A stretch of 64,000 nt of DNA from Paramuribaculum sp. (lineage in GTDB: Bacteria; Bacteroidota; Bacteroidia; Bacteroidales; Muribaculaceae): positions 1-64,000 of the forward strand of contig JAIDTT010000082.1 in NCBI GenBank assembly GCA_029060545.1, in the 5' to 3' direction. How positions within the stretch are numbered: the stretch's first letter is position 1; the number at the start of each line of letters is the position of its first letter. The notes under the pieces are model-generated. The model was not told the origin of the DNA. It was given only the letters and a program-made list of their open reading frames with translations, and did no database searches. The position numbers were made by a program, and so were the translations under genes. Positions 1 to 64,000 of the stretch are shown in pieces.

Positions 1-276
1 CACCTGCGCATCGACCGCAGCATGCCCATGCACGTACTCGGCGGCTCCACCAACATGTGCCGCATGATGCACCTTATCGAGAACCTCACCCCTCCCGAGC
101 CACCGCCCCCGCGGCCGATCAACCATCCGCCGGATCCCGACCGCGACTACGCGGATCCCTACCTCGATCCCTACCCCGACAGCCCGATGATGCTCATCCT
201 GATCAGAGACCACGAAGATCAGATCCTCGATCCCAAGATCATCACCGACACCCGCCACAAGCGACGACGACCATAG
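1..276 (+). CDS. C-terminal end of an unrecognised protein (5' truncated by the window)
   Basis: The frame is open from base 1 and ends at a TAG. The upstream residues HLRIDRS run straight into the listed Met, so the gene most likely starts outside the window. The visible 91 residues begin with a Met-rich segment (SMPMHVLGGSTNMCRMMHL). They become a proline- and aspartate-rich, disordered-looking tail with DPY-type repeats (DPYLDPYPD) and a basic end (KRRRP). I do not recognise the family. A second overlapping frame is also open here, so the reading frame is not certain. Confidence 0.4.
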   Translation, partial: HLRIDRSMPMHVLGGSTNMCRMMHLIENLTPPEPPPPRPINHPPDPDRDYADPYLDPYPDSPMMLILIRDHEDQILDPKIITDTRHKRRRP

Positions 277-366
277 CGGTATCGTGCTCCGCCCCTCAAC
301 CCTCGGATTGAGTTTGCTCCACAAAGACTAACGCAACGACAAAGGAATTACAGCGTTAGCCCGGAG

Positions 367-399
367 CGGAGGCTACAGCGCCCCAGGCGCCTGCCTCCG
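367..399. terminator. GC-rich hairpin downstream of the truncated gene
   Basis: CGGAGGC pairs with GCCTCCG, and inside it GCGCC pairs with GGCGC, giving a compact two-part stem. No strong T-run follows. It may be a weak terminator for the left-edge gene or part of the repeat that follows. It opens a 331-base gap without genes (277-607), which otherwise holds the heptamer array and dispersed repeat copy A. Confidence 0.4.
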
Positions 400-415
400 T
401 CAAAATCAATCAATT

Positions 416-442
416 GTGCATCGTGCATCGTGCATCGTGCAT
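416..442. repeat. Tandem heptamer GTGCATC, almost four copies
   Basis: GTGCATC is repeated head to tail three times, followed by a partial fourth GTGCAT. It lies directly before dispersed repeat copy A and outside any supported gene. Such a short perfect array could vary in copy number by slippage. Confidence 0.8.
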
Positions 443-484
443 TATCCGAGCTTCTTCGCACGAAAAGCGTACATTGACATTTTT

Positions 485-600
485 ACCATAAATTTTCCCC
501 GGATCCCGACAACCTCGCAGGGACATCGCTTCGCGATGTGGCAGATTACCAGCAAATTGTAGGGATGCACCCCGGTGCATCCTCCTTTTCAGCACCCTGC
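485..600. repeat. Dispersed hairpin repeat, copy A
   Basis: This segment is clearly similar to 46981-47095 (copy B). Both carry the palindrome ACATCGC-TTC-GCGATGT (here 523-539), then GCAGATT, then TTGTAGGGATG and a second hairpin (GGATGCACC-CC-GGTGCATCC, 563-582), and both end in TCCTCCTTTTC. The second hairpin differs between copies by a paired change (C-G here, T-A in copy B), so pairing is preserved. It lies just beyond the 3' end of the minus-strand methyltransferase gene. Short ORFs called in both copies are by-products of the repeat. Confidence 0.75.
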
Positions 601-607
601 ACCGCGA

Positions 608-2053
608 TTACTCATCGCGCTTGCGGCGGGGTCGTATGAAAGGCCCCTCGGATTTAGGAAGCTGCGGCTCGCGGTTTTTCAGAATTTTCTTGAGAGCGAA
701 CTCACTGCGACGCCATGCCACGGGATTAGCTTCGGGATTATCGGCCGCCCGCTCTGCGCGTTCCATTCTATTGGATCGATCAAAGCGGTCGGACTTATTG
801 AACCGACCCGACTTGTCGAACCGGTCTGACCGGTCTGACTTATTCTGTCGACGACGAGGAGCTGCCTCACCACGATGAATGGAGTGGCCACCTGCGCTGC
901 GGAAGCTCTTGTAGTCACCTTCGAAAATCTCATACTCACGCAGTTCGCATTCGAGAGCGCCGTTGTAGATAGGCATTTTGAGCGAGGGACTGAGGCCGAT
1001 GCGGCGGAAATATTCCTCGCGATAGCCGATGATCCACGCGTGATAGCCCTTGAATACGTGCTTTAGCTTGGAGCCGATCATTGAATAGAGACCGTCCATA
1101 TCTTCAGCGGAGATGCGCTCGCCGTAAGGGGGATTGGTGATAAGTACACCGCCCTCGGGAGCTTCATTCCATTGCGAGAGAGCTTTGGTCTGAATGTCGA
1201 TGTAGCGGCCTACACCGGCGCTCTTGATATTTTCGGTGGCGATGCTCACAGCTTTGGGCGAGATGTCGGCACCATAGATTTTATAAGCGGGTGTACGCTC
1301 GGCGGAGTCGTCGTTGTAGATAGAGTCGAAGAGGTCGGCATCGAAGTCCGCCCACGATTCAAACGCGAAGCGACGGCGATATACGCCCGGGTTGATACCG
1401 GCCGCGATCATAGCCGCTTCTATGAGGAAAGTACCGGAGCCGCACATCGGATCTACGAAGGGGCAGTCGCCACGCCATCCGCTCTTCAGGATGATACCCG
1501 CGGCAAGCACCTCATTGATTGGAGCTTCGGTCTGTGCCACACGGTAGCCGCGCTTGTGAAGGCTCTCGCCTGATGAATCGAGTGATACGGTGACGCGTGT
1601 ACCGGCGATATGTACATTGATCATCACGTCGGCATCCTGCAGGCGCACCTTCGGGCGCGATTCAGGGCCGAACTTATCGCGGAAATAGTCAACGATTGCA
1701 TCCTTGACGCGGTAGGTGACATAGCGCGAGTGGGTAAATTCGTCGGAATTGCTTACGGTGTCGATGGCAAACGTCTTGTCGAGCGACAGCAGCGATGACC
1801 AGGGATACCCCTTGAGCTTATCATAGAGATCATCGGGGTCGGTAGCCTCGAACTTGTAGATGGGCTTGAGCACACGCAAGGCTGTGCGCAGACACATATT
1901 GGCCTTGTAGAGCATCGCTTTGTCGCCTTCAAACGCCACCATGCGCCGTCCGGGTTGCACATTCACGGCTCCAAGATTGCGGAGCTCTTCTGCCAGTACG
2001 TCCTCTAATCCTTGAAACGTCTTGGCCACCATTTCAAACTGCTGCGTTTCCAT
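608..2053 (-). CDS. THUMP-domain class I SAM-dependent RNA methyltransferase (RlmL N-half-like)
   Basis: Predicted N2-guanine-type rRNA methyltransferase of the cytoplasm. The N-terminal 150 residues fit a ferredoxin-like plus THUMP RNA-binding module. The catalytic half has the SAM-binding motif DPMCGSGT near residue 201 and the target-base motif NPPYGER near 307. It corresponds to the first half of E. coli RlmL and lacks an RlmK half, as is usual in Bacteroidota. From about residue 380 an arginine-, serine- and aspartate-rich tail with SDRFDKS-type repeats follows, probably an RNA-binding extension. I place the start at METQQFEM (2053) rather than 2173, because a strong promoter sits between the two and the extra 40 residues look non-coding. 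The exact target base cannot be read from sequence. Confidence 0.9.
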   Translation of the reverse strand: METQQFEMVAKTFQGLEDVLAEELRNLGAVNVQPGRRMVAFEGDKAMLYKANMCLRTALRVLKPIYKFEATDPDDLYDKLKGYPWSSLLSLDKTFAIDTVSNSDEFTHSRYVTYRVKDAIVDYFRDKFGPESRPKVRLQDADVMINVHIAGTRVTVSLDSSGESLHKRGYRVAQTEAPINEVLAAGIILKSGWRGDCPFVDPMCGSGTFLIEAAMIAAGINPGVYRRRFAFESWADFDADLFDSIYNDDSAERTPAYKIYGADISPKAVSIATENIKSAGVGRYIDIQTKALSQWNEAPEGGVLITNPPYGERISAEDMDGLYSMIGSKLKHVFKGYHAWIIGYREEYFRRIGLSPSLKMPIYNGALECELREYEIFEGDYKSFRSAGGHSIHRGEAAPRRRQNKSDRSDRFDKSGRFNKSDRFDRSNRMERAERAADNPEANPVAWRRSEFALKKILKNREPQLPKSEGPFIRPRRKRDE

Positions 2054-2071
2054 TGTTCGTAAGTTTGGGTA

Positions 2072-2103
2072 CAAAGTTACGCCATACACCCCAATTACAC
2101 AAA
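2072..2103 (-). promoter_or_regulatory. Bacteroidota-type promoter for the methyltransferase gene
   Basis: On the minus strand TAACTTTG (2072-2079) is a perfect -7 box. TTTG (2100-2103) lies exactly 20 bases upstream, matching the TTTG/N19-21/TAnnTTTG consensus. The expected start site falls about a dozen bases before the ATG at 2053, which decides the start codon. Confidence 0.8.
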
Positions 2104-2132
2104 TTAATCCAATGTTTTGGGGAATTGCGTGG

Positions 2133-2921
2133 ATGTTTGTAAATTTACGCTTAATTTTCAAAAAATTGGACACGAATCCCCTACATATACGTACCGCAAT
2201 CTATTCGCTCACAATTGGTTGGATTGCCATATCATCAGCTTGCAACGATATCGACGGACGTCTGTCGCTGTCCGAAGCCGATCTGTCGGCTCTGCTGGCC
2301 GACAGCGTATCGATGTACGATGCCGACCCTAAAGCCGAGATGCCCGACCCTACCGCGGCACTCCCCACACTCTGGCGCGGCAACTATCTGAAGGATTTCA
2401 ACGACAGCAACTATGTGCATTGGGCCGACGCGGAGCGTATAGGCATACAGCCGCTCACGGATACCCGATCGCATCTCTTCACCTCGCGGCCTCTGGTGCG
2501 AATAACCTCCTGCGAGGACTTCTACCTCGAGAACCTGACGCACTCCGAGCCCTATCTGGTGCCGGAAGCCGCGCAGCTGCTCCACGACATAGGCAGCCGC
2601 TTCAATGCCATATTGGCAGCCAACGGCGGTGCCCGATACCGCATCAAGGTGACGAGTGTGCTACGCACCCCCGAGAGCATCCGCAAGCTGCGGCGGACCA
2701 ATCGCAACGCCGTAGACTCATCGGTGCATCAGCTCGGCACCACCTTCGATATCAGCCACTCGCGCTTCATACCAGACTCGCCGCAACCGGCCTACTCGTC
2801 GGAAGATCTGAAGCAAGCGCTCGCATCGGTGCTCGACCAGCTGCGCGCCGAAGGCCGTTGCTACGTCAAGCATGAGCGCAAGCAGCCATGCTTCCATATC
2901 TCCGCACGCCCCGTAAGATAA
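2133..2921 (+). CDS. DUF5715 family, peptidase M15-like probable lipoprotein
   Basis: The core carries SVHQLGTTFDIS followed by a C-terminal FHIS, the HxxGxxxD...H zinc-ligand pattern of D,D-/L,D-carboxypeptidases of the M15/VanY fold. It also has DUF5715-type segments such as SVLRTPESIRKLRR. A role in cell-wall peptide trimming in the periplasm is inferred. The N-terminus has a hydrophobic stretch ending in ISSAC, a plausible lipobox, so the mature protein is probably lipid-anchored. The start is uncertain: ATG at 2112 or 2133, or TTG at 2166 which gives the most typical signal peptide; the track start at 2022 overlaps the divergent gene. It is followed after 13 bases by the AsmA-like gene. 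Confidence 0.8.
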   Translation: MFVNLRLIFKKLDTNPLHIRTAIYSLTIGWIAISSACNDIDGRLSLSEADLSALLADSVSMYDADPKAEMPDPTAALPTLWRGNYLKDFNDSNYVHWADAERIGIQPLTDTRSHLFTSRPLVRITSCEDFYLENLTHSEPYLVPEAAQLLHDIGSRFNAILAANGGARYRIKVTSVLRTPESIRKLRRTNRNAVDSSVHQLGTTFDISHSRFIPDSPQPAYSSEDLKQALASVLDQLRAEGRCYVKHERKQPCFHISARPVR

Positions 2922-2934
2922 TCACTCCACCACC

Positions 2935-5900
2935 ATGAGCGACGATACCACATCCTCCATCCGTATACGCCACACTCCGCTGTGGGCCAAGATAGTGACG
3001 TGGATACTCGGCATCGTGTTCACCCTCAGCCTCACACTGATCATCTCTGTATCGGCCGCACTGTGGTGGCTCTCGCCCGAGCGGCTCACACCGCTTGTCA
3101 ACGGCTTTCTGAGTTCCTATCTCTACGCTGATGTCAATACCGGAAGAGTGGAGCTCACGTTCTGGTCCACATTCCCCCACGTAGAGCTGCGGGTCGATTC
3201 GCTCGATGTGGTGAGCCGCCGCTTCTGCGACCTGTCACCCGAACTGCGCGCATCGCTGCCGGCCGATGCCGACTCGCTCGTGAGTGTCGAGCGCTTCAGC
3301 GGAGGCATCCATCTGCTCAAGCTGATGAGAGGCGAGATTGATCTCTACGACATAGAGCTGGCCAATCCGAAGGCGAATCTCGTAGTCGCTCCCGACTCCA
3401 CCGCCAACTTCGACATACTTCCGCCATCCAAGCCATCGGAGAAGCCCACGGTGATACCGAAAGTCAACATCAACCGCTTCGCGCTGCTCGGCAGCTTCCC
3501 GATACGCTACCGCGTCATAGCCGACTCGATAGATCTGCAGCTGCGGATGAATGCCACCGAGCTGAGCGGCACCGACGCTCCGCAATACACCCTCACCCTT
3601 GCGGGCGGCGCCACACCTAAACTGCCGGGCTACACGATACCGCACATACCCTTCTCGATCAACGGCAATATTGGCTGGGATCAGGCTAAGCCGGATGTGG
3701 TGAAACTATCGGGAATGGAATTCTCCATCCTCGGCAACAAGATGCTCTTCAACGCCCTGCTGTCGATGGCCGATCCGCTCACACTCCACGAATTCGACAT
3801 ATCCATACCGCAGATACGTCCCGGCAAGATGTTGCGCCTCTTCGCACCCGACAATGCGGAGTTCGCGCGGCTCGACACCGACCTGACCGTCGATCTGCAG
3901 GCACGCCTCCTGAAGCCCTACTCCCCCGCCGTGTCGGAGCTCCCGCGCATGGAAGTGAATGTGGGGCTCAACGCTTCGAAGGTGAAGTATGATAAACTCG
4001 ACCTTACAGCTCTGAATGCCGACGTCAGCGCTATAATCGACGACGCCGACCTCGACCGCTCTACGGTGGATATCCGCCGGCTGCGTGTGGCCGGCCGTGC
4101 TATAGACTTCACCGTATCGGGCACACTGCGCTCGCTGCTGTCAGATCCGTTGGTCGACGGCCGCTTCAAAGGAGCCGTGGCTCTGGACCGGCTGCCGAAG
4201 GTGCTTACCGACAAGCTCCCGTGCCGGGTAGCCGGCACACTCACCGGCGAAGCCTCCTTCGGGCTGCGCAAGAGTATGCTCACACCCAAGCAGATCCACC
4301 GCATAAGGCTCGACGGCAACCTGCAGCTCGACAATCTCCACGTGGATGCCTCCGGCCCCCATGGAGAGGCGGAAGCATACGTGAGCCATGCGCGCTTCGA
4401 TCTGGGCACCGACTCGCGCCGCGAGATCGGCAACCACTTGATCGACTCTCTGCTCACGGCATCCCTATCCATCGACTCGATATCCGTCAGAGGTCCCGGA
4501 CTGCTGGCTGCCGCACGCGGCCTGAAGGCCAACCTCGGCGCGCGCAATGTAGCTTCCTCGTCCGACACATCGTTGATCAATCCCTTCGGCGGCTCGATAG
4601 CCGTGGATCGGTTCACTTTGAGCGCCGACAGTGCCAATACCCGGGTGCTGCTTCGCGATGTGAAAGCGAGCGGAGCCCTGATGCGCTACAACAGCGAGGC
4701 ACGCGCGCCGCGAGTGGAAATGCGCCTCCACACCGGGCGTCTGGCTGTAGGCTCACGTTCAGTGCGCACTACGATCAACGATGCCGATGTTTCACTATCG
4801 TTTCATCCCCGCTCCAGGAAGCAGCTGCCCCCGGCCGTGCAAAGCCGCTACGACTCGCTGGCTTCCCTATACCCGCATCTGTCTACCGACTCCCTACGCG
4901 CTATGGCGCGACGCGACCTGCGACGCGACCGCGAACGGGCCACAAATCCCAACGACCGCGAGAATATCGACTTCAATATCGACAACTCACTGGCATCGTG
5001 GCTCCGTCTGTGGCAGCTCTCGGGTAGCATAAAGGCCAACAAGGCCAGGCTCTACACGCCTCACTTCCCGATACGCAACCGAGTGTCGGGTCTCGACCTT
5101 GACTTCTCTACCGACTCTATATTTATCCGCAACACCAAAGTGGAAAGCGGACACAGCGACTTCCTGATCAACGGCTCCATACGTAATATCACGCGCGCAC
5201 TCACATCGCGCAGGCGCCACGCACCGCTGGATATAAATCTCGACGTGAAGTCGGACACTATCGACATCAACGAATTTTCGGCTACGCTGATACGTGGCAA
5301 TGCCTACACGCATTCGCCCGAAGGACATCACTCAGCATTGGTGCGGCTGATAGACGAAGAGATGGAGATAGCCGAGGACTACGTCGACATATCAGTGGAG
5401 GATCCTCCTACGCGCGCCATCCTCGTACCTTCCAACATCAACGCCAATCTGCGCGTACGCGCCGGCAATATACTCTACACCGACCTGCTGCTCCATAACT
5501 TCGACGGCCATGTGGGCATATTCGACGGAGCGGTGGATCTCGACCGATTCCACGCCGACACTGATATCGGCTCTGTGGAACTCACGGCGCTCTACTCTGC
5601 TCCTACCCGCAATCAGTTGCAGTTTGCCGCCGGTCTGAAGATTCACAGGCTCCAGTTGCATCAGGTACTGAAGATGCTTCCGAGCATCGACTCCCTGATG
5701 CCGATGCTGAGTAGCGTCAGCGGTGTGGTGGATGCGTCGGTGGCAGTGACCACGGAGTTGGATTCGACTATGAATATCAACCTGCCCACGATGGATGTGG
5801 CTGTGAACCTCCGGGGCGATTCGCTTGTACTGCTCGACTCGGAGACCTTCCGCACGGTAGCCAAGTGGCTGCTGTTCAAAAACAAGAAGGACAATATGAT

Positions 5901-6447
5901 CGACCACATGGACGTGCAGATCATGGTACACGACGGCGCCGTGAATCTCTATCCGATGATATTCGCGATGGACCGCTACCGGATAGGCGTGGCGGGACAC
6001 AATGATCTGGCGCTCAACCTCGACTACCACGTGGCGGTGCTGAAGTCACCGCTCCCGTTCCGATTCGGTGTCAACATCAAGGGTACGCCCGAGAAGCTGA
6101 AGATAAGTCTCGGCAAAGCGCGAATCAACGAGAAGGAGGTAGCTGAGCAGAAACCCTTTGCCGACACGATCCGCGTAAATCTGCTCACGGAGATGCACCG
6201 CCTCTTCGCGCGCGGTGTGCGCGCTTCAGGCATCACCGGCCTCCGCAATTCGATACGCCAAGGCTCGGGGCTGCCCGCCTCGGTGCCCGACGGCACGGAT
6301 TCGTCGCAAGCGCCCGTAGAATCGATGCTCGAACTTATCAGGCAAGGTCTTATCGACTTAGAGCCTCGTGGCATGATAGCTCCCGAGCTACAGGAAAAAC
6401 TCAAAAAGGCCGGAAAGGCGGCCGCACATTTAGCACACAAGCGATGA
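2935..6447 (+). CDS. AsmA-like inner-membrane-anchored protein
   Basis: A protein of 1170 residues with one N-terminal membrane segment (about residues 18-42, WILGIVFTLSLTLIISV) and a very long, beta-rich periplasmic body. The body has AsmA-family sequence (GEIDLYDIELANPKANLVV) and an AsmA_2-like C-terminal part around residues 850-1060. Large AsmA/TamB/YhdP relatives are thought to form lipid-conducting bridges between inner and outer membrane in Gram-negatives; that role is inferred here from family and size. The C-terminus is amphipathic and Lys/Ala-rich. The ATG overlaps nothing upstream, and the stop overlaps the next start by four bases, so the two genes are probably translated together. 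Confidence 0.85.
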   Translation: MSDDTTSSIRIRHTPLWAKIVTWILGIVFTLSLTLIISVSAALWWLSPERLTPLVNGFLSSYLYADVNTGRVELTFWSTFPHVELRVDSLDVVSRRFCDLSPELRASLPADADSLVSVERFSGGIHLLKLMRGEIDLYDIELANPKANLVVAPDSTANFDILPPSKPSEKPTVIPKVNINRFALLGSFPIRYRVIADSIDLQLRMNATELSGTDAPQYTLTLAGGATPKLPGYTIPHIPFSINGNIGWDQAKPDVVKLSGMEFSILGNKMLFNALLSMADPLTLHEFDISIPQIRPGKMLRLFAPDNAEFARLDTDLTVDLQARLLKPYSPAVSELPRMEVNVGLNASKVKYDKLDLTALNADVSAIIDDADLDRSTVDIRRLRVAGRAIDFTVSGTLRSLLSDPLVDGRFKGAVALDRLPKVLTDKLPCRVAGTLTGEASFGLRKSMLTPKQIHRIRLDGNLQLDNLHVDASGPHGEAEAYVSHARFDLGTDSRREIGNHLIDSLLTASLSIDSISVRGPGLLAAARGLKANLGARNVASSSDTSLINPFGGSIAVDRFTLSADSANTRVLLRDVKASGALMRYNSEARAPRVEMRLHTGRLAVGSRSVRTTINDADVSLSFHPRSRKQLPPAVQSRYDSLASLYPHLSTDSLRAMARRDLRRDRERATNPNDRENIDFNIDNSLASWLRLWQLSGSIKANKARLYTPHFPIRNRVSGLDLDFSTDSIFIRNTKVESGHSDFLINGSIRNITRALTSRRRHAPLDINLDVKSDTIDINEFSATLIRGNAYTHSPEGHHSALVRLIDEEMEIAEDYVDISVEDPPTRAILVPSNINANLRVRAGNILYTDLLLHNFDGHVGIFDGAVDLDRFHADTDIGSVELTALYSAPTRNQLQFAAGLKIHRLQLHQVLKMLPSIDSLMPMLSSVSGVVDASVAVTTELDSTMNINLPTMDVAVNLRGDSLVLLDSETFRTVAKWLLFKNKKDNMIDHMDVQIMVHDGAVNLYPMIFAMDRYRIGVAGHNDLALNLDYHVAVLKSPLPFRFGVNIKGTPEKLKISLGKARINEKEVAEQKPFADTIRVNLLTEMHRLFARGVRASGITGLRNSIRQGSGLPASVPDGTDSSQAPVESMLELIRQGLIDLEPRGMIAPELQEKLKKAGKAAAHLAHKR

Positions 6448-7196
6448 ATTTCACTAAAGCTATACAAGACTACCTCACAAGCAACAATCTTATACGGTTT
6501 ACCCCGCGCGCGGCGCTGATCGATATGGACGGCACGCTCTACGACTCGATGCCCGGACACGCACGCGCGTGGCAGCAGATGATGGCGGAGATCGGCGTGG
6601 CGATAGACTACGACGAGATGTTTCTGCACGAAGGACGCACCGGCGCCGCCACGATAGATCTGCTGATGCGCCGCGCTTTCGGACGCCCGGCCTCTGATGA
6701 GGAGATGCGCGATCTCTACCGCCGCAAGACGGAGATATTCGCCGCCATGCCGCCCGTGAGCCCGATGCCGGGAGCTGCCGAGATGCTCAATTTCTTCAGG
6801 ATGGCCGAGATCAAGTGTGTGCTCGTGACCGGATCCGGGCAATCATCGCTCCTCAATCGCCTCGATACCGACTTCCCCGGCATCTTCGACCGGGATATGC
6901 GCGTGACCTCGCGCGATGTAGTCAATGGCAAACCTCACCCGGAGCCATTTATCAGAGCGATGGAGAAGGCCGGTACGAAGTCGTATGAATCAATCGTGGT
7001 GGAAAACGCTCCGCTCGGAGTGGAGGCAGGCCACCGGTCGGGAGCCTTCACGATAGGCGTGACCACCGGGCCGGTACCGGCTGAGGCGCTGCGCGAGGCG
7101 GGAGCCGATGTGGTGTTCGGCTCGATGACGGAGTGTGCCGCCGAGCTGCCGCTGCTCGTCTATGGCTTCATCACCACCATGAACAACTACAACTGA
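6444..7196 (+). CDS. HAD-superfamily hydrolase, beta-phosphoglucomutase-like
   Basis: A soluble phosphatase or phosphomutase of 250 residues. HAD motif I is IDMDGTLYDS (about residue 28), motif II is VTGSGQSS (about 133), the motif III lysine is in GKPHPEPF (about 165), and motif IV is VVENAPLGVEAG, where the usual ED is EN. The cap insertion between motifs I and II is the small helical C1 type of the PGMB/GPH group. The substrate cannot be told from sequence. The ATG overlaps the AsmA stop (ATGA), and its own TGA shares its last base with the aroB start, so the three genes form a coupled unit. Confidence 0.85.
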   Translation: MNFTKAIQDYLTSNNLIRFTPRAALIDMDGTLYDSMPGHARAWQQMMAEIGVAIDYDEMFLHEGRTGAATIDLLMRRAFGRPASDEEMRDLYRRKTEIFAAMPPVSPMPGAAEMLNFFRMAEIKCVLVTGSGQSSLLNRLDTDFPGIFDRDMRVTSRDVVNGKPHPEPFIRAMEKAGTKSYESIVVENAPLGVEAGHRSGAFTIGVTTGPVPAEALREAGADVVFGSMTECAAELPLLVYGFITTMNNYN

Positions 7197-8233
7197 TGCG
7201 GCAGCGAATAATCCATACCTCCGACACTCCCGCCGCGCTGGCCGAGCTGCGCGCGGAGTTGCGCCCCGACAATGTGTTGGCGGTAGCCGACCGCAACACG
7301 GCGCGATATGCCGAAGCCCTCGGGCTGCCGGTGATCGTACTGGAGCCGGGCGACGAGCACAAGACGCTCGATGCCGTGGCCACGCTCTGGGAGGGAATGC
7401 ACGATGCAGGTCTTACACGCCACAGCCTTGTGGTGAATGTAGGGGGAGGCATGGTGACCGATATGGGCGGATTCGCTGCGGCGACATACCGCCGCGGCAT
7501 ACGCTTCATCAACGTACCCACTACGCTTCTCGGTGCCGTGGATGCGGCCTGTGGTGGCAAGACGGGCTTCAACCACTGCGGTGTGAAGAATCACATCGGA
7601 GTGTTCGCTCTGGCAGAGGCGGTGATAGTAAATACCGACTATTTCCGGAGTCTCCCGAAGGAGGAACTGCTTTCGGGCTACGCCGAGATGCTCAAGCACG
7701 CACTGCTGAGCGATAGCGATGAGTTGGCCGCCATTCTGCGCTTCGATCCGCTCGATCCCGATTGGGAATTGCTCCCCGCGCTTGTGGCCGGGAGTATGGC
7801 TACCAAGCAGAGGATAGTGGATGCCGATCCGCTGGAACGAGGGCTGCGCAAGGCTCTCAATCTCGGCCACACGGCAGGCCACGCGCTGGAGTCGCTCGCC
7901 ATCGGTAAGGGTAGGCCGATACCCCACGGATATGCCGTGGCCTACGGGCTTGTGATAGCGCTCGTACTGTCGGTGATGACACTGAAAGCCGATTCCCGAC
8001 TGCTCCATCGCATCGCCTCGCACGTACGTGGGCTGTATGGCGCTCCGGATATCACGTGCGCCGACTACGACCGGCTGACGGCACTTATGCTCGACGACAA
8101 GAAAAACCGCCACGACGGCCTGATACGCTTCACGTTACTTGCCGAAACAGGCAAGCCGCATACCGATTGCCCCACAGAGCCTGCCACAGTGGCGGCAGCC
8201 CTTGACATAGCCCGTGATTTATTTGGGATATAG
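7196..8233 (+). CDS. aroB: 3-dehydroquinate synthase
   Basis: Second step of the shikimate pathway: converts DAHP to 3-dehydroquinate using NAD and a divalent metal. Family blocks include GGGMVTDMGGF, the RRGIRFINVPTTLL segment and GGKTGFN. Metal-site histidines appear in NLGHTAGHALE and in the later PHGYAVAYG segment. About 345 residues, the normal length for a stand-alone AroB. I chose the ATG at 7196, which overlaps the HAD gene's TGA by one base, over the upstream track start that lies inside the HAD gene. Cytoplasmic. Confidence 0.95.
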   Translation: MRQRIIHTSDTPAALAELRAELRPDNVLAVADRNTARYAEALGLPVIVLEPGDEHKTLDAVATLWEGMHDAGLTRHSLVVNVGGGMVTDMGGFAAATYRRGIRFINVPTTLLGAVDAACGGKTGFNHCGVKNHIGVFALAEAVIVNTDYFRSLPKEELLSGYAEMLKHALLSDSDELAAILRFDPLDPDWELLPALVAGSMATKQRIVDADPLERGLRKALNLGHTAGHALESLAIGKGRPIPHGYAVAYGLVIALVLSVMTLKADSRLLHRIASHVRGLYGAPDITCADYDRLTALMLDDKKNRHDGLIRFTLLAETGKPHTDCPTEPATVAAALDIARDLFGI

Positions 8234-8340
8234 ATACAATAAATCGGGCGGGAATGAGTTAATACATTGTAGGACGCGCGCCGGCGCGACACCACTCTCT
8301 TCTCAAACCATAATATCCACATTTACCGACCCACTCCAAT

Positions 8341-9561
8341 ATGAAAATACGCCTACCTTTTTGCCTCGCAGCCGCAGCAATGCTGGCAGTATCGACAGCC
8401 CGCGCCGACAACGGCATCAAGGATGACTTCAACCCCGTACAGACCGGTGTGACTTCGCTCAACATCGCTCCCGACGCGCGCGGCGCCTCGATGGGCGATA
8501 TCGGTGCAGCTACGGATCCCGACGTGAACTCACAATTCTGGAATCCATCGAAATACGCCTTCGCCTACAGCAAGGCCGCTGCCTCGATAAGCTATACTCC
8601 CTGGTTGCGCAAACTCGTCAACGACATCTTCCTGGCCAACGTGGCGGGCTACTATAAGCTCGGCAGCAGCGACAATCAGGCGCTCAGCGCCTCTCTGCGC
8701 TACTTCTCCCTCGGCGAAGTAAGCCAGTACACTCCGGCAGGCGGACCCGACGCGGCTCAGACGCTCAACCCCTACGAAATGGCTGTGGATCTCGGCTACT
8801 CGCGCAAACTGTCGGAAAAATACTCCATGGGCGTAGTATTCCGCTACATCTATTCCGACTTGGGATTCTCCGACTCGTATGCAGGCGACCAGTCGACAGG
8901 TGCATCTGCATTCGCGGCCGACATTTCCGGCTACTACACCACATACCCCATCATCGGGCGTAATGAGTGCCAGTGGTCGCTCGGTTGGGATATCTCTAAC
9001 ATCGGTACGAAGGTGTCGTACAACCACGGCGACAATCCGGCGTTCCTTCCCACTAATCTGCGCCTCGGCACCACCTTCGCCTTCCCGCTGGCCGACTACC
9101 ACACGCTTGCACTGAGCCTCGATCTCAATAAGCTGTTGGTTCCCACACGTCCGCGACTGAAAGACTTCGAAGCCGACGACAAACCGGAGATCGATGCTGA
9201 GCGCGAATTCAACGAAGCTCTGGAGAAATGGGAGAATATGTCGCCCATCACCGGTATCTTCAAATCGTTTACCGACGCTCCCGGCGGTATGAGCGAGGAA
9301 TTCAAGGAAATCAACTGGAGCCTCGGCGCCGAATACAACTACAATCAGCAGTTCTTCTTCCGCGCCGGCTATTACTACGAGAATGCAATGAAGGGCAACC
9401 GCAACTATTTCACCGTGGGCGCCGGCTTCTCGCTCAATGTAGTGCGCATCGACGCCGCCTATATGCTCGCTACCGCACAGACTTCCCCTCTGGATCAGAC
9501 GCTCCGATTCACCCTTACCTTTGATATGGACGGTCTGCGCGACCTCCTCGGCCGCCGTTGA
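8341..9561 (+). CDS. porV: Type IX secretion system outer-membrane protein PorV
   Basis: An outer-membrane beta-barrel of 406 residues with a signal peptide ending at ARA-DN. The mature start ([20 protein letters not shown]) and the following [23 protein letters not shown] block are diagnostic of PorV/LptO. PorV acts as the shuttle that receives cargo with C-terminal sorting domains from the Sov translocon and passes it to the attachment complex. No other T9SS component is in the window, but a candidate cargo is (flavodoxin at 17615). A 107-base gap with no clear consensus promoter precedes it; ispF follows after one base. Confidence 0.92.
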
Positions 9562-9562
9562 T

Positions 9563-10048
9563 ATGGATATCCCGTTTCGCACCGGTTTAGGCTATGACGT
9601 GCATCGTCTTGTAGAGGATCGCAAGCTGATACTCTGCGGCGTAACCATCCCTCACACTCACGGACTGCTCGGCCACAGCGATGCCGACGTAGCACTCCAT
9701 GCGCTGGCCGATGCGCTGCTTGGCGCAGCAGCCATGCGCGATATCGGGTATCACTTCCCCGACACCGACGCCGCATACGCCGGCGCCGATTCGCGCGTAT
9801 TGCTCCGCCGGGTAGTCGAACTTGTGGCTGAAAAAGGCTACCGCGTGGGAAATGTCGACATCACCATCGTGGCACAGGCTCCGAAGCTATTGCCCTACAT
9901 CGAGCAGATGCGGGATAATGTAGCTGCCGACCTCGGCGTGGAGCCCGACGCCGTATCCGTGAAGGCCACCACGACCGAACGGCTCGGCTTCGCCGGCCGT
10001 CGCGAAGGCATCTCCGCCCTCGCCACCGCCCTCCTCCTCCACCTCTAA
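9563..10048 (+). CDS. ispF: 2-C-methyl-D-erythritol 2,4-cyclodiphosphate synthase
   Basis: MEP isoprenoid pathway enzyme of 161 residues. The metal-binding DVH lies in GLGYDVHRL, followed by [19 protein letters not shown], the [10 protein letters not shown] segment, and the C-terminal signature [15 protein letters not shown]. The start is the ATG at 9563, two bases after the porV stop; the track start lies inside porV. It is the last gene of the GC-rich run: the sequence turns AT-rich right after its stop. Confidence 0.95.
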
Positions 10049-10049
10049 G

Positions 10050-10094
10050 GCACTTTTATTATCTTTAATGCAGGTTCAACCGATTCTAGTGTGG
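10050..10094. repeat. Island-flanking repeat, left copy
   Basis: GCACTTTTATTAT-CTTTAATGCAGGTTCAAC here matches GCACTTTTATTATGCTT-ATTGCAGGTTCAAC at 13582. Weaker similarity runs on through TAGTGTGGT versus TAGAGTAGT. It begins two bases after the ispF stop codon and marks the left border of the AT-rich segment. Confidence 0.7.
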
Positions 10095-10157
10095 TGATCT
10101 CAGCATAATTCTCGCTAGATCTCCACGCTTTAAGATTTATATTTCAAAATATTTTCC

Positions 10158-10165
10158 TAATTTTG
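10158..10165 (+). promoter_or_regulatory. -7 promoter element of the structured RNA
   Basis: TAATTTTG matches the TAnnTTTG box. The upstream -33 box is weak. A start about seven bases downstream would begin the transcript at the GTATAGAC hairpin. Confidence 0.55.
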
Positions 10166-10170
10166 TAGTC

Positions 10171-10390
10171 GTATAGACTCATTGTCTATACTGACATTTT
10201 GAAACCAAGAGGCGTTATGTCTTCTGCTTGTACGGATAAAGCGTAGGAAACTTACATCCAAGTATATGCAAGAGAAAGTCATGACAGTCTCCATGCCATA
10301 TGGCGTGGAGTTGTTATTTCCACATCTTCATATACAGGTATTCCTACCACCTATCCGTAAAGGCGTGGCATAGCAGCCCACGCCTCTTTT
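10171..10390 (+). ncRNA. Candidate structured small RNA, 6S-like rod
   Basis: No ORF covers this stretch, yet it carries nested pairing between a promoter box and a terminator. A 5' hairpin is GTATAGAC-TCATT-GTCTATAC. Then TACGGATA (10231) pairs with TATCCGTA (10352), GTAGGAA (10243) with TTCCTAC (10341), GTATATG (10262) with CATATAC (10329), and CTCCATGCC (10289) with GGCGTGGAG (10302) around an ATAT loop. Between the last two stems lies an open bubble of about 20 and 18 bases. A long rod with one large central bubble is the hallmark of 6S RNA, and Bacteroidales are known to have a divergent 6S. The identity is inference; the pairing is directly visible. Confidence 0.55.
10361..10390 (+). 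terminator. Intrinsic terminator of the structured RNA
   Basis: AGGCGTGG (10361-10368) pairs with CCACGCCT (10378-10385) and is followed by CTTTT. Confidence 0.75.
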
Positions 10391-10433
10391 AATAACCACC
10401 TGTGTTGGGTTGTACAGGCAAAAATAACAAAAT

Positions 10434-10670
10434 ATGACGATAGTAGAATGTTTTGATACATATAAGGACTCCGAAATTAAGAAAATAGTTGGAGGCAGGA
10501 TGGTACATATAAAATATAGGGACGGTAGCTCCAAGAAGGGAATTGTTACGAATTTCATCAGAGCGGCTATTGCTGATGATGTCAATCGAACCATTATAGG
10601 TTTCATATTGAATGAAGAAGAAATAGTCGTATCTAAAGGTATTATTGATAATATTTATATCCTTAACTAA
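10434..10670 (+). CDS. Small hypothetical protein, possibly Sm/SH3-like fold
   Basis: A protein of 78 residues with no signal peptide or membrane segment. The sequence alternates short hydrophobic strands with polar turns (GGRMVHIKYRDGSSKKGIV, GFILNEEEIVVSKG), the look of a small beta-barrel such as an Sm- or SH3-like fold; that is a guess from pattern only. AT-rich codon use differs sharply from ispF upstream. The next gene starts eight bases downstream, suggesting an operon with the unknown proteins that follow. Family not recognised. Confidence 0.6.
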   Translation: MTIVECFDTYKDSEIKKIVGGRMVHIKYRDGSSKKGIVTNFIRAAIADDVNRTIIGFILNEEEIVVSKGIIDNIYILN

Positions 10671-10677
10671 GAATACC

Positions 10678-11376
10678 ATGAACGTCAAAACCGCGAAGTT
10701 AGTATTATCATTAAGTGTTTTGCTAAATATTATCCTTGGCTGCTTATTTTTCCTAAAGTCATGTTCTAATTCTCAATCTGCAAATAAGAATATAGATAGA
10801 AAGGAAGACTTAGTAACCCTACAAAATAAAGCAGCTGGATATATGCGTGATGCCATATGTGAAAATTTATATTACCCCAATACATACGATCCAGTAAAAA
10901 CCACTATTGACAGCGTCTTTTATGGTCCACTTACAGATGGAGAGTGTGTGCAGGCTGCCGAAGAATTAATTGACCTAAGATCTCAATATTCTTCAGCTCA
11001 ACATGCTTATAATGATGCTGTCGATCATATCAAATTTCATGGAATTACAGATCTTGGCACATTTCACTGGGGTAAAGATCGAGACGATGCAAAAGCAAAA
11101 ATGCAGAATCTTAAGGAAAAAATCGACCTGAGACAAACAACAATAAGAAATCGCGACACTTCAATGGACGGAGAGTTTATTGGATGGCAGATTGTACATC
11201 GTTACAGAGCTGCAAACAGTAAAGGTGAGGTTTCTTTTGGAAATGTTCTCTATATATTAGACCCCACCTTAACGAAAAGCTATTTCAGATATTCTCTTGA
11301 TAACAATGACAAGAACAATCTTGAATCAATTAGAGAAGTAATAGAATCAGAATTGGGTTATAAAAACAATCAGTAA
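10678..11376 (+). CDS. Hypothetical membrane-anchored protein of the AT-rich island
   Basis: A protein of 232 residues from the ATG at 10678; the longer track start overlaps the previous gene. The N-terminus has one hydrophobic segment (LVLSLSVLLNIILGCLFFL) followed by KSCSN, so it is a single-pass or lipid-anchored protein facing the periplasm. The middle is helical and charged, coiled-coil-like around residues 110-150 (AKAKMQNLKEKIDLRQTTIR). The C-terminal part (IGWQIVHRYRAANSKGEVSFG) looks like a compact alpha/beta domain. Family not recognised. It probably belongs to one transcription unit with its neighbours. Confidence 0.65.
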   Translation: MNVKTAKLVLSLSVLLNIILGCLFFLKSCSNSQSANKNIDRKEDLVTLQNKAAGYMRDAICENLYYPNTYDPVKTTIDSVFYGPLTDGECVQAAEELIDLRSQYSSAQHAYNDAVDHIKFHGITDLGTFHWGKDRDDAKAKMQNLKEKIDLRQTTIRNRDTSMDGEFIGWQIVHRYRAANSKGEVSFGNVLYILDPTLTKSYFRYSLDNNDKNNLESIREVIESELGYKNNQ

Positions 11377-11384
11377 ACTGCAAA

Positions 11385-11861
11385 ATGGGAAAATTCACAA
11401 ACGAACTAATCTTATTAATTATGGTTACAATACCTTGCTTTCTCTTATCATGTGAGAGAGACAATGAGCCCACAATGCCAGAAAACAGTCAAGCCAATCA
11501 GGATGGTAATTCTGAAGGAAACAACTCTAATATAAGTTATTACTTTAGAGTTGAGACCCCAGTAGGGAACATCCGTCCAGAAGCAGGCAAACTAGATATT
11601 TCGTTTGATTGCAACCAATCGTGGTCTGCATCCTATAGTGGCAATATTAGTGGATTTTCATATACTCCCTCAAACGGAAACGGAAGAGGCAAAATCACGA
11701 TAAAGTATGATGAAGTCAAATATAGCGAAACTTCAACTGATATTACTTGGAATGAATCTGGAACTTTGACATTCCATGTACGCGAGGGGAACTCGAAGAA
11801 TTTCAAAAATACGACTTATAATGTTTATATTAGTCGTAAAGGAAGCAAAATGAAAGTATAA
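11385..11861 (+). CDS. Hypothetical lipoprotein with BACON-like beta domain
   Basis: A protein of 158 residues. The signal peptide ends in FLLSC, a good lipobox, followed by a Ser/Asn/Gly-rich linker of about 30 residues. The remaining 110 residues are beta-rich (VGNIRPEAGKLDISFDCNQSWSAS and a terminal YNVYISRKG). Together they resemble BACON or immunoglobulin-like domains of Bacteroidales surface lipoproteins, in which a Trp follows a polar strand. The function is unknown; a surface-binding role is inferred only from fold type. It lies eight bases after the previous gene and 21 before the protease, so all are probably cotranscribed. Confidence 0.65.
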   Translation: MGKFTNELILLIMVTIPCFLLSCERDNEPTMPENSQANQDGNSEGNNSNISYYFRVETPVGNIRPEAGKLDISFDCNQSWSASYSGNISGFSYTPSNGNGRGKITIKYDEVKYSETSTDITWNESGTLTFHVREGNSKNFKNTTYNVYISRKGSKMKV

Positions 11862-11882
11862 TACAAAATACCAAGCATAACA

Positions 11883-13358
11883 ATGAAACGTATTCTAACA
11901 ATTATTGCTCTTATATTTATGAGCATCTCCTCCTTATCCGCTCATGAGGTCAACAAATATAAATACTTTTGCTTAGATGTAGAAGAAAATCCCTATGGAA
12001 TTGAAAAGCGTTTCCGTGAAGAATTCAAGAAAGTAGGCTTCTTAGTGATAGATAGTGATAACTATGAACAACTTGATCCACAAGAAAAAGCTAAAACTCT
12101 GTTCGTCGAATACGATTATTTCTTGAATCACAATGGGGATAGTTCTTTGGCTATAATATTAAAGAATGCCGCAGGTGCAATTGTATGGAGTAATATAGGT
12201 TATGGATGTACATTTCTTTCAGCATCTGGCGATTTCAAAAAATGCACGAAACAAATTATGACTGCTTTTAAGCGATTAAAATATAAATATGACGAAAGTA
12301 TTACATTTAATCAAACCATTCAACATCCGTATACTAAATGGACGGAAGATAGTGTGAAAACATATTTAAGTGGAAAAAGAATTTCCCCTGTAGAAGGAAT
12401 ATATAAAAATTATTCAAATGATGGAAATGCATACAGTATTGCTATCCTAAAACATGATGACAAATTTTATGGAATAATATTAGATTCTGATAATGAACTT
12501 TGGAAAACAGGTGATACAAAAATCATTCTAAACCATATTGAAGGTTCAGCATACGATGCTGTATATTACGATTTGAACCATCAAAAGGTAAATGCAATTG
12601 CGAGCATCAAAGATAATAGATTATTGGAATTTTCTGCTCCATATAGAGGGGATATTATGACCTTCTCTTTTATTAAAACTTACCCGTCGAGTGGAGAAAA
12701 AAGTGGCGGTAGCGTATCTCCAAGCGGGCAATGCAAAGCCACTGGAAGTGGGGTCTTGATATCGGACAACGTAATTATCACGAACTATCACGTGGTAGAT
12801 GATGCTGAAAAAGTCGAAGCAATAATTAATATAAACGGAATTCCCGAGGCATTCTCAGCTCGTGTTTTATGTACCGATAAGACAAATGACTTGGCAATCG
12901 TGTGCATCAAGGATGAAAAATTTAAAAGTCAAGGAAATGCCCCGTTCCAGATTCTGCCTAATACCGTAGATGTTGGCACATCGGTGTTTGCAATGGGATT
13001 CCCTTTAACCTCCTTTTTAGGTGATGAAGTAAAAATTACTGATGGTATAATAAGTTCAAAGTCGGGATTTGATGGCGATATAGTCACCTATCAAATATCT
13101 GTACCAATCCAACCAGGAAATAGCGGTGGACCTCTATTTGACAAAAAGGGTAATTTAGTTGGTATTACAAACGCAGGAATAGATAAAAGCGTTGCTGAAA
13201 ATGTTGGTTATGCAATAAAAACGCCATATGTCCTTAATATTATAGACTCCGCGCCCATAAATATATCGATTCCACAAGGCATAACCTTACCCAAAGACAA
13301 TCTACCCGAACTTATTAAGTGCTTAAAACCATATGTAGTTTATATAAAAATATACTAG
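11883..13358 (+). CDS. Secreted trypsin-like serine protease (HtrA/S1C-like) with an N-terminal accessory domain
   Basis: A protein of 491 residues with a signal peptide ending SLSAHE. Residues 20-280 form an unrecognised accessory region. The protease domain occupies about 280-455, with catalytic His in IITNYHVVDDA, Asp in KTNDLAIVCI and Ser in PGNSGGPLFD; all three triad residues are intact. There is no PDZ domain, unlike DegP/DegQ, so regulation must differ. The last 35 residues are hydrophobic. It is the final and only recognisable gene of the island, in an AT-rich composition unlike the core. A periplasmic or surface role in proteolysis follows from signal peptide plus fold; the substrate is unknown. 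Confidence 0.85.
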   Translation: MKRILTIIALIFMSISSLSAHEVNKYKYFCLDVEENPYGIEKRFREEFKKVGFLVIDSDNYEQLDPQEKAKTLFVEYDYFLNHNGDSSLAIILKNAAGAIVWSNIGYGCTFLSASGDFKKCTKQIMTAFKRLKYKYDESITFNQTIQHPYTKWTEDSVKTYLSGKRISPVEGIYKNYSNDGNAYSIAILKHDDKFYGIILDSDNELWKTGDTKIILNHIEGSAYDAVYYDLNHQKVNAIASIKDNRLLEFSAPYRGDIMTFSFIKTYPSSGEKSGGSVSPSGQCKATGSGVLISDNVIITNYHVVDDAEKVEAIININGIPEAFSARVLCTDKTNDLAIVCIKDEKFKSQGNAPFQILPNTVDVGTSVFAMGFPLTSFLGDEVKITDGIISSKSGFDGDIVTYQISVPIQPGNSGGPLFDKKGNLVGITNAGIDKSVAENVGYAIKTPYVLNIIDSAPINISIPQGITLPKDNLPELIKCLKPYVVYIKIY

Positions 13359-13368
13359 TTTCAAAGAT

Positions 13369-13408
13369 AACGCCACAATAGATCTCATATGACTCTATCG
13401 GTGGCGTT
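13369..13408 (+). terminator. Stem-loop after the protease gene
   Basis: AACGCCAC (13369-13376) pairs with GTGGCGTT (13401-13408), with a further inner ATAGA/TCTAT pair. It sits 11 bases after the protease stop and is followed by a T/A-rich stretch. Confidence 0.65.
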
Positions 13409-13439
13409 TCAATTATAATTTTATTCCTTATCTGCGTTA

Positions 13440-13629
13440 CTTGACTTTTTTATAGCGATAATTGCGAACGCTAAGACCGGGATGACGGCTCAACCACAAT
13501 TTGAATTCTTCGCTGAGCGAAGCGGCAGAGCCGATGATATCTAATATTTTTTTGCTTCCGCCCTGCTGCTAAGCCGCTGAAGCACTTTTATTATGCTTAT
13601 TGCAGGTTCAACGCGGCCTTTAGAGTAGT
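13440..13629. repeat. Island-flanking repeat, right and longer copy; rest of a 350-base gap
   Basis: The segment 13582-13629 matches the left copy after ispF. The part before it (13440-13581) has no plus-strand gene. Its minus strand is open for about 40 codons after an in-frame stop and without a start, a pattern I read as a dispersed element rather than a gene. The remaining bases up to the YciI gene at 13709 are AT-rich and contain nothing I can assign. Confidence 0.55.
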
Positions 13630-13708
13630 TTGTCGGATTTTTTTGCTAATATTGCAATTGCTTACGAAGGATCCAATCCCATCGCACTATCGATATTTTT
13701 TACTCTAT

Positions 13709-13999
13709 ATGTTTATTGCTATTCTGACATATAAGAAGCCGCTTGAAGAGGTAGACCGATTCCTGCAGGCGCATCGGGATTTTCTTGCCCGGCATTACGC
13801 TGCCGGCGATATTATCACATCAGGACCGCGCAATCCGCGTACCGGAGGAGTATTTATAATCAGGGCAGCGGACAGGTCGGCAGTCAAGGTGCTCATTGGT
13901 CAGGATCCGTTCATGATTAATGGCATTGCCGACTATCAGATTGTAGAATTCGTACCTACGATGTTCTGCGATGATTGTCTCAAATCTATTCTATCATAG
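13709..13999 (+). CDS. YciI family protein
   Basis: A protein of 96 residues from the ATG at 13709 (MFIAILTYKKPLEEVDRFLQAH). The typical YciI ferredoxin-like layout follows: an early strand, HRDFLARHYAAGDIITSGPRNPRTGGVFII, then a DPFMINGIADYQIVEF block. YciI proteins are small dimers related to ABM and muconolactone-isomerase folds and often accompany redox enzymes. The conserved His and Asp positions of the putative active site are present; the reaction is unknown. The longer start at 13643 runs into non-conserved sequence. It lies four bases before the iron-sulfur flavoprotein gene, so they form one operon. Confidence 0.85.
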   Translation: MFIAILTYKKPLEEVDRFLQAHRDFLARHYAAGDIITSGPRNPRTGGVFIIRAADRSAVKVLIGQDPFMINGIADYQIVEFVPTMFCDDCLKSILS

Positions 14000-14003
14000 C
14001 GAG

Positions 14004-14573
14004 ATGAAGGTTGTAGGTATTAGCGGGAGTGCGCGCAAGGATGGCAATACGGCTATCATTATCCGGAAGGTATTTGAGGTGCTCAACAATGAAGGTATTG
14101 ATACGGAATTGGTGCAACTGGCTGATTATGATATTCAGCCGTGTCGTGGTTGTTTTGCCTGTAAAGGACGAGGTAACTGCGCGTTTACCAACGATGGTTT
14201 CGCAGAAGTATTCGGCCGGATGGCGGACGCTGATGGAATAATTCTCGGTTCGCCGGTATACTCTGCCGATGTCTCGGCTAAGATGAAAGCCTTCCTGGAA
14301 CGTGGAGGCGTGGTCGTCGCAACCAATCCCGGACTTCTTCGCCACCGGGTCGGAGCTTCGGTTGCCGCCGTGCGACGTGGCGGTGGAATGACTACCGTTG
14401 ACACGATGAACCATTTCATGCTCAACAAGGAAATGATTGTCGTAGGTTCGACGTACTGGAATATCGTCTATGGTAAAAACACAGGAGACGTGCTCAATGA
14501 TGAGGAAGGCATAGCCAACATGCGCAATCTCGGCGCCAATCTGGCATGGGCGTTGCTGAAACTACAGGGTTGA
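14004..14573 (+). CDS. Iron-sulfur flavoprotein-type NAD(P)H-dependent reductase
   Basis: A flavodoxin-fold protein of 189 residues starting MKVVGISGSARKDGNT, the FMN phosphate-binding loop. The compact motif CRGCFACKGRGNC (about residue 46) reads C-x2-C-x2-C-x5-C, the spacing of Methanosarcina-type iron-sulfur flavoproteins that bind a 4Fe-4S cluster. Later GSPVYSADVSAKMKAFLERG and the HFMLNKEMIVVGSTYWN segment complete the FMN reductase fold. Probably a cytoplasmic electron carrier or reductase, in an operon with the YciI gene. The iron-sulfur cluster is inferred from the cysteine pattern. Confidence 0.85.
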   Translation: MKVVGISGSARKDGNTAIIIRKVFEVLNNEGIDTELVQLADYDIQPCRGCFACKGRGNCAFTNDGFAEVFGRMADADGIILGSPVYSADVSAKMKAFLERGGVVVATNPGLLRHRVGASVAAVRRGGGMTTVDTMNHFMLNKEMIVVGSTYWNIVYGKNTGDVLNDEEGIANMRNLGANLAWALLKLQG

Positions 14574-14632
14574 TGGTGAAAATTTTGTATATTTGTGGGT
14601 GATTACACTGATTTGCAAACTCACAACCGATT

Positions 14633-15823
14633 ATGATACAAGCTCAAGAGATTACTGATTTTCTGAACGAAAATATCACTGGCGAGCACTGCGGCCTATG
14701 GATACACTTGAGTCTGATTGCAGGCATTGCGGCGGTGTCGGTGGCTTCATATTACGTGGTGAATCTGCTCGGCCGGCTAATAAGGGTGCTGGTGGACAAG
14801 ACGAGCACGAAGTGGGATGACGATATGCTCAACGATGCTTTTCTGCAAGCTTTGGGTCAGCTGGCGCCGGCGCTGGTAGTATGGTGGCTGCTGCCAAAGT
14901 TTTTCTCGACGTCCGACGCCTCGGCTATGTGGATCAGTATCGGTACGCGATGCTATATCCTGTGGACGGTGATTTATATCGTGTGTATCACGATATCTAA
15001 TCTATACAATGCGTTTTCCCGCCGTCCGAAGCTGCGCGCATACGCGGTGAAAGGTATATTCCAGATGGCTAAACTGGTGGTGATCCTGTTGGGTGTGATC
15101 CTGACGGTGAGCATACTTATCGAGAAGTCGCCGGTGGCGATACTTACGGCTATCGGTGCATCAGCTGCTATACTGATGTTGGTGTTCAAAGACACGATCC
15201 TGGGCCTGGTGGCTTCTGTGCAACTTACGGCCAACCGGATGCTGAAACGCGGCGACTGGGTGGTGGTGGATAAGCATGGTGCCAACGGTGAGGTGACGGA
15301 TGTATCGCTCACGACGGTGAAGGTGCGCAACTGGGACAATTCGATCACTACTATTCCGCCTTACTCGCTGGTGTCGGAATCGTTTCGCAACTACCAGCCG
15401 ATGGTGAAAGGGAAGGGGCGCCGCGTGGAACGGTCGATCTATATCGATGTCAACAGTGTGGGGTTCTGCTCGGAGGAGCATCTGCGGCGTCTGGCCGACG
15501 GCGGTTTTATCGATGCGGCCATAGCTGAAGGCGGCGGCCGGCATGTGAATCTGACGCTGCTGCGCGACTATCTGGAGCGATACCTGAGCGGTCACGAGCT
15601 TGTCAACGCGAATATGCTGTATATGGTGCGACAGATGGAGCCGACGCCATCTGGTCTGCCTCTACAGCTTTATTTCTTCACATACCGCACTTCCTGGAAG
15701 GAATACGAGCATGTGCAAAGTGATATTTTCGACCACGTGTATGCCACGATAGGTGAGTTCGGCCTGCGCATATTCCAGACTCCGGCAGGCACGGATATCT
15801 CCGGCTTAGGCCACCGATCGTGA
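14633..15823 (+). CDS. Small-conductance mechanosensitive channel (MscS/YbdG type)
   Basis: Inner-membrane tension-gated channel of 396 residues. Several N-terminal membrane segments (about 28-48, 80-98, 110-130, 147-167) precede the pore helix and the MscS beta domain (GLVASVQLTANRMLKRGDWV, then GANGEVTDVSLTTVKVRNWDNS). The cytoplasmic alpha/beta end carries LQLYFFTYRTSWKEYEHVQSDIF. The length and the terminal FGLRIFQTPAGTD resemble YbdG rather than short MscS. It is expected to release solutes on osmotic downshock. It starts 59 bases after the flavoprotein gene; the relic of an amidohydrolase begins immediately after its stop. Confidence 0.9.
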   Translation: MIQAQEITDFLNENITGEHCGLWIHLSLIAGIAAVSVASYYVVNLLGRLIRVLVDKTSTKWDDDMLNDAFLQALGQLAPALVVWWLLPKFFSTSDASAMWISIGTRCYILWTVIYIVCITISNLYNAFSRRPKLRAYAVKGIFQMAKLVVILLGVILTVSILIEKSPVAILTAIGASAAILMLVFKDTILGLVASVQLTANRMLKRGDWVVVDKHGANGEVTDVSLTTVKVRNWDNSITTIPPYSLVSESFRNYQPMVKGKGRRVERSIYIDVNSVGFCSEEHLRRLADGGFIDAAIAEGGGRHVNLTLLRDYLERYLSGHELVNANMLYMVRQMEPTPSGLPLQLYFFTYRTSWKEYEHVQSDIFDHVYATIGEFGLRIFQTPAGTDISGLGHRS

Positions 15824-16023
15824 GATACCAAGCGGTCTGTACGACAACGATGCGCTTCAATACGGCCTGAGAAAGCTCGGCATAGACCACATATTATTTT
15901 TCGGCTGATTTCCCATATATTCCGATGACCGGAGCACAAGCCTTCATAGCGAATGCCCCCCTCTCAGATTATTATAAAGAACTTTTCGGTAGTATCAACG
16001 CTGAGAAGCTTCTTCAATTGTAG
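15824..16023 (+). pseudogene. C-terminal fragment of an amidohydrolase with a frameshift
   Basis: Directly after the MscS stop one frame reads SGLYDNDALQYGLRKLGIDH, then ILFFG and a stop. Removing one T from the T5 run at 15897-15901 restores the reading ILFSADFPYIPMTGAQAFI, continuing to APLSDYYKELFGSINAEKLL and a TAG at 16021. This is the recognisable C-terminal part of Amidohydro_2 enzymes (ACMSD-like TIM barrels, motif FG/S-x-D-x-P). There is no start codon and the N-terminal 250 residues are missing, so it is a relic. It fills most of the 305-base gap before the AraC gene. A matching N-terminal piece occurs at 18343. Confidence 0.8.
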
Positions 16024-16044
16024 CATCGGTCGATGGCGATTGAG

Positions 16045-16106
16045 CTTCCCAACAAATATTTTGAGCCGCACAACAAAACATAAAGGACAAAAATGTAGTA
16101 ACTTTG
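16045..16106 (+). promoter_or_regulatory. Promoter of the AraC gene with shared operator-like element
   Basis: TAACTTTG (16099-16106) is a perfect -7 box, 22 bases before the ATG. Upstream, CTTCCCAACAAAT-ATTTTGAGCC with a second CACAACAAAA resembles the sequence before the acetyltransferase gene. The distance from TTTGAGCC to the -7 box (31 bases) is identical in both. No good -33 box is present, consistent with a promoter that needs an activator. Confidence 0.65.
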
Positions 16107-16128
16107 CGGCATAACGAGAATCCTGAAT

Positions 16129-16947
16129 ATGGAAAGACTTGACGTGCTCGACTGCCACAATGCCTATATCGGCAGCTACTTTACCGACGACCGCGGGTGT
16201 GCCCACTGCTGCCGCGAGCATACTCTCATATATATCTACTCAGGTGAACTTGAAATCACTGACGGGAACCGAAAATCGCGACTCAAGGCAGGCGACTGTG
16301 CATTTATGCGCCGCGACAACCGTATGTGGTTGCAGAAGCGAGTCTGTGACGGTATGCCCTATCATTCGATAGTACTGAAGTTTTCAAAAGATTTTCTGCG
16401 CGAATACTACCAGTCGCTCAGCCGGCGCGATATCCCGCGGGATGCCCGCCGCGACAAACACAGTCTGTACATCTTTCCCTCCGGAAGGAATGATGTTAGA
16501 GGGCTCTTCGAATCTATCCTGCCTTATTTCGAGGCCGGGATGAAACCTACCGAAGAGATGCTGATACAACGACTATCTGAGGGTGTAAGGATGATACTCG
16601 ACATTGACGTGAATCTGTATGCGTCGCTCTTTGATTTTGTAGATCCCTGGAAGATTGACCTGATGGAATTTATGGAGCGGAATTATATGCATAATCTGTC
16701 GATGGAGGAGATTGCCTATTTCACGGGGCGCAGTCTCGCTTCGTTTAAGCGCGACTTCAAGCGGTATTGCGATGTGACGCCACAGAAATGGATAATCCGA
16801 CGCCGGCTTCAGGCAGCACATGAGCTTATCCGCAGAGGTGGACGCAAAGTATCCGATGTGTGCCTTGATGTGGGATTCAAGAATCTGTCGCATTTTTCCA
16901 AAGTCTACAAGGAGGCTTATGGTGTCGCTCCGACTATGGTGATATGA
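16129..16947 (+). CDS. AraC family transcriptional regulator
   Basis: A protein of 272 residues. The N-terminal 100 form a cupin-like sensor (EHTLIYIYSGELEIT, then a GDCAFMRRDN strand). The C-terminal 100 hold the double helix-turn-helix: NLSMEEIAYFTGRSLASFKRDFKR, followed by SDVCLDVGFKNLSHFSKVYKEAYG. It probably senses a small molecule and activates the acetyltransferase-flavodoxin-ABM-CMD genes downstream, whose promoter shares sequence with its own. Autoregulation is inferred from that. The last residues (APTMVI) end slightly earlier than in many AraC proteins. Confidence 0.9.
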   Translation: MERLDVLDCHNAYIGSYFTDDRGCAHCCREHTLIYIYSGELEITDGNRKSRLKAGDCAFMRRDNRMWLQKRVCDGMPYHSIVLKFSKDFLREYYQSLSRRDIPRDARRDKHSLYIFPSGRNDVRGLFESILPYFEAGMKPTEEMLIQRLSEGVRMILDIDVNLYASLFDFVDPWKIDLMEFMERNYMHNLSMEEIAYFTGRSLASFKRDFKRYCDVTPQKWIIRRRLQAAHELIRRGGRKVSDVCLDVGFKNLSHFSKVYKEAYGVAPTMVI

Positions 16948-16950
16948 ACT

Positions 16951-17011
16951 TCTCAGCAAAGACATTTGAGCCTCTCAGCAAAGCGGATCGAAAAATGTTG
17001 TAGTATCTTTG
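16951..17011 (+). promoter_or_regulatory. Promoter with paired direct repeats for the acetyltransferase operon
   Basis: TCTCAGCAAAG occurs twice (16951-16961 and 16973-16983), 22 bases apart, about two helical turns, as expected for AraC half-sites. TTTGAGCC lies between them. The -7 box TATCTTTG (17004-17011) follows TTTGAGCC by 31 bases, the same spacing as before the araC-type gene, and both continue GCGGCATA. Confidence 0.7.
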
Positions 17012-17044
17012 CGGCATAGAAAAAAATCATCATCTTCAAATCGT

Positions 17045-17608
17045 ATGGATATTTTTGAAAAAGACCTCAGTGGTGCGATGGTTTCGCCTGACGAGCCGGG
17101 CTATGAAGCCCTGATAGCTGAGATATTTGAGACAATAAAGACTGCCACGGAGCTGAATACCGGCTACCGATCGCCTGATGAGGTACACGAATTCATGGAG
17201 AAAATCCTCGGGAAGCCTATGCCGGAAAGTACTACAGTGCTGCCGCCACTATACATCGACTACGGCAAGCCCGTGACGATAGGCGAAGGCTGCTTCATCC
17301 AGCAGTGCTGCACTTTCTTCGGACGCGGCGGCATCACGATAGGCAATGGCGTGTTTATCGGGCCTAAGTGCAATCTGATCACAATCAACCACGACCCTGA
17401 CCCCGACAACCGGAGCGCTACCTACGGACGCCCTATCGTGATAGAGGACAATGTGTGGATCGGCATCAATTCCACAATACTACCGGGTGTAAGAATTGGC
17501 TACGGAGCGATAGTAGGAGCGCAAAGTGTGGTAACTCACGATGTTGCGCCGATGACAGTGGTAGCAGGCAATCCGGCCCGAATAATCAAGAAAATCGAGG
17601 TAAAATAA
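17045..17608 (+). CDS. Sugar O-acetyltransferase (maltose/galactoside acetyltransferase-like, left-handed beta-helix)
   Basis: A protein of 187 residues from the ATG at 17045; the earlier track start overlaps the promoter. The N-terminal helical part is followed by hexapeptide repeats (IDYGKPVTIGEGCFIQQCCTF, then GNGVFIGPKCNLITINHD) and the catalytic-histidine segment NHDPDP. The end is typical of the family: GVRIGYGAIVGAQSVVTHDV followed by VVAGNPARIIKKI. It transfers acetyl from acetyl-CoA to a sugar or similar hydroxyl; a detoxifying role is often proposed. First gene of the operon behind the shared AraC-type promoter, seven bases before the flavodoxin gene. Confidence 0.88.
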   Translation: MDIFEKDLSGAMVSPDEPGYEALIAEIFETIKTATELNTGYRSPDEVHEFMEKILGKPMPESTTVLPPLYIDYGKPVTIGEGCFIQQCCTFFGRGGITIGNGVFIGPKCNLITINHDPDPDNRSATYGRPIVIEDNVWIGINSTILPGVRIGYGAIVGAQSVVTHDVAPMTVVAGNPARIIKKIEVK

Positions 17609-17614
17609 ACAGAT

Positions 17615-18337
17615 ATGAGAAGAATAATAACGGCATTGGCCGTGATCTTGGCATCGGCTATCGCCCTACAGGCGAAAACGCTCGTGGTGTATTACAGCTA
17701 TACGAATAATGTACAGAGCATTGTTGAGGCGCTTACCCAACAAATCAACGCCGATGTGGTGCGTATCGAACCGGCTGAGAAGGGGCTTGACTATGCCGCC
17801 AATAATTATGCGATAGGCAGTGCGCAGATAGCTGCGATACGTAATAATCCGACCGATGCAGCCTCCTACCCGGCGATAGATGCTGTGAATGTGAATCTTG
17901 CCGAGTATGATTGCATAATAATAGGAGCTCCACTCTGGTGGAGCCAGATGGCCGCACCACTGCAGACCTATCTTTTTGAAAATGGTGCCGCAATGGCGGG
18001 TAAACACATTGGACTGATAGTATCGAGCGCAAGCAGTGGCATAAGCGGAGTGGAGGAAGATGCCAAGCGTCTTATCCCTGACGGAGATTTCTTCACGACA
18101 TCGCTATGGGTACGTAGCGCGCAGGTATCCAGCGCACCAAGCCTGATCGAGCAATGGCTCACAGATATAGACTATAAGGCTGTGGCTGATCTTGGCACCG
18201 TGGCGAATGATCAGGATACGGATCATTACACTGTGTATTCCATATCGGGTAATCTGGTCGGCAGCCGTATGGCATCTCTTGAGAATCTCGCCACAGGCTT
18301 GTATATCATCAATGGTAGAAAGGTACGTATGAACTGA
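17615..18337 (+). CDS. Exported flavodoxin with a type IX sorting-like C-terminus
   Basis: A protein of 240 residues. A signal peptide (about residues 1-20, ending ALQA) precedes a flavodoxin domain that opens KTLVVYYSYTNNVQSIVEAL and carries IIIGAPLWWSQMAAPLQTYL. After residue 195 a linker leads to YSISGNLVGSRMASLENL and GLYIINGRKVRMN, which closely follows the T9SS type A sorting consensus (Y-x-x-x-G, GxYxxxGxK, basic end). The protein is thus predicted to cross the outer membrane through the PorV-linked system and be anchored at the surface. An FMN protein outside the cytoplasm is unusual, since FMN would have to be acquired there. Confidence 0.8.
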   Translation: MRRIITALAVILASAIALQAKTLVVYYSYTNNVQSIVEALTQQINADVVRIEPAEKGLDYAANNYAIGSAQIAAIRNNPTDAASYPAIDAVNVNLAEYDCIIIGAPLWWSQMAAPLQTYLFENGAAMAGKHIGLIVSSASSGISGVEEDAKRLIPDGDFFTTSLWVRSAQVSSAPSLIEQWLTDIDYKAVADLGTVANDQDTDHYTVYSISGNLVGSRMASLENLATGLYIINGRKVRMN

Positions 18338-18342
18338 ATCCT

Positions 18343-18852
18343 ATGACGAAGGTACTATTGCTTATATCCGCCTTGCTGAATATTGCAACCATGACCGCAC
18401 GTACAGACATTCCGGCGATCGATGTGCACTCACACGTGGTCACTGATGAGTATATACTATGTGCATACGGCTGCAATCAGCCGGAAACCGACAACAATAT
18501 GTGTGACAAATCAGCAATGCAACCCGACGGCATAGTGCGCCTGTCGAAAATCCGGGTACACCCAGAATATCTCGAGGAGTATATGAGGTATGCTATGGAG
18601 GTAGGTACCACATCACTGGAGACAGAACCCGGCGTACTGACTATGTATGCGGTAGCCGACAAAGATAATCCCTGCAACATCACCATACTGGAGACATACG
18701 CAAGCGCGGAAGCATATAGAAGCCATATCGCATCCGAGCACTTTCAGAAATACAAACAGGGCACTATCCACATGGTCGACTCGCTCGTGCTCGACGACGT
18801 GACGCCTCTCAATCCCGACAATCGAATAATCAATTTTATTGACAGAAAATGA
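18343..18852 (+). CDS. Chimeric protein: amidohydrolase N-terminus fused to an ABM (quinol monooxygenase-like) domain
   Basis: A protein of 169 residues. After a signal peptide the sequence IPAIDVHSHVVTDEYI is the metal-binding start of a secreted amidohydrolase. It breaks off at about residue 43, where CNQPETDNN begins, a stretch that looks like the lipobox cysteine and linker of a Bacteroidales ABM lipoprotein. Residues 65-160 are a full ABM domain (VRLSKIRVHPEYLEEYMRYA, then EPGVLTMYAVADKDNPCN and EHFQKYKQGTI). The ABM part may still act as a small monooxygenase dimer in the periplasm. It looks like the product of an in-frame deletion or rearrangement. The stop overlaps the next start by four bases. 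Confidence 0.75.
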   Translation: MTKVLLLISALLNIATMTARTDIPAIDVHSHVVTDEYILCAYGCNQPETDNNMCDKSAMQPDGIVRLSKIRVHPEYLEEYMRYAMEVGTTSLETEPGVLTMYAVADKDNPCNITILETYASAEAYRSHIASEHFQKYKQGTIHMVDSLVLDDVTPLNPDNRIINFIDRK

Positions 18853-19673
18853 ATCGAATAATCATTTACATCACACTGAGTTTAATCACAATATTACCGA
18901 CTATGGCACAACAGAAGATAGTACAGACGGCCGGGCGCCAGCAGCTCGGCGATTTCGCGCCGGAATTCGCGCGCCTCAACGACGATGTGCTCTTCGGCGA
19001 AGTGTGGAGCCGCAACGATCTGCTGTCGCTGCGCGACCGCAGCCTCGTCACCATCACCTCGCTCATCTCGCAGGGCATCACCGACACATCACTCACCTAC
19101 CATCTCCAGGAGGCTAAGAAAAACGGCATCACGCGGACCGAAATAGCAGAGATTCTCACCCACATAGCCTTCTACGCCGGCTGGCCCAAGGCCTGGGGGG
19201 CATTCCGACTTGCCAAAGATGTATGGGCCGGCGACATCAAGGGCGACGATGCGCGCGCCACTTTTGCCCGCACGATGATATTCCCCATCGGTGAGCCCAA
19301 TACGGCTTACGCCAAATACTTCACCGGCCGTAGCTGGCTGGCACAGATATCGACCGACCAAATACCCTTCGCCAACGTGACCTTCGAGCCGGGATGCCGC
19401 AACAACTGGCATATCCATAAGGCAACGACCGGCGGCGGTCAGATGCTCGTAGGCGTGGCAGGCCGCGGATGGTATCAGGAAGAGGGCAAACCGGCCGTGG
19501 AGATACTGCCCGGCACTGTGATCAACATTCCGGCCAACGTAAAGCACTGGCACGGAGCAGCCAAAGACTCATGGTTTGCTCATCTGGCGTTTGCCGTCCC
19601 CGGCGAGGAGACGGACAACGTATGGCTTGAACCAGTAAGCGACGAGCAGTACGACGCCATCGAAAACCGCTAA
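18849..19673 (+). CDS. Secreted carboxymuconolactone decarboxylase-like protein with cupin domain
   Basis: A protein of 274 residues with a signal peptide ending TMAQQ. Residues 30-130 form a CMD/AhpD-like helical domain (LRDRSLVTITSLISQGI, then EIAEILTHIAFYAGWPKAW) without the CxxC pair of AhpD, so no peroxidase chemistry is expected. Residues 150-260 form a cupin with metal ligands in NNWHIHKATTGGGQMLVGVAG, PGTVINIPANVKHWHGA and later WFAHLAF. Such fusions usually sit beside flavodoxins and reductases in Bacteroidales redox clusters; the substrate is unknown. Last gene of the operon. The 238-base gap after it leads to the polysaccharide locus. Confidence 0.85.
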   Translation: MNRIIIYITLSLITILPTMAQQKIVQTAGRQQLGDFAPEFARLNDDVLFGEVWSRNDLLSLRDRSLVTITSLISQGITDTSLTYHLQEAKKNGITRTEIAEILTHIAFYAGWPKAWGAFRLAKDVWAGDIKGDDARATFARTMIFPIGEPNTAYAKYFTGRSWLAQISTDQIPFANVTFEPGCRNNWHIHKATTGGGQMLVGVAGRGWYQEEGKPAVEILPGTVINIPANVKHWHGAAKDSWFAHLAFAVPGEETDNVWLEPVSDEQYDAIENR

Positions 19674-19752
19674 GCCTACACACCCTATAAATCGACTATA
19701 TCGGCCTGCATCCCCTCGGATCGCAGGCCGTAATCTTGCCGGTATAGTGGCA

Positions 19753-19854
19753 TTTTTAACGTGAAATACTTCTGTATCCAAGGAAAAAACGCGAACTTTG
19801 CACCCGCATTGATTGCGTCAATGTGCAATAATCGCCCGCTAATGACGTTAAAAA
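19753..19854. promoter_or_regulatory. Promoter region of the polysaccharide locus flanked by 10-bp inverted repeats
   Basis: TTTTTAACGT (19753-19762) and its exact reverse complement ACGTTAAAAA (19845-19854) bracket 82 bases that contain a near-consensus -7 box GAACTTTG (19793-19800) and a TTGCA...TGCAA hairpin. Bacteroidales polysaccharide promoters are often invertible between such repeats. No recombinase gene lies in the window, so inversion is a hypothesis. A separate hairpin (CGGCCTGC/GCAGGCCG) between 19700 and 19740 may end the upstream operon. Confidence 0.45.
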
Positions 19855-19911
19855 CTTTATAAACCAGTCTACTATCCTCCCCTACTATTCAGCCCATAGA
19901 ACAACAAGAAT

Positions 19912-21345
19912 ATGGATAAACCCGATTCTCTCGGACATAAAGCAACAAAAGGCGCGATATGGGCTGCCGCCGACAAATTTGGATCAATGGGCTTACAGTT
20001 CTTGGTCAATCTAATTTTAGCGCGCCTTCTAGTGCCTGAAGATTTCGGTATCATCGGTATGCTCGCAATCTTCATCGCAGTTTCCCAGACACTGATTGAC
20101 GGTGGATTTACATCCGCTCTTATCCAGAAAAAAAGTCCCTCTCAGGCTGATTTTTCAACTATATTCTACTGGAACTCGGCTATTTCTCTACTTTTATATC
20201 TTATCCTTTTTGCCTCGGCTCCATACATTGGTGATTTCTACAACAATGACCTCTTATGTCCTGTGCTACGCACCATCGGCATAACCCTGATCTTTAACTC
20301 GGTTAATGCGATCCTCACGGCTCGTCTTCGCAAACAACTATCATTCAAGACCATCGCCGCTACAAACATCCTTTCTTTCACGTTGGGAGGTTCCGTAGGT
20401 ATCTCATTGGCATTTAACGGCTGGGGAGTATGGAGTCTGGTGATCATGCAGATTACCAATGGGATCTGCGCAATGATAATATTCTCTATTATCACTCACT
20501 GGCTCCCATCGCTCTGCTTCTCTAAAAAGTCATTTAAAGAATTATTTGGCTTCGGAGGATATATTCTTGCAGCCAACGTGCTCCAGACGACGTGTCAGAA
20601 TCTACAAGGTCTGATTATCGGCAAGCGGTTTTCGGCTGTCCAGATGGGATATTATTCTCAGGCATATAAACTGGATCAGGTCACGAGTTACTCATTGCCG
20701 TATATCATCGTGCAGGTGATGTACCCGGTATATTCTTCGATACAAGATGATAAAGTGCGACTGCAAAATATGCTCCTCATGAATATACGGACAATATCCT
20801 TTGTGATATTTCCCATTCTGGGATTCCTTATGGTCATATCCACGCCTTTGATTCACTTCCTTTATGGGTCGCAATGGATCGAATGCGCTCCATATTTCAG
20901 CATATTGTGTGTCGGCGGCCTTTTCGCTTGCCTGCAGAATATCAACTTTTATGCCGTGGCTGCTATGGGACGGAGCCGCGAGTTATTTTTCTGGAGTTTC
21001 TATAAGTGGAGTGTGCTTATAGCAGCCCTATTCATCGGAGCGTTGTTCGGTATGTACGGGATTCTCTGGGGAATGACCGTCAGCAATCTGAATATATATC
21101 TCACAAATGCCATGCTCGCCAATAAATATGTGGGACTGAAACTCACTACTCAATTGCGAACTCTAATCCCGGCTCTTACCATAGTCACGATTGCAATTGT
21201 ATTGTCCTATATCGTATTGGAAATCCATGTATTCCTGACAGCCATAATATTTCTCGTCACGTATCTTATAGGCTCATACGTTTTTAATCGCCAGTCTATG
21301 ACGGAATCACTAAGCCTTATAAACTCCATTATCTCTAGAAAATGA
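19912..21345 (+). CDS. Polysaccharide flippase (Wzx, MOP superfamily)
   Basis: A protein of 477 residues with about 12-14 membrane segments. The start GHKATKGAIWAAADKFGSMG and ARLLVPEDFGIIGMLAIF are typical of the Polysacc_synt/MATE-like flippases of Bacteroidales capsule and exopolysaccharide loci. It is expected to flip undecaprenyl-linked repeat units to the periplasmic face for the polymerase encoded downstream. It is the first gene of the locus, behind the inverted-repeat promoter region. Its stop overlaps the licD-like start by four bases. Confidence 0.9.
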   Translation: MDKPDSLGHKATKGAIWAAADKFGSMGLQFLVNLILARLLVPEDFGIIGMLAIFIAVSQTLIDGGFTSALIQKKSPSQADFSTIFYWNSAISLLLYLILFASAPYIGDFYNNDLLCPVLRTIGITLIFNSVNAILTARLRKQLSFKTIAATNILSFTLGGSVGISLAFNGWGVWSLVIMQITNGICAMIIFSIITHWLPSLCFSKKSFKELFGFGGYILAANVLQTTCQNLQGLIIGKRFSAVQMGYYSQAYKLDQVTSYSLPYIIVQVMYPVYSSIQDDKVRLQNMLLMNIRTISFVIFPILGFLMVISTPLIHFLYGSQWIECAPYFSILCVGGLFACLQNINFYAVAAMGRSRELFFWSFYKWSVLIAALFIGALFGMYGILWGMTVSNLNIYLTNAMLANKYVGLKLTTQLRTLIPALTIVTIAIVLSYIVLEIHVFLTAIIFLVTYLIGSYVFNRQSMTESLSLINSIISRK

Positions 21346-22181
21346 TAGACTCCACACTACAGAAACAACTACGCGACAAATTCAATCCCGAGGGATCAAG
21401 ATTGAGGAATCTGCAGTTGCGAATTGTAGAAATTCTCGAATACATCGATTCGATATGCAAAAAAAACGGCATTAAATACTGTGCCTCTTCGGGTACTTGT
21501 CTCGGCGCAGCTCGTCATGGCGGCTTTATACCCTGGGACGACGACGGTGATGTGGAAATGACGCAGAACGAATACCGACGTTTTCGCAAGGCTGTGATAG
21601 CCGATAATAATCCGCGGTTCAGATTCTACGATCACTCTGACGATCCGGAATATGTGGTAAGGTTCGGAAAAGTAATAGACCTCAAGCCCATTGATGTGGG
21701 AAATCCGAAGTTGGATGCGGTAAGCCAATATGTGAGTCATAAAGGAGCCTACGTCGACATCCTGATTCTTGCTCCATCCAATTCCAAGTTCTTACACTAT
21801 ATCGGCGGCCGACTGCACAGGATCTTCCTACTTCGGCTAAACTATATCCGTACAGCATGGCTGAGAAGAGGACTTAAGCGGATTAACTTCTTCCTATTCG
21901 ACAGACTGGTGTATCCACTGATGCAATGCATACAAAGACCATGGGCCGGAGATACGATGCGCCATATCACGGGGGTGGAATTCACGCCCGTAAGAAGTCG
22001 GATGATGCTGGAGAACACCATTCGGATACCGTTTGAATCAATCAAAATATCTGTCCCTGAAAATTATGAGGCATACCTGACCAATCTCTACGGCGACTAC
22101 AACCGCATCCCTGATATCGAAGAACTTACTCCCCATATGGCCGGGATAAATGACACTTCCGGCGACAAGCAGGCGGATTAG
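21342..22181 (+). CDS. LicD family phosphotransferase
   Basis: A protein of 279 residues. The LicD signature is clear: YCASSGTCLGAARHGGFIPW followed by DDDGDVEMTQNEYRRF, which supplies the nucleotidyltransferase-fold acidic residues. LicD enzymes move phosphocholine or related phospho-groups from a CDP carrier onto sugars of surface glycans. No choline kinase or LicA/LicB genes are present, but a nucleotidyltransferase-aminotransferase fusion in the neighbouring operon could supply another CDP-activated amino compound. It overlaps the flippase gene by four bases and converges with the GT32 gene six bases away. Confidence 0.88.
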   Translation: MIDSTLQKQLRDKFNPEGSRLRNLQLRIVEILEYIDSICKKNGIKYCASSGTCLGAARHGGFIPWDDDGDVEMTQNEYRRFRKAVIADNNPRFRFYDHSDDPEYVVRFGKVIDLKPIDVGNPKLDAVSQYVSHKGAYVDILILAPSNSKFLHYIGGRLHRIFLLRLNYIRTAWLRRGLKRINFFLFDRLVYPLMQCIQRPWAGDTMRHITGVEFTPVRSRMMLENTIRIPFESIKISVPENYEAYLTNLYGDYNRIPDIEELTPHMAGINDTSGDKQAD

Positions 22182-22187
22182 GCTCAA

Positions 22188-22943
22188 TTACTTTCGCAAA
22201 CTCCGACGTAAATTTATTATACTCTCGGTGAGTTTCGATCCTAATATTTTCTTGATTTTTTCGCGATACTTCGGCCACCCGGACACCCATGATGCCGCCC
22301 AATGATGGATAGACACGGTATTATCGGTTATCTGCAGCCTACGCGCATCGCCATGTATAGGGCAAAAGAAGTCTACCGGATATATCTTCACGCAGCCCAG
22401 ATCCTGGATTTCAGGCGTGAACCGGAGGCCTTTTCCCTTGAGTAGATCAGTAGTATATTCGACTATAGTGGTCTGATTGAGAGATCCGTCGGATTTACAG
22501 AATTGCATAGTATCATATAGATCAAGTATCTCTTTATACAATTCCGAGCCTGCGGGGGCTCCAATCCCGGAGCCAGGATTTACAGATAGGTATATACCTT
22601 TCTCTTTCGCCTCCTCGCAGGTAGTCTCACACCCCATAAAAGACCCGGCTTCAATAATCCGATCCATATTGCGGATCACCTCCACGTCCGTATCGAAGTA
22701 GAGTCCACCGTATTTGTAGAGAATCCAGAAGCGAGCGTAATCACTCACAAACGCATACTTTTTAGCTTCATAAGCCTGAGCAGTGTACGGAATAATATTT
22801 ACGTCGAAGTTCGACTCATTCCACTCCTGGATTTCATAGTCGGGGAGGTATTTCTTCCACGACCGGATACACTTGCGTGCGAGTTTGGGTAATGGTTTAC
22901 CGCCAAACCAGCAGTAATGAATTACTTTAGGGATCGAACTCAT
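22188..22943 (-). CDS. Glycosyltransferase family 32-like (OCH1/capsular sugar transferase)
   Basis: A protein of 251 residues. IPKVIHYCWFGGKPLPKLAR, then KYAFVSDYARFWILYKYGGL and the DxD-bearing YFDTDVEVIRN are the standard Gly_transf_sug blocks; HHWAASW near the end is the conserved terminal motif. It transfers a hexose-type residue from a nucleotide sugar to a lipid-linked acceptor on the cytoplasmic side. It is the only glycosyltransferase in the locus and runs opposite to all its neighbours, so it must have its own promoter in the 108-base gap shared with the acyltransferase gene. The inverted orientation suggests a later insertion or flip. Confidence 0.88.
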   Translation of the reverse strand: MSSIPKVIHYCWFGGKPLPKLARKCIRSWKKYLPDYEIQEWNESNFDVNIIPYTAQAYEAKKYAFVSDYARFWILYKYGGLYFDTDVEVIRNMDRIIEAGSFMGCETTCEEAKEKGIYLSVNPGSGIGAPAGSELYKEILDLYDTMQFCKSDGSLNQTTIVEYTTDLLKGKGLRFTPEIQDLGCVKIYPVDFFCPIHGDARRLQITDNTVSIHHWAASWVSGWPKYREKIKKILGSKLTESIINLRRSLRK

Positions 22944-23051
22944 CAGACTTTAATTATTGATACCACTACAAAAATAGCCCTTTTACACGACATTACCAAA
23001 CCACACAATATCACACGCAGGCACTACGTTTTTATTCTAAAATCCGTTTCG

Positions 23052-24101
23052 ATGAACCAATCCGTTTCCAATTGCGACCGTACATACCGCTATGAGACCA
23101 TTGATATTGCAAAGGCGTTTGCAATAATACTCGTAGTGATAGGGCACTTCCAATCTGCATATATGCCCGAGGGGTATGAGACTATGCGGTCCGTCATCTA
23201 CCTCTTCCATATGCCGCTGTTCGTGTTCGTAAGCGGTTTTCTCTATCAGGCCACATGGCGTCAGATGCCATACAGGGCGTTCATCCTCAAGAAGTTCAAG
23301 CGGCTGATGATCCCTTATTTTACGGCATCTGTAATTATTATCGGCCTGAAAATGATATCAGCGGAACGCTTGCCGATGGAAAACCCCGTATCGTGGTATT
23401 CCCTTATAGAGATGTTCTATCTGCCCTCAGCCGGATTCTTCCTGTGGTTTATATGGGCTCTATGGTGGATGATGGTACTTATCCCACTTTTCAAGACACC
23501 GAAAGCGCGGATATGCCTCTTTATTGTCGCATTGGGGCTGCATTTTTGCTCAGATGACCTTACTGACATATTCTGTATTAGGGAGTTTGCGAATATGCTG
23601 GTATTCTTCAGTGGCGGAACCGTAGTATCAGACTATATGCGTCGCAACAACATACGATCCTTCTCCGCCGTATGGCATCTGATTGCCATAGTTTCATTCA
23701 TATTAATAGCAACTTTGATCACCGGACATTACATATCCCTCTCAGGGGTGGGGGATCGCATTCTGGCATTTGCAGCTAATATTTCAGGAATAGCGATGTT
23801 TATAGCTCTCTCATATTATTGGCGCACGACAGCGTCATCGTTTTTACTGAAAGTTACCTATTCAATTGCGACATATTCGTTCCTCATCTACCTTCTTCAC
23901 ACTACATTTGAGGGCTTCGCAAAAGGCGTCCTGTTTAAGATCGGATGGTTTGAGTTCCATCCGGCAATGCTTACCGCCTGGTTTGGAGCGGCAATAGTGG
24001 TTACAGCAGGTATATGCATACCATGGCTGCTTGGCAGATTTGTCTTATCCCGTTGGCATTCGCTCTCCTTTCTGTTTGGTATTCAGTATCGGGGAAACTA
24101 A
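23052..24101 (+). CDS. Acyltransferase family 3 membrane O-acyltransferase
   Basis: A protein of 349 residues from the ATG at 23052; the track start extends through the region opposite the GT32 gene. About ten membrane segments, opening with the family start RYETIDIAKAFAIILVVIGH followed by LFHMPLFVFVSGFLY. It matches WcjF/OafA-like O-acetyltransferases, which decorate polysaccharide repeat units in the inner membrane using cytoplasmic acyl-CoA. The catalytic His-Asp pair expected in the first segments fits the VIGH position. Divergent from the GT32 gene; the export gene follows after 78 bases. Confidence 0.85.
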   Translation: MNQSVSNCDRTYRYETIDIAKAFAIILVVIGHFQSAYMPEGYETMRSVIYLFHMPLFVFVSGFLYQATWRQMPYRAFILKKFKRLMIPYFTASVIIIGLKMISAERLPMENPVSWYSLIEMFYLPSAGFFLWFIWALWWMMVLIPLFKTPKARICLFIVALGLHFCSDDLTDIFCIREFANMLVFFSGGTVVSDYMRRNNIRSFSAVWHLIAIVSFILIATLITGHYISLSGVGDRILAFAANISGIAMFIALSYYWRTTASSFLLKVTYSIATYSFLIYLLHTTFEGFAKGVLFKIGWFEFHPAMLTAWFGAAIVVTAGICIPWLLGRFVLSRWHSLSFLFGIQYRGN

Positions 24102-24179
24102 ACTATTACTTTTGTGTAATTAATTTATAATATAAGGCCACCACATTCGTTATATCTAACGGATCCAAATCACAAAAAA

Positions 24180-24980
24180 ATGAAACCATCTCACATACTT
24201 CTTGCTATCTCCATAATATTTGCACTCTCATCCTGCAAGACAAAGCACGACCTCGCATATTTCACCGATATAGAAGACCAGACGCAAGGGCTCCTGACCA
24301 CCCAGCAATACACTACAAAAATAGAGCCTGAGAGTGAATTGGTTATCATTGTGAAGTCCAAAGAGATGGCCGCGTCGGCTCAATTCAATCTACCATATAT
24401 CAATCCGGTGTACGATGGCACTAAGGAAATGCAATCCACGCCAATGCAACAGACATATATGGTCAACGACAAAGGCAACATCGACTTCCCGGTGCTTGGT
24501 ACAATACACGTGGAAGGTATGACCATCTACGAACTCAAGGACTATCTTGTAGATCGCCTGAAACAATATATCAAGGAACCTATGGTGACAGTCTCGGCAA
24601 TAGGGTATCAAATCTCTGTAATAGGAGAAGTAGGAATGCCAAAAACAATAACTACACGCTCGGATCGATTCAACATACTCGAGGCGTTAGCAAGTTGCGG
24701 AGATCTAACAGATTATGCTCGACGCGACAACATCCTCGTAATGCGTCGCACCGCTGACAATCAGATTGAATACGGGCGTCTCAACCTTGCGTCGAGTGAA
24801 ATAACCAAGTCGCCATACTTCTGGCTCAAGAATCACGACATCATCGTGGTGGAGCCAAATGGCATCAAGCAAGATAATTCGAAAGTCAATCAGCACAATT
24901 CATATCGCCTATCAGTGATATCATCAATCCTGGGTATATGCTCAGTGGTAGCATCTGTGATCATTGCCACCGTTAAATAA
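24180..24980 (+). CDS. Polysaccharide export protein (Wza/GumB-like lipoprotein)
   Basis: A protein of 266 residues. The signal peptide ends FALSSCKT, a clear lipobox. Poly_export and SLBB segments follow: YMVNDKGNIDFPVLGTIHVE, a GMTIYELKDYLVDRLKQYI helix, VSAIGYQISVIGEVGMP and RFNILEALASCGDL. The C-terminus ends in one hydrophobic helix (SVISSILGICSVVASVIIA) that would span a membrane, as in other Bacteroidota members. It is expected to form the outer-membrane export channel with the Wzz-like protein. A -7-like TACTTTTG lies at 24107, so a promoter directly upstream is possible. Confidence 0.9.
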   Translation: MKPSHILLAISIIFALSSCKTKHDLAYFTDIEDQTQGLLTTQQYTTKIEPESELVIIVKSKEMAASAQFNLPYINPVYDGTKEMQSTPMQQTYMVNDKGNIDFPVLGTIHVEGMTIYELKDYLVDRLKQYIKEPMVTVSAIGYQISVIGEVGMPKTITTRSDRFNILEALASCGDLTDYARRDNILVMRRTADNQIEYGRLNLASSEITKSPYFWLKNHDIIVVEPNGIKQDNSKVNQHNSYRLSVISSILGICSVVASVIIATVK

Positions 24981-25002
24981 ACTTTTCAGTTGCCGCACCT
25001 GT

Positions 25003-26250
25003 ATGCTTAGCCTCAACAGGATATGCTGCTATATTATCATCTTGGGACTCATTTTTATGATCCCAAGTACTTATCTTGTCTCTTTTCTTGACGAGCTCGT
25101 ATCGTTTTCGCTGATCGGCATCACCCTGCTTGATTGTATTTTTAACAACAGCTGGAAGAGATACGGCTTGTTATGGTCAATAGCGGCAATCATCACAGTA
25201 TATGCTGTATACTCTTGCTCCCTTTCATATAACACGCTACGCTATATAATGCTCGACTGGGTAATCGAATTAAAACCGTTTATCCCATTCTGCGTGCTTT
25301 TTGCTATCGGGCCAACTTTCACAGCAAAAGAAAAAAGGATAATCCGAGGTATATGCTGGATCAATATCTTTATCATCGCAATTTGTTTTGCAGGAGGGAA
25401 TAAAATGGTTGAACTCGTGATGTATCATCCAGCCTTCCCATCGATGTATGCTCTGGTATGCGGTATGTTTTACTACTACTGTTCGATTGATCCGACAACA
25501 AACGCAGTACCGACAAATAAGCAATGGACCGCGCTCGCGATGATGGCTGTAGGTATATTCGGATTAAAAGCAAAATTCTTTGCGACTTTTATACTCGCCA
25601 TTTATCTAATAAGATTTTATAAACCCGGTCTATTCAAACAATTTTCACTCCGCCACTTTATTATTCTGCTTTTTCTTGCAGGTGCTGTGATTGCATCAAC
25701 GTGGAACAAATTCAACTACTATTTCCTTCAAGGCGACACAGGTACTTTCGATCCAAGAACCATCGAATCGTTTGCCCGCCCGGTGCTTTATATGACCGGT
25801 GGCCTCATATTCATAGATCATTTCCCATTCGGTTCGGGGCTGGCATCATTCGCCTCATTTGCGTCTGCCGAGAATTATTCCCGGATATATTATGAGTACG
25901 GCATAAGCAATGTCCACGGTCTTTCGCCCAATCATCCGGTATTTATATGCGATGCATTCTACCCGTCGTTGGCCCAGTTCGGTATAATCGGCGTGATTCT
26001 TTTCATATATTTCTGGATATATATTTATAAATTCCTGCGTGTATACGTACGGACTGATCCTTATTACTACAGGCCACAATTCATCACCGGTAGCCTGATA
26101 ATAATATTTATACTTGTGGAATCCACCACCGCAACCACATTCACCCAAATGGGCGGTATGATTACGATGTGCCTACTCGGTATGTGCTGTGCCGGAGGAC
26201 GTAGCCTTATGCAATCCAGCAATCAAAAATCGGAAATAAAAAAAATATAA
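25003..26250 (+). CDS. O-antigen polymerase/ligase-like membrane protein (Wzy candidate)
   Basis: A protein of 415 residues from the ATG at 25003; the track uses an upstream TTG that overlaps the export gene. About ten to eleven membrane segments. A larger non-membrane loop around residues 245-315 (QGDTGTFDPRTIESFARPVL, then FGSGLASFASFASAENY) is where Wzy/WaaL-type proteins carry their periplasmic catalytic loop. By position, between Wza-like and Wzz-like genes, it is the likely repeat-unit polymerase. Polymerases are too divergent for firm assignment from sequence alone. Confidence 0.75.
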   Translation: MLSLNRICCYIIILGLIFMIPSTYLVSFLDELVSFSLIGITLLDCIFNNSWKRYGLLWSIAAIITVYAVYSCSLSYNTLRYIMLDWVIELKPFIPFCVLFAIGPTFTAKEKRIIRGICWINIFIIAICFAGGNKMVELVMYHPAFPSMYALVCGMFYYYCSIDPTTNAVPTNKQWTALAMMAVGIFGLKAKFFATFILAIYLIRFYKPGLFKQFSLRHFIILLFLAGAVIASTWNKFNYYFLQGDTGTFDPRTIESFARPVLYMTGGLIFIDHFPFGSGLASFASFASAENYSRIYYEYGISNVHGLSPNHPVFICDAFYPSLAQFGIIGVILFIYFWIYIYKFLRVYVRTDPYYYRPQFITGSLIIIFILVESTTATTFTQMGGMITMCLLGMCCAGGRSLMQSSNQKSEIKKI

Positions 26251-26262
26251 ATACAACTTAAT

Positions 26263-28290
26263 ATGCAACAAGAAGAGACCAAGATCGATACCCGACGTTT
26301 CTGGCGAGCCGCGAAGCAATGGCGTTGGCTGTTAATAGCCGGTACAATCATTCTGACAGCCGCAGGTACATGGTTCGGCTTCACTCGACTCACCAAATAT
26401 GATATTATGGGTGAGGTGCTCATTGGCGACAATAGCGCAGACAGCGACGCAAGTGCCGGCGGATTGCAGCAGATGATGCGTACATTTTCCGTAGGAGGAT
26501 TTGCCGGAACAGGTGTGAACAACGAGCTCATGATTCTTGGAAGCCACGATGTAATGCTCCGCACGGTGAGAGCACTCGATCTAAATCGTGTATACATGGC
26601 AAAAGATGTTAATGGAACGAGAAGTAGACTCTATAAGAATATCCCGGTACGCGTAGAAGCTCCGGCGGAGCAGTTCGACACCCTTTCGACCGCCTTCAAT
26701 ATCAAGATCGAGTTTCTCGATAATGGCAAAGCAAACGTAAAGGCTACCAAAGGTTTTTTCAAAACTCTACTTGCCGAAGCCGAAGGCATCACTTTCCCTT
26801 ATATGCTGGAAACCCCATTTGGCAACTACCAGCTTATACAGTCCGACGACAATGCCACTAATAAGTTCAAGGAGCTCAAAGTTGGTGTATATGGTAATGA
26901 AATTGCCGCTGAAATGCTGTTTGACCAGGTGAAGTCAAGCCAACCCGACCGACTTGCCGACGTAATATCAGTAGAATACCAATCCGATAATGCTGAATTA
27001 GGTATAGCAATAGTTAACGGCATAATGGGCGAGTACAATGCTAAACGCCGCGATAGGCTTCATGAATCCTCTGAGATATCTATCCAATACTACGACGAGC
27101 GTATAGCTGAAACTTTCGCAGCCCTTCAGGATGCAGAGCGTAAAGTCAAAGAATACCAGAAGAGCAACGAACTCATGGGTCTTGACTCCGAACTCGGTCT
27201 GCTCGTTGGCGACGCTTATGCATCGCGACAGGATATCCGCTCAACACATTACAATATTGCCTACTACGAGACGGTACTCGACATCCTCAAAAACCGACTC
27301 AACGACGATGTGATCATTCCTTCAATAGAAACACTTGGAGATGCAAATGTAGATGCCTTCAATGCCGCTATACATGCTCGCCGTGATTTGAAAAGATCTG
27401 CTACAGAGGATAACGATGCACTAATTCAACTCAACAAGAAAATTGCAGAACTCCGCGACCTTATCATTGAAAACTCCACCAAGCAACTCGCTAAATACAA
27501 AAAAGATCTTGCTCATAAAGAGGCTCTTGCCGCAACTGCGGAAACACGTCTCGACAAATACCCCGAATACCAGCTCGAGCTCTCAAACATCGCCCGCAAC
27601 AACGGACATCTCAACGCACTCTACTCTTATCTCGTGAATCAGCGTGAGAGCGCCGTGCTCCAGCATTATTCCAATGTCAATATCGGATTTGTGTTCCAGC
27701 CCGCATACGTGGATAAGACCAGCGGTGTGCTAAAACGACTAATCTGGCCTGTTGCCGCACTCCTCTTCTCTATATTCTGCTGCTGCTGCTGGTGCCTGCT
27801 TATGATGTGGTGCTCGCGCAAAGTAAATGATCCTATGGATCTAACCAAACTCGGAATTGAAAACAAGTCAATAAAATTCGACGGCCACATGGATTCCATT
27901 CACAGACTGCGCAATCTTATTACGGCCAAACCCGACATAAGAGTCATTTACTTCAATGCACTCAACGACACAGAAGATATGCGACAGCCGTTTGTCGACT
28001 CACTTCTATCAATCGGCCGCTCAGTGGAAGTTCTCGATGGATTTGCCAACAATGATGCAATCCTCACCCCGGATACCCTACGGCAGATTGAGTCTGCTCT
28101 ACGCACCACAGACTACGTCATAGTCTGCGTGGCAGACCCCGAAAAAGTGTTTGATCTTGAAAACGCCATCGATGCCGCCAATGCCGCCATGCTTCTCACC
28201 CTACGCAGCGGTAAACTTACACGTGAACAGCTTAAGCAAATCCTCAAAGGCCAGACCGCTGATAAGATTTTCACTCTAATTATCGCCTGA
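26263..28290 (+). CDS. Wzz-type chain-length regulator with a degenerate kinase-like C-terminus
   Basis: A protein of 675 residues. The first membrane segment is at about 26-46 (RWLLIAGTIILTAAGTWFGF). A long periplasmic part with coiled coil (about 265-440) follows, and the second membrane segment is near 500, with the unusual run IFCCCCWCLLMMWC. The cytoplasmic end (about 530-675) follows the outline of a bacterial tyrosine kinase domain (VIYFNALNDTEDMRQPFVDS, then TTDYVIVCVADPEKVFDLEN). It has no Walker A lysine loop and no terminal tyrosine cluster, so it is probably not a kinase. It would set polymer length and couple the polymerase to export. Last gene before a strong terminator. Confidence 0.85.
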   Translation: MQQEETKIDTRRFWRAAKQWRWLLIAGTIILTAAGTWFGFTRLTKYDIMGEVLIGDNSADSDASAGGLQQMMRTFSVGGFAGTGVNNELMILGSHDVMLRTVRALDLNRVYMAKDVNGTRSRLYKNIPVRVEAPAEQFDTLSTAFNIKIEFLDNGKANVKATKGFFKTLLAEAEGITFPYMLETPFGNYQLIQSDDNATNKFKELKVGVYGNEIAAEMLFDQVKSSQPDRLADVISVEYQSDNAELGIAIVNGIMGEYNAKRRDRLHESSEISIQYYDERIAETFAALQDAERKVKEYQKSNELMGLDSELGLLVGDAYASRQDIRSTHYNIAYYETVLDILKNRLNDDVIIPSIETLGDANVDAFNAAIHARRDLKRSATEDNDALIQLNKKIAELRDLIIENSTKQLAKYKKDLAHKEALAATAETRLDKYPEYQLELSNIARNNGHLNALYSYLVNQRESAVLQHYSNVNIGFVFQPAYVDKTSGVLKRLIWPVAALLFSIFCCCCWCLLMMWCSRKVNDPMDLTKLGIENKSIKFDGHMDSIHRLRNLITAKPDIRVIYFNALNDTEDMRQPFVDSLLSIGRSVEVLDGFANNDAILTPDTLRQIESALRTTDYVIVCVADPEKVFDLENAIDAANAAMLLTLRSGKLTREQLKQILKGQTADKIFTLIIA

Positions 28291-28310
28291 CAGTATATAA
28301 TTCAAGACTA

Positions 28311-28356
28311 TAATTTGTGCCGCGACTTTTCAATAAGCCACGGCACAAATTTTATA
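28311..28356. terminator. Bidirectional intrinsic terminator between the polysaccharide and opine operons
   Basis: AATTTGTGCCG (28312-28322) pairs perfectly with CGGCACAAATT (28341-28351), with T-rich sequence on one side and A-rich on the other. It stands between convergent genes. Confidence 0.85.
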
Positions 28357-28427
28357 TCCACCGCTTAACATTTAATCGTACAACATCCCTAAACGAATGT
28401 TTAGCTACCGTATTAGTATCTAAGACA

Positions 28428-29456
28428 CTATCTATCCTTCATCGCTATTATGGCGTTACTCCAGTCAAGTACTCGCCGCATAGTAGGCACACTGACTCCA
28501 CAGGTGTCAGCAAGTTCTACATATTTCTTAAGCCCACAGTTAAAATCTTCAATGAAGTATCGGCTTGAGAAGTCCGGAAGCCATCCGCCCTCCACCTCCT
28601 TTACTGGCATACGTATACCTTTGAATGAATCAATCGAACGCAACTTTCGTGAAAGCGATGCGGCATTGGTCTGCTCATAGTAGTCAAGCACATACGGCAA
28701 GCATTCATTATCTATCGGAAGCGCCTCTATGATCCTATGCAGATCCGCATCAAGCGCAATATATACTTCGGAAGCATCGTCAGTCCATTCTTCATAGAAG
28801 AGGGGATTCTGTGTCAATACCTCTCCATTCCAACCTTCAAGCCAGGTGGATATACGAGCCGGATGGAGCAAGGGATTACTATTGGATAGCGTCACCTCAA
28901 GATAACTCGACATCAATTGTGCAGGTAAGCCAAATGCTGTTTCAACCCACTGCCTGAAAGCTTCTTTATCAACCTGTTCAGCGTTCTCCACCGCTATCTG
29001 GCAGGACGTCTTATAAGCCTTTATTGCTCCGACCTTACCATATTCCGAGACTTTACCTATAAATGGTACGCGCTGGAATCCCCAAAGAGGGTAACGGTCT
29101 CCTAATATTTTCAATGCGTCAAAAAAGAATCCGTTTGAGCAAAATACCCCACCGACAAATGCGCCGGATTTCAGATGGGGCATAATTCGTTTAATTTCGT
29201 TGGCATTGACAAATCCCGGCACTGTAACTATTACGACATCAGCCGGAGACACGGTCTCCTCCGGAGCCGAAGATATGGTGCCAAGCGTGACAGCCATCTC
29301 TTCTCCGTCAGGTAATATATATTTGAAATCTCGCGTCCACTTATCCGGATTGTTGGTAAGGATATTAACTGTGTAACCTTGGATAGCGAGCCAAGGGGCA
29401 ATAGCATGGCACTGACCGCCGCCGCCACATATACAAATAGTCTCAATATTCCCCAT
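28428..29456 (-). CDS. NAD(P)-dependent opine (octopine/nopaline)-type dehydrogenase
   Basis: A protein of 342 residues from the ATG at 29456; the track uses a GTG two codons earlier. An N-terminal Rossmann domain opens TICICGGGGQCHAIAPWLAI, followed by DVVIVTVPGFVNANEIKRI. The C-terminal helical domain has the family block LEVTLSNSNPLLHPARISTW, which carries the catalytic histidine region of octopine and nopaline dehydrogenases. These enzymes reductively join an alpha-keto acid to the amino group of an amino acid or related amine. Third gene of the operon. It may make or modify the amino-acid-like group of the surface glycan; that link is inference. Confidence 0.88.
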   Translation of the reverse strand: MGNIETICICGGGGQCHAIAPWLAIQGYTVNILTNNPDKWTRDFKYILPDGEEMAVTLGTISSAPEETVSPADVVIVTVPGFVNANEIKRIMPHLKSGAFVGGVFCSNGFFFDALKILGDRYPLWGFQRVPFIGKVSEYGKVGAIKAYKTSCQIAVENAEQVDKEAFRQWVETAFGLPAQLMSSYLEVTLSNSNPLLHPARISTWLEGWNGEVLTQNPLFYEEWTDDASEVYIALDADLHRIIEALPIDNECLPYVLDYYEQTNAASLSRKLRSIDSFKGIRMPVKEVEGGWLPDFSSRYFIEDFNCGLKKYVELADTCGVSVPTMRRVLDWSNAIIAMKDR

Positions 29457-29529
29457 CTTCACGCGGCTTTATAATTATATGTAGGGGACAAAGCCACAAA
29501 TGCTAATTCACATTCTCGCAACTTGGAGT

Positions 29530-30468
29530 TCAAAATCCGGCGGCAATAGCGGTGATGGGGGGGGTAATTTGTTGATTCATAATATTTTCTATTTGAAAAG
29601 CAAAGTATACATCGAAAAGAGCGAGGCCGATATTGTAAGACAAAATGCGCTCGCTGTCAGATTGTCGCCCAGCAATCTCGCCGGAGAGAACCTGACCCAG
29701 TTCGCCGAATTGCCTGAATTCATTGAAGTATTTGAATCCTTTCACGTGCCCTTCATCGTCGGCAAAAACCTTATCAAACACAGTATCACAATTCTGAAAT
29801 CCACGTGTATGCACAGGCACTACAAGCACTCCGGGGTTGAACTTTGTGGTATCATCCACCAAAAGACCGTCAGCATCCGTAATACAAGATACCACCACAT
29901 CGGCTCCCTCTACAAGCTCATCCATCGTATCGCAAATTACGAAAGTAGTGTTCGGAATATGCTTATAATGTTCTACTACCCTTTCAGCCTGATCCTTATA
30001 GCGTTTTAGCCGAATCTCTAATTGTTTATCCGTATTGGTGGCAAAAAAGCAGTCAAGCGTGGCATAGGCCATTGCCCCGAGCCCAATAAACGAATAGACG
30101 CGTGCCGATGACGATCTGAGTGTATTGATCGCAAGTGTTGCCACAGCGCCGGTGCGACGAGCTGTTATCCAGTCAGTATTCACAAGCGCCGTCATTTCAC
30201 CTGTCAGCGTATCAAACATCACCATCTCACTCCTCAAGGCAGGATGATTGCCTTTCACGCGGCTTACCACCTTGCAGCCAAATGTATGAAACTCATCAGG
30301 AAGCATACACGGCATCGTATTAAAAAAATCATTTCCGCGAGGATGCAGCGATATTTTCGGCGGAAGCTGGCATAACGTTTTAATACTAAATGCCTTTCTC
30401 ACCCATTCCACACTTTGCTCAGGTGATATGTTCAACTTTCGTATCTCCTCGGAAGTGATAATCTTCAT
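29530..30468 (-). CDS. Ornithine cyclodeaminase/mu-crystallin family dehydrogenase
   Basis: A protein of 312 residues. The keto-acid/amine-binding half (PPKISLHPRGNDFFNTMPCM, then GCKVVSRVKGNHPA) precedes an NAD-binding Rossmann segment with YSFIGLGAMAYATLDCFFAT and later ADVVVSCITDADGLLV. The family covers ornithine cyclodeaminase, alanine dehydrogenase and SbnB-type enzymes. The substrate cannot be read here, but the pairing with an opine dehydrogenase suggests imine/amine chemistry on an unusual amino acid. A run of eight C in the coding strand (29557-29564) lies about 15 codons from the end and could slip. It starts four bases after the preceding gene's stop. Confidence 0.85.
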   Translation of the reverse strand: MKIITSEEIRKLNISPEQSVEWVRKAFSIKTLCQLPPKISLHPRGNDFFNTMPCMLPDEFHTFGCKVVSRVKGNHPALRSEMVMFDTLTGEMTALVNTDWITARRTGAVATLAINTLRSSSARVYSFIGLGAMAYATLDCFFATNTDKQLEIRLKRYKDQAERVVEHYKHIPNTTFVICDTMDELVEGADVVVSCITDADGLLVDDTTKFNPGVLVVPVHTRGFQNCDTVFDKVFADDEGHVKGFKYFNEFRQFGELGQVLSGEIAGRQSDSERILSYNIGLALFDVYFAFQIENIMNQQITPPITAIAAGF

Positions 30469-30472
30469 TCTG

Positions 30473-32284
30473 TCAGAAATTTTTTAGGACTTCAACTAAC
30501 TTGTGGTTGTCGGCGCGGTCGCGTATAGCTATACGCACATATTGTTTATCTGTCGGAAAGCCCTTCTTTGCCGAGCAGTCCTTTATAAATATATTGTATT
30601 CGGTAAGCAACCTTAGAGTAAGTTGATAGGAGGTATATTTACCGGTAAGTTCACAGAGAAAGTAATTGGCTTGCGAAGGGATCACACGCAAAAATGGTAT
30701 CGCGTCCAGTTCTTCGCGGAAGATGTCGCGCTCTTCGCGGAACTTTTCGCACGAATCAGCATAGTCCTTTTCATACTTGCCGTAGATCTGGAGATAAAAT
30801 TCGGCAAATGAATTGATGTTCCAGATACCTACATCCTTTCGCATATAGTCGATCAGCGCCTTATCGGCCGATGCCAATACTCCGAGGCGGAGTCCGGGCA
30901 CACCATAACTTTTTGATATCGATTTCATTACACACATCAAAGGATGTGCTTCCAGAGTATCGTTATAGAGCAACGTCGCCTCCACGGCATCATCAGCAAA
31001 GTCAACAAACGATTCATCTACAATGAGCCTTACACCATTGCATTCAGCCCACTCGGCAAGTTTCTCCAACCCCGCTCTGTCTATAAAATTACCCGAAGGA
31101 TTGTCTGGGTTAACAAGGAGCAGATTCTCTACCGGATTGGCTGAATAGTAACCGATAAGATCATCGACTGTATAGGAAAAGTCATCGTTTGACGGGTGGA
31201 ATGCCACAATTCGCTCTGCCGGCAGGCGATTGGGATACTCTTCAAAGGTGGGATAGGTGATACCTATCCTACCGGAAAGATATCCCATCAGACTTTTGAT
31301 AAGTTCGGCTGCTCCATTGCCTACAACCACATAATCGTGTCGGAGCGAAAAGTATTTGGCTGCCAATAGCGAATTTACCCCCATACCCGACGGATAGTCG
31401 CGAAGCAAAGGCTCAAAGTTGGCCTTCATTTCATCGATCATCCTTTGGCGAGGGAAATAAGGGTTGACCAAATAACAGAAGTCAAGCAACCCCGGGTAAC
31501 GCCAATATCCGCCATAAGATTGCTGAATCTTCTTCAGCCTTTGCTCAGGCTCGGCAAAGATTGCCTCGGCAATACGCAGATCCTGCACGTCGTCGATCTC
31601 ATACCAATGCATTCCAGTAATCGGCAGAGCCTTTATACCCGTTGCATCGATAAGGGTAATCACGCGAAGCACCTGCTCGTAATACTCATTCTCCCCGAGC
31701 ACACGGATATACGCTTCAAGGAAAGGCAGATAGTGATTTACGATAAATTCCCTTGAGAACTTATATATGTTGACCGTCTTATAATAATAGTCTGTGTCGC
31801 TGTACTTAAACGCCTTCTTCGGTATGAAATTCACGATATTGTTATCGTCGTCAATGCGCACCATCGTGCCGTCCATCCACGTCTCATACTTCGATATCAG
31901 TGCACAGTCCTTATATTCACTTTTTAATGCCGCTTCAAGTACCGAATCCTCAAAAATCAAATCCGATTCAAGCAACAGCGTCTCCTCCTCGGCCATAAAA
32001 TCGCGTGCAAGCCACAGGGAGTAGATATTGTTTGTCTTATCGTAGACAGTATTTTCCACAAACTCAATCGGTGCCGTCGGATAATTCGCCAGCAGATAGT
32101 CCTTCAGTTTATGCCCCTCGTAACCGATCACCACAACAATCCTCGAGAGGTTTAGCGTACCAAGTTGGTGGAGCATCCTGTCGATCAGACGGACACCATT
32201 CACCTCAAGCATACATTTAGTATTGTCGGCTGTAAACTCGCCCAACCGGCGCCCCATTCCTGCGGCAAGGATTATTGCTTGCAT
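30473..32284 (-). CDS. Bifunctional sugar/choline-phosphate-type nucleotidyltransferase fused to a PLP aminotransferase-like domain
   Basis: A protein of 603 residues. Residues 1-235 are a LicC-like nucleotidyltransferase (MQAIILAAGMGRRLGEFT, then TKCMLEVNGVRLIDRML and LLLESDLIFEDS). Residues 240-603 are a fold-type I PLP domain of the HisC/CobD group with GNGAAELIKSLMGYLSG, NPDNPSGNFI, the IVDESFVDF strand and the Schiff-base lysine in SISKSYGVPGLRLG. The same architecture is known from PntC-type enzymes that make CMP-2-aminoethylphosphonate, and CobD relatives decarboxylate phospho-amino acids. It may therefore form and CDP-activate an amino-phosphonate or amino-alcohol phosphate for LicD. 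Head of the operon; a -7 box lies upstream. Confidence 0.88.
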   Translation of the reverse strand: MQAIILAAGMGRRLGEFTADNTKCMLEVNGVRLIDRMLHQLGTLNLSRIVVVIGYEGHKLKDYLLANYPTAPIEFVENTVYDKTNNIYSLWLARDFMAEEETLLLESDLIFEDSVLEAALKSEYKDCALISKYETWMDGTMVRIDDDNNIVNFIPKKAFKYSDTDYYYKTVNIYKFSREFIVNHYLPFLEAYIRVLGENEYYEQVLRVITLIDATGIKALPITGMHWYEIDDVQDLRIAEAIFAEPEQRLKKIQQSYGGYWRYPGLLDFCYLVNPYFPRQRMIDEMKANFEPLLRDYPSGMGVNSLLAAKYFSLRHDYVVVGNGAAELIKSLMGYLSGRIGITYPTFEEYPNRLPAERIVAFHPSNDDFSYTVDDLIGYYSANPVENLLLVNPDNPSGNFIDRAGLEKLAEWAECNGVRLIVDESFVDFADDAVEATLLYNDTLEAHPLMCVMKSISKSYGVPGLRLGVLASADKALIDYMRKDVGIWNINSFAEFYLQIYGKYEKDYADSCEKFREERDIFREELDAIPFLRVIPSQANYFLCELTGKYTSYQLTLRLLTEYNIFIKDCSAKKGFPTDKQYVRIAIRDRADNHKLVEVLKNF

Positions 32285-32356
32285 AAAGTATATGATCAGA
32301 TTTATTGAGTTAACGAATTACGACATTTGCCAAAGACCATACTTAGGCACCAATTG

Positions 32357-32364
32357 CAAAGGTA
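32357..32364 (-). promoter_or_regulatory. -7 element for the nucleotidyltransferase-opine operon
   Basis: TACCTTTG on the minus strand matches TAnnTTTG, about 70 bases before the ATG at 32284. No matching -33 box is evident. The rest of the 193-base gap up to the GH13 gene shows nothing else I can assign. Confidence 0.5.
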
Positions 32365-32477
32365 ATCAAAAGAATCCAATCCTCAGCCTTGCCGACACAA
32401 TATTTAGTAATCCCCGGCCTGCCGAGAGCCCTTGGTTTCGAATACTTTCCTGAGATGCCTGATAATACGGTTATTCT

Positions 32478-34190
32478 TTATTTGAAGTTGAGGAGGGTGG
32501 CGCCGTGGGGCGGAATGGTGACGCGGATGGTGACGTCGGGAGCAAGCTCGACTTCAGCCGGACTGCTGTCTGTGAGAAGATCAATGGCTTTATAGCGTCC
32601 GGGCTTGATACCGAGGCATTCGAAAGCGTGGGCGGGTATCATCACGTCGGCATCGGCCTGGCGGTCACCGAAGTTCACGCCCACGAGTATGAGCTGACCC
32701 GACTCGCTGTCGTGGCGCAGATAGAAGTACTGTCGCCAGGGATCGAGGCCGGCCGAATGATAGTTGACATACATAAGGTCAAACATCGATCCGCGCCGCA
32801 GAGCCGGTTCATCCATAGCGAGGTTCAGCACTCGGGAATAGATACCGCGCAGGCGCTTCTCGTCGACGGTAAGGCGGTTGTCGGAAGGCATGGGCGACTT
32901 ACCATCGCCAAGCCAGCGGCGCATGCGCTCCAGGCTCCAGTAGTCAAATATGGTGGTGCGTCCGTCGAGTCCGCTGAAGCCCTCGGCCTCTGTAGCCGGC
33001 TCGCCGAGTTCCTGTCCGAAATATATCATCATCGGAGCAGCGGTGAGAGTAGCGCTCACTACCAGCGACGGCACCACGCGCATAGCGTCGCCGGCATACT
33101 GAGTTGAGGCAAAGCGCTGTTCGTCGTGATTTTCGAGGAAGTTGAGCATGTGCTGCTCCTGTCCGCCGAGGCTCTGCCAGCAGCCGGTGATAGCTGCAGC
33201 CGACTGATGACCCTGCTCTATAGCGCGGAGTGTGTCGTATAGACCTACCTTGTCGTAGAGATAATCAAATCCGCCATACTCTATATAAGGACGATAAAGC
33301 GCCGGCTCGTAGATTTCGGCTATAAAAATCACCGTCGGATAGTCAGCCTTTACCTGCGGGATAGCCCAGTGCCAGAACTCAACCGGTACCATGTGGACCA
33401 TATCGCAGCGGAAGCCGTCGATATTTTTCGACGCCCAATACTTGAGGATATGCACCATCTTGTACCATAGCGGTGGTACCGGATCGAAGTGGCAATTGAA
33501 GCCACCGCCCCATCGGGGCTCGATACCGTAATTGAGTTTCACGGTCTCATACCAATCGTTGCGTGAAGGATGGGCCGTGAAGCAGTCGTTTCCCGAAGCC
33601 TTTGCCGGATATTCTCGGTAGGCATCGGCTCCCGAGCCGAGATCCACATCATAAGGGGCAAACTCTTCGCCCGGCATATAGTAGAAGTCGTTGGTCGGAG
33701 AGAAGAATACATTAGTATCATCGTCGGCGCCGAATGGAGCGGGAGCATCGGCAGGAGCCGCATCTGTTGTGTAGCAACGTGCCACGTGGTTAGGCACAAA
33801 ATCTATCAGCACTTTCATGCCGGCGCGGTGAGTACGCTCCACAAGAGCCTCAAACTCTTCCATTCTGCGACGCGGATCCACCGCTATGTCGGGATCAATA
33901 TCATAGTAGTCGCGTATCGCATAGGGAGAGCCGGCTTTGCCCTTTACCACATTGGGATTGTCGACCGGTTCGATTCCATAATTCGTGTAATCGGTGGCAT
34001 GCGCGTGCTCTATCACGCCTGTATACCACACATGTGTGGCTCCGAGTCGACGTATCGAGCGGAGCACGTGACCGTTGATGTCGGCCAACTTACCGCAACC
34101 GTTCTCTTCGATCGAGCCGTTGGAGCGAGGATTGGGTGTGCGGTTCATAGCCACACGCGGCACCATTTGATATATGACAAATTTTTCCAT
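32478..34190 (-). CDS. GH13 alpha-amylase family glycoside hydrolase
   Basis: A protein of 570 residues without a signal peptide, so probably cytoplasmic. TIM-barrel motifs run in order: VLIDFVPNHVAR, GFRCDMVHMV with the nucleophile Asp, FIAEIYEP with the acid/base Glu, and FLENHDEQR with the third Asp; all are intact. A C-terminal beta domain follows. It should act on alpha-1,4-glucans or maltodextrins, for example in glycogen or imported starch turnover; the subfamily cannot be set by eye. The SprT-like gene ends 65 bases upstream of its start, on the same strand. Confidence 0.9.
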   Translation of the reverse strand: MEKFVIYQMVPRVAMNRTPNPRSNGSIEENGCGKLADINGHVLRSIRRLGATHVWYTGVIEHAHATDYTNYGIEPVDNPNVVKGKAGSPYAIRDYYDIDPDIAVDPRRRMEEFEALVERTHRAGMKVLIDFVPNHVARCYTTDAAPADAPAPFGADDDTNVFFSPTNDFYYMPGEEFAPYDVDLGSGADAYREYPAKASGNDCFTAHPSRNDWYETVKLNYGIEPRWGGGFNCHFDPVPPLWYKMVHILKYWASKNIDGFRCDMVHMVPVEFWHWAIPQVKADYPTVIFIAEIYEPALYRPYIEYGGFDYLYDKVGLYDTLRAIEQGHQSAAAITGCWQSLGGQEQHMLNFLENHDEQRFASTQYAGDAMRVVPSLVVSATLTAAPMMIYFGQELGEPATEAEGFSGLDGRTTIFDYWSLERMRRWLGDGKSPMPSDNRLTVDEKRLRGIYSRVLNLAMDEPALRRGSMFDLMYVNYHSAGLDPWRQYFYLRHDSESGQLILVGVNFGDRQADADVMIPAHAFECLGIKPGRYKAIDLLTDSSPAEVELAPDVTIRVTIPPHGATLLNFK

Positions 34191-34255
34191 ATTCGGGGTC
34201 AGAGTTATGAATGTGATGCAAAATTACTCAATTTGCCCCGGTTGTGCAATAAGTT

Positions 34256-34939
34256 TCAGAGCCTTACAAGACGTGAGCCCGACACACCGAGCCGACTGGC
34301 TTCAGCGAGAGCCTCGCGCAGTATGGAGTCGTCGACTTCGGCCATACGCATCGATGTGGATGTAGGGAAGCGGTCGAAAAAAGGATTGTCGTGGAGATAA
34401 AGTTCCACACCTCGCACCTGACGCATCCCCTTTAGCGCCTTATAATAAGCCACTACCTTGGGTTCTACTCTTGGAAGCACCTTCACCACACGCCGACGGT
34501 CAGCCAGTTCCACCACCGCTATCACATGCCATCGGCGACGTACCGGCGCAGCGGACTCACGCTGGACGGCATCAGCCTTGTGGCTTATGGCGATATTGCG
34601 ACCGTGGGTATCGTTGATGCTTGCCATAATGGCCCGGAATATACGTCCGTGTGATGAGGTGTCCTGCAGCCCGTTGACGAGAATGAAATAATGTATCATC
34701 TCGTGGATTATCGTATCCTCCACCACGCGCTCAGGCAGATCCATAAGCGTGCTTACCCGAATCTCGAAATCATAGGCCTCACGACGCCCGTCGGGGAGCA
34801 GCCTCACCTTATATATACATTTACCTAAATATGTACGTGCCTGGGCAAGACGCATTCTCACTTTTGGGAGCCGGCCGCCGAACATACGGCGATTGAACTC
34901 ATCGTACCGCCCTTCTACAAAATCCTGATCGGGACGCAT
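34256..34939 (-). CDS. SprT-like zinc metalloprotease-domain protein
   Basis: A protein of 227 residues. The zinc site HEMIHYFI (about residue 80) with SHGRIFRAIMASIN downstream gives the HExxH...H pattern of SprT/Spartan domains. The N-terminal part (YDEFNRRMFGGRLPKVRMRL) is also typical. No C-terminal zinc ribbon is visible, so DNA-binding by that element is not expected. Spartan relatives cleave DNA-protein crosslinks; in bacteria the role is poorly known. It lies seven bases after the aminotransferase gene, probably in the same transcript. Confidence 0.88.
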   Translation of the reverse strand: MRPDQDFVEGRYDEFNRRMFGGRLPKVRMRLAQARTYLGKCIYKVRLLPDGRREAYDFEIRVSTLMDLPERVVEDTIIHEMIHYFILVNGLQDTSSHGRIFRAIMASINDTHGRNIAISHKADAVQRESAAPVRRRWHVIAVVELADRRRVVKVLPRVEPKVVAYYKALKGMRQVRGVELYLHDNPFFDRFPTSTSMRMAEVDDSILREALAEASRLGVSGSRLVRL

Positions 34940-34946
34940 ACGTCCG

Positions 34947-36158
34947 TCATTGAGCCGTCTGCGATGCCTGTTCGGCTTTCACCGCCTCGGCCAACTGACC
35001 GAGCGCCTTGAGCAGCTGCGTGCGGGGACACGCGATATTCAGGCGCATAAATCCGCGACCCTGAGTGCCGAACATCGCACCCGAATTGAGAGCCAGATGC
35101 GCTTTGTTGAGGAAGAATTGCTCTATCCATTCCTGATCGGGACTGAGACCTCGACAGTCGAGCCATATCAGGAACGAAGCCTGTGGACGCACCACTCGCA
35201 GCACAGGAGCGTTCTCCGCGAGGAAGCGCTCCGTAGCCTCGATATTCTCCTCGAGATACGACAGCAGTTCCTCAAGCCAAGGCTCACCATGCTTGTAGGC
35301 CGCCTCTGTAGCTTCGGTGGCGGTAAATAGAGGCGCGGAAAATTCGTTCACCTCCATCCAGTGATAAAAGTCGCGGCGCAGTTCCGGATTGAGAATAACC
35401 ATCCATGAGCTACCGAGACCAGGGATATTAAAGGTCTTCGAAGGCGCGCCGAAAGTAATAGACACTGCCGCGGCGTTATCGCTCACCGACGCAAACGGGA
35501 TATGACGTATACCGCCGAGCATAAGGTCGCCGTGGATCTCGTCGGATATCACGATCACATTGTATTTGCGGGCAAGGCGAGCCACCTCTTTCAGAGTGGC
35601 CTCATCCCACTGGATACCGACAGGATTGTGAGGATTGCAGAGTATCATCATACGCGGATGCTCTTCGGCAAAAATTCGTTCCAGACCTTCGAGATCCATA
35701 CGGTAACCTACGCCATCGGCAAGCGGCACGAGCGGATTCTCCACCACGATGCGACCGTTTCCTTCAGTGACATTGCGGAACGGATGATACACCGGCGGCT
35801 GTATCACCACCTTATCGCCCTTTTCCGTGAAGAAGTTGAGCACAAAAGCGATACCGCGCACCACTCCGGCCACGAACGCCATACTATCCGTAGGCACATC
35901 CCAACCGTGGCGGCGACGAAGCCAGTCGGCTACCGTAGCCCAATAATCGGCCGGCGGACAGCTATAGCCCAGCACCGGATTGGAAAAGCGCTGATTCAAA
36001 GCTCCGAGAATCTCCGGACACACAGCAAATTCCATATCGGCAATCCACATCGGGGTCACCGATCCGGCATCTACGCCGTAAAGTTCCACAAGCGAATCAT
36101 ACTTCATGGCGTGAGTGCCACGACGGTCAATTATAGTGTCGAAATTATATTTTCCCAT
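34947..36158 (-). CDS. MalY/PatB family PLP-dependent C-S lyase or aminotransferase
   Basis: A protein of 403 residues. MalY/PatB blocks: MKYDSLVELYGVDAGSVTPM, WIADMEFAVCPEI, LCNPHNPVGIQWD, VISDEIHGDLM and the PLP lysine in APSKTFNIPGLGSSW. Members are cystathionine beta-lyases or related C-S lyases; some also modulate regulators such as MalT in E. coli. The cystathionine reaction is the most likely. The start ATG at 36158 follows a promoter shared divergently with the Rel gene. Confidence 0.88.
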   Translation of the reverse strand: MGKYNFDTIIDRRGTHAMKYDSLVELYGVDAGSVTPMWIADMEFAVCPEILGALNQRFSNPVLGYSCPPADYWATVADWLRRRHGWDVPTDSMAFVAGVVRGIAFVLNFFTEKGDKVVIQPPVYHPFRNVTEGNGRIVVENPLVPLADGVGYRMDLEGLERIFAEEHPRMMILCNPHNPVGIQWDEATLKEVARLARKYNVIVISDEIHGDLMLGGIRHIPFASVSDNAAAVSITFGAPSKTFNIPGLGSSWMVILNPELRRDFYHWMEVNEFSAPLFTATEATEAAYKHGEPWLEELLSYLEENIEATERFLAENAPVLRVVRPQASFLIWLDCRGLSPDQEWIEQFFLNKAHLALNSGAMFGTQGRGFMRLNIACPRTQLLKALGQLAEAVKAEQASQTAQ

Positions 36159-36193
36159 GTCGGTCGGTATTGCCTTTACTAAAAAATTTTACA

Positions 36194-36241
36194 CAAAGAT
36201 ACTGAATTATTGCCTATCTTCGTCAAATTTGCGTAATTTTG
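36194..36241. promoter_or_regulatory. Divergent promoters between the malY-like and rel genes
   Basis: On the minus strand TATCTTTG (36194-36201) with TTTG 22 bases upstream serves the malY-like gene. On the plus strand TAATTTTG (36234-36241) with ATTG 21 bases upstream serves the rel gene 18 bases on. The two promoters overlap head to head, so their activities may interfere. Confidence 0.7.
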
Positions 36242-36259
36242 TGAAACAACTATCGCCCT

Positions 36260-38491
36260 ATGGATACCGAAAGAAATCCTAACACCACCGCCGAGGAAGA
36301 AGCTCTGATCGAACACGAGTTTCAAGACCTGCTCAATGGCTATATCAATAGCAATCACCGCAAGAAAGTGGAGATAATAGAGCGCGCCTATCACTTTGCC
36401 AAGAAAGCTCACGGAGGCATACGCCGCCGGTCAGGCGAACCGTATATACTCCATCCTATTGCTGTGGCCAAAATCGCCTCACGCGAGATAGGACTCGGAT
36501 CCACATCGATCTGTGCCGCGCTGCTCCATGACGTCGTGGAGGACACCGACTACACCGTCGAGGACATCTCGCGCCACTTCGGTCCTAAGATTGCCGAGCT
36601 TGTAAGCGGCCTCACCAAGATCTCCGGCGGCATATTCGGCGACAAAGCATCCCTGCAGGCCGAAAACTTCCGGAAGCTCCTGCTCACCATGTCGGAGGAT
36701 ATCCGAGTGGTTCTGATCAAGATGGCCGACCGTCTGCACAATATGCGCACACTCGGCTCCATGGCTCCCAACAAGCAGTACAAAATCGCCGGCGAGACCC
36801 TTTACATCTACGCTCCTCTGGCATATCGCCTCGGCCTCTTCAATATCAAGACCGAACTTGAAGATCTCAGTTTCAAATACGAGCATCCTCAGGCATATCA
36901 GGAGATAGCCGATCAACTTCGGGCCTCGGAAGAACGCCGTCAGGCCGTATACTCCGACTTCTCCGCGCCCATACTCGAGCGCCTCAACGGCATGAACCTC
37001 AAGTATGAGGCGAAAGCCCGGGTGAAGTCCGTCTACTCCATCTGGCGCAAGATGGAGACCAAGAAAATTCCATTCAAGGAGGTCTACGACCTCTACGCAG
37101 TGCGTATCATCTTCGACTGTCCGGATCCCTCCGCCGAAAAGACCGTGGCTTGGAACATCTATGCCGCCATTACCGACCTCTACAAGCTCCATCCCGAGCG
37201 AACTCGCGATTGGATCAACACGCCGAAAGGCAACGGCTACCAAGCCCTCCACCTCACCGTAATGGGCCCCGACGGCAACTGGATAGAGGTACAGATACGC
37301 TCACGCCGCATGGACGAGATCGCTGAAAAGGGCTTTGCCGCCCATTGGAAATATAAAGTTGGCGAAGGCGAGGAAGAGACAGAACTCCATGCATGGCTCG
37401 CAACCATCAAGGATATTCTCGACGACCCGACACCCGACGCGGTCGACTTCCTCGACACCGTAAAACTCAACCTCTTCGCAGCGGAGATAGTAGTGTTCAC
37501 CCCCAAAGGCGAACTCATCACCTTACCCCAGAAAGCTACAGTAATCGACGTGGCCTTCACCCTCCACTCCGAACTTGGCTCGCATTGCATCGCCGGCAAA
37601 GTCAATCATAAACTCGTACCTCTTAGCTATCGTCTCAACAGCGGCGATCAGGTAGAGATTCTCACATCCAAGTCCCAGACTCCGAAACCCGAGTGGGAGC
37701 AGTTCATGGCCTCGGCCAAAGCCCGCACGCGCCTGCGCCGAGCCCTCCGTGCCGAAGTTGCACCCGACATCGAGAAAGGCAAGGAGATACTTGCCCGATT
37801 CCTTGAAAGAGCCCAGGTAGAGGCCACCAACGAGGTCATCACCAAGATGATGGCATTTTACAAGATCCCTACTCGCGACGATCTGTATATGCGGCTCGGC
37901 ACCGGGTCCCTCTCTCTTGAGGGCTATATACTCAAAGACTCCCCCACTACCTCACCGAGCCTTCTCAAAAAGATATTCCGCATCGGCACCTCCAAAAAGG
38001 CTACAGCAGAAACTACCCCGGCGCCTCCCAAGCCGAAGATCAACCCGAAGGAGGTGTACAAGCTCCATATCACCGGTGAAGGTCAGAACTTCGTGTTCGC
38101 GCCCTGCTGCCGACCGGTGCCCGGCGACGACGTGATGGGATTTATCAACGACGACGGCGACCTCGAAGTACACTCCCTCTCGTGCCCCCGTGCACAGGTT
38201 CTTAAGGCAGGCTACGGCCCGCGCATCGTGGCCACCCAGTGGGAATCCGTACAGAAGTCCATGCCCGCAACCATCGTAGTGGAAGGTGTCGACCGCCACG
38301 GAGTACTCCACGAACTCACAGGCATAATATCCAACCAGCTCAATATCGACATCCGTGCACTCAACATCTCTACCCATGCCGAAGTATTCGAATGCCGGCT
38401 CGACGTACTCGTGCACAACACCGGCGACATAGCCGCCCTCTGCGCCAAGCTCAAGAAAATCGACGGAGTGCAGAGCGCCGTCCGCCATTAA
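36260..38491 (+). CDS. Bifunctional (p)ppGpp synthetase/hydrolase, RelA/SpoT family
   Basis: A protein of 743 residues. The HD hydrolase domain (about 45-200) is intact, with HPIAVAKIA and ALLHDVVEDTDYT. The synthetase domain (about 235-350) has YAVRIIFDCPDP and GNGYQALHLTVMGPDG. Next come a TGS domain (about 405-465, VVFTPKGELITLPQKATVID) and a C-terminal ACT domain (about 670-743, VEGVDRHGVLHELTGII). It makes and degrades the stringent-response alarmone, probably ribosome-associated. It has its own promoter; the 7TM-HD gene follows after 18 bases. Confidence 0.94.
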   Translation: MDTERNPNTTAEEEALIEHEFQDLLNGYINSNHRKKVEIIERAYHFAKKAHGGIRRRSGEPYILHPIAVAKIASREIGLGSTSICAALLHDVVEDTDYTVEDISRHFGPKIAELVSGLTKISGGIFGDKASLQAENFRKLLLTMSEDIRVVLIKMADRLHNMRTLGSMAPNKQYKIAGETLYIYAPLAYRLGLFNIKTELEDLSFKYEHPQAYQEIADQLRASEERRQAVYSDFSAPILERLNGMNLKYEAKARVKSVYSIWRKMETKKIPFKEVYDLYAVRIIFDCPDPSAEKTVAWNIYAAITDLYKLHPERTRDWINTPKGNGYQALHLTVMGPDGNWIEVQIRSRRMDEIAEKGFAAHWKYKVGEGEEETELHAWLATIKDILDDPTPDAVDFLDTVKLNLFAAEIVVFTPKGELITLPQKATVIDVAFTLHSELGSHCIAGKVNHKLVPLSYRLNSGDQVEILTSKSQTPKPEWEQFMASAKARTRLRRALRAEVAPDIEKGKEILARFLERAQVEATNEVITKMMAFYKIPTRDDLYMRLGTGSLSLEGYILKDSPTTSPSLLKKIFRIGTSKKATAETTPAPPKPKINPKEVYKLHITGEGQNFVFAPCCRPVPGDDVMGFINDDGDLEVHSLSCPRAQVLKAGYGPRIVATQWESVQKSMPATIVVEGVDRHGVLHELTGIISNQLNIDIRALNISTHAEVFECRLDVLVHNTGDIAALCAKLKKIDGVQSAVRH

Positions 38492-38509
38492 CAATCACCT
38501 TACAAGCCA

Positions 38510-40558
38510 ATGAAGCGACCCAAGATAGAAGACCTGCGCCGTCCGTCGGTGATCCACGCGCTGATGTTCGCAGCGGCGGTCATACTCCTGTTCCTCGCCA
38601 TACCGTCAGCCGAGACCGACGGTTACGAGTACACCGTGGGGCGACCGTGGAACTATGATGCTCTTGTGGCCAACATTGATATCGAGCTCTTCCGCGATCC
38701 CGAGACTCAGAAGCATCTCGAGGATTCAATGAAAGCCAACGCCGAAAAGGTATATTACCGCAACGACGATATCGCCGAAGAGGTAATCCACGACTTCAGC
38801 AATGCCCTGTATAATGTCGACGAACTCCGCAACGCCGGCGCTTTCCGCCGTCGTCTCATCGAGAATCTGCGACAGATCTACGCACAGGGCATCATCGCCC
38901 TCGACGAGTCGGGCGACAAGATGCCGCCCATGATAAGTATGCGCACATCCGACAACGGCCGCACGCCCAATCAGCCCACATCTTCATTCTACACCTTCGC
39001 GTCAGCCCACTCCGATATGCAGCAGATGCTAAATTCGCAACCCGATCTGCGCGAAGCCCTTTCCGGCATAAGTCTCAATCCGCGCCCCAACATCCTCCCC
39101 GACTCGGTGATGACAAGTATGGAGTTGCGCAATATCGAGGCATTCGCCCGTTCACCCATCGGTATGGTACCGCGTGGCGAGACCATCATCGACCGTGGCG
39201 AGATAGTCACTCCGCGTGCCGCCCAGATTATATCCACCTACGAGAAGAAACTCGAGCGACAGGGTCTCACCGCCGACTATGGCCTCGACCTCAGCGCACT
39301 CGGATCACTTCTGGTCATAGCATCGCTCATGCTCATGCTCTTCGCCTACGTCTACATCTTCCGCCCCGATTACTATAAGAACAATCGCATACTGGCGCTA
39401 CTCACCATCATGGTGGTAGCTTTCACATTCTTCGCAGCCATACTCAACGGCTCCTTCGAGCGCGGAATATACCTCGTGCCCATCACCATAGTACCGATAG
39501 TGCTCGTAGTATTCCTCGACTCCCGCACAGCATTCTTCACATATATCACTACCGTACTGCTGTGTGCCGTGATCACCCACTATATGTGGGACTTCATACT
39601 CATCCAGACCCTCGCCGGATTTGTAGCCATGGCCTCAATCCGCGAACTCAGCAAGCGTTCGCAACTTCTGGTAGCCGCACTGCTCGTATTCGCGGCCTAC
39701 ACCATAGCTTACATATCCATCACACTGATGACCACCGGTAGCCCCTCCAACATCGAGAGCGGTATGCTCGGCGCACTTGGCATCAACGCCCTCCTCATAT
39801 CATTTGCTTATGTAGTGATATTCCTCATCGAGAAAGCATTCGGATTCATATCCCGCGTCACTCTCGTAGAGCTATCCGACATCAATCATCCCCTCCTCCA
39901 CGAGCTCTCGCAGGAATGTCCGGGCACCTTCCAGCATTCTATGGCCGTGAGCAATATGGCCGCGGCGGCAGCTGCCAAGATCGGCGCCAACGTACAGCTC
40001 GTCCGCACAGGCGCACTCTATCACGACATAGGCAAGACAGCCAATCCCGCCTTCTTCACCGAAAATCAGCGCGGCATCAATCCACACGAAGCACTCACAC
40101 CACACCAAAGCGCCAAGATCGTCATAGACCATATCCACGAAGGCCTGCGCAAAGCCGAGAAAGCGAAGCTTCCTCCCCGTCTGCGCGATTTCATCTCCGA
40201 GCACCACGGCCGCGGCAAAGCCCGATACTTCTATAATACATATTGCAATCAGCACCCCAACGAGGAAGTAGATCCGGCACCCTTCACCTATCCCGGTCCG
40301 AATCCGCGCAGCGTGGAGACATCGATAATGATGATGGCCGATGCCGTGGAAGCCGCCTCACGCTCACTCAAGGAGCATACCCCTGAAGCCATAAGCGCAC
40401 TCGTCAACAAGATCATCGACTCGCAGGTGGCCGAAGGGCTCCACAACGACTCCCCCATCTCCTTCCGCGACATCAGCGAGATAAAGCGCTCGTTCGAGTC
40501 TACGCTCCGCACCATGTATCATTCACGCATTTCCTATCCCGAATTGGCCCGTAAATAA
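38510..40558 (+). CDS. 7TM-HD family phosphohydrolase (PgpH-like)
   Basis: A protein of 682 residues. One N-terminal membrane segment precedes an extracytoplasmic 7TMR-HDED domain (about 45-260) and seven membrane segments (about 265-455). The C-terminal HD domain has FQHSMAVSNMAAAAA, the HD pair in GALYHDIGKTANP and DFISEHHGRGK. In Listeria the relative PgpH hydrolyses c-di-AMP; the same activity is inferred here. Placed directly after rel, it would put two nucleotide-messenger enzymes in one transcript. Confidence 0.9.
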   Translation: MKRPKIEDLRRPSVIHALMFAAAVILLFLAIPSAETDGYEYTVGRPWNYDALVANIDIELFRDPETQKHLEDSMKANAEKVYYRNDDIAEEVIHDFSNALYNVDELRNAGAFRRRLIENLRQIYAQGIIALDESGDKMPPMISMRTSDNGRTPNQPTSSFYTFASAHSDMQQMLNSQPDLREALSGISLNPRPNILPDSVMTSMELRNIEAFARSPIGMVPRGETIIDRGEIVTPRAAQIISTYEKKLERQGLTADYGLDLSALGSLLVIASLMLMLFAYVYIFRPDYYKNNRILALLTIMVVAFTFFAAILNGSFERGIYLVPITIVPIVLVVFLDSRTAFFTYITTVLLCAVITHYMWDFILIQTLAGFVAMASIRELSKRSQLLVAALLVFAAYTIAYISITLMTTGSPSNIESGMLGALGINALLISFAYVVIFLIEKAFGFISRVTLVELSDINHPLLHELSQECPGTFQHSMAVSNMAAAAAAKIGANVQLVRTGALYHDIGKTANPAFFTENQRGINPHEALTPHQSAKIVIDHIHEGLRKAEKAKLPPRLRDFISEHHGRGKARYFYNTYCNQHPNEEVDPAPFTYPGPNPRSVETSIMMMADAVEAASRSLKEHTPEAISALVNKIIDSQVAEGLHNDSPISFRDISEIKRSFESTLRTMYHSRISYPELARK

Positions 40559-40590
40559 TCTCCACAGGGCTTTCATACGTTATATAATAT

Positions 40591-41124
40591 ATGTCGATAT
40601 TCTTCACCATACTTACAATATGCGCCGTAGCCGCCTCATTGGCAGGCGTATTTCTGTCGTGGCGCTGGAGTGCCATACCCGCGTGGCTTGCGATCGTGCC
40701 TATGTACTTCATCGACGGCCGGCCCGTCACCGGCTCCACACTCCTCTTCTGGGGCGTAGCATGCGCCATAGCGCTCGGCATCAACGTCCTCCTTCCGCAG
40801 CCCGTAGTACGCAGCCGGGTAGGAATGCCTTATATGGTAGTAGGCGCACTCGCTGGTGCATTTGCCGGGATGCTCATGCCCCTGCAACAGGCCGGAATGA
40901 TACTCGGCGCCGTAGCAGGCCTGCTGCTCGGAGCCATAGCTTATAGCCGTACCCCCGCAAGCTCTGCCAAAGGGCTCCTCTTCCCCACACGCCGGTGGTT
41001 CAACTATACCTGTGCCAAGGGATTCCCCGTCGTTGTGACCATAGCCACAGCAGCTATCGCAATAATGGCGGTAGTCCGTATCTCTTACACCACGGTTACA
41101 TCGATCTCTTCTATTGCGGTATGA
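40591..41124 (+). CDS. Hypothetical multi-pass membrane protein
   Basis: A protein of 177 residues with about five membrane segments (around 5-25, 28-42, 50-68, 80-118, 148-168) and small Gly/Ala-rich helices (VVGALAGAFAGMLMPLQQAG). No catalytic motif is visible and the family is not recognised, beyond its likeness to small conserved Bacteroidales membrane proteins. The stop overlaps the DUF4919 start by four bases, so the two are cotranslated. Confidence 0.75.
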   Translation: MSIFFTILTICAVAASLAGVFLSWRWSAIPAWLAIVPMYFIDGRPVTGSTLLFWGVACAIALGINVLLPQPVVRSRVGMPYMVVGALAGAFAGMLMPLQQAGMILGAVAGLLLGAIAYSRTPASSAKGLLFPTRRWFNYTCAKGFPVVVTIATAAIAIMAVVRISYTTVTSISSIAV

Positions 41125-41837
41125 AACGAATCCTGCTTCTACTACTTCTGGCGGTAATAAGCATCGGCGCTTCAGCCGAGACCACCATATTCGACCGTAT
41201 CAAGCGCACACGGCCTGATTTTGCCGAGATAAAAAAGCAGATCAACGACCGCACTTCGGATTACTACTATCCTCGTCTCATGGAGGAGTATCTACGCAAC
41301 GATACCCTCATGAAACTCGACAAATACCGATACCTATACCTCGGCTACTCCCTCCAGGAAGACTACAACCCCTACCGTGAACCGGCATTCACCAACCTCA
41401 CCGCCAACACTGTCACACCGGCCAACATGACTTCAACCCAGTGCGACACAATAATACACTACGCCAATCTCGCGCTCGAAGACAATCCGTTTGACCTCCA
41501 GCAGATGGCCGTACTCATTTCCGCCCTGCGCCAGCGTGGACGCACCGGTCTGGCCGACATCTGGCAGTATAAATTCAACTACATCCTTATGGCAATCGTA
41601 TCCACCGGCACAGGTCTCGACGAAGATAACGCCTGGTACGTGATCGAGCCACAACACGAGTATATCCTCCTGAATATGATGGGATATACCGTCACCAACC
41701 ATCTCTTCTACGAGCCGGCATTCGAATACCTCACCGTAGTCGACGCTCGGGGAGCCAATGCCGACGGATTCTATTTCAACATTAAGCATCTGCTCGAGGA
41801 ATACTACCGGAAATTCCCCGACGATCTCAACGACTAA
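41121..41837 (+). CDS. DUF4919 family exported protein
   Basis: A protein of 238 residues from the ATG at 41121, overlapping the previous stop (ATGA); the earlier track start lies inside that gene. The signal peptide ends IGASAET. DUF4919 features: SDYYYPRLMEEYLRNDTLMK, then YRYLYLGYSLQEDYNPYREP and the C-terminal GFYFNIKHLLEEYYRKF. It is a Bacteroidales-specific periplasmic or surface family of unknown function. It lies 42 bases before the beta-galactosidase gene. Confidence 0.88.
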   Translation: MKRILLLLLLAVISIGASAETTIFDRIKRTRPDFAEIKKQINDRTSDYYYPRLMEEYLRNDTLMKLDKYRYLYLGYSLQEDYNPYREPAFTNLTANTVTPANMTSTQCDTIIHYANLALEDNPFDLQQMAVLISALRQRGRTGLADIWQYKFNYILMAIVSTGTGLDEDNAWYVIEPQHEYILLNMMGYTVTNHLFYEPAFEYLTVVDARGANADGFYFNIKHLLEEYYRKFPDDLND

Positions 41838-44995
<3,158 letters not shown>

Positions 44996-44996
<1 letters not shown>

Positions 44997-46252
44997 TGAA
45001 TACCACGACCGCACTTACCCGCTCCGATATTGAAATCATGGCTCCCGTAGGGAGTTACGAATCCCTCTACGCCGCCATCGATGCAGGCGCCAACGCCGTC
45101 TACTTCGGCGTCGAAGGACTCAATATGCGCGCCCGTTCGTCGGTCAACTTCACCCTCGACGACCTGCACCGTATAGCCGCCATCGCTTCCGAGCGTGGCG
45201 TCAAGACATACCTCACGGTCAACACCATAATCTACGACGATGATATCCCCACCTGCCGCGCCGTGATCGATGCCGCGCGGCAGGCGGGCATCACCGCCAT
45301 CATAGCATCCGACATAGCTGCCATCACATACGCCCGCTCAATCGGTGTCGAAGTGCATATATCCACACAATTGAGCATCAGCAACATCGAAGCCGTGCGC
45401 TTCTACTCCGCGTTTGCCGACGTAGTAGTGCTCGCCCGCGAGCTCTCGCTCGATCAGGTAGCCGCCATCCACCACGCCATCATCGACGAAGACATACGCG
45501 GCCCCAAAGGCGAACTCGTGCAGATCGAAATGTTCTGCCACGGAGCCCTATGCATGGCCGTAAGCGGTAAGTGCTACCTCAGCCTCCACCAGATGAACTC
45601 CTCCGCCAACCGCGGAGCCTGCACCCAGATCTGCCGGCGCAGCTACCGCGTCACCGACCTTGAGACAGGCGACGAACTCCAGGTCGACAACAAATACATC
45701 ATGTCGCCAAAAGACCTAAAGACCATCCACTTCCTTCCCCGCATGCTCCAGGCCGGAGTGAGAGTACTCAAGATCGAAGGACGCGCCCGCGGCCCCGAAT
45801 ACGTAAGCATCGCCGTGCGGTGCTACTCCGAAGCCGTCGAAGCCATCTGCTCCGGCACATACTCCGACGAGAAAGTAGCCGGATGGGATGAGCAGCTCAC
45901 CAAAATCTTCAATCGCGGATTCTGGGATGGCTACTACCTCGGCCAGCGCCTCGGCGAGTGGTCAGCCAAATACGGCTCCTCCGCCACCCGCGTCAAGCGC
46001 TACGCAGCCAAGGGCGTGCGTTACTTCTCGCGCCTCGGCGTAGCCGAATTTTACGTCGAGAGCGGCAGCGTGCGCGTAGGCGACGAAATCATCATCACCG
46101 GCCCCACCACAGGCGCCTTGATACTCACCGTCGACGAATTGCGCGTCGATCTCAAGCCAGTCGAAGAAGCCACCAAAGGCCAGAGCTTCTCCATCGCCGT
46201 CCCATCCAAGATCCGCCCCTCCGACCGCCTCTACGTCTGGGATCCCAAATAA
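44996..46252 (+). CDS. Peptidase U32 family protein (TrhP/YegQ-like)
   Basis: A protein of 418 residues. The U32 signature EMFCHGALCMAVSGKCYLSL is intact, followed by NRGACTQICRRSYRV, which together supply the conserved cysteines. The N-terminal barrel opens EIMAPVGSYESLYAAIDAGA. In E. coli the relatives TrhP/YegQ act in 5-hydroxyuridine formation in tRNA rather than as proteases; I infer that role. The C-terminal beta-barrel extension is present, with normal length. The TAATG overlap ties its translation to the beta-galactosidase gene. Confidence 0.88.
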
Positions 46253-46262
46253 TCCCACCTCA

Positions 46263-46820
46263 TTATTTTTGCGAATTACGACACTCGATGCGCCCGCGTG
46301 TCATCTGTTCGCGTATCCCTCCACACTCAACAAAGTCCGCTTTAGCCCTCTCTATCAACTTACGCAGAAATACATCGGCCTGATGAATCAGAGTCACCGC
46401 CAGATTAGCAGCCATCTCTGCAGTGCACTTATCGAACAAATCTCGATAAAATGCCGAGTCATTATTGGCGCAGCATAGTCTCCGCAACTTGTCAAGCCGC
46501 TGATTTCCCATTTGCCATAGAGAAAGATTGTTGACTCGCAGATAATCTTCAAAATCCAGCAACAACTCCTGAAGCGACGCCTTGGCCACATTCAGAAGCT
46601 TGATTTCCGTTTCCCGCGAAGTAGTAGAAGCCACACATCCCTCAGCAATATTCTGCTTACCACTTCTGGCAGCCTGAACCATTTGATCAATAGTGCGGTC
46701 ACCTATCGACAGATATTTGCGCGTAAATAGCACCGTCACATCATAGATGCATTCCGCCTTCTAAAAAGCAATCAGATCGCGAAAATTACCGCGCAGTGGC
46801 AGAAAAGATGGCTTAGTCAT
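46263..46820 (-). pseudogene. Four-helix-bundle protein (TIGR02436/S23 type) interrupted by an amber codon
   Basis: The track shows only the part from a GTG at 46739, but the true family start lies upstream. From the ATG at 46820 the frame reads MTKPSFLPLRGNFRDLIAF, then TAG (46761-46763), then KAECIYDVTVLFTRKY and DRTIDQMVQAARSGKQNIAE. Family members have Gln at that position (the YQKA motif), so a CAG-to-TAG change is the likely lesion. Everything downstream to the stop is intact, as is the promoter. Without readthrough the first helix is lost. The family occurs in 23S rRNA intervening sequences and near mobile regions; its function is unclear. Confidence 0.85.
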
Positions 46821-46902
46821 ATCGGTTATAGGTCTTATTGGTCCAATTAGCCTTATTAGTCTTATAATCTGCAAACTTAGTCAAATTTAGCGAGCCTCCA
46901 AA
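46821..46902 (-). promoter_or_regulatory. Promoter and decamer-repeat leader of the four-helix-bundle gene
   Basis: The -7 box TAAGTTTG (minus strand, 46872-46879) has TTTG exactly 19 bases upstream (46899-46902), a perfect Bacteroidota promoter. The leader between it and the ATG consists of imperfect ten-base units (GACTAATAAG, GCTAATTGGA, CCAATAAGAC). The promoter survives although the gene is broken. This begins a 416-base gap (46821-47236). Confidence 0.7.
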
Positions 46903-46945
46903 ACAAAAAATCTCCTTTGGCTTGCCTCACAAATTTTTGTCCCGG

Positions 46946-47095
46946 AAGCGAACTTCAGTTCGCTTAAAGCCACACCCTTAACTTTTCTCCGGTTTCCACA
47001 ACATCGCAGGGAACATCGCTTCGCGATGTAGCAGATTCCCAGCCGATTGTAGGGATGTACCCTGGTACATCCTCCTTTTCCGCATCCACCATTTC
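46946..47095. repeat. Dispersed hairpin repeat, copy B
   Basis: Starts with AAGCGAAC-TTCA-GTTCGCTT (46946-46965). It then matches copy A: ACATCGC-TTC-GCGATGT (47013-47029), GCAGATT, TTGTAGGGATG and GGATGTACC-CT-GGTACATCC (47053-47072), ending TCCTCCTTTTC. The T-A pair here replaces the C-G pair of copy A in the same stem. Nothing else is visible between it and the lipoprotein gene end at 47237. Confidence 0.75.
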
Positions 47096-47236
47096 AGCAC
47101 CCCCATCAATCCTGCATCCCGCAATTGAGCATCTTGTACCTTCAGAAGGGCAGGCGCCTCTTCATATATCACTACCTATTACTCCACCACAGGGACGTCT
47201 ATATGCAAATCCTCACACACTTTCGCACTGATTTCA

Positions 47237-47716
47237 TTAATCCCATAGATGCAGTCTCCAAGGAATTCTGTTGTCAGTATGATTCATTTCTGATGGCTTC
47301 AAGCCGTAATAGCACATCGCCTTTTCATATTCATTTTTGGTGGCATATTCATATACTTCATAATCATCCGCACAATCAGCACTTGAAGTAATTAAAAATT
47401 TAATTATGCAATACTTTGCTATTATTTTACCTTCACGATCGGTGCATACTACTACAATGTAACTATTATTCCAAAATATTTGATAAGGAACCCCATCCAA
47501 ACTAATACCGCTAAAACCTTTTTCTGAAGGATTACGAGAATAATACAACCCTGGTAAAGGTCTACCGTCAGAAGAATTGGCCATTGTTTCTACTAAATAG
47601 AAATTTGTATCTCCGATACGTTTATACTGTAAAAGATCTACACATGCTGCTAAAAAAACCGATATAGGGATTAGAACTATCATTAATGATAATCGTCTAA
47701 TAATATCTTTTTTCAT
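47237..47716 (-). CDS. Hypothetical lipoprotein, possibly an orphan partner of the fragment upstream
   Basis: A protein of 159 residues. The signal peptide ends in FLAACVD, a standard lipobox. The mature part has no recognisable domain; it contains GLYYSRNPSEKGFSGISLDG and an acidic C-terminal third (DDYEVYEYATKNEYEKA). AT-rich codon use differs from comM next door. Its ATG overlaps the stop of the headless fragment by four bases, an arrangement common for cotranslated pairs such as effector and immunity protein; that reading is speculative. Family not recognised. Confidence 0.7.
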   Translation of the reverse strand: MKKDIIRRLSLMIVLIPISVFLAACVDLLQYKRIGDTNFYLVETMANSSDGRPLPGLYYSRNPSEKGFSGISLDGVPYQIFWNNSYIVVVCTDREGKIIAKYCIIKFLITSSADCADDYEVYEYATKNEYEKAMCYYGLKPSEMNHTDNRIPWRLHLWD

Positions 47717-47910
47717 TTGCGCACTCTCTTAATATAAAATTGGTAAGTATTTCCAAACTTCCTTCCCTGACTACGTCTATGGTTATTCAAAAATGGAATA
47801 TGGTATCCAAGTGATGTTACGCTCTTTGAATCCGTGACAACATTATTTATGTATTGCCCATCTTTACTACTACATCCATCGTATCGATATGTACCAATAA
47901 CCTGTTCCCA
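47713..47910 (-). pseudogene. C-terminal fragment of an unknown gene, abutting the comM stop
   Basis: Not in the ORF track. Reading on after the comM TGA in the same frame gives 65 codons without a stop: EQVIGTYRYDGCSSKDGQYI, then SVTSLGYHIPFLNNHRRSQG and GNTYQFYIKRVRK, ending in a TGA that overlaps the lipoprotein ATG. There is no ATG in the frame and the only TTG/GTG codons are late, so the 5' part is gone. The AT-rich composition and basic C-terminus match the lipoprotein rather than comM. It could be the tip of a surface or toxin-like protein. It could also be expressed only by readthrough of the comM stop. Confidence 0.6.
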
Positions 47911-49470
47911 TCAGAACGGCAGGCCGGCGTTGGTGGCGCCCCAGGAGGAGCGGTCGAGATTGCGGTAGCCCACAGCCTCGCGCATGTGTTCGGGGCGGAT
48001 CTGCTCCGAGCCGTCGAGATCGGCGATCGTGCGCGCCACCTTCAGGATACGGTCGTAGGCTCGTGCACTCATATCAAACTTCTGCATCACCGTGCGCAAT
48101 ATATTCAGACTGTCGGCGTCGAGCACAGCATACTGCTTGAGCAGTCGCGTATTCATCTGAGCGTTGCAGTACACCCCCGGCTCCTGAGCATATCGCTTGA
48201 GCTGTATGGCTCGGGCACGGATCACACGCTCACGAATGGCGGCGCTCGGCTCGCCGTCGGGCGTATTGGCCAGCTCATCAAAAGCCACAGGCATTATCTC
48301 CACCTGCAGGTCGATACGGTCGAGAAGCGGCCCCGAAATGCGCGCCAGATACTTCTTCACAGCTCCGGGCGGACACTCGCAGCGTTTCGTTGGATGATTG
48401 TAGTAGCCGCACGGGCAGGGATTCATCGACGCCACGAGCATGAACCCGCAGGGATAGTCAATCGAATATTTTGCGCGTGAAATGCTTATGTGGCGATCCT
48501 CCAGCGGCTGACGCATCACTTCGAGCACCGAGCGAGTGAATTCCGGGAATTCGTCGAGAAAGAGCACACCGTTGTGAGCCAGCGATATCTCACCCGGCAT
48601 CGGATTCGATCCTCCGCCCACGAGAGCCACAGGCGAGATCGTGTGATGCGGCGCGCGGAAGGGGCGCTGAGTGAGCAGGCGCGAGCCTTGCGGCAGTTTG
48701 CCCGCTACGGAGTGTATCTTCGTAGTCTCCAGCGCCTCCGACAGTGTAAGGGGCGGCAATATCGACGGCAGGCGCTTGGCCATCATCGATTTGCCCGATC
48801 CGGGAGGGCCTACGAGAAGAATATTATGTCCACCGGCACAGGCCACTTCAAAGGCACGGCGCACATTCTCCTGACCCTTCACCTCCGAGAAGTCGCAGTC
48901 GAAGAGCATCGACGCCTCGGCAAATTCGCGGCGCGTATCCACCAGCGTAGGCTGCAGGTCTTTGGCTCCCGCCAGGAAGTCGATCACCTCCTTGAGATTA
49001 TCCACACCATATACATCCAGATTGTTGACCACAGCAGCTTCGGTAGCATTGGCACGAGGCACTATCATACCCTTGAAGCCCATTTTGCGCGCCAGAATCG
49101 ACATCGGCAAAGCACCGCGAATCGGGCCCACACTGCCGTCGAGCGACAGCTCACCCATGATCATGAACTCCGACAGGCGATCAGCCGGCAACTTACCGTC
49201 AGCCGCAAGAATACCTATTGCTATCGGCAGATCATAGGCCGCACCCTCCTTCTTCACATCGGCAGGCGCGAGATTGATCACTATGTGGCGGCGCGGCATC
49301 CCGTAGCCCGACTGCTTCAGAGCCGACATCACGCGCTGATACCCCTCCTTCACCGCAGCGTCGGGCAGACCTACAAGATGGTAGGCAATACCGTTTTCAG
49401 CCGACACTTCTATCGTCACCGCAATCGCGTCGATACCCTGTAGGGCGGCTCCATAAGTCTTTACAAGCAT
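47911..49470 (-). CDS. ComM/YifB family AAA+ ATPase (Mg-chelatase-like)
   Basis: A protein of 519 residues. The N-terminal ChlI-fold part has AYHLVGLPDAAVKEGYQRVM and INLAPADVKKEGAAYDLPIA. The AAA+ domain has Walker A LVGPPGSGKSMMAKR and Walker B VLFLDEFPEF; the C-terminal helical domain closes the protein. ComM homologues are hexameric helicases that extend branch migration during recombination of incoming DNA; I infer that role. Normal length, so the in-frame codons after its stop are not part of the usual protein. Confidence 0.92.
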   Translation of the reverse strand: MLVKTYGAALQGIDAIAVTIEVSAENGIAYHLVGLPDAAVKEGYQRVMSALKQSGYGMPRRHIVINLAPADVKKEGAAYDLPIAIGILAADGKLPADRLSEFMIMGELSLDGSVGPIRGALPMSILARKMGFKGMIVPRANATEAAVVNNLDVYGVDNLKEVIDFLAGAKDLQPTLVDTRREFAEASMLFDCDFSEVKGQENVRRAFEVACAGGHNILLVGPPGSGKSMMAKRLPSILPPLTLSEALETTKIHSVAGKLPQGSRLLTQRPFRAPHHTISPVALVGGGSNPMPGEISLAHNGVLFLDEFPEFTRSVLEVMRQPLEDRHISISRAKYSIDYPCGFMLVASMNPCPCGYYNHPTKRCECPPGAVKKYLARISGPLLDRIDLQVEIMPVAFDELANTPDGEPSAAIRERVIRARAIQLKRYAQEPGVYCNAQMNTRLLKQYAVLDADSLNILRTVMQKFDMSARAYDRILKVARTIADLDGSEQIRPEHMREAVGYRNLDRSSWGATNAGLPF

Positions 49471-49491
49471 AGCGTATACAGGATGTATTGG

Positions 49492-50520
49492 TTATGATTC
49501 CGGATTGATCGTTTTCAAAGCCGCCTCGGCACCCTTGAGCGACGGGCCGCGATAGAGTTGCGCACCGGTAGAGTCAGTCACTATGAAATAAGGCAACCGC
49601 GGTATGCCCAACTTCCTCACCGCCGGAGCGCCCATCGAGCCGGGCACCCAGGTGCGGTACCAGTTCGACACCGTGTCGGCACGGAAACTGCGGCGCCACG
49701 AAGCCGAGTCGGGCGCGGTAGAGATCTCCACCATCTGCAGCCGCTCCTTGGGCTGAGCCAGACGCAGACTGCGCAGACGCGGACGTATGGAGTCGAGCGA
49801 CGTACGGTCGTCGGTCGTGAAGCACAGAAGCGACACCGAAGCTCGTCCCGGCGTAAACGATATCAGCGAATCGCGCAACTCATACAGAGCCATATACGTC
49901 ACCGGTGCCTGACCGGTCGACGACAGTTGCGCATTCACCACCGAATTGAACCCCTGCACAATCTCCGACGGGCGTGCCTGCACCGTCAGGAGCGAGAAGA
50001 GCGAATCAGCCTTAGCCTCATAGCCTTCGCAATTATAATAATTGACCAGAATAGCCGTGGCCGACATCTTATCCTTATTGCCCGACACATATTGCGCCAC
50101 GGCTGCATTGACGGCAGCCGGATTACGCGACTCAAGCGACTCCGCATTGGCATTGAGCCACGAAGCGATCTCGCGCGACTCCGCATTGCCCGATACCTTG
50201 GCCAGATAGGGATTTGTAGGGTCAACCTCGATCGTCACCTCGTCGCCGTTTTTCACCACTAAAGTAGCCAGACGCTGACCGTCGCCAAGCGATATCACCG
50301 CCAGCGTAGGCTTCGAAGCAGTGCCTCGGAAGCTGAACTTACCTCCGAGCGACTGCACACTGTAGGACTGCAGACCGCCGCGATCGAAATACGTCATCGT
50401 CACCGTCTGCACATCCACGCCGGCCATTTGCCCGCGCACCACGAAATCGTCCGTGCTGCCACACGCCGACATCACTATGGCCGTGGCAATAATCAATACT
50501 AAGCGATAAATCGGTTTCAT
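49492..50520 (-). CDS. DUF4369-type lipoprotein with thioredoxin-like C-terminus
   Basis: A protein of 342 residues from the ATG at 50520. The signal peptide ends IVMSACGS, a lipobox; the track start 18 codons earlier overlaps the divergent promoter. The N-terminal part (VVRGQMAGVDVQTVTMTYFD) matches the DUF4369 beta domain common in Bacteroidales. The C-terminal half has a thioredoxin-like outline (GIPRLPYFIVTDSTGAQLYR with the cis-Pro), but the CxxC pair is replaced, so no disulfide chemistry is expected. Periplasmic role unknown. A -7 box lies seven bases before the ATG. Confidence 0.82.
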   Translation of the reverse strand: MKPIYRLVLIIATAIVMSACGSTDDFVVRGQMAGVDVQTVTMTYFDRGGLQSYSVQSLGGKFSFRGTASKPTLAVISLGDGQRLATLVVKNGDEVTIEVDPTNPYLAKVSGNAESREIASWLNANAESLESRNPAAVNAAVAQYVSGNKDKMSATAILVNYYNCEGYEAKADSLFSLLTVQARPSEIVQGFNSVVNAQLSSTGQAPVTYMALYELRDSLISFTPGRASVSLLCFTTDDRTSLDSIRPRLRSLRLAQPKERLQMVEISTAPDSASWRRSFRADTVSNWYRTWVPGSMGAPAVRKLGIPRLPYFIVTDSTGAQLYRGPSLKGAEAALKTINPES

Positions 50521-50526
50521 AAGTTG

Positions 50527-50606
50527 CAAAGGTATGGAATCACGGCGACTATTACAAGATTTTTCGCTCCTCACCGCCGCTATTTATCCGTAAGTGATTA
50601 TCTTTG
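50527..50606. promoter_or_regulatory. Two divergent promoters giving nearly leaderless transcripts
   Basis: On the minus strand TACCTTTG (50527-50534) ends six bases before the DUF4369 ATG. On the plus strand TATCTTTG (50599-50606) ends four bases before the pldA ATG at 50611. With Bacteroidota start sites usually 4-9 bases after the -7 box, both mRNAs would begin at or within a few bases of the start codon. The -33 boxes are poor. Confidence 0.55.
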
Positions 50607-50610
50607 CGGT

Positions 50611-51459
50611 ATGAAATCAATCGTTGTCCGTCTATTGCTCCTCTTAATAGCCGTCGCAGCCGTCCCCGGCGCGAACGCTCAGATCGTGGAGACCGAAGGC
50701 ACAGGCACCATCGACACCGACAGCCTGCGCCGCGACTTCGACAATCAGCCATACTTCGGCCTGTATAAAGACAATTACTTCACCTTCGGCGTCCCCGTAG
50801 GCCAGACGCCCAACAAACACAACTCCAACGTAAAATTCCAGATCTCCATAGCCCAGCGCCTCACCCGAAGCACACTCCCCTGGAACACCTACCTCTTCCT
50901 CTTCTATTCCCAGAAAGTATTCTGGAACGTCCTTGAAAACTCCATGCCGATGACCGATCTCAACTTCAATCCCGGTATCGGACTCGTGAAGCCCCTCTTC
51001 GTCAAAAACCGCTACATCGGTAAGCTGCAGCTCCTCCTTGAGCACGAAAGCAACGGCCGCGACGGTGTGAAATCACGCTCGTGGAACAAAGTGAGCCTTG
51101 GTGCAAGCATCATGATCGACCCAAACTTCATCGTCCACGGCAAATTCTGGATACCCATCGTCGACGGTGCCGAAAACAGAGACATCCTCGACTACTGCGG
51201 CATATATCAGGTAGGCACATCCTACTTCACTCCCAACCGACGCTTCGGCGCCTCCGTCACATTAGTCAAACGCAAAGGCTGGGCGCTCAACTACAACACT
51301 ATCGTGGAACTCAACTACCGCCTCTTCCGCCGCGACAACCAGTATCTCTTCCTGCAATACTACAACGGCTACGGCGAGGGCCTGCTCGACTACAAGCAAT
51401 TCCACTCGATGCTCCGCGTAGGTATCGTCATCAAGCCCAAAATCTTCAGCGAATACTAA
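50611..51459 (+). CDS. pldA: Outer-membrane phospholipase A
   Basis: A protein of 282 residues from the ATG at 50611 with a signal peptide ending PGANAQ. A 12-strand barrel is expected. The OMPLA catalytic block LLEHESNGRDG (His and Ser) with SRSWNKVSLGASI (Asn) is intact; PYFGLYKDNYFTFGVPVGQ is also a family segment. It hydrolyses phospholipids that reach the outer leaflet, calcium-dependent and active as a dimer in E. coli. The gene stands alone, convergent with pgi across a hairpin. Confidence 0.9.
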   Translation: MKSIVVRLLLLLIAVAAVPGANAQIVETEGTGTIDTDSLRRDFDNQPYFGLYKDNYFTFGVPVGQTPNKHNSNVKFQISIAQRLTRSTLPWNTYLFLFYSQKVFWNVLENSMPMTDLNFNPGIGLVKPLFVKNRYIGKLQLLLEHESNGRDGVKSRSWNKVSLGASIMIDPNFIVHGKFWIPIVDGAENRDILDYCGIYQVGTSYFTPNRRFGASVTLVKRKGWALNYNTIVELNYRLFRRDNQYLFLQYYNGYGEGLLDYKQFHSMLRVGIVIKPKIFSEY

Positions 51460-51467
51460 GACAACGA

Positions 51468-51501
51468 ATCGGAGAACTCAGAATCCTCCGAGCTCTCCGA
51501 T
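51468..51501. terminator. Bidirectional hairpin between pldA and pgi
   Basis: ATCGGAGA (51468-51475) pairs with TCTCCGAT (51494-51501), with an additional inner CTC/GAG pair, between the convergent stops. T-rich sequence follows within about 12 bases. Confidence 0.65.
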
Positions 51502-51523
51502 ACATTATAAGAATTTTTCAGAT

Positions 51524-52861
51524 TTAGATTTTTGCTTTGATCGCGGCGGTCTGATCCTCGTAGCCGGGCTTGCCGAGCAGTGCAAACATATTGCGCTTGT
51601 AGTCCTCCACACCTGGCTGATTGAAGGGATTCACACCGAGCAGATAGCCGCTGATGCCACAGGCCTTCTCAAAGAAGTAGATCAACTCGCCCAGATAGGT
51701 CTCCTGAAGAGCCGGAATGGTGATGCGCAGATTGGGCACACCGCCGTCCACATGAGCTATACGGGTACCGATCTCGGCCATCTTGTTTACATGATCTACG
51801 GCACGACCTGCAATATAGTTTAGGCCGTCGAGATTCTCATCATCGGTAGGGATAAGCATTTCATGCTCGGGACGTTCTACTGATATTACAGTCTCAAATA
51901 TAGTGCGCTCGCCATCCTGAATCCACTGGCCCATTGAGTGAAGGTCGGTCGAGAAGTCAACGGCAGCCGGGAAAATACCCTTGCCGTCCTTACCCTCCGA
52001 TTCGCCGTAGAGTTGCTTCCACCATTCGCCGAAGTAGTGAAGCTTCGGATTGAAGTTCACCAGAATCTCGATCTTCTTGCCGGCACGATAGAGAGCATTG
52101 CGCACGGCGGCATAGTAGAGCGCCGGATTCGATGCATAGTCGGCGGCTTTGGTAGCCTGCTCCATACGGCGGGCGCCCTCCACGAGAGCCTTGATGTCGT
52201 AGCCGGCCACTGCTATAGGCAGAAGGCCTACGGGGGTGAGCACCGAGAAGCGTCCGCCCACATTGCCGGGAATTTCAAACGAAGTATAGCCCTCTTTGTC
52301 GGCCATAGTGCGCAGAGCGCCGTGCGAAGCGTCGGTCACAGCCACGATACGCTTCGAGGCCTCCTCCTTGCCTACCTGCTGCTCCAACTGCTCGCGCAGG
52401 ATGCGGAAGGCAATGGCAGGCTCTGTCGTTGTACCCGACTTCGATATCACGATGATACCAAACTTCTTGTCGCGCAGCATACGCGAGAGTTCGAAAAGAT
52501 AGTCCTCGCCGATATTCTGACCGGCAAATACAACCTTCGTGCGGCCGTCGCCACGGTAGGGCGCGAACGTATCGGCCAAAGCCTCTATCACGGCCTTGGC
52601 CCCGAGATAGCTGCCACCGATACCGATGGTCACTACGATCTCGCAGTGGTTCTGGAGCTGAGCTGCGGCCATGTTTATAGCCTCCAGTTGCTCGTCGGTG
52701 ATCGACGAGGGCAGACCTACCCATCCGAGGTAGTCATTGCCTGCGCCGGTACCCTCTTCCACTGTGGCGAGAGCCTTGGCAGCTTCGGGCTGCATATCGT
52801 TGACTGTAGCGGGGGCTATCGCGCCCGCGGTGTTTGTGATGTCGAAAGTGAGTTTATCCAT
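51524..52861 (-). CDS. pgi: Glucose-6-phosphate isomerase
   Basis: A protein of 445 residues. SIS-domain PGI blocks: [55 protein letters not shown], and the catalytic region [19 protein letters not shown] followed by [12 protein letters not shown]. It interconverts glucose-6-phosphate and fructose-6-phosphate. The length fits the shorter bacterial form. Last gene of the lysS-gpsA-pgi run, 34 bases after gpsA. Confidence 0.95.
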
Positions 52862-52895
52862 ATACTTGATTTGATATGAGGGGGGTATATATTCT

Positions 52896-53891
52896 CTAAA
52901 TGAATGTTTCGGCCATGTGGCGAACCGCCGCTATCGGTTTCACCTTGCGGTAGAGGATATCATAGACACCCTCGAGAATCGGCATCGTCACACGGTGTTT
53001 CTGATTTATCTCGTAGATACATTTGGTACCATAGTAGCCCTCGGCCGTCTGCACCATCTCCATACGTGCGGCGTGCACACTGTAGCCGTTGCCTATCATG
53101 GCGCCGAAATTATGATTGCGGCTGAAGCGCGAGTAGGAGGTCACGAGCAAGTCACCCAGATATACGGAGTCGCAGATCTGGCGCGGACGCGGATACACGG
53201 TATCGACAAAGCGCTCCATCTCGCGGATCGCATTGCTCACGAGCATCGCCTGGAAATTGTCGCCCGACTTCAGTCCGTGCACTATGCCCGAAGCGATCGA
53301 ATACACATTCTTCAGCACTGCAGCATACTCGATACCCGTCACGTCCGACGACGTGATTGTCTTAAGCGCCTTGCCGGCAAGTACATTGGCAAACTGCTCT
53401 GCGTGGAAGATATCGTTACAGCCCACCGTAAGATAGCTCTGGCGTCCCAGCGCCACCTCCTCGGCGTGACAAGGACCCGACACCACCATCATACGCTCCG
53501 GAGCCACATTATACATCTTCTGCATATAGTCGGAGATGATCATATTCTCGTCGGGAACGATTCCCTTCACAGCCGACACCACAAACTTGTCGGATATGTC
53601 GACCGTAAGCTTCTCAAGGTGACTCTTGAAGTAAGGCGACGGCATCACCAGAAGCAGCGTATCGGCCTTGGTACAAACCTCGTTGATATCGCTCGAAAAC
53701 TCTATACGGTTGATGTCGAACTCCACGTCCGACAGATATGCGGGATTATGGCGCAAGCGCTTGAAGTCCTCGATGCGGTCATCGCGGCGCATGTACCATA
53801 GTATCGATTCACAATTGTTTAGCAGCAGTTTGGCCAAAGCTGTAGCCCAGCTTCCGCCTCCCATTACCGCCACTTTTCCGGGACAATTCAT
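52896..53891 (-). CDS. gpsA: Glycerol-3-phosphate dehydrogenase [NAD(P)+]
   Basis: A protein of 331 residues. The Rossmann start is [20 protein letters not shown], followed by [53 protein letters not shown] and the catalytic-lysine segment [17 protein letters not shown]. It supplies sn-glycerol-3-phosphate for phospholipid synthesis. It lies 18 bases after lysS, so the two share a transcript. Confidence 0.95.
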
Positions 53892-53909
53892 AACACTGAT
53901 TATAACGTA

Positions 53910-55661
53910 TTACGCCTCCTGAGTGTTCACGGCTCCGGTCACCCACGCCTTCACATCCTCCACTGTCGGATTCTGATAGCCGAGCTTGAACTTCTTGTTC
54001 AGGCCGCAGATATCCTGCTGCAACTTGCCTGCCGACTGTACGGCTGCGAGCTGAGACATAGTATAGATACCGAGCTTGTAGAGGCCGGGCACCCATTCGG
54101 CGGGTACGCCGACGGTGGCGAACACATCAGCCTTGTCGCGCGGCTGCTGCTTCTCTGGACGCATCTGCGGGAAGAAGAGCACCTCCTGAATCGTAGTCTG
54201 ACCGGTCATCAGCATCACCAGACGGTCCATACCGATACCCATACCCGATGTGGGGGGCATACCGTATTCGAGAGCGCGGATGAAGTCATGGTCAATGATC
54301 ATAGCCTCGTCGTCGCCCTTCTCGCCAAGTCGCATCTGCTCCACGAAGCGCTCATACTGGTCGATCGGGTCATTGAGCTCGGAGTAAGCGTTGGCCAGTT
54401 CCTTACCGTTGACCATCAGTTCGAAGCGTTCGGTCAGTTCGGGATTGTCGCGGTGGCGCTTGGTAAGCGGCGACATCTCTATCGGATAGTCGATAATGAA
54501 AGTAGGCTGAATATACTTGCCCTCACACTTCTCGCCGAATATCTCGTCGATCAGCTTGCCTTTGCCCAGCGAGGGGTCCACTTCGATTTCAAGATCGGCA
54601 CACACCTTGCGGAGCTGCTCTTCATCCATACCATTGATATCCACGCCTGTGTGTTCGAGGATTGCATCGCGCATCGTCACGCGGCGGTATGGAGCCTTGA
54701 AAGAAATGGTCTGTCCGCCCACTTCCACCTCGGTAGTGCCGTTCACGTCCCGGCATATCTTTTCGAGCATACGCTCGGTGAAGTCCATCATCCAGTTGTA
54801 GTCCTTGTAGGCCACGTAGATCTCCATACAGGTGAACTCCGGATTGTGAGTGCGGTCCATACCCTCGTTGCGGAAATTCTTCGAAAACTCATATACGCCT
54901 TCGAAGCCGCCCACGATCAGACGCTTCAGATAAAGCTCGTCGGCGATACGCATATACAGCGGTATGTCGAGCGCATTGTGATGGGTGATGAAAGGTCGGG
55001 CCGACGCACCGCCGGGGATAGCCTGCAGTATCGGAGTCTCCACCTCCATATATCCGTTGGTATTGAAATATTCACGCATGGAGTTATACACCTTCGTACG
55101 CTTGATGAAGATATCCTTTACACCTTCATTGACCACCAGGTCAACGTAACGACGGCGGTAGCGCAATTCCGGATCATCGAAGGCATCATAGGTCACACCC
55201 TCCTTCACCTTCACAATAGGCAGCGGGCGCAGAGCCTTCGAAAGCACGGTGATACGCTCGGCGTGGATAGTGATTTCGCCCATCTGTGTACGGAACACGT
55301 AGCCATCCACTCCGATGAAGTCGCCGATATCGAGCAACTTCTTCACTACCGTGTTGTACATCTCCTTATCCTCGCCCGGACAGAGGTCATCACGGCTCAC
55401 ATAGACCTGAATACGACCCTCCGAATCCTGCAGTTCGATAAAGGAAGCCTTGCCCATCACGCGGCGACCCATTACACGGCCGGCCACCGATACCTGACGG
55501 CGGGGAGCGTCGTCGGCAAAGGTCTCTTTAATTTCTTTCGACATACCGCTCACGGGAAATTCCGCTGCGGGATAAGGATTTATGCCAAGCGCACGCATCT
55601 GTTCGAGACTATTGCGGCGCACTATTTCCTGTTCGCTGAGTTCAAGTACGTTTGTTGCCAT
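53910..55661 (-). CDS. lysS: Lysyl-tRNA synthetase, class II, with C-terminal extension
   Basis: A protein of 583 residues. The N-terminal OB-fold anticodon domain ([20 protein letters not shown]) is followed by class II motif 1, motif 2 ([20 protein letters not shown]) and motif 3 ([16 protein letters not shown]). The catalytic core ends near residue 505. A further 75 residues follow, with HhH-like text ([19 protein letters not shown]) that E. coli LysS lacks but many Bacteroidales enzymes have. The -7-like TAATTTTG (minus strand, about 55696-55703) may be its promoter. Heads the lysS-gpsA-pgi run. Confidence 0.95.
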
Positions 55662-55738
55662 GCGAAATATTTACTTGTTATATTCTGATTTTATGCAAAA
55701 TTAGTCAAAATCTACCATTTCTGAGTATATATAGGCCA

Positions 55739-56950
55739 TTATTCGGCTGTGCCGCGGTAGATGTCGATAAGTTTGGCGTAATGTACATCTGGAGTGTAGA
55801 GCGTCATCGAACGACGTTTGATAGCGTTGCGGTCAAATGTCATATCCCACATCCGCTTGATACTCTCGACGAGAGCCACTGCATCACCACTCGGATAGGT
55901 TGTGCCACACTGATCGTCGATCAGCTCGGGTATACCGCCGATCGCCGCTCCTATCACCGGCGTACCGGCACAGAGCGATTCGATCACACCCATCGGATTA
56001 TTCTCGTAGCATTCCGACGGCATCACCGAAAAGCGGGCTCGTTTCAGCACCTCCAGCACCTCCGCCGGATCCTTGCGGCCAAGCAGTTTGATATTGGCAC
56101 AGTCGCCATATTTGGCGCGAAATTCATCCATAAGCGAACCGTCGCCCACCACCCGGAGCTCGTAAGGCAATCGGGAGGCAGCTTCAAGCAAAGTGCCAAC
56201 ACCTTTCTCCGGCGACAGACGCCCTATATAGCAGTAATAATCCTGCGGTTTCGAAGCCTCTGACCCGCAAGCAAGTTTCTCAGCCATCTCTGATGCCACG
56301 AAGTTGCACAGCACATTCAGCTTATCCGGAGCGAAGCCACCTTGAGCCATCTTCCCGGCCATAAAGGAGCTGGGGCATACAAACGCATCCGTGTATCGTT
56401 CAAGCTTTTTCCGATTCCACCACTCCGCCTCAAGCCAAGCAATCGCGCTTGCGGCCATAGAGCCCTTCATGCAGCGCGTGGTAAGCACATGGCGCTTCGA
56501 TGTGTAGCATAGTTCACACGTCTTGCCGTCGCGCAGACATGAATATGCCGGACAAATCAGTTTATAGTCGTGGAGCGTCCACACCACCCTCGCGCCAAAC
56601 TTTTTGGCAAGTTTTGCCACAACCGGCGAAAGATAGGAGTGAATATTATGCAGATGCACCACATCGGGTTTGAAGTCGCGCAGCATCCGCTCGAAGTTGG
56701 CAGCCACATCACCCATACCGAGCGTACGCTTCACGGCATTCACCTTATTCTTAACGCCGCCGCCAAACGACACCTCTTCAGGCCAGTACGCTTCCCACTC
56801 CGATTGAAGATTGTCGGGATGCTTCATCGCGAATACGGCTACCTCATGCCCCCGGGCGCGCAGCAGATTCTCAAGATTGATAGCGCACACGCAGTCGCCA
56901 CCGCGGCGGTAGTAAAACTTTGTTACGATCAGTACCTTCTCTTTTTTCAT
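55739..56950 (-). CDS. Glycosyltransferase family 4
   Basis: A protein of 403 residues from the ATG at 56950; the track uses a TTG four codons earlier. A GT-B fold: the N-terminal acceptor half has VLIVTKFYYRRGGDCVCAIN, and the C-terminal half has YIGRLSPEKGVGTLLEAASR, FSVMPSECYENNPMGVIESL and GTPVIGAAIGGIPELI, the usual nucleotide-sugar EX7E region. It probably adds a sugar to LPS, a capsule or another surface glycan. It stands away from the polysaccharide locus, between lysS and a sigma-54 activator; the acceptor is unknown. Confidence 0.9.
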   Translation of the reverse strand: MKKEKVLIVTKFYYRRGGDCVCAINLENLLRARGHEVAVFAMKHPDNLQSEWEAYWPEEVSFGGGVKNKVNAVKRTLGMGDVAANFERMLRDFKPDVVHLHNIHSYLSPVVAKLAKKFGARVVWTLHDYKLICPAYSCLRDGKTCELCYTSKRHVLTTRCMKGSMAASAIAWLEAEWWNRKKLERYTDAFVCPSSFMAGKMAQGGFAPDKLNVLCNFVASEMAEKLACGSEASKPQDYYCYIGRLSPEKGVGTLLEAASRLPYELRVVGDGSLMDEFRAKYGDCANIKLLGRKDPAEVLEVLKRARFSVMPSECYENNPMGVIESLCAGTPVIGAAIGGIPELIDDQCGTTYPSGDAVALVESIKRMWDMTFDRNAIKRRSMTLYTPDVHYAKLIDIYRGTAE

Positions 56951-56992
56951 GGACGTGGTCAACGGTGATTAATCGGCAGATACAGCACTCTC

Positions 56993-58201
56993 TCAGTCGA
57001 GGCCGTACTCCTTGATTTTACGATAAAGCGTACGCTCCGATATATTAAGCGCGCGTGCCGCTTCCCGGCGGCGGCCGCCGCTCTTTTCGAGAGCCAGTCG
57101 TATGCTCTTGCGCTCAGTCTCTTCGAGCGTAGGCATCGGTTGCGATTCGTCAGATTCGGCCGGAGCGGAAAAGTTCAGCAATCCGCCGGTCGGTTCGGTA
57201 TATTTCACAAGCGAGCAAGGCATATCCACGCTCTTAACCTCAGCCGCCGAGCCCTGCTTCAATTCCTCGAGTTCGCCACGGATTGCATCGAGCTCACGCT
57301 GCATCCCGAAGAGCATATTGAGCAACGCCTCGCGCTCCTGTTCATACTTATTGTTGGCCGAGGTAGCGGCCGGAGCGGGAGTGTACGACATTGCGGCTGC
57401 CGGTAGCGACACCTCGATCACCGCACGATCTATCTCCGTGCCCGGATGAAACAGTGCAAGCTGCTCCACCACATTCTTGAGCTGGCGCACATTGCCCGGC
57501 CAGCGGTAGTGAAGCATCAGCGCGCGTGCCTCATCCGAAAAGGATATCGCCGGCATCGAATAGCGCTCCGAGAAATCGCGGGCAAACTTACGCGCCAGCA
57601 ACATAATATCACTGCCGCGGTCGCGCAACGGCGGCACCGATATCTGCACCGTCGACAGACGGTAGTACAGATCTTCGCGGAAACGTCCCGAAGCCACAGC
57701 CTCAAGCATATCCACATTCGTAGCCGCTACGATGCGCACATTCGTCTTCTGCACCGTCGATGAGCCTACTTTCAGAAACTCACCGCTCTCCAGCACACGC
57801 AGCAGGCGAGCCTGAGTAGTCAGCGGAAGCTCGGCCACCTCGTCGAGAAAAAGCGTACCGCCGTCAGCCTCCTCGAAGTAGCCCTTGCGCGCAGCCACAG
57901 CGCCCGTAAACGAGCCCTTTTCATGACCAAACAGCTCGGAATCAATCGTACCCTCGGGGATAGCGCCGCAGTTCACCGCTATATAGCGGTTGTGCTTGCG
58001 AGGCGAGAAATTGTGGATTATCTGCGGAAAAAACTCCTTGCCCGTACCGCTCTCGCCTGTCACAAGCACCGACAGATCTATCGGCGCCACCTGTATGGCA
58101 CGCGAGATAGCTCCGATCAGCGCCGGAGCATTACCCACGATACCGAAGCGCGTTTTCGCTTCAGCCACCGCAGGCGGTATTTCGGGTATATTTATCTGCA
58201 T
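56993..58201 (-). CDS. Sigma-54-dependent transcriptional activator without receiver domain
   Basis: A protein of 402 residues. The AAA+ domain begins almost at the N-terminus (about residue 20): Walker A VTGESGTGKEFF, the sigma-54 loop as GSFTGA in place of GAFTGA, Walker B GGTLFLDEVAELP and the arginine finger region FREDLYYRLSTVQISVPPLR. The C-terminal Fis-type helix-turn-helix (SGGRRREAARALNISERTLY) follows a Gln/Glu-rich linker of about 80 residues. With no receiver or GAF domain it must be controlled by another protein or by level. No -24/-12 site was identified next to it. Confidence 0.9.
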   Translation of the reverse strand: MQINIPEIPPAVAEAKTRFGIVGNAPALIGAISRAIQVAPIDLSVLVTGESGTGKEFFPQIIHNFSPRKHNRYIAVNCGAIPEGTIDSELFGHEKGSFTGAVAARKGYFEEADGGTLFLDEVAELPLTTQARLLRVLESGEFLKVGSSTVQKTNVRIVAATNVDMLEAVASGRFREDLYYRLSTVQISVPPLRDRGSDIMLLARKFARDFSERYSMPAISFSDEARALMLHYRWPGNVRQLKNVVEQLALFHPGTEIDRAVIEVSLPAAAMSYTPAPAATSANNKYEQEREALLNMLFGMQRELDAIRGELEELKQGSAAEVKSVDMPCSLVKYTEPTGGLLNFSAPAESDESQPMPTLEETERKSIRLALEKSGGRRREAARALNISERTLYRKIKEYGLD

Positions 58202-58210
58202 ATCTTTTAA

Positions 58211-59254
58211 TTAAGAGTGTGTGGTAAGCTCTCCGCGGAGCGATACGCCCAGCAGTTCGCCCACCTGACGGGGGGTATAGCCCGCCCCGAACAGAAACAT
58301 CATCTTCGTAAGAGCAGCCTCTGTAGTCATATCGCCGCCCGACACCACACCGGCCCGAGCCAGAGCATCGCTTGCAGCATAGCGGCGTGTCACGCTGCCG
58401 TTGACACACTGCGTCACGTTGAGCACCACCACTCCGCGATCTATCGCCTCCTGCACCGTCTCCTTAAACCACGAAGCCGTAGGCGCATTACCCGCACCAT
58501 ACGTTCGGAGTATCACGCCCTTCACACCGGGAGTAGAGAGTTGGTGGCGCAATATCTCCGGCTTGATACCGGGGAATATATCGATGATCATCACCGACTT
58601 ATCGAGTACACAATGACACTTCAGCGGCCTCGGCTTACCGGCCGGATAGCGCATCAGCGCCTCCTCGTGGAAGTTGATACCCAGACCGATCTTGGCCAGC
58701 TCCGGATAGTTGTGGCTCTTGAACGCGTTGAAATTGTCGGCACTTCGCTTCGTGGCGCGGTTGCCTCGCCAGAGATAATCCTCGAAGAGGATAGCCACCT
58801 CCTGCACCATAGGCTCGCCGTCGGGCGTACGCGCCGCCGCTATCTGCACCGCCGTGATAAGATTTTCCTCACCATCCGTACGCACTTCGCCGATCGGCAG
58901 CTGCGAACCGGTGATAATCACCGGCTTGCGCAGATTCTCAAGCATAAACGACAATGCCGACGCTGTATAAGCCATCGTATCCGTACCGTGAAGCACCACG
59001 AAGCCGTCGTAGCGGTCGTAGTTCTCCTCTATAGCGCGTGTGATATCTACCCAATGGTCGGGATTCATATCGCTCGAGTCGATAGGCTTGAAAGAGATAT
59101 TGTCGATGCAGTAGTTGAGCATCTTTATCTTGGGCACATTATCGATCAGGTGCGTGAAGTCGAATGGCTCCAGCGCATGGCTCACCGGATTCTCGATCAT
59201 ACCGATCGTGCCGCCGGTGTAGATAAGCAATATGCGAGGCTGCGATTTTGGCAT
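58211..59254 (-). CDS. ansA: Type I (cytoplasmic) L-asparaginase
   Basis: A protein of 347 residues from the ATG at 59254; the longer track start adds 58 unconserved residues that overlap the metG end region. The two catalytic threonine motifs are intact: LLIYTGGTIGMIENP and VVLHGTDTMAYTASALSFML. VVLNVTQCVNGSVTRRYA is also typical. No signal peptide, hence type I. It deaminates asparagine to aspartate. It lies nine bases before the sigma-54 activator gene in the same direction. Confidence 0.92.
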   Translation of the reverse strand: MPKSQPRILLIYTGGTIGMIENPVSHALEPFDFTHLIDNVPKIKMLNYCIDNISFKPIDSSDMNPDHWVDITRAIEENYDRYDGFVVLHGTDTMAYTASALSFMLENLRKPVIITGSQLPIGEVRTDGEENLITAVQIAAARTPDGEPMVQEVAILFEDYLWRGNRATKRSADNFNAFKSHNYPELAKIGLGINFHEEALMRYPAGKPRPLKCHCVLDKSVMIIDIFPGIKPEILRHQLSTPGVKGVILRTYGAGNAPTASWFKETVQEAIDRGVVVLNVTQCVNGSVTRRYAASDALARAGVVSGGDMTTEAALTKMMFLFGAGYTPRQVGELLGVSLRGELTTHS

Positions 59255-59286
59255 TGACTGTCTCGGGTGGGTTGAGGATGATGATA

Positions 59287-61329
59287 TTATTTGATTTGAG
59301 CTCCGGGCACCACAGGAGCCATCGGAGTGATCAGAGCCAGCGATCCGTCGGCATTCTCGGCCGAAAGGATCATACCCTGCGACTCTATGCCCTTGAGCTT
59401 GCGCGGAGGCAGATTGGCTATGAAACACACTTGCTTGCCCACGAGCTCCTTCGGATCATAATGCTTGGCGATGCCCGACACTATGGTGCGACGCTCCATA
59501 CCATCGTCGATCAGGAAGCGGAGCAACTTGTCGGCCTTCGGCACTCGCTCACATTCGAGCACCGTGCCCACTCTGAGGTCAGCCTTCATAAATGTGTCGA
59601 AATCCACATCGGGAGCCTGCGGTGCAGCCTTGAAATTCTTTATCTTGTTCTCCTGCTTGATGCGCTCCAGACGCTCAAGTTGGGCGGCGATAGCCTCATC
59701 GGAAATCTTCTCAAACAGCAATTCGGGTTCGCCCAATCGGCGACCGGCGGGAATCAGATCGAAACGACCCAGCATATCCCACGATATCTGCTCCATACCG
59801 AGCATACCGCGCAACTTTGCGGAACTGAAGGGCAGGAATGGCTCGAACGCCACAGCCAGATTAGCACAGAGCTGAAGCGCAGTGTTGAGCACCGTAGCCA
59901 CGCGTCCCATATCGGTCTTGGCTACCTTCCAGGGCTCAGTCTCCTGCAGATACTTATTGCCAAGGCGGGCAAGCTCCATAGCGCTCTTCACACCCTCGCG
60001 GAAGTGGAATTCCGACAGATTGTCGGTAAGCTCCTTACGCACCTTCTCCACATCAGCTATCAGCTGACTGTCAATATCCTGAAGTTCGCCGGCTTCGGGC
60101 ACCACGCCTTCGAAATACTTGCCGGTGAGCACCATCGCACGGTTCACGAAGTTGCCTAATATGGCCACAAGCTCATTATTGTTTCGCGCCTGAAACTCAG
60201 CCCAGGTAAAATCATTGTCGCGTGTCTCGGGCGCATTGGCCGTGAGCACGTAGCGAAGCACATCCTGCTTGCCGGGGAAGTCGCGAAGATACTCATGGAG
60301 CCACACGGCCCAGTTGCGCGACGTCGATATCTTGTCGCCCTCGAGATTGAGGAATTCATTGGCAGGCACATTGTCGGGAAGCTGATAGCCGTCGCCGTAA
60401 GCCATAAGCATCGCCGGGAACACGATGCAGTGAAACACGATATTATCCTTGCCTATGAAGTTGATCACACGCGTCTCGGGATCTTTCCAATACTTCTCCC
60501 AAGTATCTGGCAGAATCTCCTTCGTATTGGAGATATAGCCGATCGGAGCGTCGAACCACACGTAGAGCACCTTGCCGTCGGCACCCTCCACCGGCACAGG
60601 CACACCCCAGTTGAGATCACGGCTCACCGCGCGGGGCTGCAGACCCAGATCGAGCCACGACTTGCACTGGCCGTACACATTGGGGCGCCACTCCTTGTGA
60701 CCTTCGAGGATCCATTCGCGCAGAGCCTCCTCATAGCGGTTGAGAGGCAGATACCAGTGCGAAGTGGAGCGGAGCGATACGGGAGCCGATGTCAGGCGCG
60801 AATGAGGATTGATAAGGTCGGTGGCGTTAAGCGTCGAGCCACAGGCCTCACATTGGTCGCCGTAAGCACGGTCACTGCCGCAGCGCGGGCAAGTACCCAT
60901 CACATAGCGGTCAGCCAGAAACTCTCCGGCTTGCTCATCATAGAGTTGCTCCGAAGTATGGAGTTCGAATACGCCCTTATCGTACAGACGGCGGAAAAAT
61001 TCGCTCGCCGTCTCGCGATGTATATCCGAAGTAGTGCGTGAATACACATCGAAGGAGATACCGAGCTCCTCCATCGAATCCTTGATTATCTTGTGGTAGC
61101 GGTCTACGATATCCTGGGGAGTGACACCCTCCTCGCGCGCCTTAATAGTGATAGGCACACCATGTTCGTCGCTGCCGCCGATCATCACCACATCCTCGCC
61201 GCGCAGGCGCAGGAATCTTACATATTCGTCGGCCGGGACATATACACCGGCCAGATGGCCTATATGCACCGGACCATTGGCATAAGGAAGAGCTGTAGTG
61301 ACGAGCGTACGCTTATAGTTCTTATTCAT
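59287..61329 (-). CDS. metG: Methionyl-tRNA synthetase with C-terminal tRNA-binding domain
   Basis: A protein of 680 residues from the ATG at 61329; the track uses a GTG three codons earlier. HIGH motif in [13 protein letters not shown], zinc knuckle [18 protein letters not shown], and KMSKS-equivalent [12 protein letters not shown]. The C-terminal 110 residues form the EMAP-II-like tRNA-binding dimerisation domain ([20 protein letters not shown], then [18 protein letters not shown]). It charges initiator and elongator tRNA-Met. A good promoter lies upstream. Confidence 0.95.
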
Positions 61330-61371
61330 ATTATACACACAGATTGGATGTGAGAATTTTTATTCAACCTA

Positions 61372-61403
61372 CAAAATTACAAATTATTCTTATCTCCATC
61401 AAT
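61372..61403 (-). promoter_or_regulatory. Promoter of metG
   Basis: On the minus strand TAATTTTG (61372-61379) with ATTG (61400-61403) exactly 20 bases upstream matches the Bacteroidota consensus. The leader to the ATG is about 35 bases. Confidence 0.75.
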
Positions 61404-61464
61404 AGCAGCATCAAGGTCTTTAAAATCCATAACGACCTTCAATAACCCTAAGCCCTTGTGCCGG

Positions 61465-62151
61465 TCAGAATGTGTAGGCAGCGGATACGCCAATTATCTG
61501 CTCCCTGAAATGGAAGGGCGCGTCATAACCGTTTTCGAAGTCGGTCGACATATTCAGCAGACCCCGCGAAAAGTTGAAACCGACCGTATAATGGCGACTA
61601 TAAGTGACGGAAACACCCGCGCCCCAAAACAGATCGACGCGACGTATATAGCTTGCACCGAGATCATATAGAGTATTGTCGCTTTTCTTCCCGGGGTAAT
61701 GCGCGCCGGATGAGAAGCCTATGGCAAGCTGCGGGCCGGTAGTGATATTCAGCCTCCATCGTTCGGAAAAGTCAAAGTGGTACCCGAGCATACAGTTCAG
61801 TCTGGCGCCCATAATCCATATAAAGTTAAGCGGCTTACCATAGAGCTTCCTCCCCTCTACGGAGTATTGTGACTCAAAAATAGATAGTCCGGGCTCAAGA
61901 TACATATTTTTCCAGAGCGGGGCTCCGATCGCTATACCGGCACTCATCCCCGAACGCGAGCCAAGGCTTATGCCCGATGTGTGGAAATCCTGCTCTACAG
62001 GTGTCGAATACTCGTAAGCCGCCCCAACGGAAAACGCAGGTCGATTATTGGCCGCATTATCGAATATCTCGGATGCAGTTGCTGCCGGTATTCCAGCGAC
62101 GGCTACCAGAGTCGATGCAATAATCCATTTAAGATTCCTGATTGGTTTCAT
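61465..62151 (-). CDS. Outer-membrane beta-barrel protein (PorT/OMP_b-brl_2-like)
   Basis: A protein of 228 residues from the ATG at 62151 with a signal peptide ending ATASE. The rest is a run of amphipathic strands (PAFSVGAAYEYSTPVEQDFH, then MSAGIAIGAPLWKNMYLEPG) and ends in an aromatic residue (VSAAYTF), as barrel proteins do. It most resembles the eight-strand outer-membrane barrels of Bacteroidota; substrate and role are unknown. It is the next gene downstream of secDF but is separated by a strong terminator, so it needs its own promoter. Confidence 0.82.
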   Translation of the reverse strand: MKPIRNLKWIIASTLVAVAGIPAATASEIFDNAANNRPAFSVGAAYEYSTPVEQDFHTSGISLGSRSGMSAGIAIGAPLWKNMYLEPGLSIFESQYSVEGRKLYGKPLNFIWIMGARLNCMLGYHFDFSERWRLNITTGPQLAIGFSSGAHYPGKKSDNTLYDLGASYIRRVDLFWGAGVSVTYSRHYTVGFNFSRGLLNMSTDFENGYDAPFHFREQIIGVSAAYTF

Positions 62152-62180
62152 GGTCGGATTCAATTTAAGTTAAAAACATA

Positions 62181-62213
62181 AGGAGGTGGCCAAACGGATT
62201 TGGCGCACCTCCT
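62181..62213 (-). terminator. Intrinsic terminator of secDF
   Basis: AGGAGGTG pairs with CACCTCCT and GCCAAA with TTTGGC around a CGGA loop. On the minus strand the stem is followed by TATGTTTTTA. Confidence 0.85.
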
Positions 62214-62239
62214 GATTTAGATATATGCTAAGCTAAAGA

Positions 62240-64000
62240 TTATGCTTTGGCCTTGTCTGTTTTGTGTCTGCGGGCATCAGTAAGGTAAGCCACGGGAGCT
62301 GCCACAAAGATGGTAGCCAGTGTACCGATCACAACGCCGAAGATCATCGCGAAGGTAAACGAGCGGATAGCGTCGCCACCGAGGATGAAGATACACAGAA
62401 GCACGAGCAGAGTCGATGCCGAAGTCATCACCGTACGACCGAGAGTCGAGTTGAGCGACTGATTGATGGTCGTTGCGAAGTTCTGCTTCGGATAGAGGCC
62501 TACATTTTCACGCACGCGGTCGAATACCACCACGGTATCGTTGATCTGATAACCGATCACCGTAAGGATAGCCGCGATAAACGACTGGTCGATTTCCATC
62601 GCGAAGGGGAACACACCCCAGAAGATCGAGTAGAAACCTACGATCGAGAAAGCAGTGAAAGCTACGGCTGCAAGAGCACCCACGGAGAAGGCGATATTGC
62701 GGAAGCGGAACAGGATGTAGAGGAACATAGCCAGCAGCGAGAGACCCACTGCGATGTAAGCGTCGGTGCGCATATCGTTGGCCACGGTCGGACCCACCTT
62801 CTGAGCAGAGATGATACCCATGCTCTCGTTGGATGCCGAGAAGTCCTCATATTTCATATCGCCGATCGAGTAAGGCTTGCCTTCCACGGAGAATGCGGTG
62901 TAGAGCTTCACCATGATAAGAGAGTCTACATTCTGAGTCTCGTCGTCGATCATATAATTGGTGGAGATACGCACCTTCGAGGGTTCGTCGATGGTGATTA
63001 CGGTAGGCTTGTTGCCGTCGAATACGGGAGCCAGATCCTCAGCCATTTCCGAAGGCACCTGTGCCTTGTCGAACTGTACCACGTAGTTGCGGCCACCCGA
63101 GAAGTCGATACCGGGATTGAGGCTCTTGGTGCAGAGCGAGATCACGAATACTGCGCAGAGAGCCAATACCACACCGAAGGCCACCTTGCGCTTGCCAAGG
63201 AAGTTGATGTGAGTGTTGGTAAACATCTTGCGGGAGATACCGGTAGAGAAGGTAATGGTGCTGAATGCCTTGGTCTTCTGGAATGCCATGAACACCAGAC
63301 GGGTCAGGAACACTGCGGTGAAGAACGAGCAGACGATACCGATGATGAGGGTCGTTGCGAAGCCCTTGATCGGGCCGGTACCGAAGAGAAGGAGGATCAC
63401 GCCGGTGATTACCGAAGTGAGGTTGGAGTCGAAGATAGCCGAGAAGGCGTTGGAGTAACCGTCGGCGATAGCTGTGCGGAGGTTCTTGCCAGCGCGAAGC
63501 TCTTCCTTGGCACGCTCGAAGATAAGCACGTTGGCGTCAACGGCCATACCCAGCGCGAGTACCACACCGGCGATACCCGACAGCGTGAGCACTGCCTGGA
63601 ACGAGGCTAGGATACCGAAGGTGAAGAAGATATTGAATACCAGACCGAGGTTGGCGATAAGGCCGGGGATCAGACCGTAGAAGGCACACATGAAGATCAT
63701 CAGGAGCACCAGTGCGAACACGAACGAGAGCATACCGTCCTTGATAGCCTGCTGGCCGAGCGACGGACCGATCTTCGTAGAGCTTACGATCTTCACACCG
63801 CCGGTCATCTTACCCGACTTGAGCACGTTGGCCAAGTCCTGAGCCTCTTCGGGAGTGAAATTGCCGGTGATCTGCGAGCGGCCGCCGGTGATCTGGCCCT
63901 GTACGGTAGGAGCCGAGTACACGCGGTTGTCGAGCACGATGGCCACACGCTTGTGGATATTGTTGCCGGTGATCGAAGCCCACTGGCCGCCGGCTTCGCC
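62240..64000 (-). CDS. secDF: Protein translocase SecDF fusion (N-terminal part outside the window)
   Basis: The frame is open to base 64000, so the start lies beyond the window; the track start at 63946 is an internal GTG. The visible 586 residues begin in the SecD periplasmic P1 region (NRVYSAPTVQGQITGGRSQI). They then run through SecD membrane segments with LALGMAVDANVLIFERAKEE and continue into SecF, with DFSGGRNYVVQF, YQINDTVVVFDRVRENVG and TLGRTVMTSASTLLVLL. The two are one polypeptide, as is normal in Bacteroidota. It uses the proton gradient to pull secreted proteins through after SecA. Confidence 0.95.
   Translation of the reverse strand, partial: GEAGGQWASITGNNIHKRVAIVLDNRVYSAPTVQGQITGGRSQITGNFTPEEAQDLANVLKSGKMTGGVKIVSSTKIGPSLGQQAIKDGMLSFVFALVLLMIFMCAFYGLIPGLIANLGLVFNIFFTFGILASFQAVLTLSGIAGVVLALGMAVDANVLIFERAKEELRAGKNLRTAIADGYSNAFSAIFDSNLTSVITGVILLLFGTGPIKGFATTLIIGIVCSFFTAVFLTRLVFMAFQKTKAFSTITFSTGISRKMFTNTHINFLGKRKVAFGVVLALCAVFVISLCTKSLNPGIDFSGGRNYVVQFDKAQVPSEMAEDLAPVFDGNKPTVITIDEPSKVRISTNYMIDDETQNVDSLIMVKLYTAFSVEGKPYSIGDMKYEDFSASNESMGIISAQKVGPTVANDMRTDAYIAVGLSLLAMFLYILFRFRNIAFSVGALAAVAFTAFSIVGFYSIFWGVFPFAMEIDQSFIAAILTVIGYQINDTVVVFDRVRENVGLYPKQNFATTINQSLNSTLGRTVMTSASTLLVLLCIFILGGDAIRSFTFAMIFGVVIGTLATIFVAAPVAYLTDARRHKTDKAKA

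Follow-up and report, generated by a model that had tools for sequence, protein, structure and literature searches.

Flavodoxins are flavin-carrying redox proteins that act as cytoplasmic electron carriers. When the literature was searched for flavodoxins that are secreted or reside in the periplasm or at the surface, no case emerged, only an incidental archaeal paper, and a search for flavodoxins as cargo of the type IX secretion system (T9SS) found no description. Among T9SS cargo, the closest described counterparts of the protein presented here are those carrying the short C-terminal signals (CTDs) of Prevotella intermedia, the sole species reported to possess both short and long CTDs (PMC11969387). 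These short CTDs are 43-55 aa long, contain motifs B, D and E, leave 1-6 aa between the motif B and motif D boundaries, and have been demonstrated to be cleaved and C-terminally glycosylated. Their cleavage motif, in which a small residue occupies +1 and Ile occupies +2, lies 6-11 aa before motif B, and they have been modelled on PorV in the same way as long CTDs (PMC11969387). Regarding recognition, cryo-EM has revealed that PorV and SprA bind the type A CTD, in which a lysine near the C-terminus is nearly invariant (PMC10994853). For HBP35, the C-terminal 22 residues of the CTD, containing motifs D and E, are enough to secrete GFP, as reviewed in PMC10202324.

The window, that is, the whole stretch of DNA analysed here (64,000 nucleotides), belongs to a Muribaculaceae-type genome of 2.1 Mb that is 98.6% complete. 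It encodes a flavodoxin in which the following parts can be distinguished:

17615..18337, + strand: gene for a flavodoxin of 240 aa, predicted to be exported (open reading frame boundaries exact; PF12682)
17615..17674, + strand: Sec signal peptide, residues 1-20, MRRIITALAVILASAIALQA, with putative cleavage before K21 (sequence inspection and orthologues)
17675..18172, + strand: Flavodoxin_4 domain, residues 21-186 (PF12682 match, model and Foldseek)
18173..18226, + strand: linker, residues 187-204, of low model confidence and fast-evolving, with PorU cleavage expected at about 191/192
18188..18334, + strand: putative short T9SS C-terminal signal, residues 192-240, 49 aa (alignments A1 and A2, hhalign, own-genome relatives and model)
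18236..18250, + strand: motif B, Y208-S-I-S-G212 (tail alignments; definition in PMC11969387)
18296..18310, + strand: motif D, G228-L-Y-I-I232, with the GxY pattern (tail alignments; PMC11969387)
18317..18322, + strand: basic residues R235-K236 of motif E (alignment A4; PMC11969387, PMC10994853)

At the N-terminal side, the two assignments of a preliminary description of this DNA, a signal peptide and a flavodoxin domain, are borne out. The N-terminus, MRRIITALAVILASAIALQA followed by KTLVVYYSYTNN..., has by inspection the form of a Sec-type signal peptide with the predicted mature end at the first beta strand, and sequence comparison indicates that such a peptide is common to almost all flavodoxin orthologues. 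The match to Flavodoxin_4 (PF12682) covers residues 21-166 and passes the Pfam gathering cut-off (52.7 bits against 24). When the AlphaFold2 (AF2) model (mean pLDDT 83.7) was compared with solved structures, the best Foldseek matches were 4ICI, 4J8P, 3EDO and 3KLB (E 2e-10 to 5e-9), Flavodoxin_4 proteins from Bacteroides/Lactobacillus that share domain and fold with the window protein; in the 3KLB and 3EDO structures FMN is held. However, these four proteins are only 20-27% identical to the window protein, are compact and single-domain, lack a T9SS tail, and display the canonical S-x-[ST]-G-x-T phosphate loop. In the window flavodoxin this loop reads S-Y-T-N-N-V instead of S-x-T-G-x-T, the Ser and the Thr being kept and the Gly and the last Thr being replaced. 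The domain presents the loops YYSYTNN, PLWWSQMAAP and SSASSGIS, the latter two conserved among orthologues. With such a non-canonical phosphate loop, binding of FMN by the window flavodoxin is likely but not assured. A loose search, which also picks up paralogues, places orthologues in 23 of the 30 genera of the family; about 35 of them are close. From GTDB contigs, 80 flavodoxin loci were kept, and the closest named relatives are MAGs from the gut that bear the labels Duncaniella, Muribaculaceae or Porphyromonadaceae. An iron-regulated flavodoxin known from Bacteroidota, FldA (PMC10434189), was also considered and was not tied to the window flavodoxin.

The C-terminal tail had been described as following the type A sorting-domain pattern, a view that stands as regards kinship but not as regards class. 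TIGR04183, the model proposed for checking it and whose curated cut-off is 23 bits, gives no match to the window flavodoxin at E<=10, either by hmmscan or in a whole-genome scan; 9 other proteins of the same genome carry long CTDs above that cut-off. The tail (residues 192 to 240, DLGTVANDQDTDHYTVYSISGNLVGSRMASLENLATGLYIINGRKVRMN) is not the seven-stranded beta sandwich of ~70-80 aa; it spans 49 aa and is modelled by AF2 as a separate small beta module of four short strands (205-209, 214-219, 228-232 and 235-239). Over the 22 homologues of alignment A1, its motif residues are invariant or nearly so. The G of motif B is invariant and its Y strongly conserved in both tail alignments, A1 and A2, the G of motif D is likewise invariant and its Y conserved in at least 90% of the sequences, and K236 of motif E is invariant in the 18 close orthologues of alignment A4. 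The likeness to long type A CTDs becomes visible only by profile-profile comparison and through orthologues with full-length tails. Using hhalign, the short-tail profile was matched to long type A CTD profiles with 97% and 96% probability, and the long-tail profile, which consists of 12 rows, 8 of them flavodoxin orthologues, matches CTDs of known structure, namely those of gingipain RgpB and HBP35 and the translocon-bound CTD 8GLK. Judged by these profiles, short and long tails are homologous. From its sequence, the window tail, which has motifs B, D and E at the extreme C-terminus, is better classed among the short CTDs than among the TIGR04183 domains.

The resemblance to the short CTDs of P. 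intermedia is manifested in the length of the tail, in its motifs B (Y..G), D (GxY plus I) and E (basic), in the linker at the expected cleavage site, in the small modelled sheet, in the N-terminal signal peptide and in the coexistence with long CTDs in the same genome. Unlike in P. intermedia, motifs B and D are further apart (15 residues from G212 to G228), the distance from the cleavage site to motif B is also longer, the predicted cleavage falls at D-L, with Leu at +2 (most orthologues have G-I or G-V), and four short strands are modelled rather than three. The host differs as well, being a member of the Muribaculaceae, as does the cargo, since flavodoxins are not mentioned in PMC11969387. 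With the type A domain of TIGR04183 / PF18962 the tail shares motifs B, D and E and its C-terminal placement, and some orthologues bear full TIGR04183 tails, but the first strands and the motif A region are missing and no 7-strand sandwich is expected. HBP35 of Porphyromonas gingivalis (5Y1A), a haem-binding T9SS cargo, has a type A CTD that is full-length, unlike the window tail, and neither its function nor its cargo domain is related to flavodoxin. The cargo domain of HBP35 is thioredoxin-like.

The strongest case for the tail as a type IX signal comes from the variety of anchors among the orthologues. Most rows (68 of 91) have short tails according to a length criterion under which a few truncated ones are included, and full-length tails are found in ten orthologues, 8 of which exceed the curated TIGR04183 cut-off. 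In three proteins (L034, L120 and L038) a Cyclophil_like2 domain (PF18050) is inserted between the flavodoxin domain and the short tail. Dockerin-like repeats, GDxNGDxxVxxxDV, take the place of the T9SS tail at either protein end in L039, L045 and L046, of which L039 and L046 are counted among those with dockerin-like ends, and in some orthologues (L037, L112, L135) the tail is missing, gives way to a dockerin-like end or is truncated. Finally, L139, L142 and L144, the lipoprotein flavodoxins of Barnesiella An55, an Alistipes MAG and a Prevotellaceae MAG, combine a long Pro/Asp/Glu-rich linker with the absence of any tail, and their lipoprotein signal suggests an alternative outer-membrane anchor. 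A tree built from the flavodoxin domain only, whose bootstrap is not fully settled, requires at least 13 changes of anchor type. Since one enzyme domain can carry either the C-terminal module or a lipid anchor in its place, the module behaves as a localisation signal. The expectation that homologues keep the tail thus holds for most of them, in short or full-length form, and fails for those with dockerin-like ends and for the tail-less lipoproteins; such unrelated ends, which the preliminary description had named as refuting its reading, thus do occur. They represent other ways of anchoring one and the same domain and do not overturn the type IX reading of the window gene. In 13 disjoint close pairs, the domain has a dN/dS of 0.09, the linker (residues 187-203) one of 0.41 and the tail one of 0.17, and the tail is therefore maintained by purifying selection. 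Both dN/dS and the AF2 model (pLDDT ~54 for residues 191-200) agree in depicting a loose, low-confidence linker where the PorU cut is expected.

The flavodoxin is not the only protein of its genome to end in this manner. The short tail is present in 15 further proteins, and in all of them the match ends 0-4 residues from the C-terminus. These proteins range from 187 to 1190 aa, their N-terminal parts are unrelated and a signal peptide is evident in most; 9 of them form part of the wider profile, A2, and the others lie outside it, while profile A1 consists of the tails of the 22 homologues. A stand-alone exported cyclophilin-like protein (PF18050; L171, 3197-3760; contig C46 of the same genome) bears the same short tail. 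An acetyltransferase gene and the gene for a second flavodoxin, which is of the lipoprotein type (10219-10800), are situated ~6.5 kb away from it. Because the two domains are fused in relatives, flavodoxin and cyclophilin-like protein appear to be functionally linked.

At the level of the secretion machinery, one component is encoded within the window:

8341..9561, + strand: PorV, T9SS outer-membrane shuttle protein (NF033710, 497.8 bits, cut-off 250)

The PorU sortase (876 bits) and SprA/Sov (2700 bits) are encoded in the genome as well, both over cut-off. The PorV gene noted 8 kb upstream of the flavodoxin is thus genuine, but its nearness is incidental: in 8 other genomes, where stretches of mostly up to ~20 kb per side were read, no PorV was seen near the orthologue, and the linkage was rejected as evidence of export. 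Co-distribution was followed in 148 Bacteroidales genomes, of which 140 encode SprA and 8 do not. Short-tail matches at E<=0.001 were obtained in 70 of the 140 SprA-positive genomes, some of which may reflect long CTDs caught by the short-tail profile, against none of the 8 SprA-negative ones (hypergeometric estimate ~0.005, our own calculation). At E<=0.01, the tail profile found nothing in 10 SprA-negative genomes (the same 8 plus two more) against 1-41 matches in each of 9 SprA-positive ones, a non-random sample since these nine were chosen for carrying this flavodoxin or a close relative. One genome speaks against a strict coupling: Phocaeicola barnesiae DSM 18169 (L136) lacks SprA, yet it encodes a flavodoxin with a full-length TIGR04183 tail, one of only two TIGR04183 matches in that genome. 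This tail is best read as a recent acquisition, and the tail alone is therefore no proof of type IX use.

Flavodoxin domain, tail, machinery in the genome, co-distribution with SprA and selection on the tail are all observed, and taken together they make it quite likely that the window flavodoxin is exported via the type IX system with the short CTD as its signal. The export already proposed in the preliminary description is thereby upheld by the machinery, the 15 tails of the same genome, the SprA co-distribution, the TIGR04183-tailed orthologues and the selection, and is amended in the class of the tail and in the weight given to the nearness of PorV. For the steps of translocation, cleavage, anchoring and FMN loading we infer the following scheme. 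The flavodoxin would cross the inner membrane by Sec, and in the periplasm the SprA/Sov-PorV translocon would recognise the 49-residue shortened type A CTD. The protein would then be taken across the outer membrane, where PorU would cleave the flexible linker at about 191/192 and the cleaved flavodoxin would be joined to LPS at the cell surface.

Indications about function come from the genes that surround the flavodoxin. In the window, these are:

16129..16947, + strand: AraC-family regulator, likely the cluster regulator (PF12833, ExsA_N)
17045..17608, + strand: hexapeptide-repeat acetyltransferase without signal peptide (PF00132)
18343..18852, + strand: ABM-domain protein, predicted to be exported, fused to 38 N-terminal amidohydrolase codons (PF03992)
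18849..19673, + strand: carboxymuconolactone decarboxylase-cupin (CMD-cupin), predicted to be exported, without T9SS tail (PF02627; signal peptide in orthologues)

The acetyltransferase open reading frame is listed from TTG 17009, and its start is probably 12 codons downstream, at ATG 17045, the equivalent position in orthologues. In a 98% identical locus (L065, CAMWUX010000057.1) an Amidohydro_2 protein of 340 aa and an ABM lipoprotein of 145 aa are separate and intact; relative to it, a 951-bp in-frame deletion at ~18457 joins the start of the exported amidohydrolase to the ABM lipoprotein in the window, which is either a real deletion or an assembly error. Within 5 kb of the flavodoxin at the 80 loci, many of them on contigs shorter than that, the CMD-cupin is encountered at 39, the acetyltransferase at 32, an ABM or joined amidohydrolase at 31, the AraC regulator at 27 and a Tat-signal aldo/keto reductase at 16. 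Nearly all enzymes of this conserved set carry export signals, which suggests that a small compound, aromatic or quinone-like, undergoes redox chemistry outside the cytoplasm. T9SS tails were looked for by eye in the CMD-cupin, the ABM protein, an FMN reductase (13971) and an MscS (14633), and none was seen; the signals of the partners support extracytoplasmic chemistry, without showing that the partners share the surface location. No literature on the function of a flavodoxin/CMD/aldo-keto neighbourhood was found. Only tentatively, then, the flavodoxin could serve as an FMN redox carrier or as a reductase, acting under AraC control together with co-encoded enzymes that are likewise exported (CMD-cupin, Amidohydro_2, ABM lipoprotein, Tat aldo/keto reductase and cyclophilin-like protein) in the modification or detoxification of a small compound before its uptake, the substrate being possibly aromatic or quinone-like. 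Joint action is not obvious, since the CMD-cupin and the ABM protein, devoid of a CTD, would remain periplasmic or attached to the outer membrane.

The whereabouts of these partners are also what lends some appeal to a periplasmic flavodoxin, exported by Sec and working with the CMD-cupin and the ABM lipoprotein, in which the tail would be vestigial or structural and without a remaining part in secretion. The operon partners have signal peptides or lipoboxes and none is tailed, some orthologues (L037, L112, L135) lack the tail or end in a dockerin-like or truncated form, and P. barnesiae has retained it without SprA. Nonetheless, such a location is improbable for a protein whose tail is under purifying selection, with motif residues hardly varying across 22 homologues, when 15 unrelated proteins encoded in that genome share the tail and short tails are absent from SprA-negative genomes. 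Type IX export of the window flavodoxin does not by itself define what the protein would do at the surface, and the preliminary description had suggested extracellular electron transfer to external acceptors or the scavenging of flavins. Although the predicted surface location, the flavodoxin fold and the conserved loops of the FMN site would suit a surface FMN protein of this kind, neither a cytochrome gene nor one for flavinylation (ApbE) or an electron conduit was seen in the conserved neighbourhood, and the literature search returned no exported flavodoxin in such a role. This role is possible and gains no specific support, the neighbours pointing to exported small-compound enzymes, and we consider it slightly less probable still than the periplasmic location. 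A generic C-terminal repeat of Bacteroidales that is foreign to the type IX system, such as a stabilising or polysaccharide-binding cap, would account for the partial CTD pattern and the failure of TIGR04183, but this view of the tail is very hard to reconcile with the 96-97% probability of homology to long CTDs, with orthologues that bear TIGR04183 tails at the same place, with the SprA co-distribution and with the experimentally cleaved and glycosylated short CTDs of P. intermedia (PMC11969387).

If type IX export of the window flavodoxin is true, FMN redox chemistry would take place outside the cell in abundant gut bacteria, and a family of flavodoxins would have been selected for the surface, raising the question of how an extracellular flavodoxin is loaded with FMN outside the cytoplasm. 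A more daring and rather doubtful extension is that T9SS-positive gut Bacteroidales show a surface redox module, made up of the flavodoxin, often fused to or beside the same-tailed cyclophilin-like protein, that reduces external compounds or acceptors in a flavin-dependent manner. Beyond this protein, the short T9SS signals, published to date only from P. intermedia, are common across Bacteroidales, with up to 41 profile matches per genome. As TIGR04183, the model used by annotators, misses short tails, too few proteins are probably being counted in the T9SS secretomes of Muribaculaceae and Prevotellaceae. Short tails are abundant in several of the genomes compared (27 profile matches in G353, 41 in G349 and 34 in G346), and in G353 they far exceed the TIGR04183 matches, 27 versus 3.
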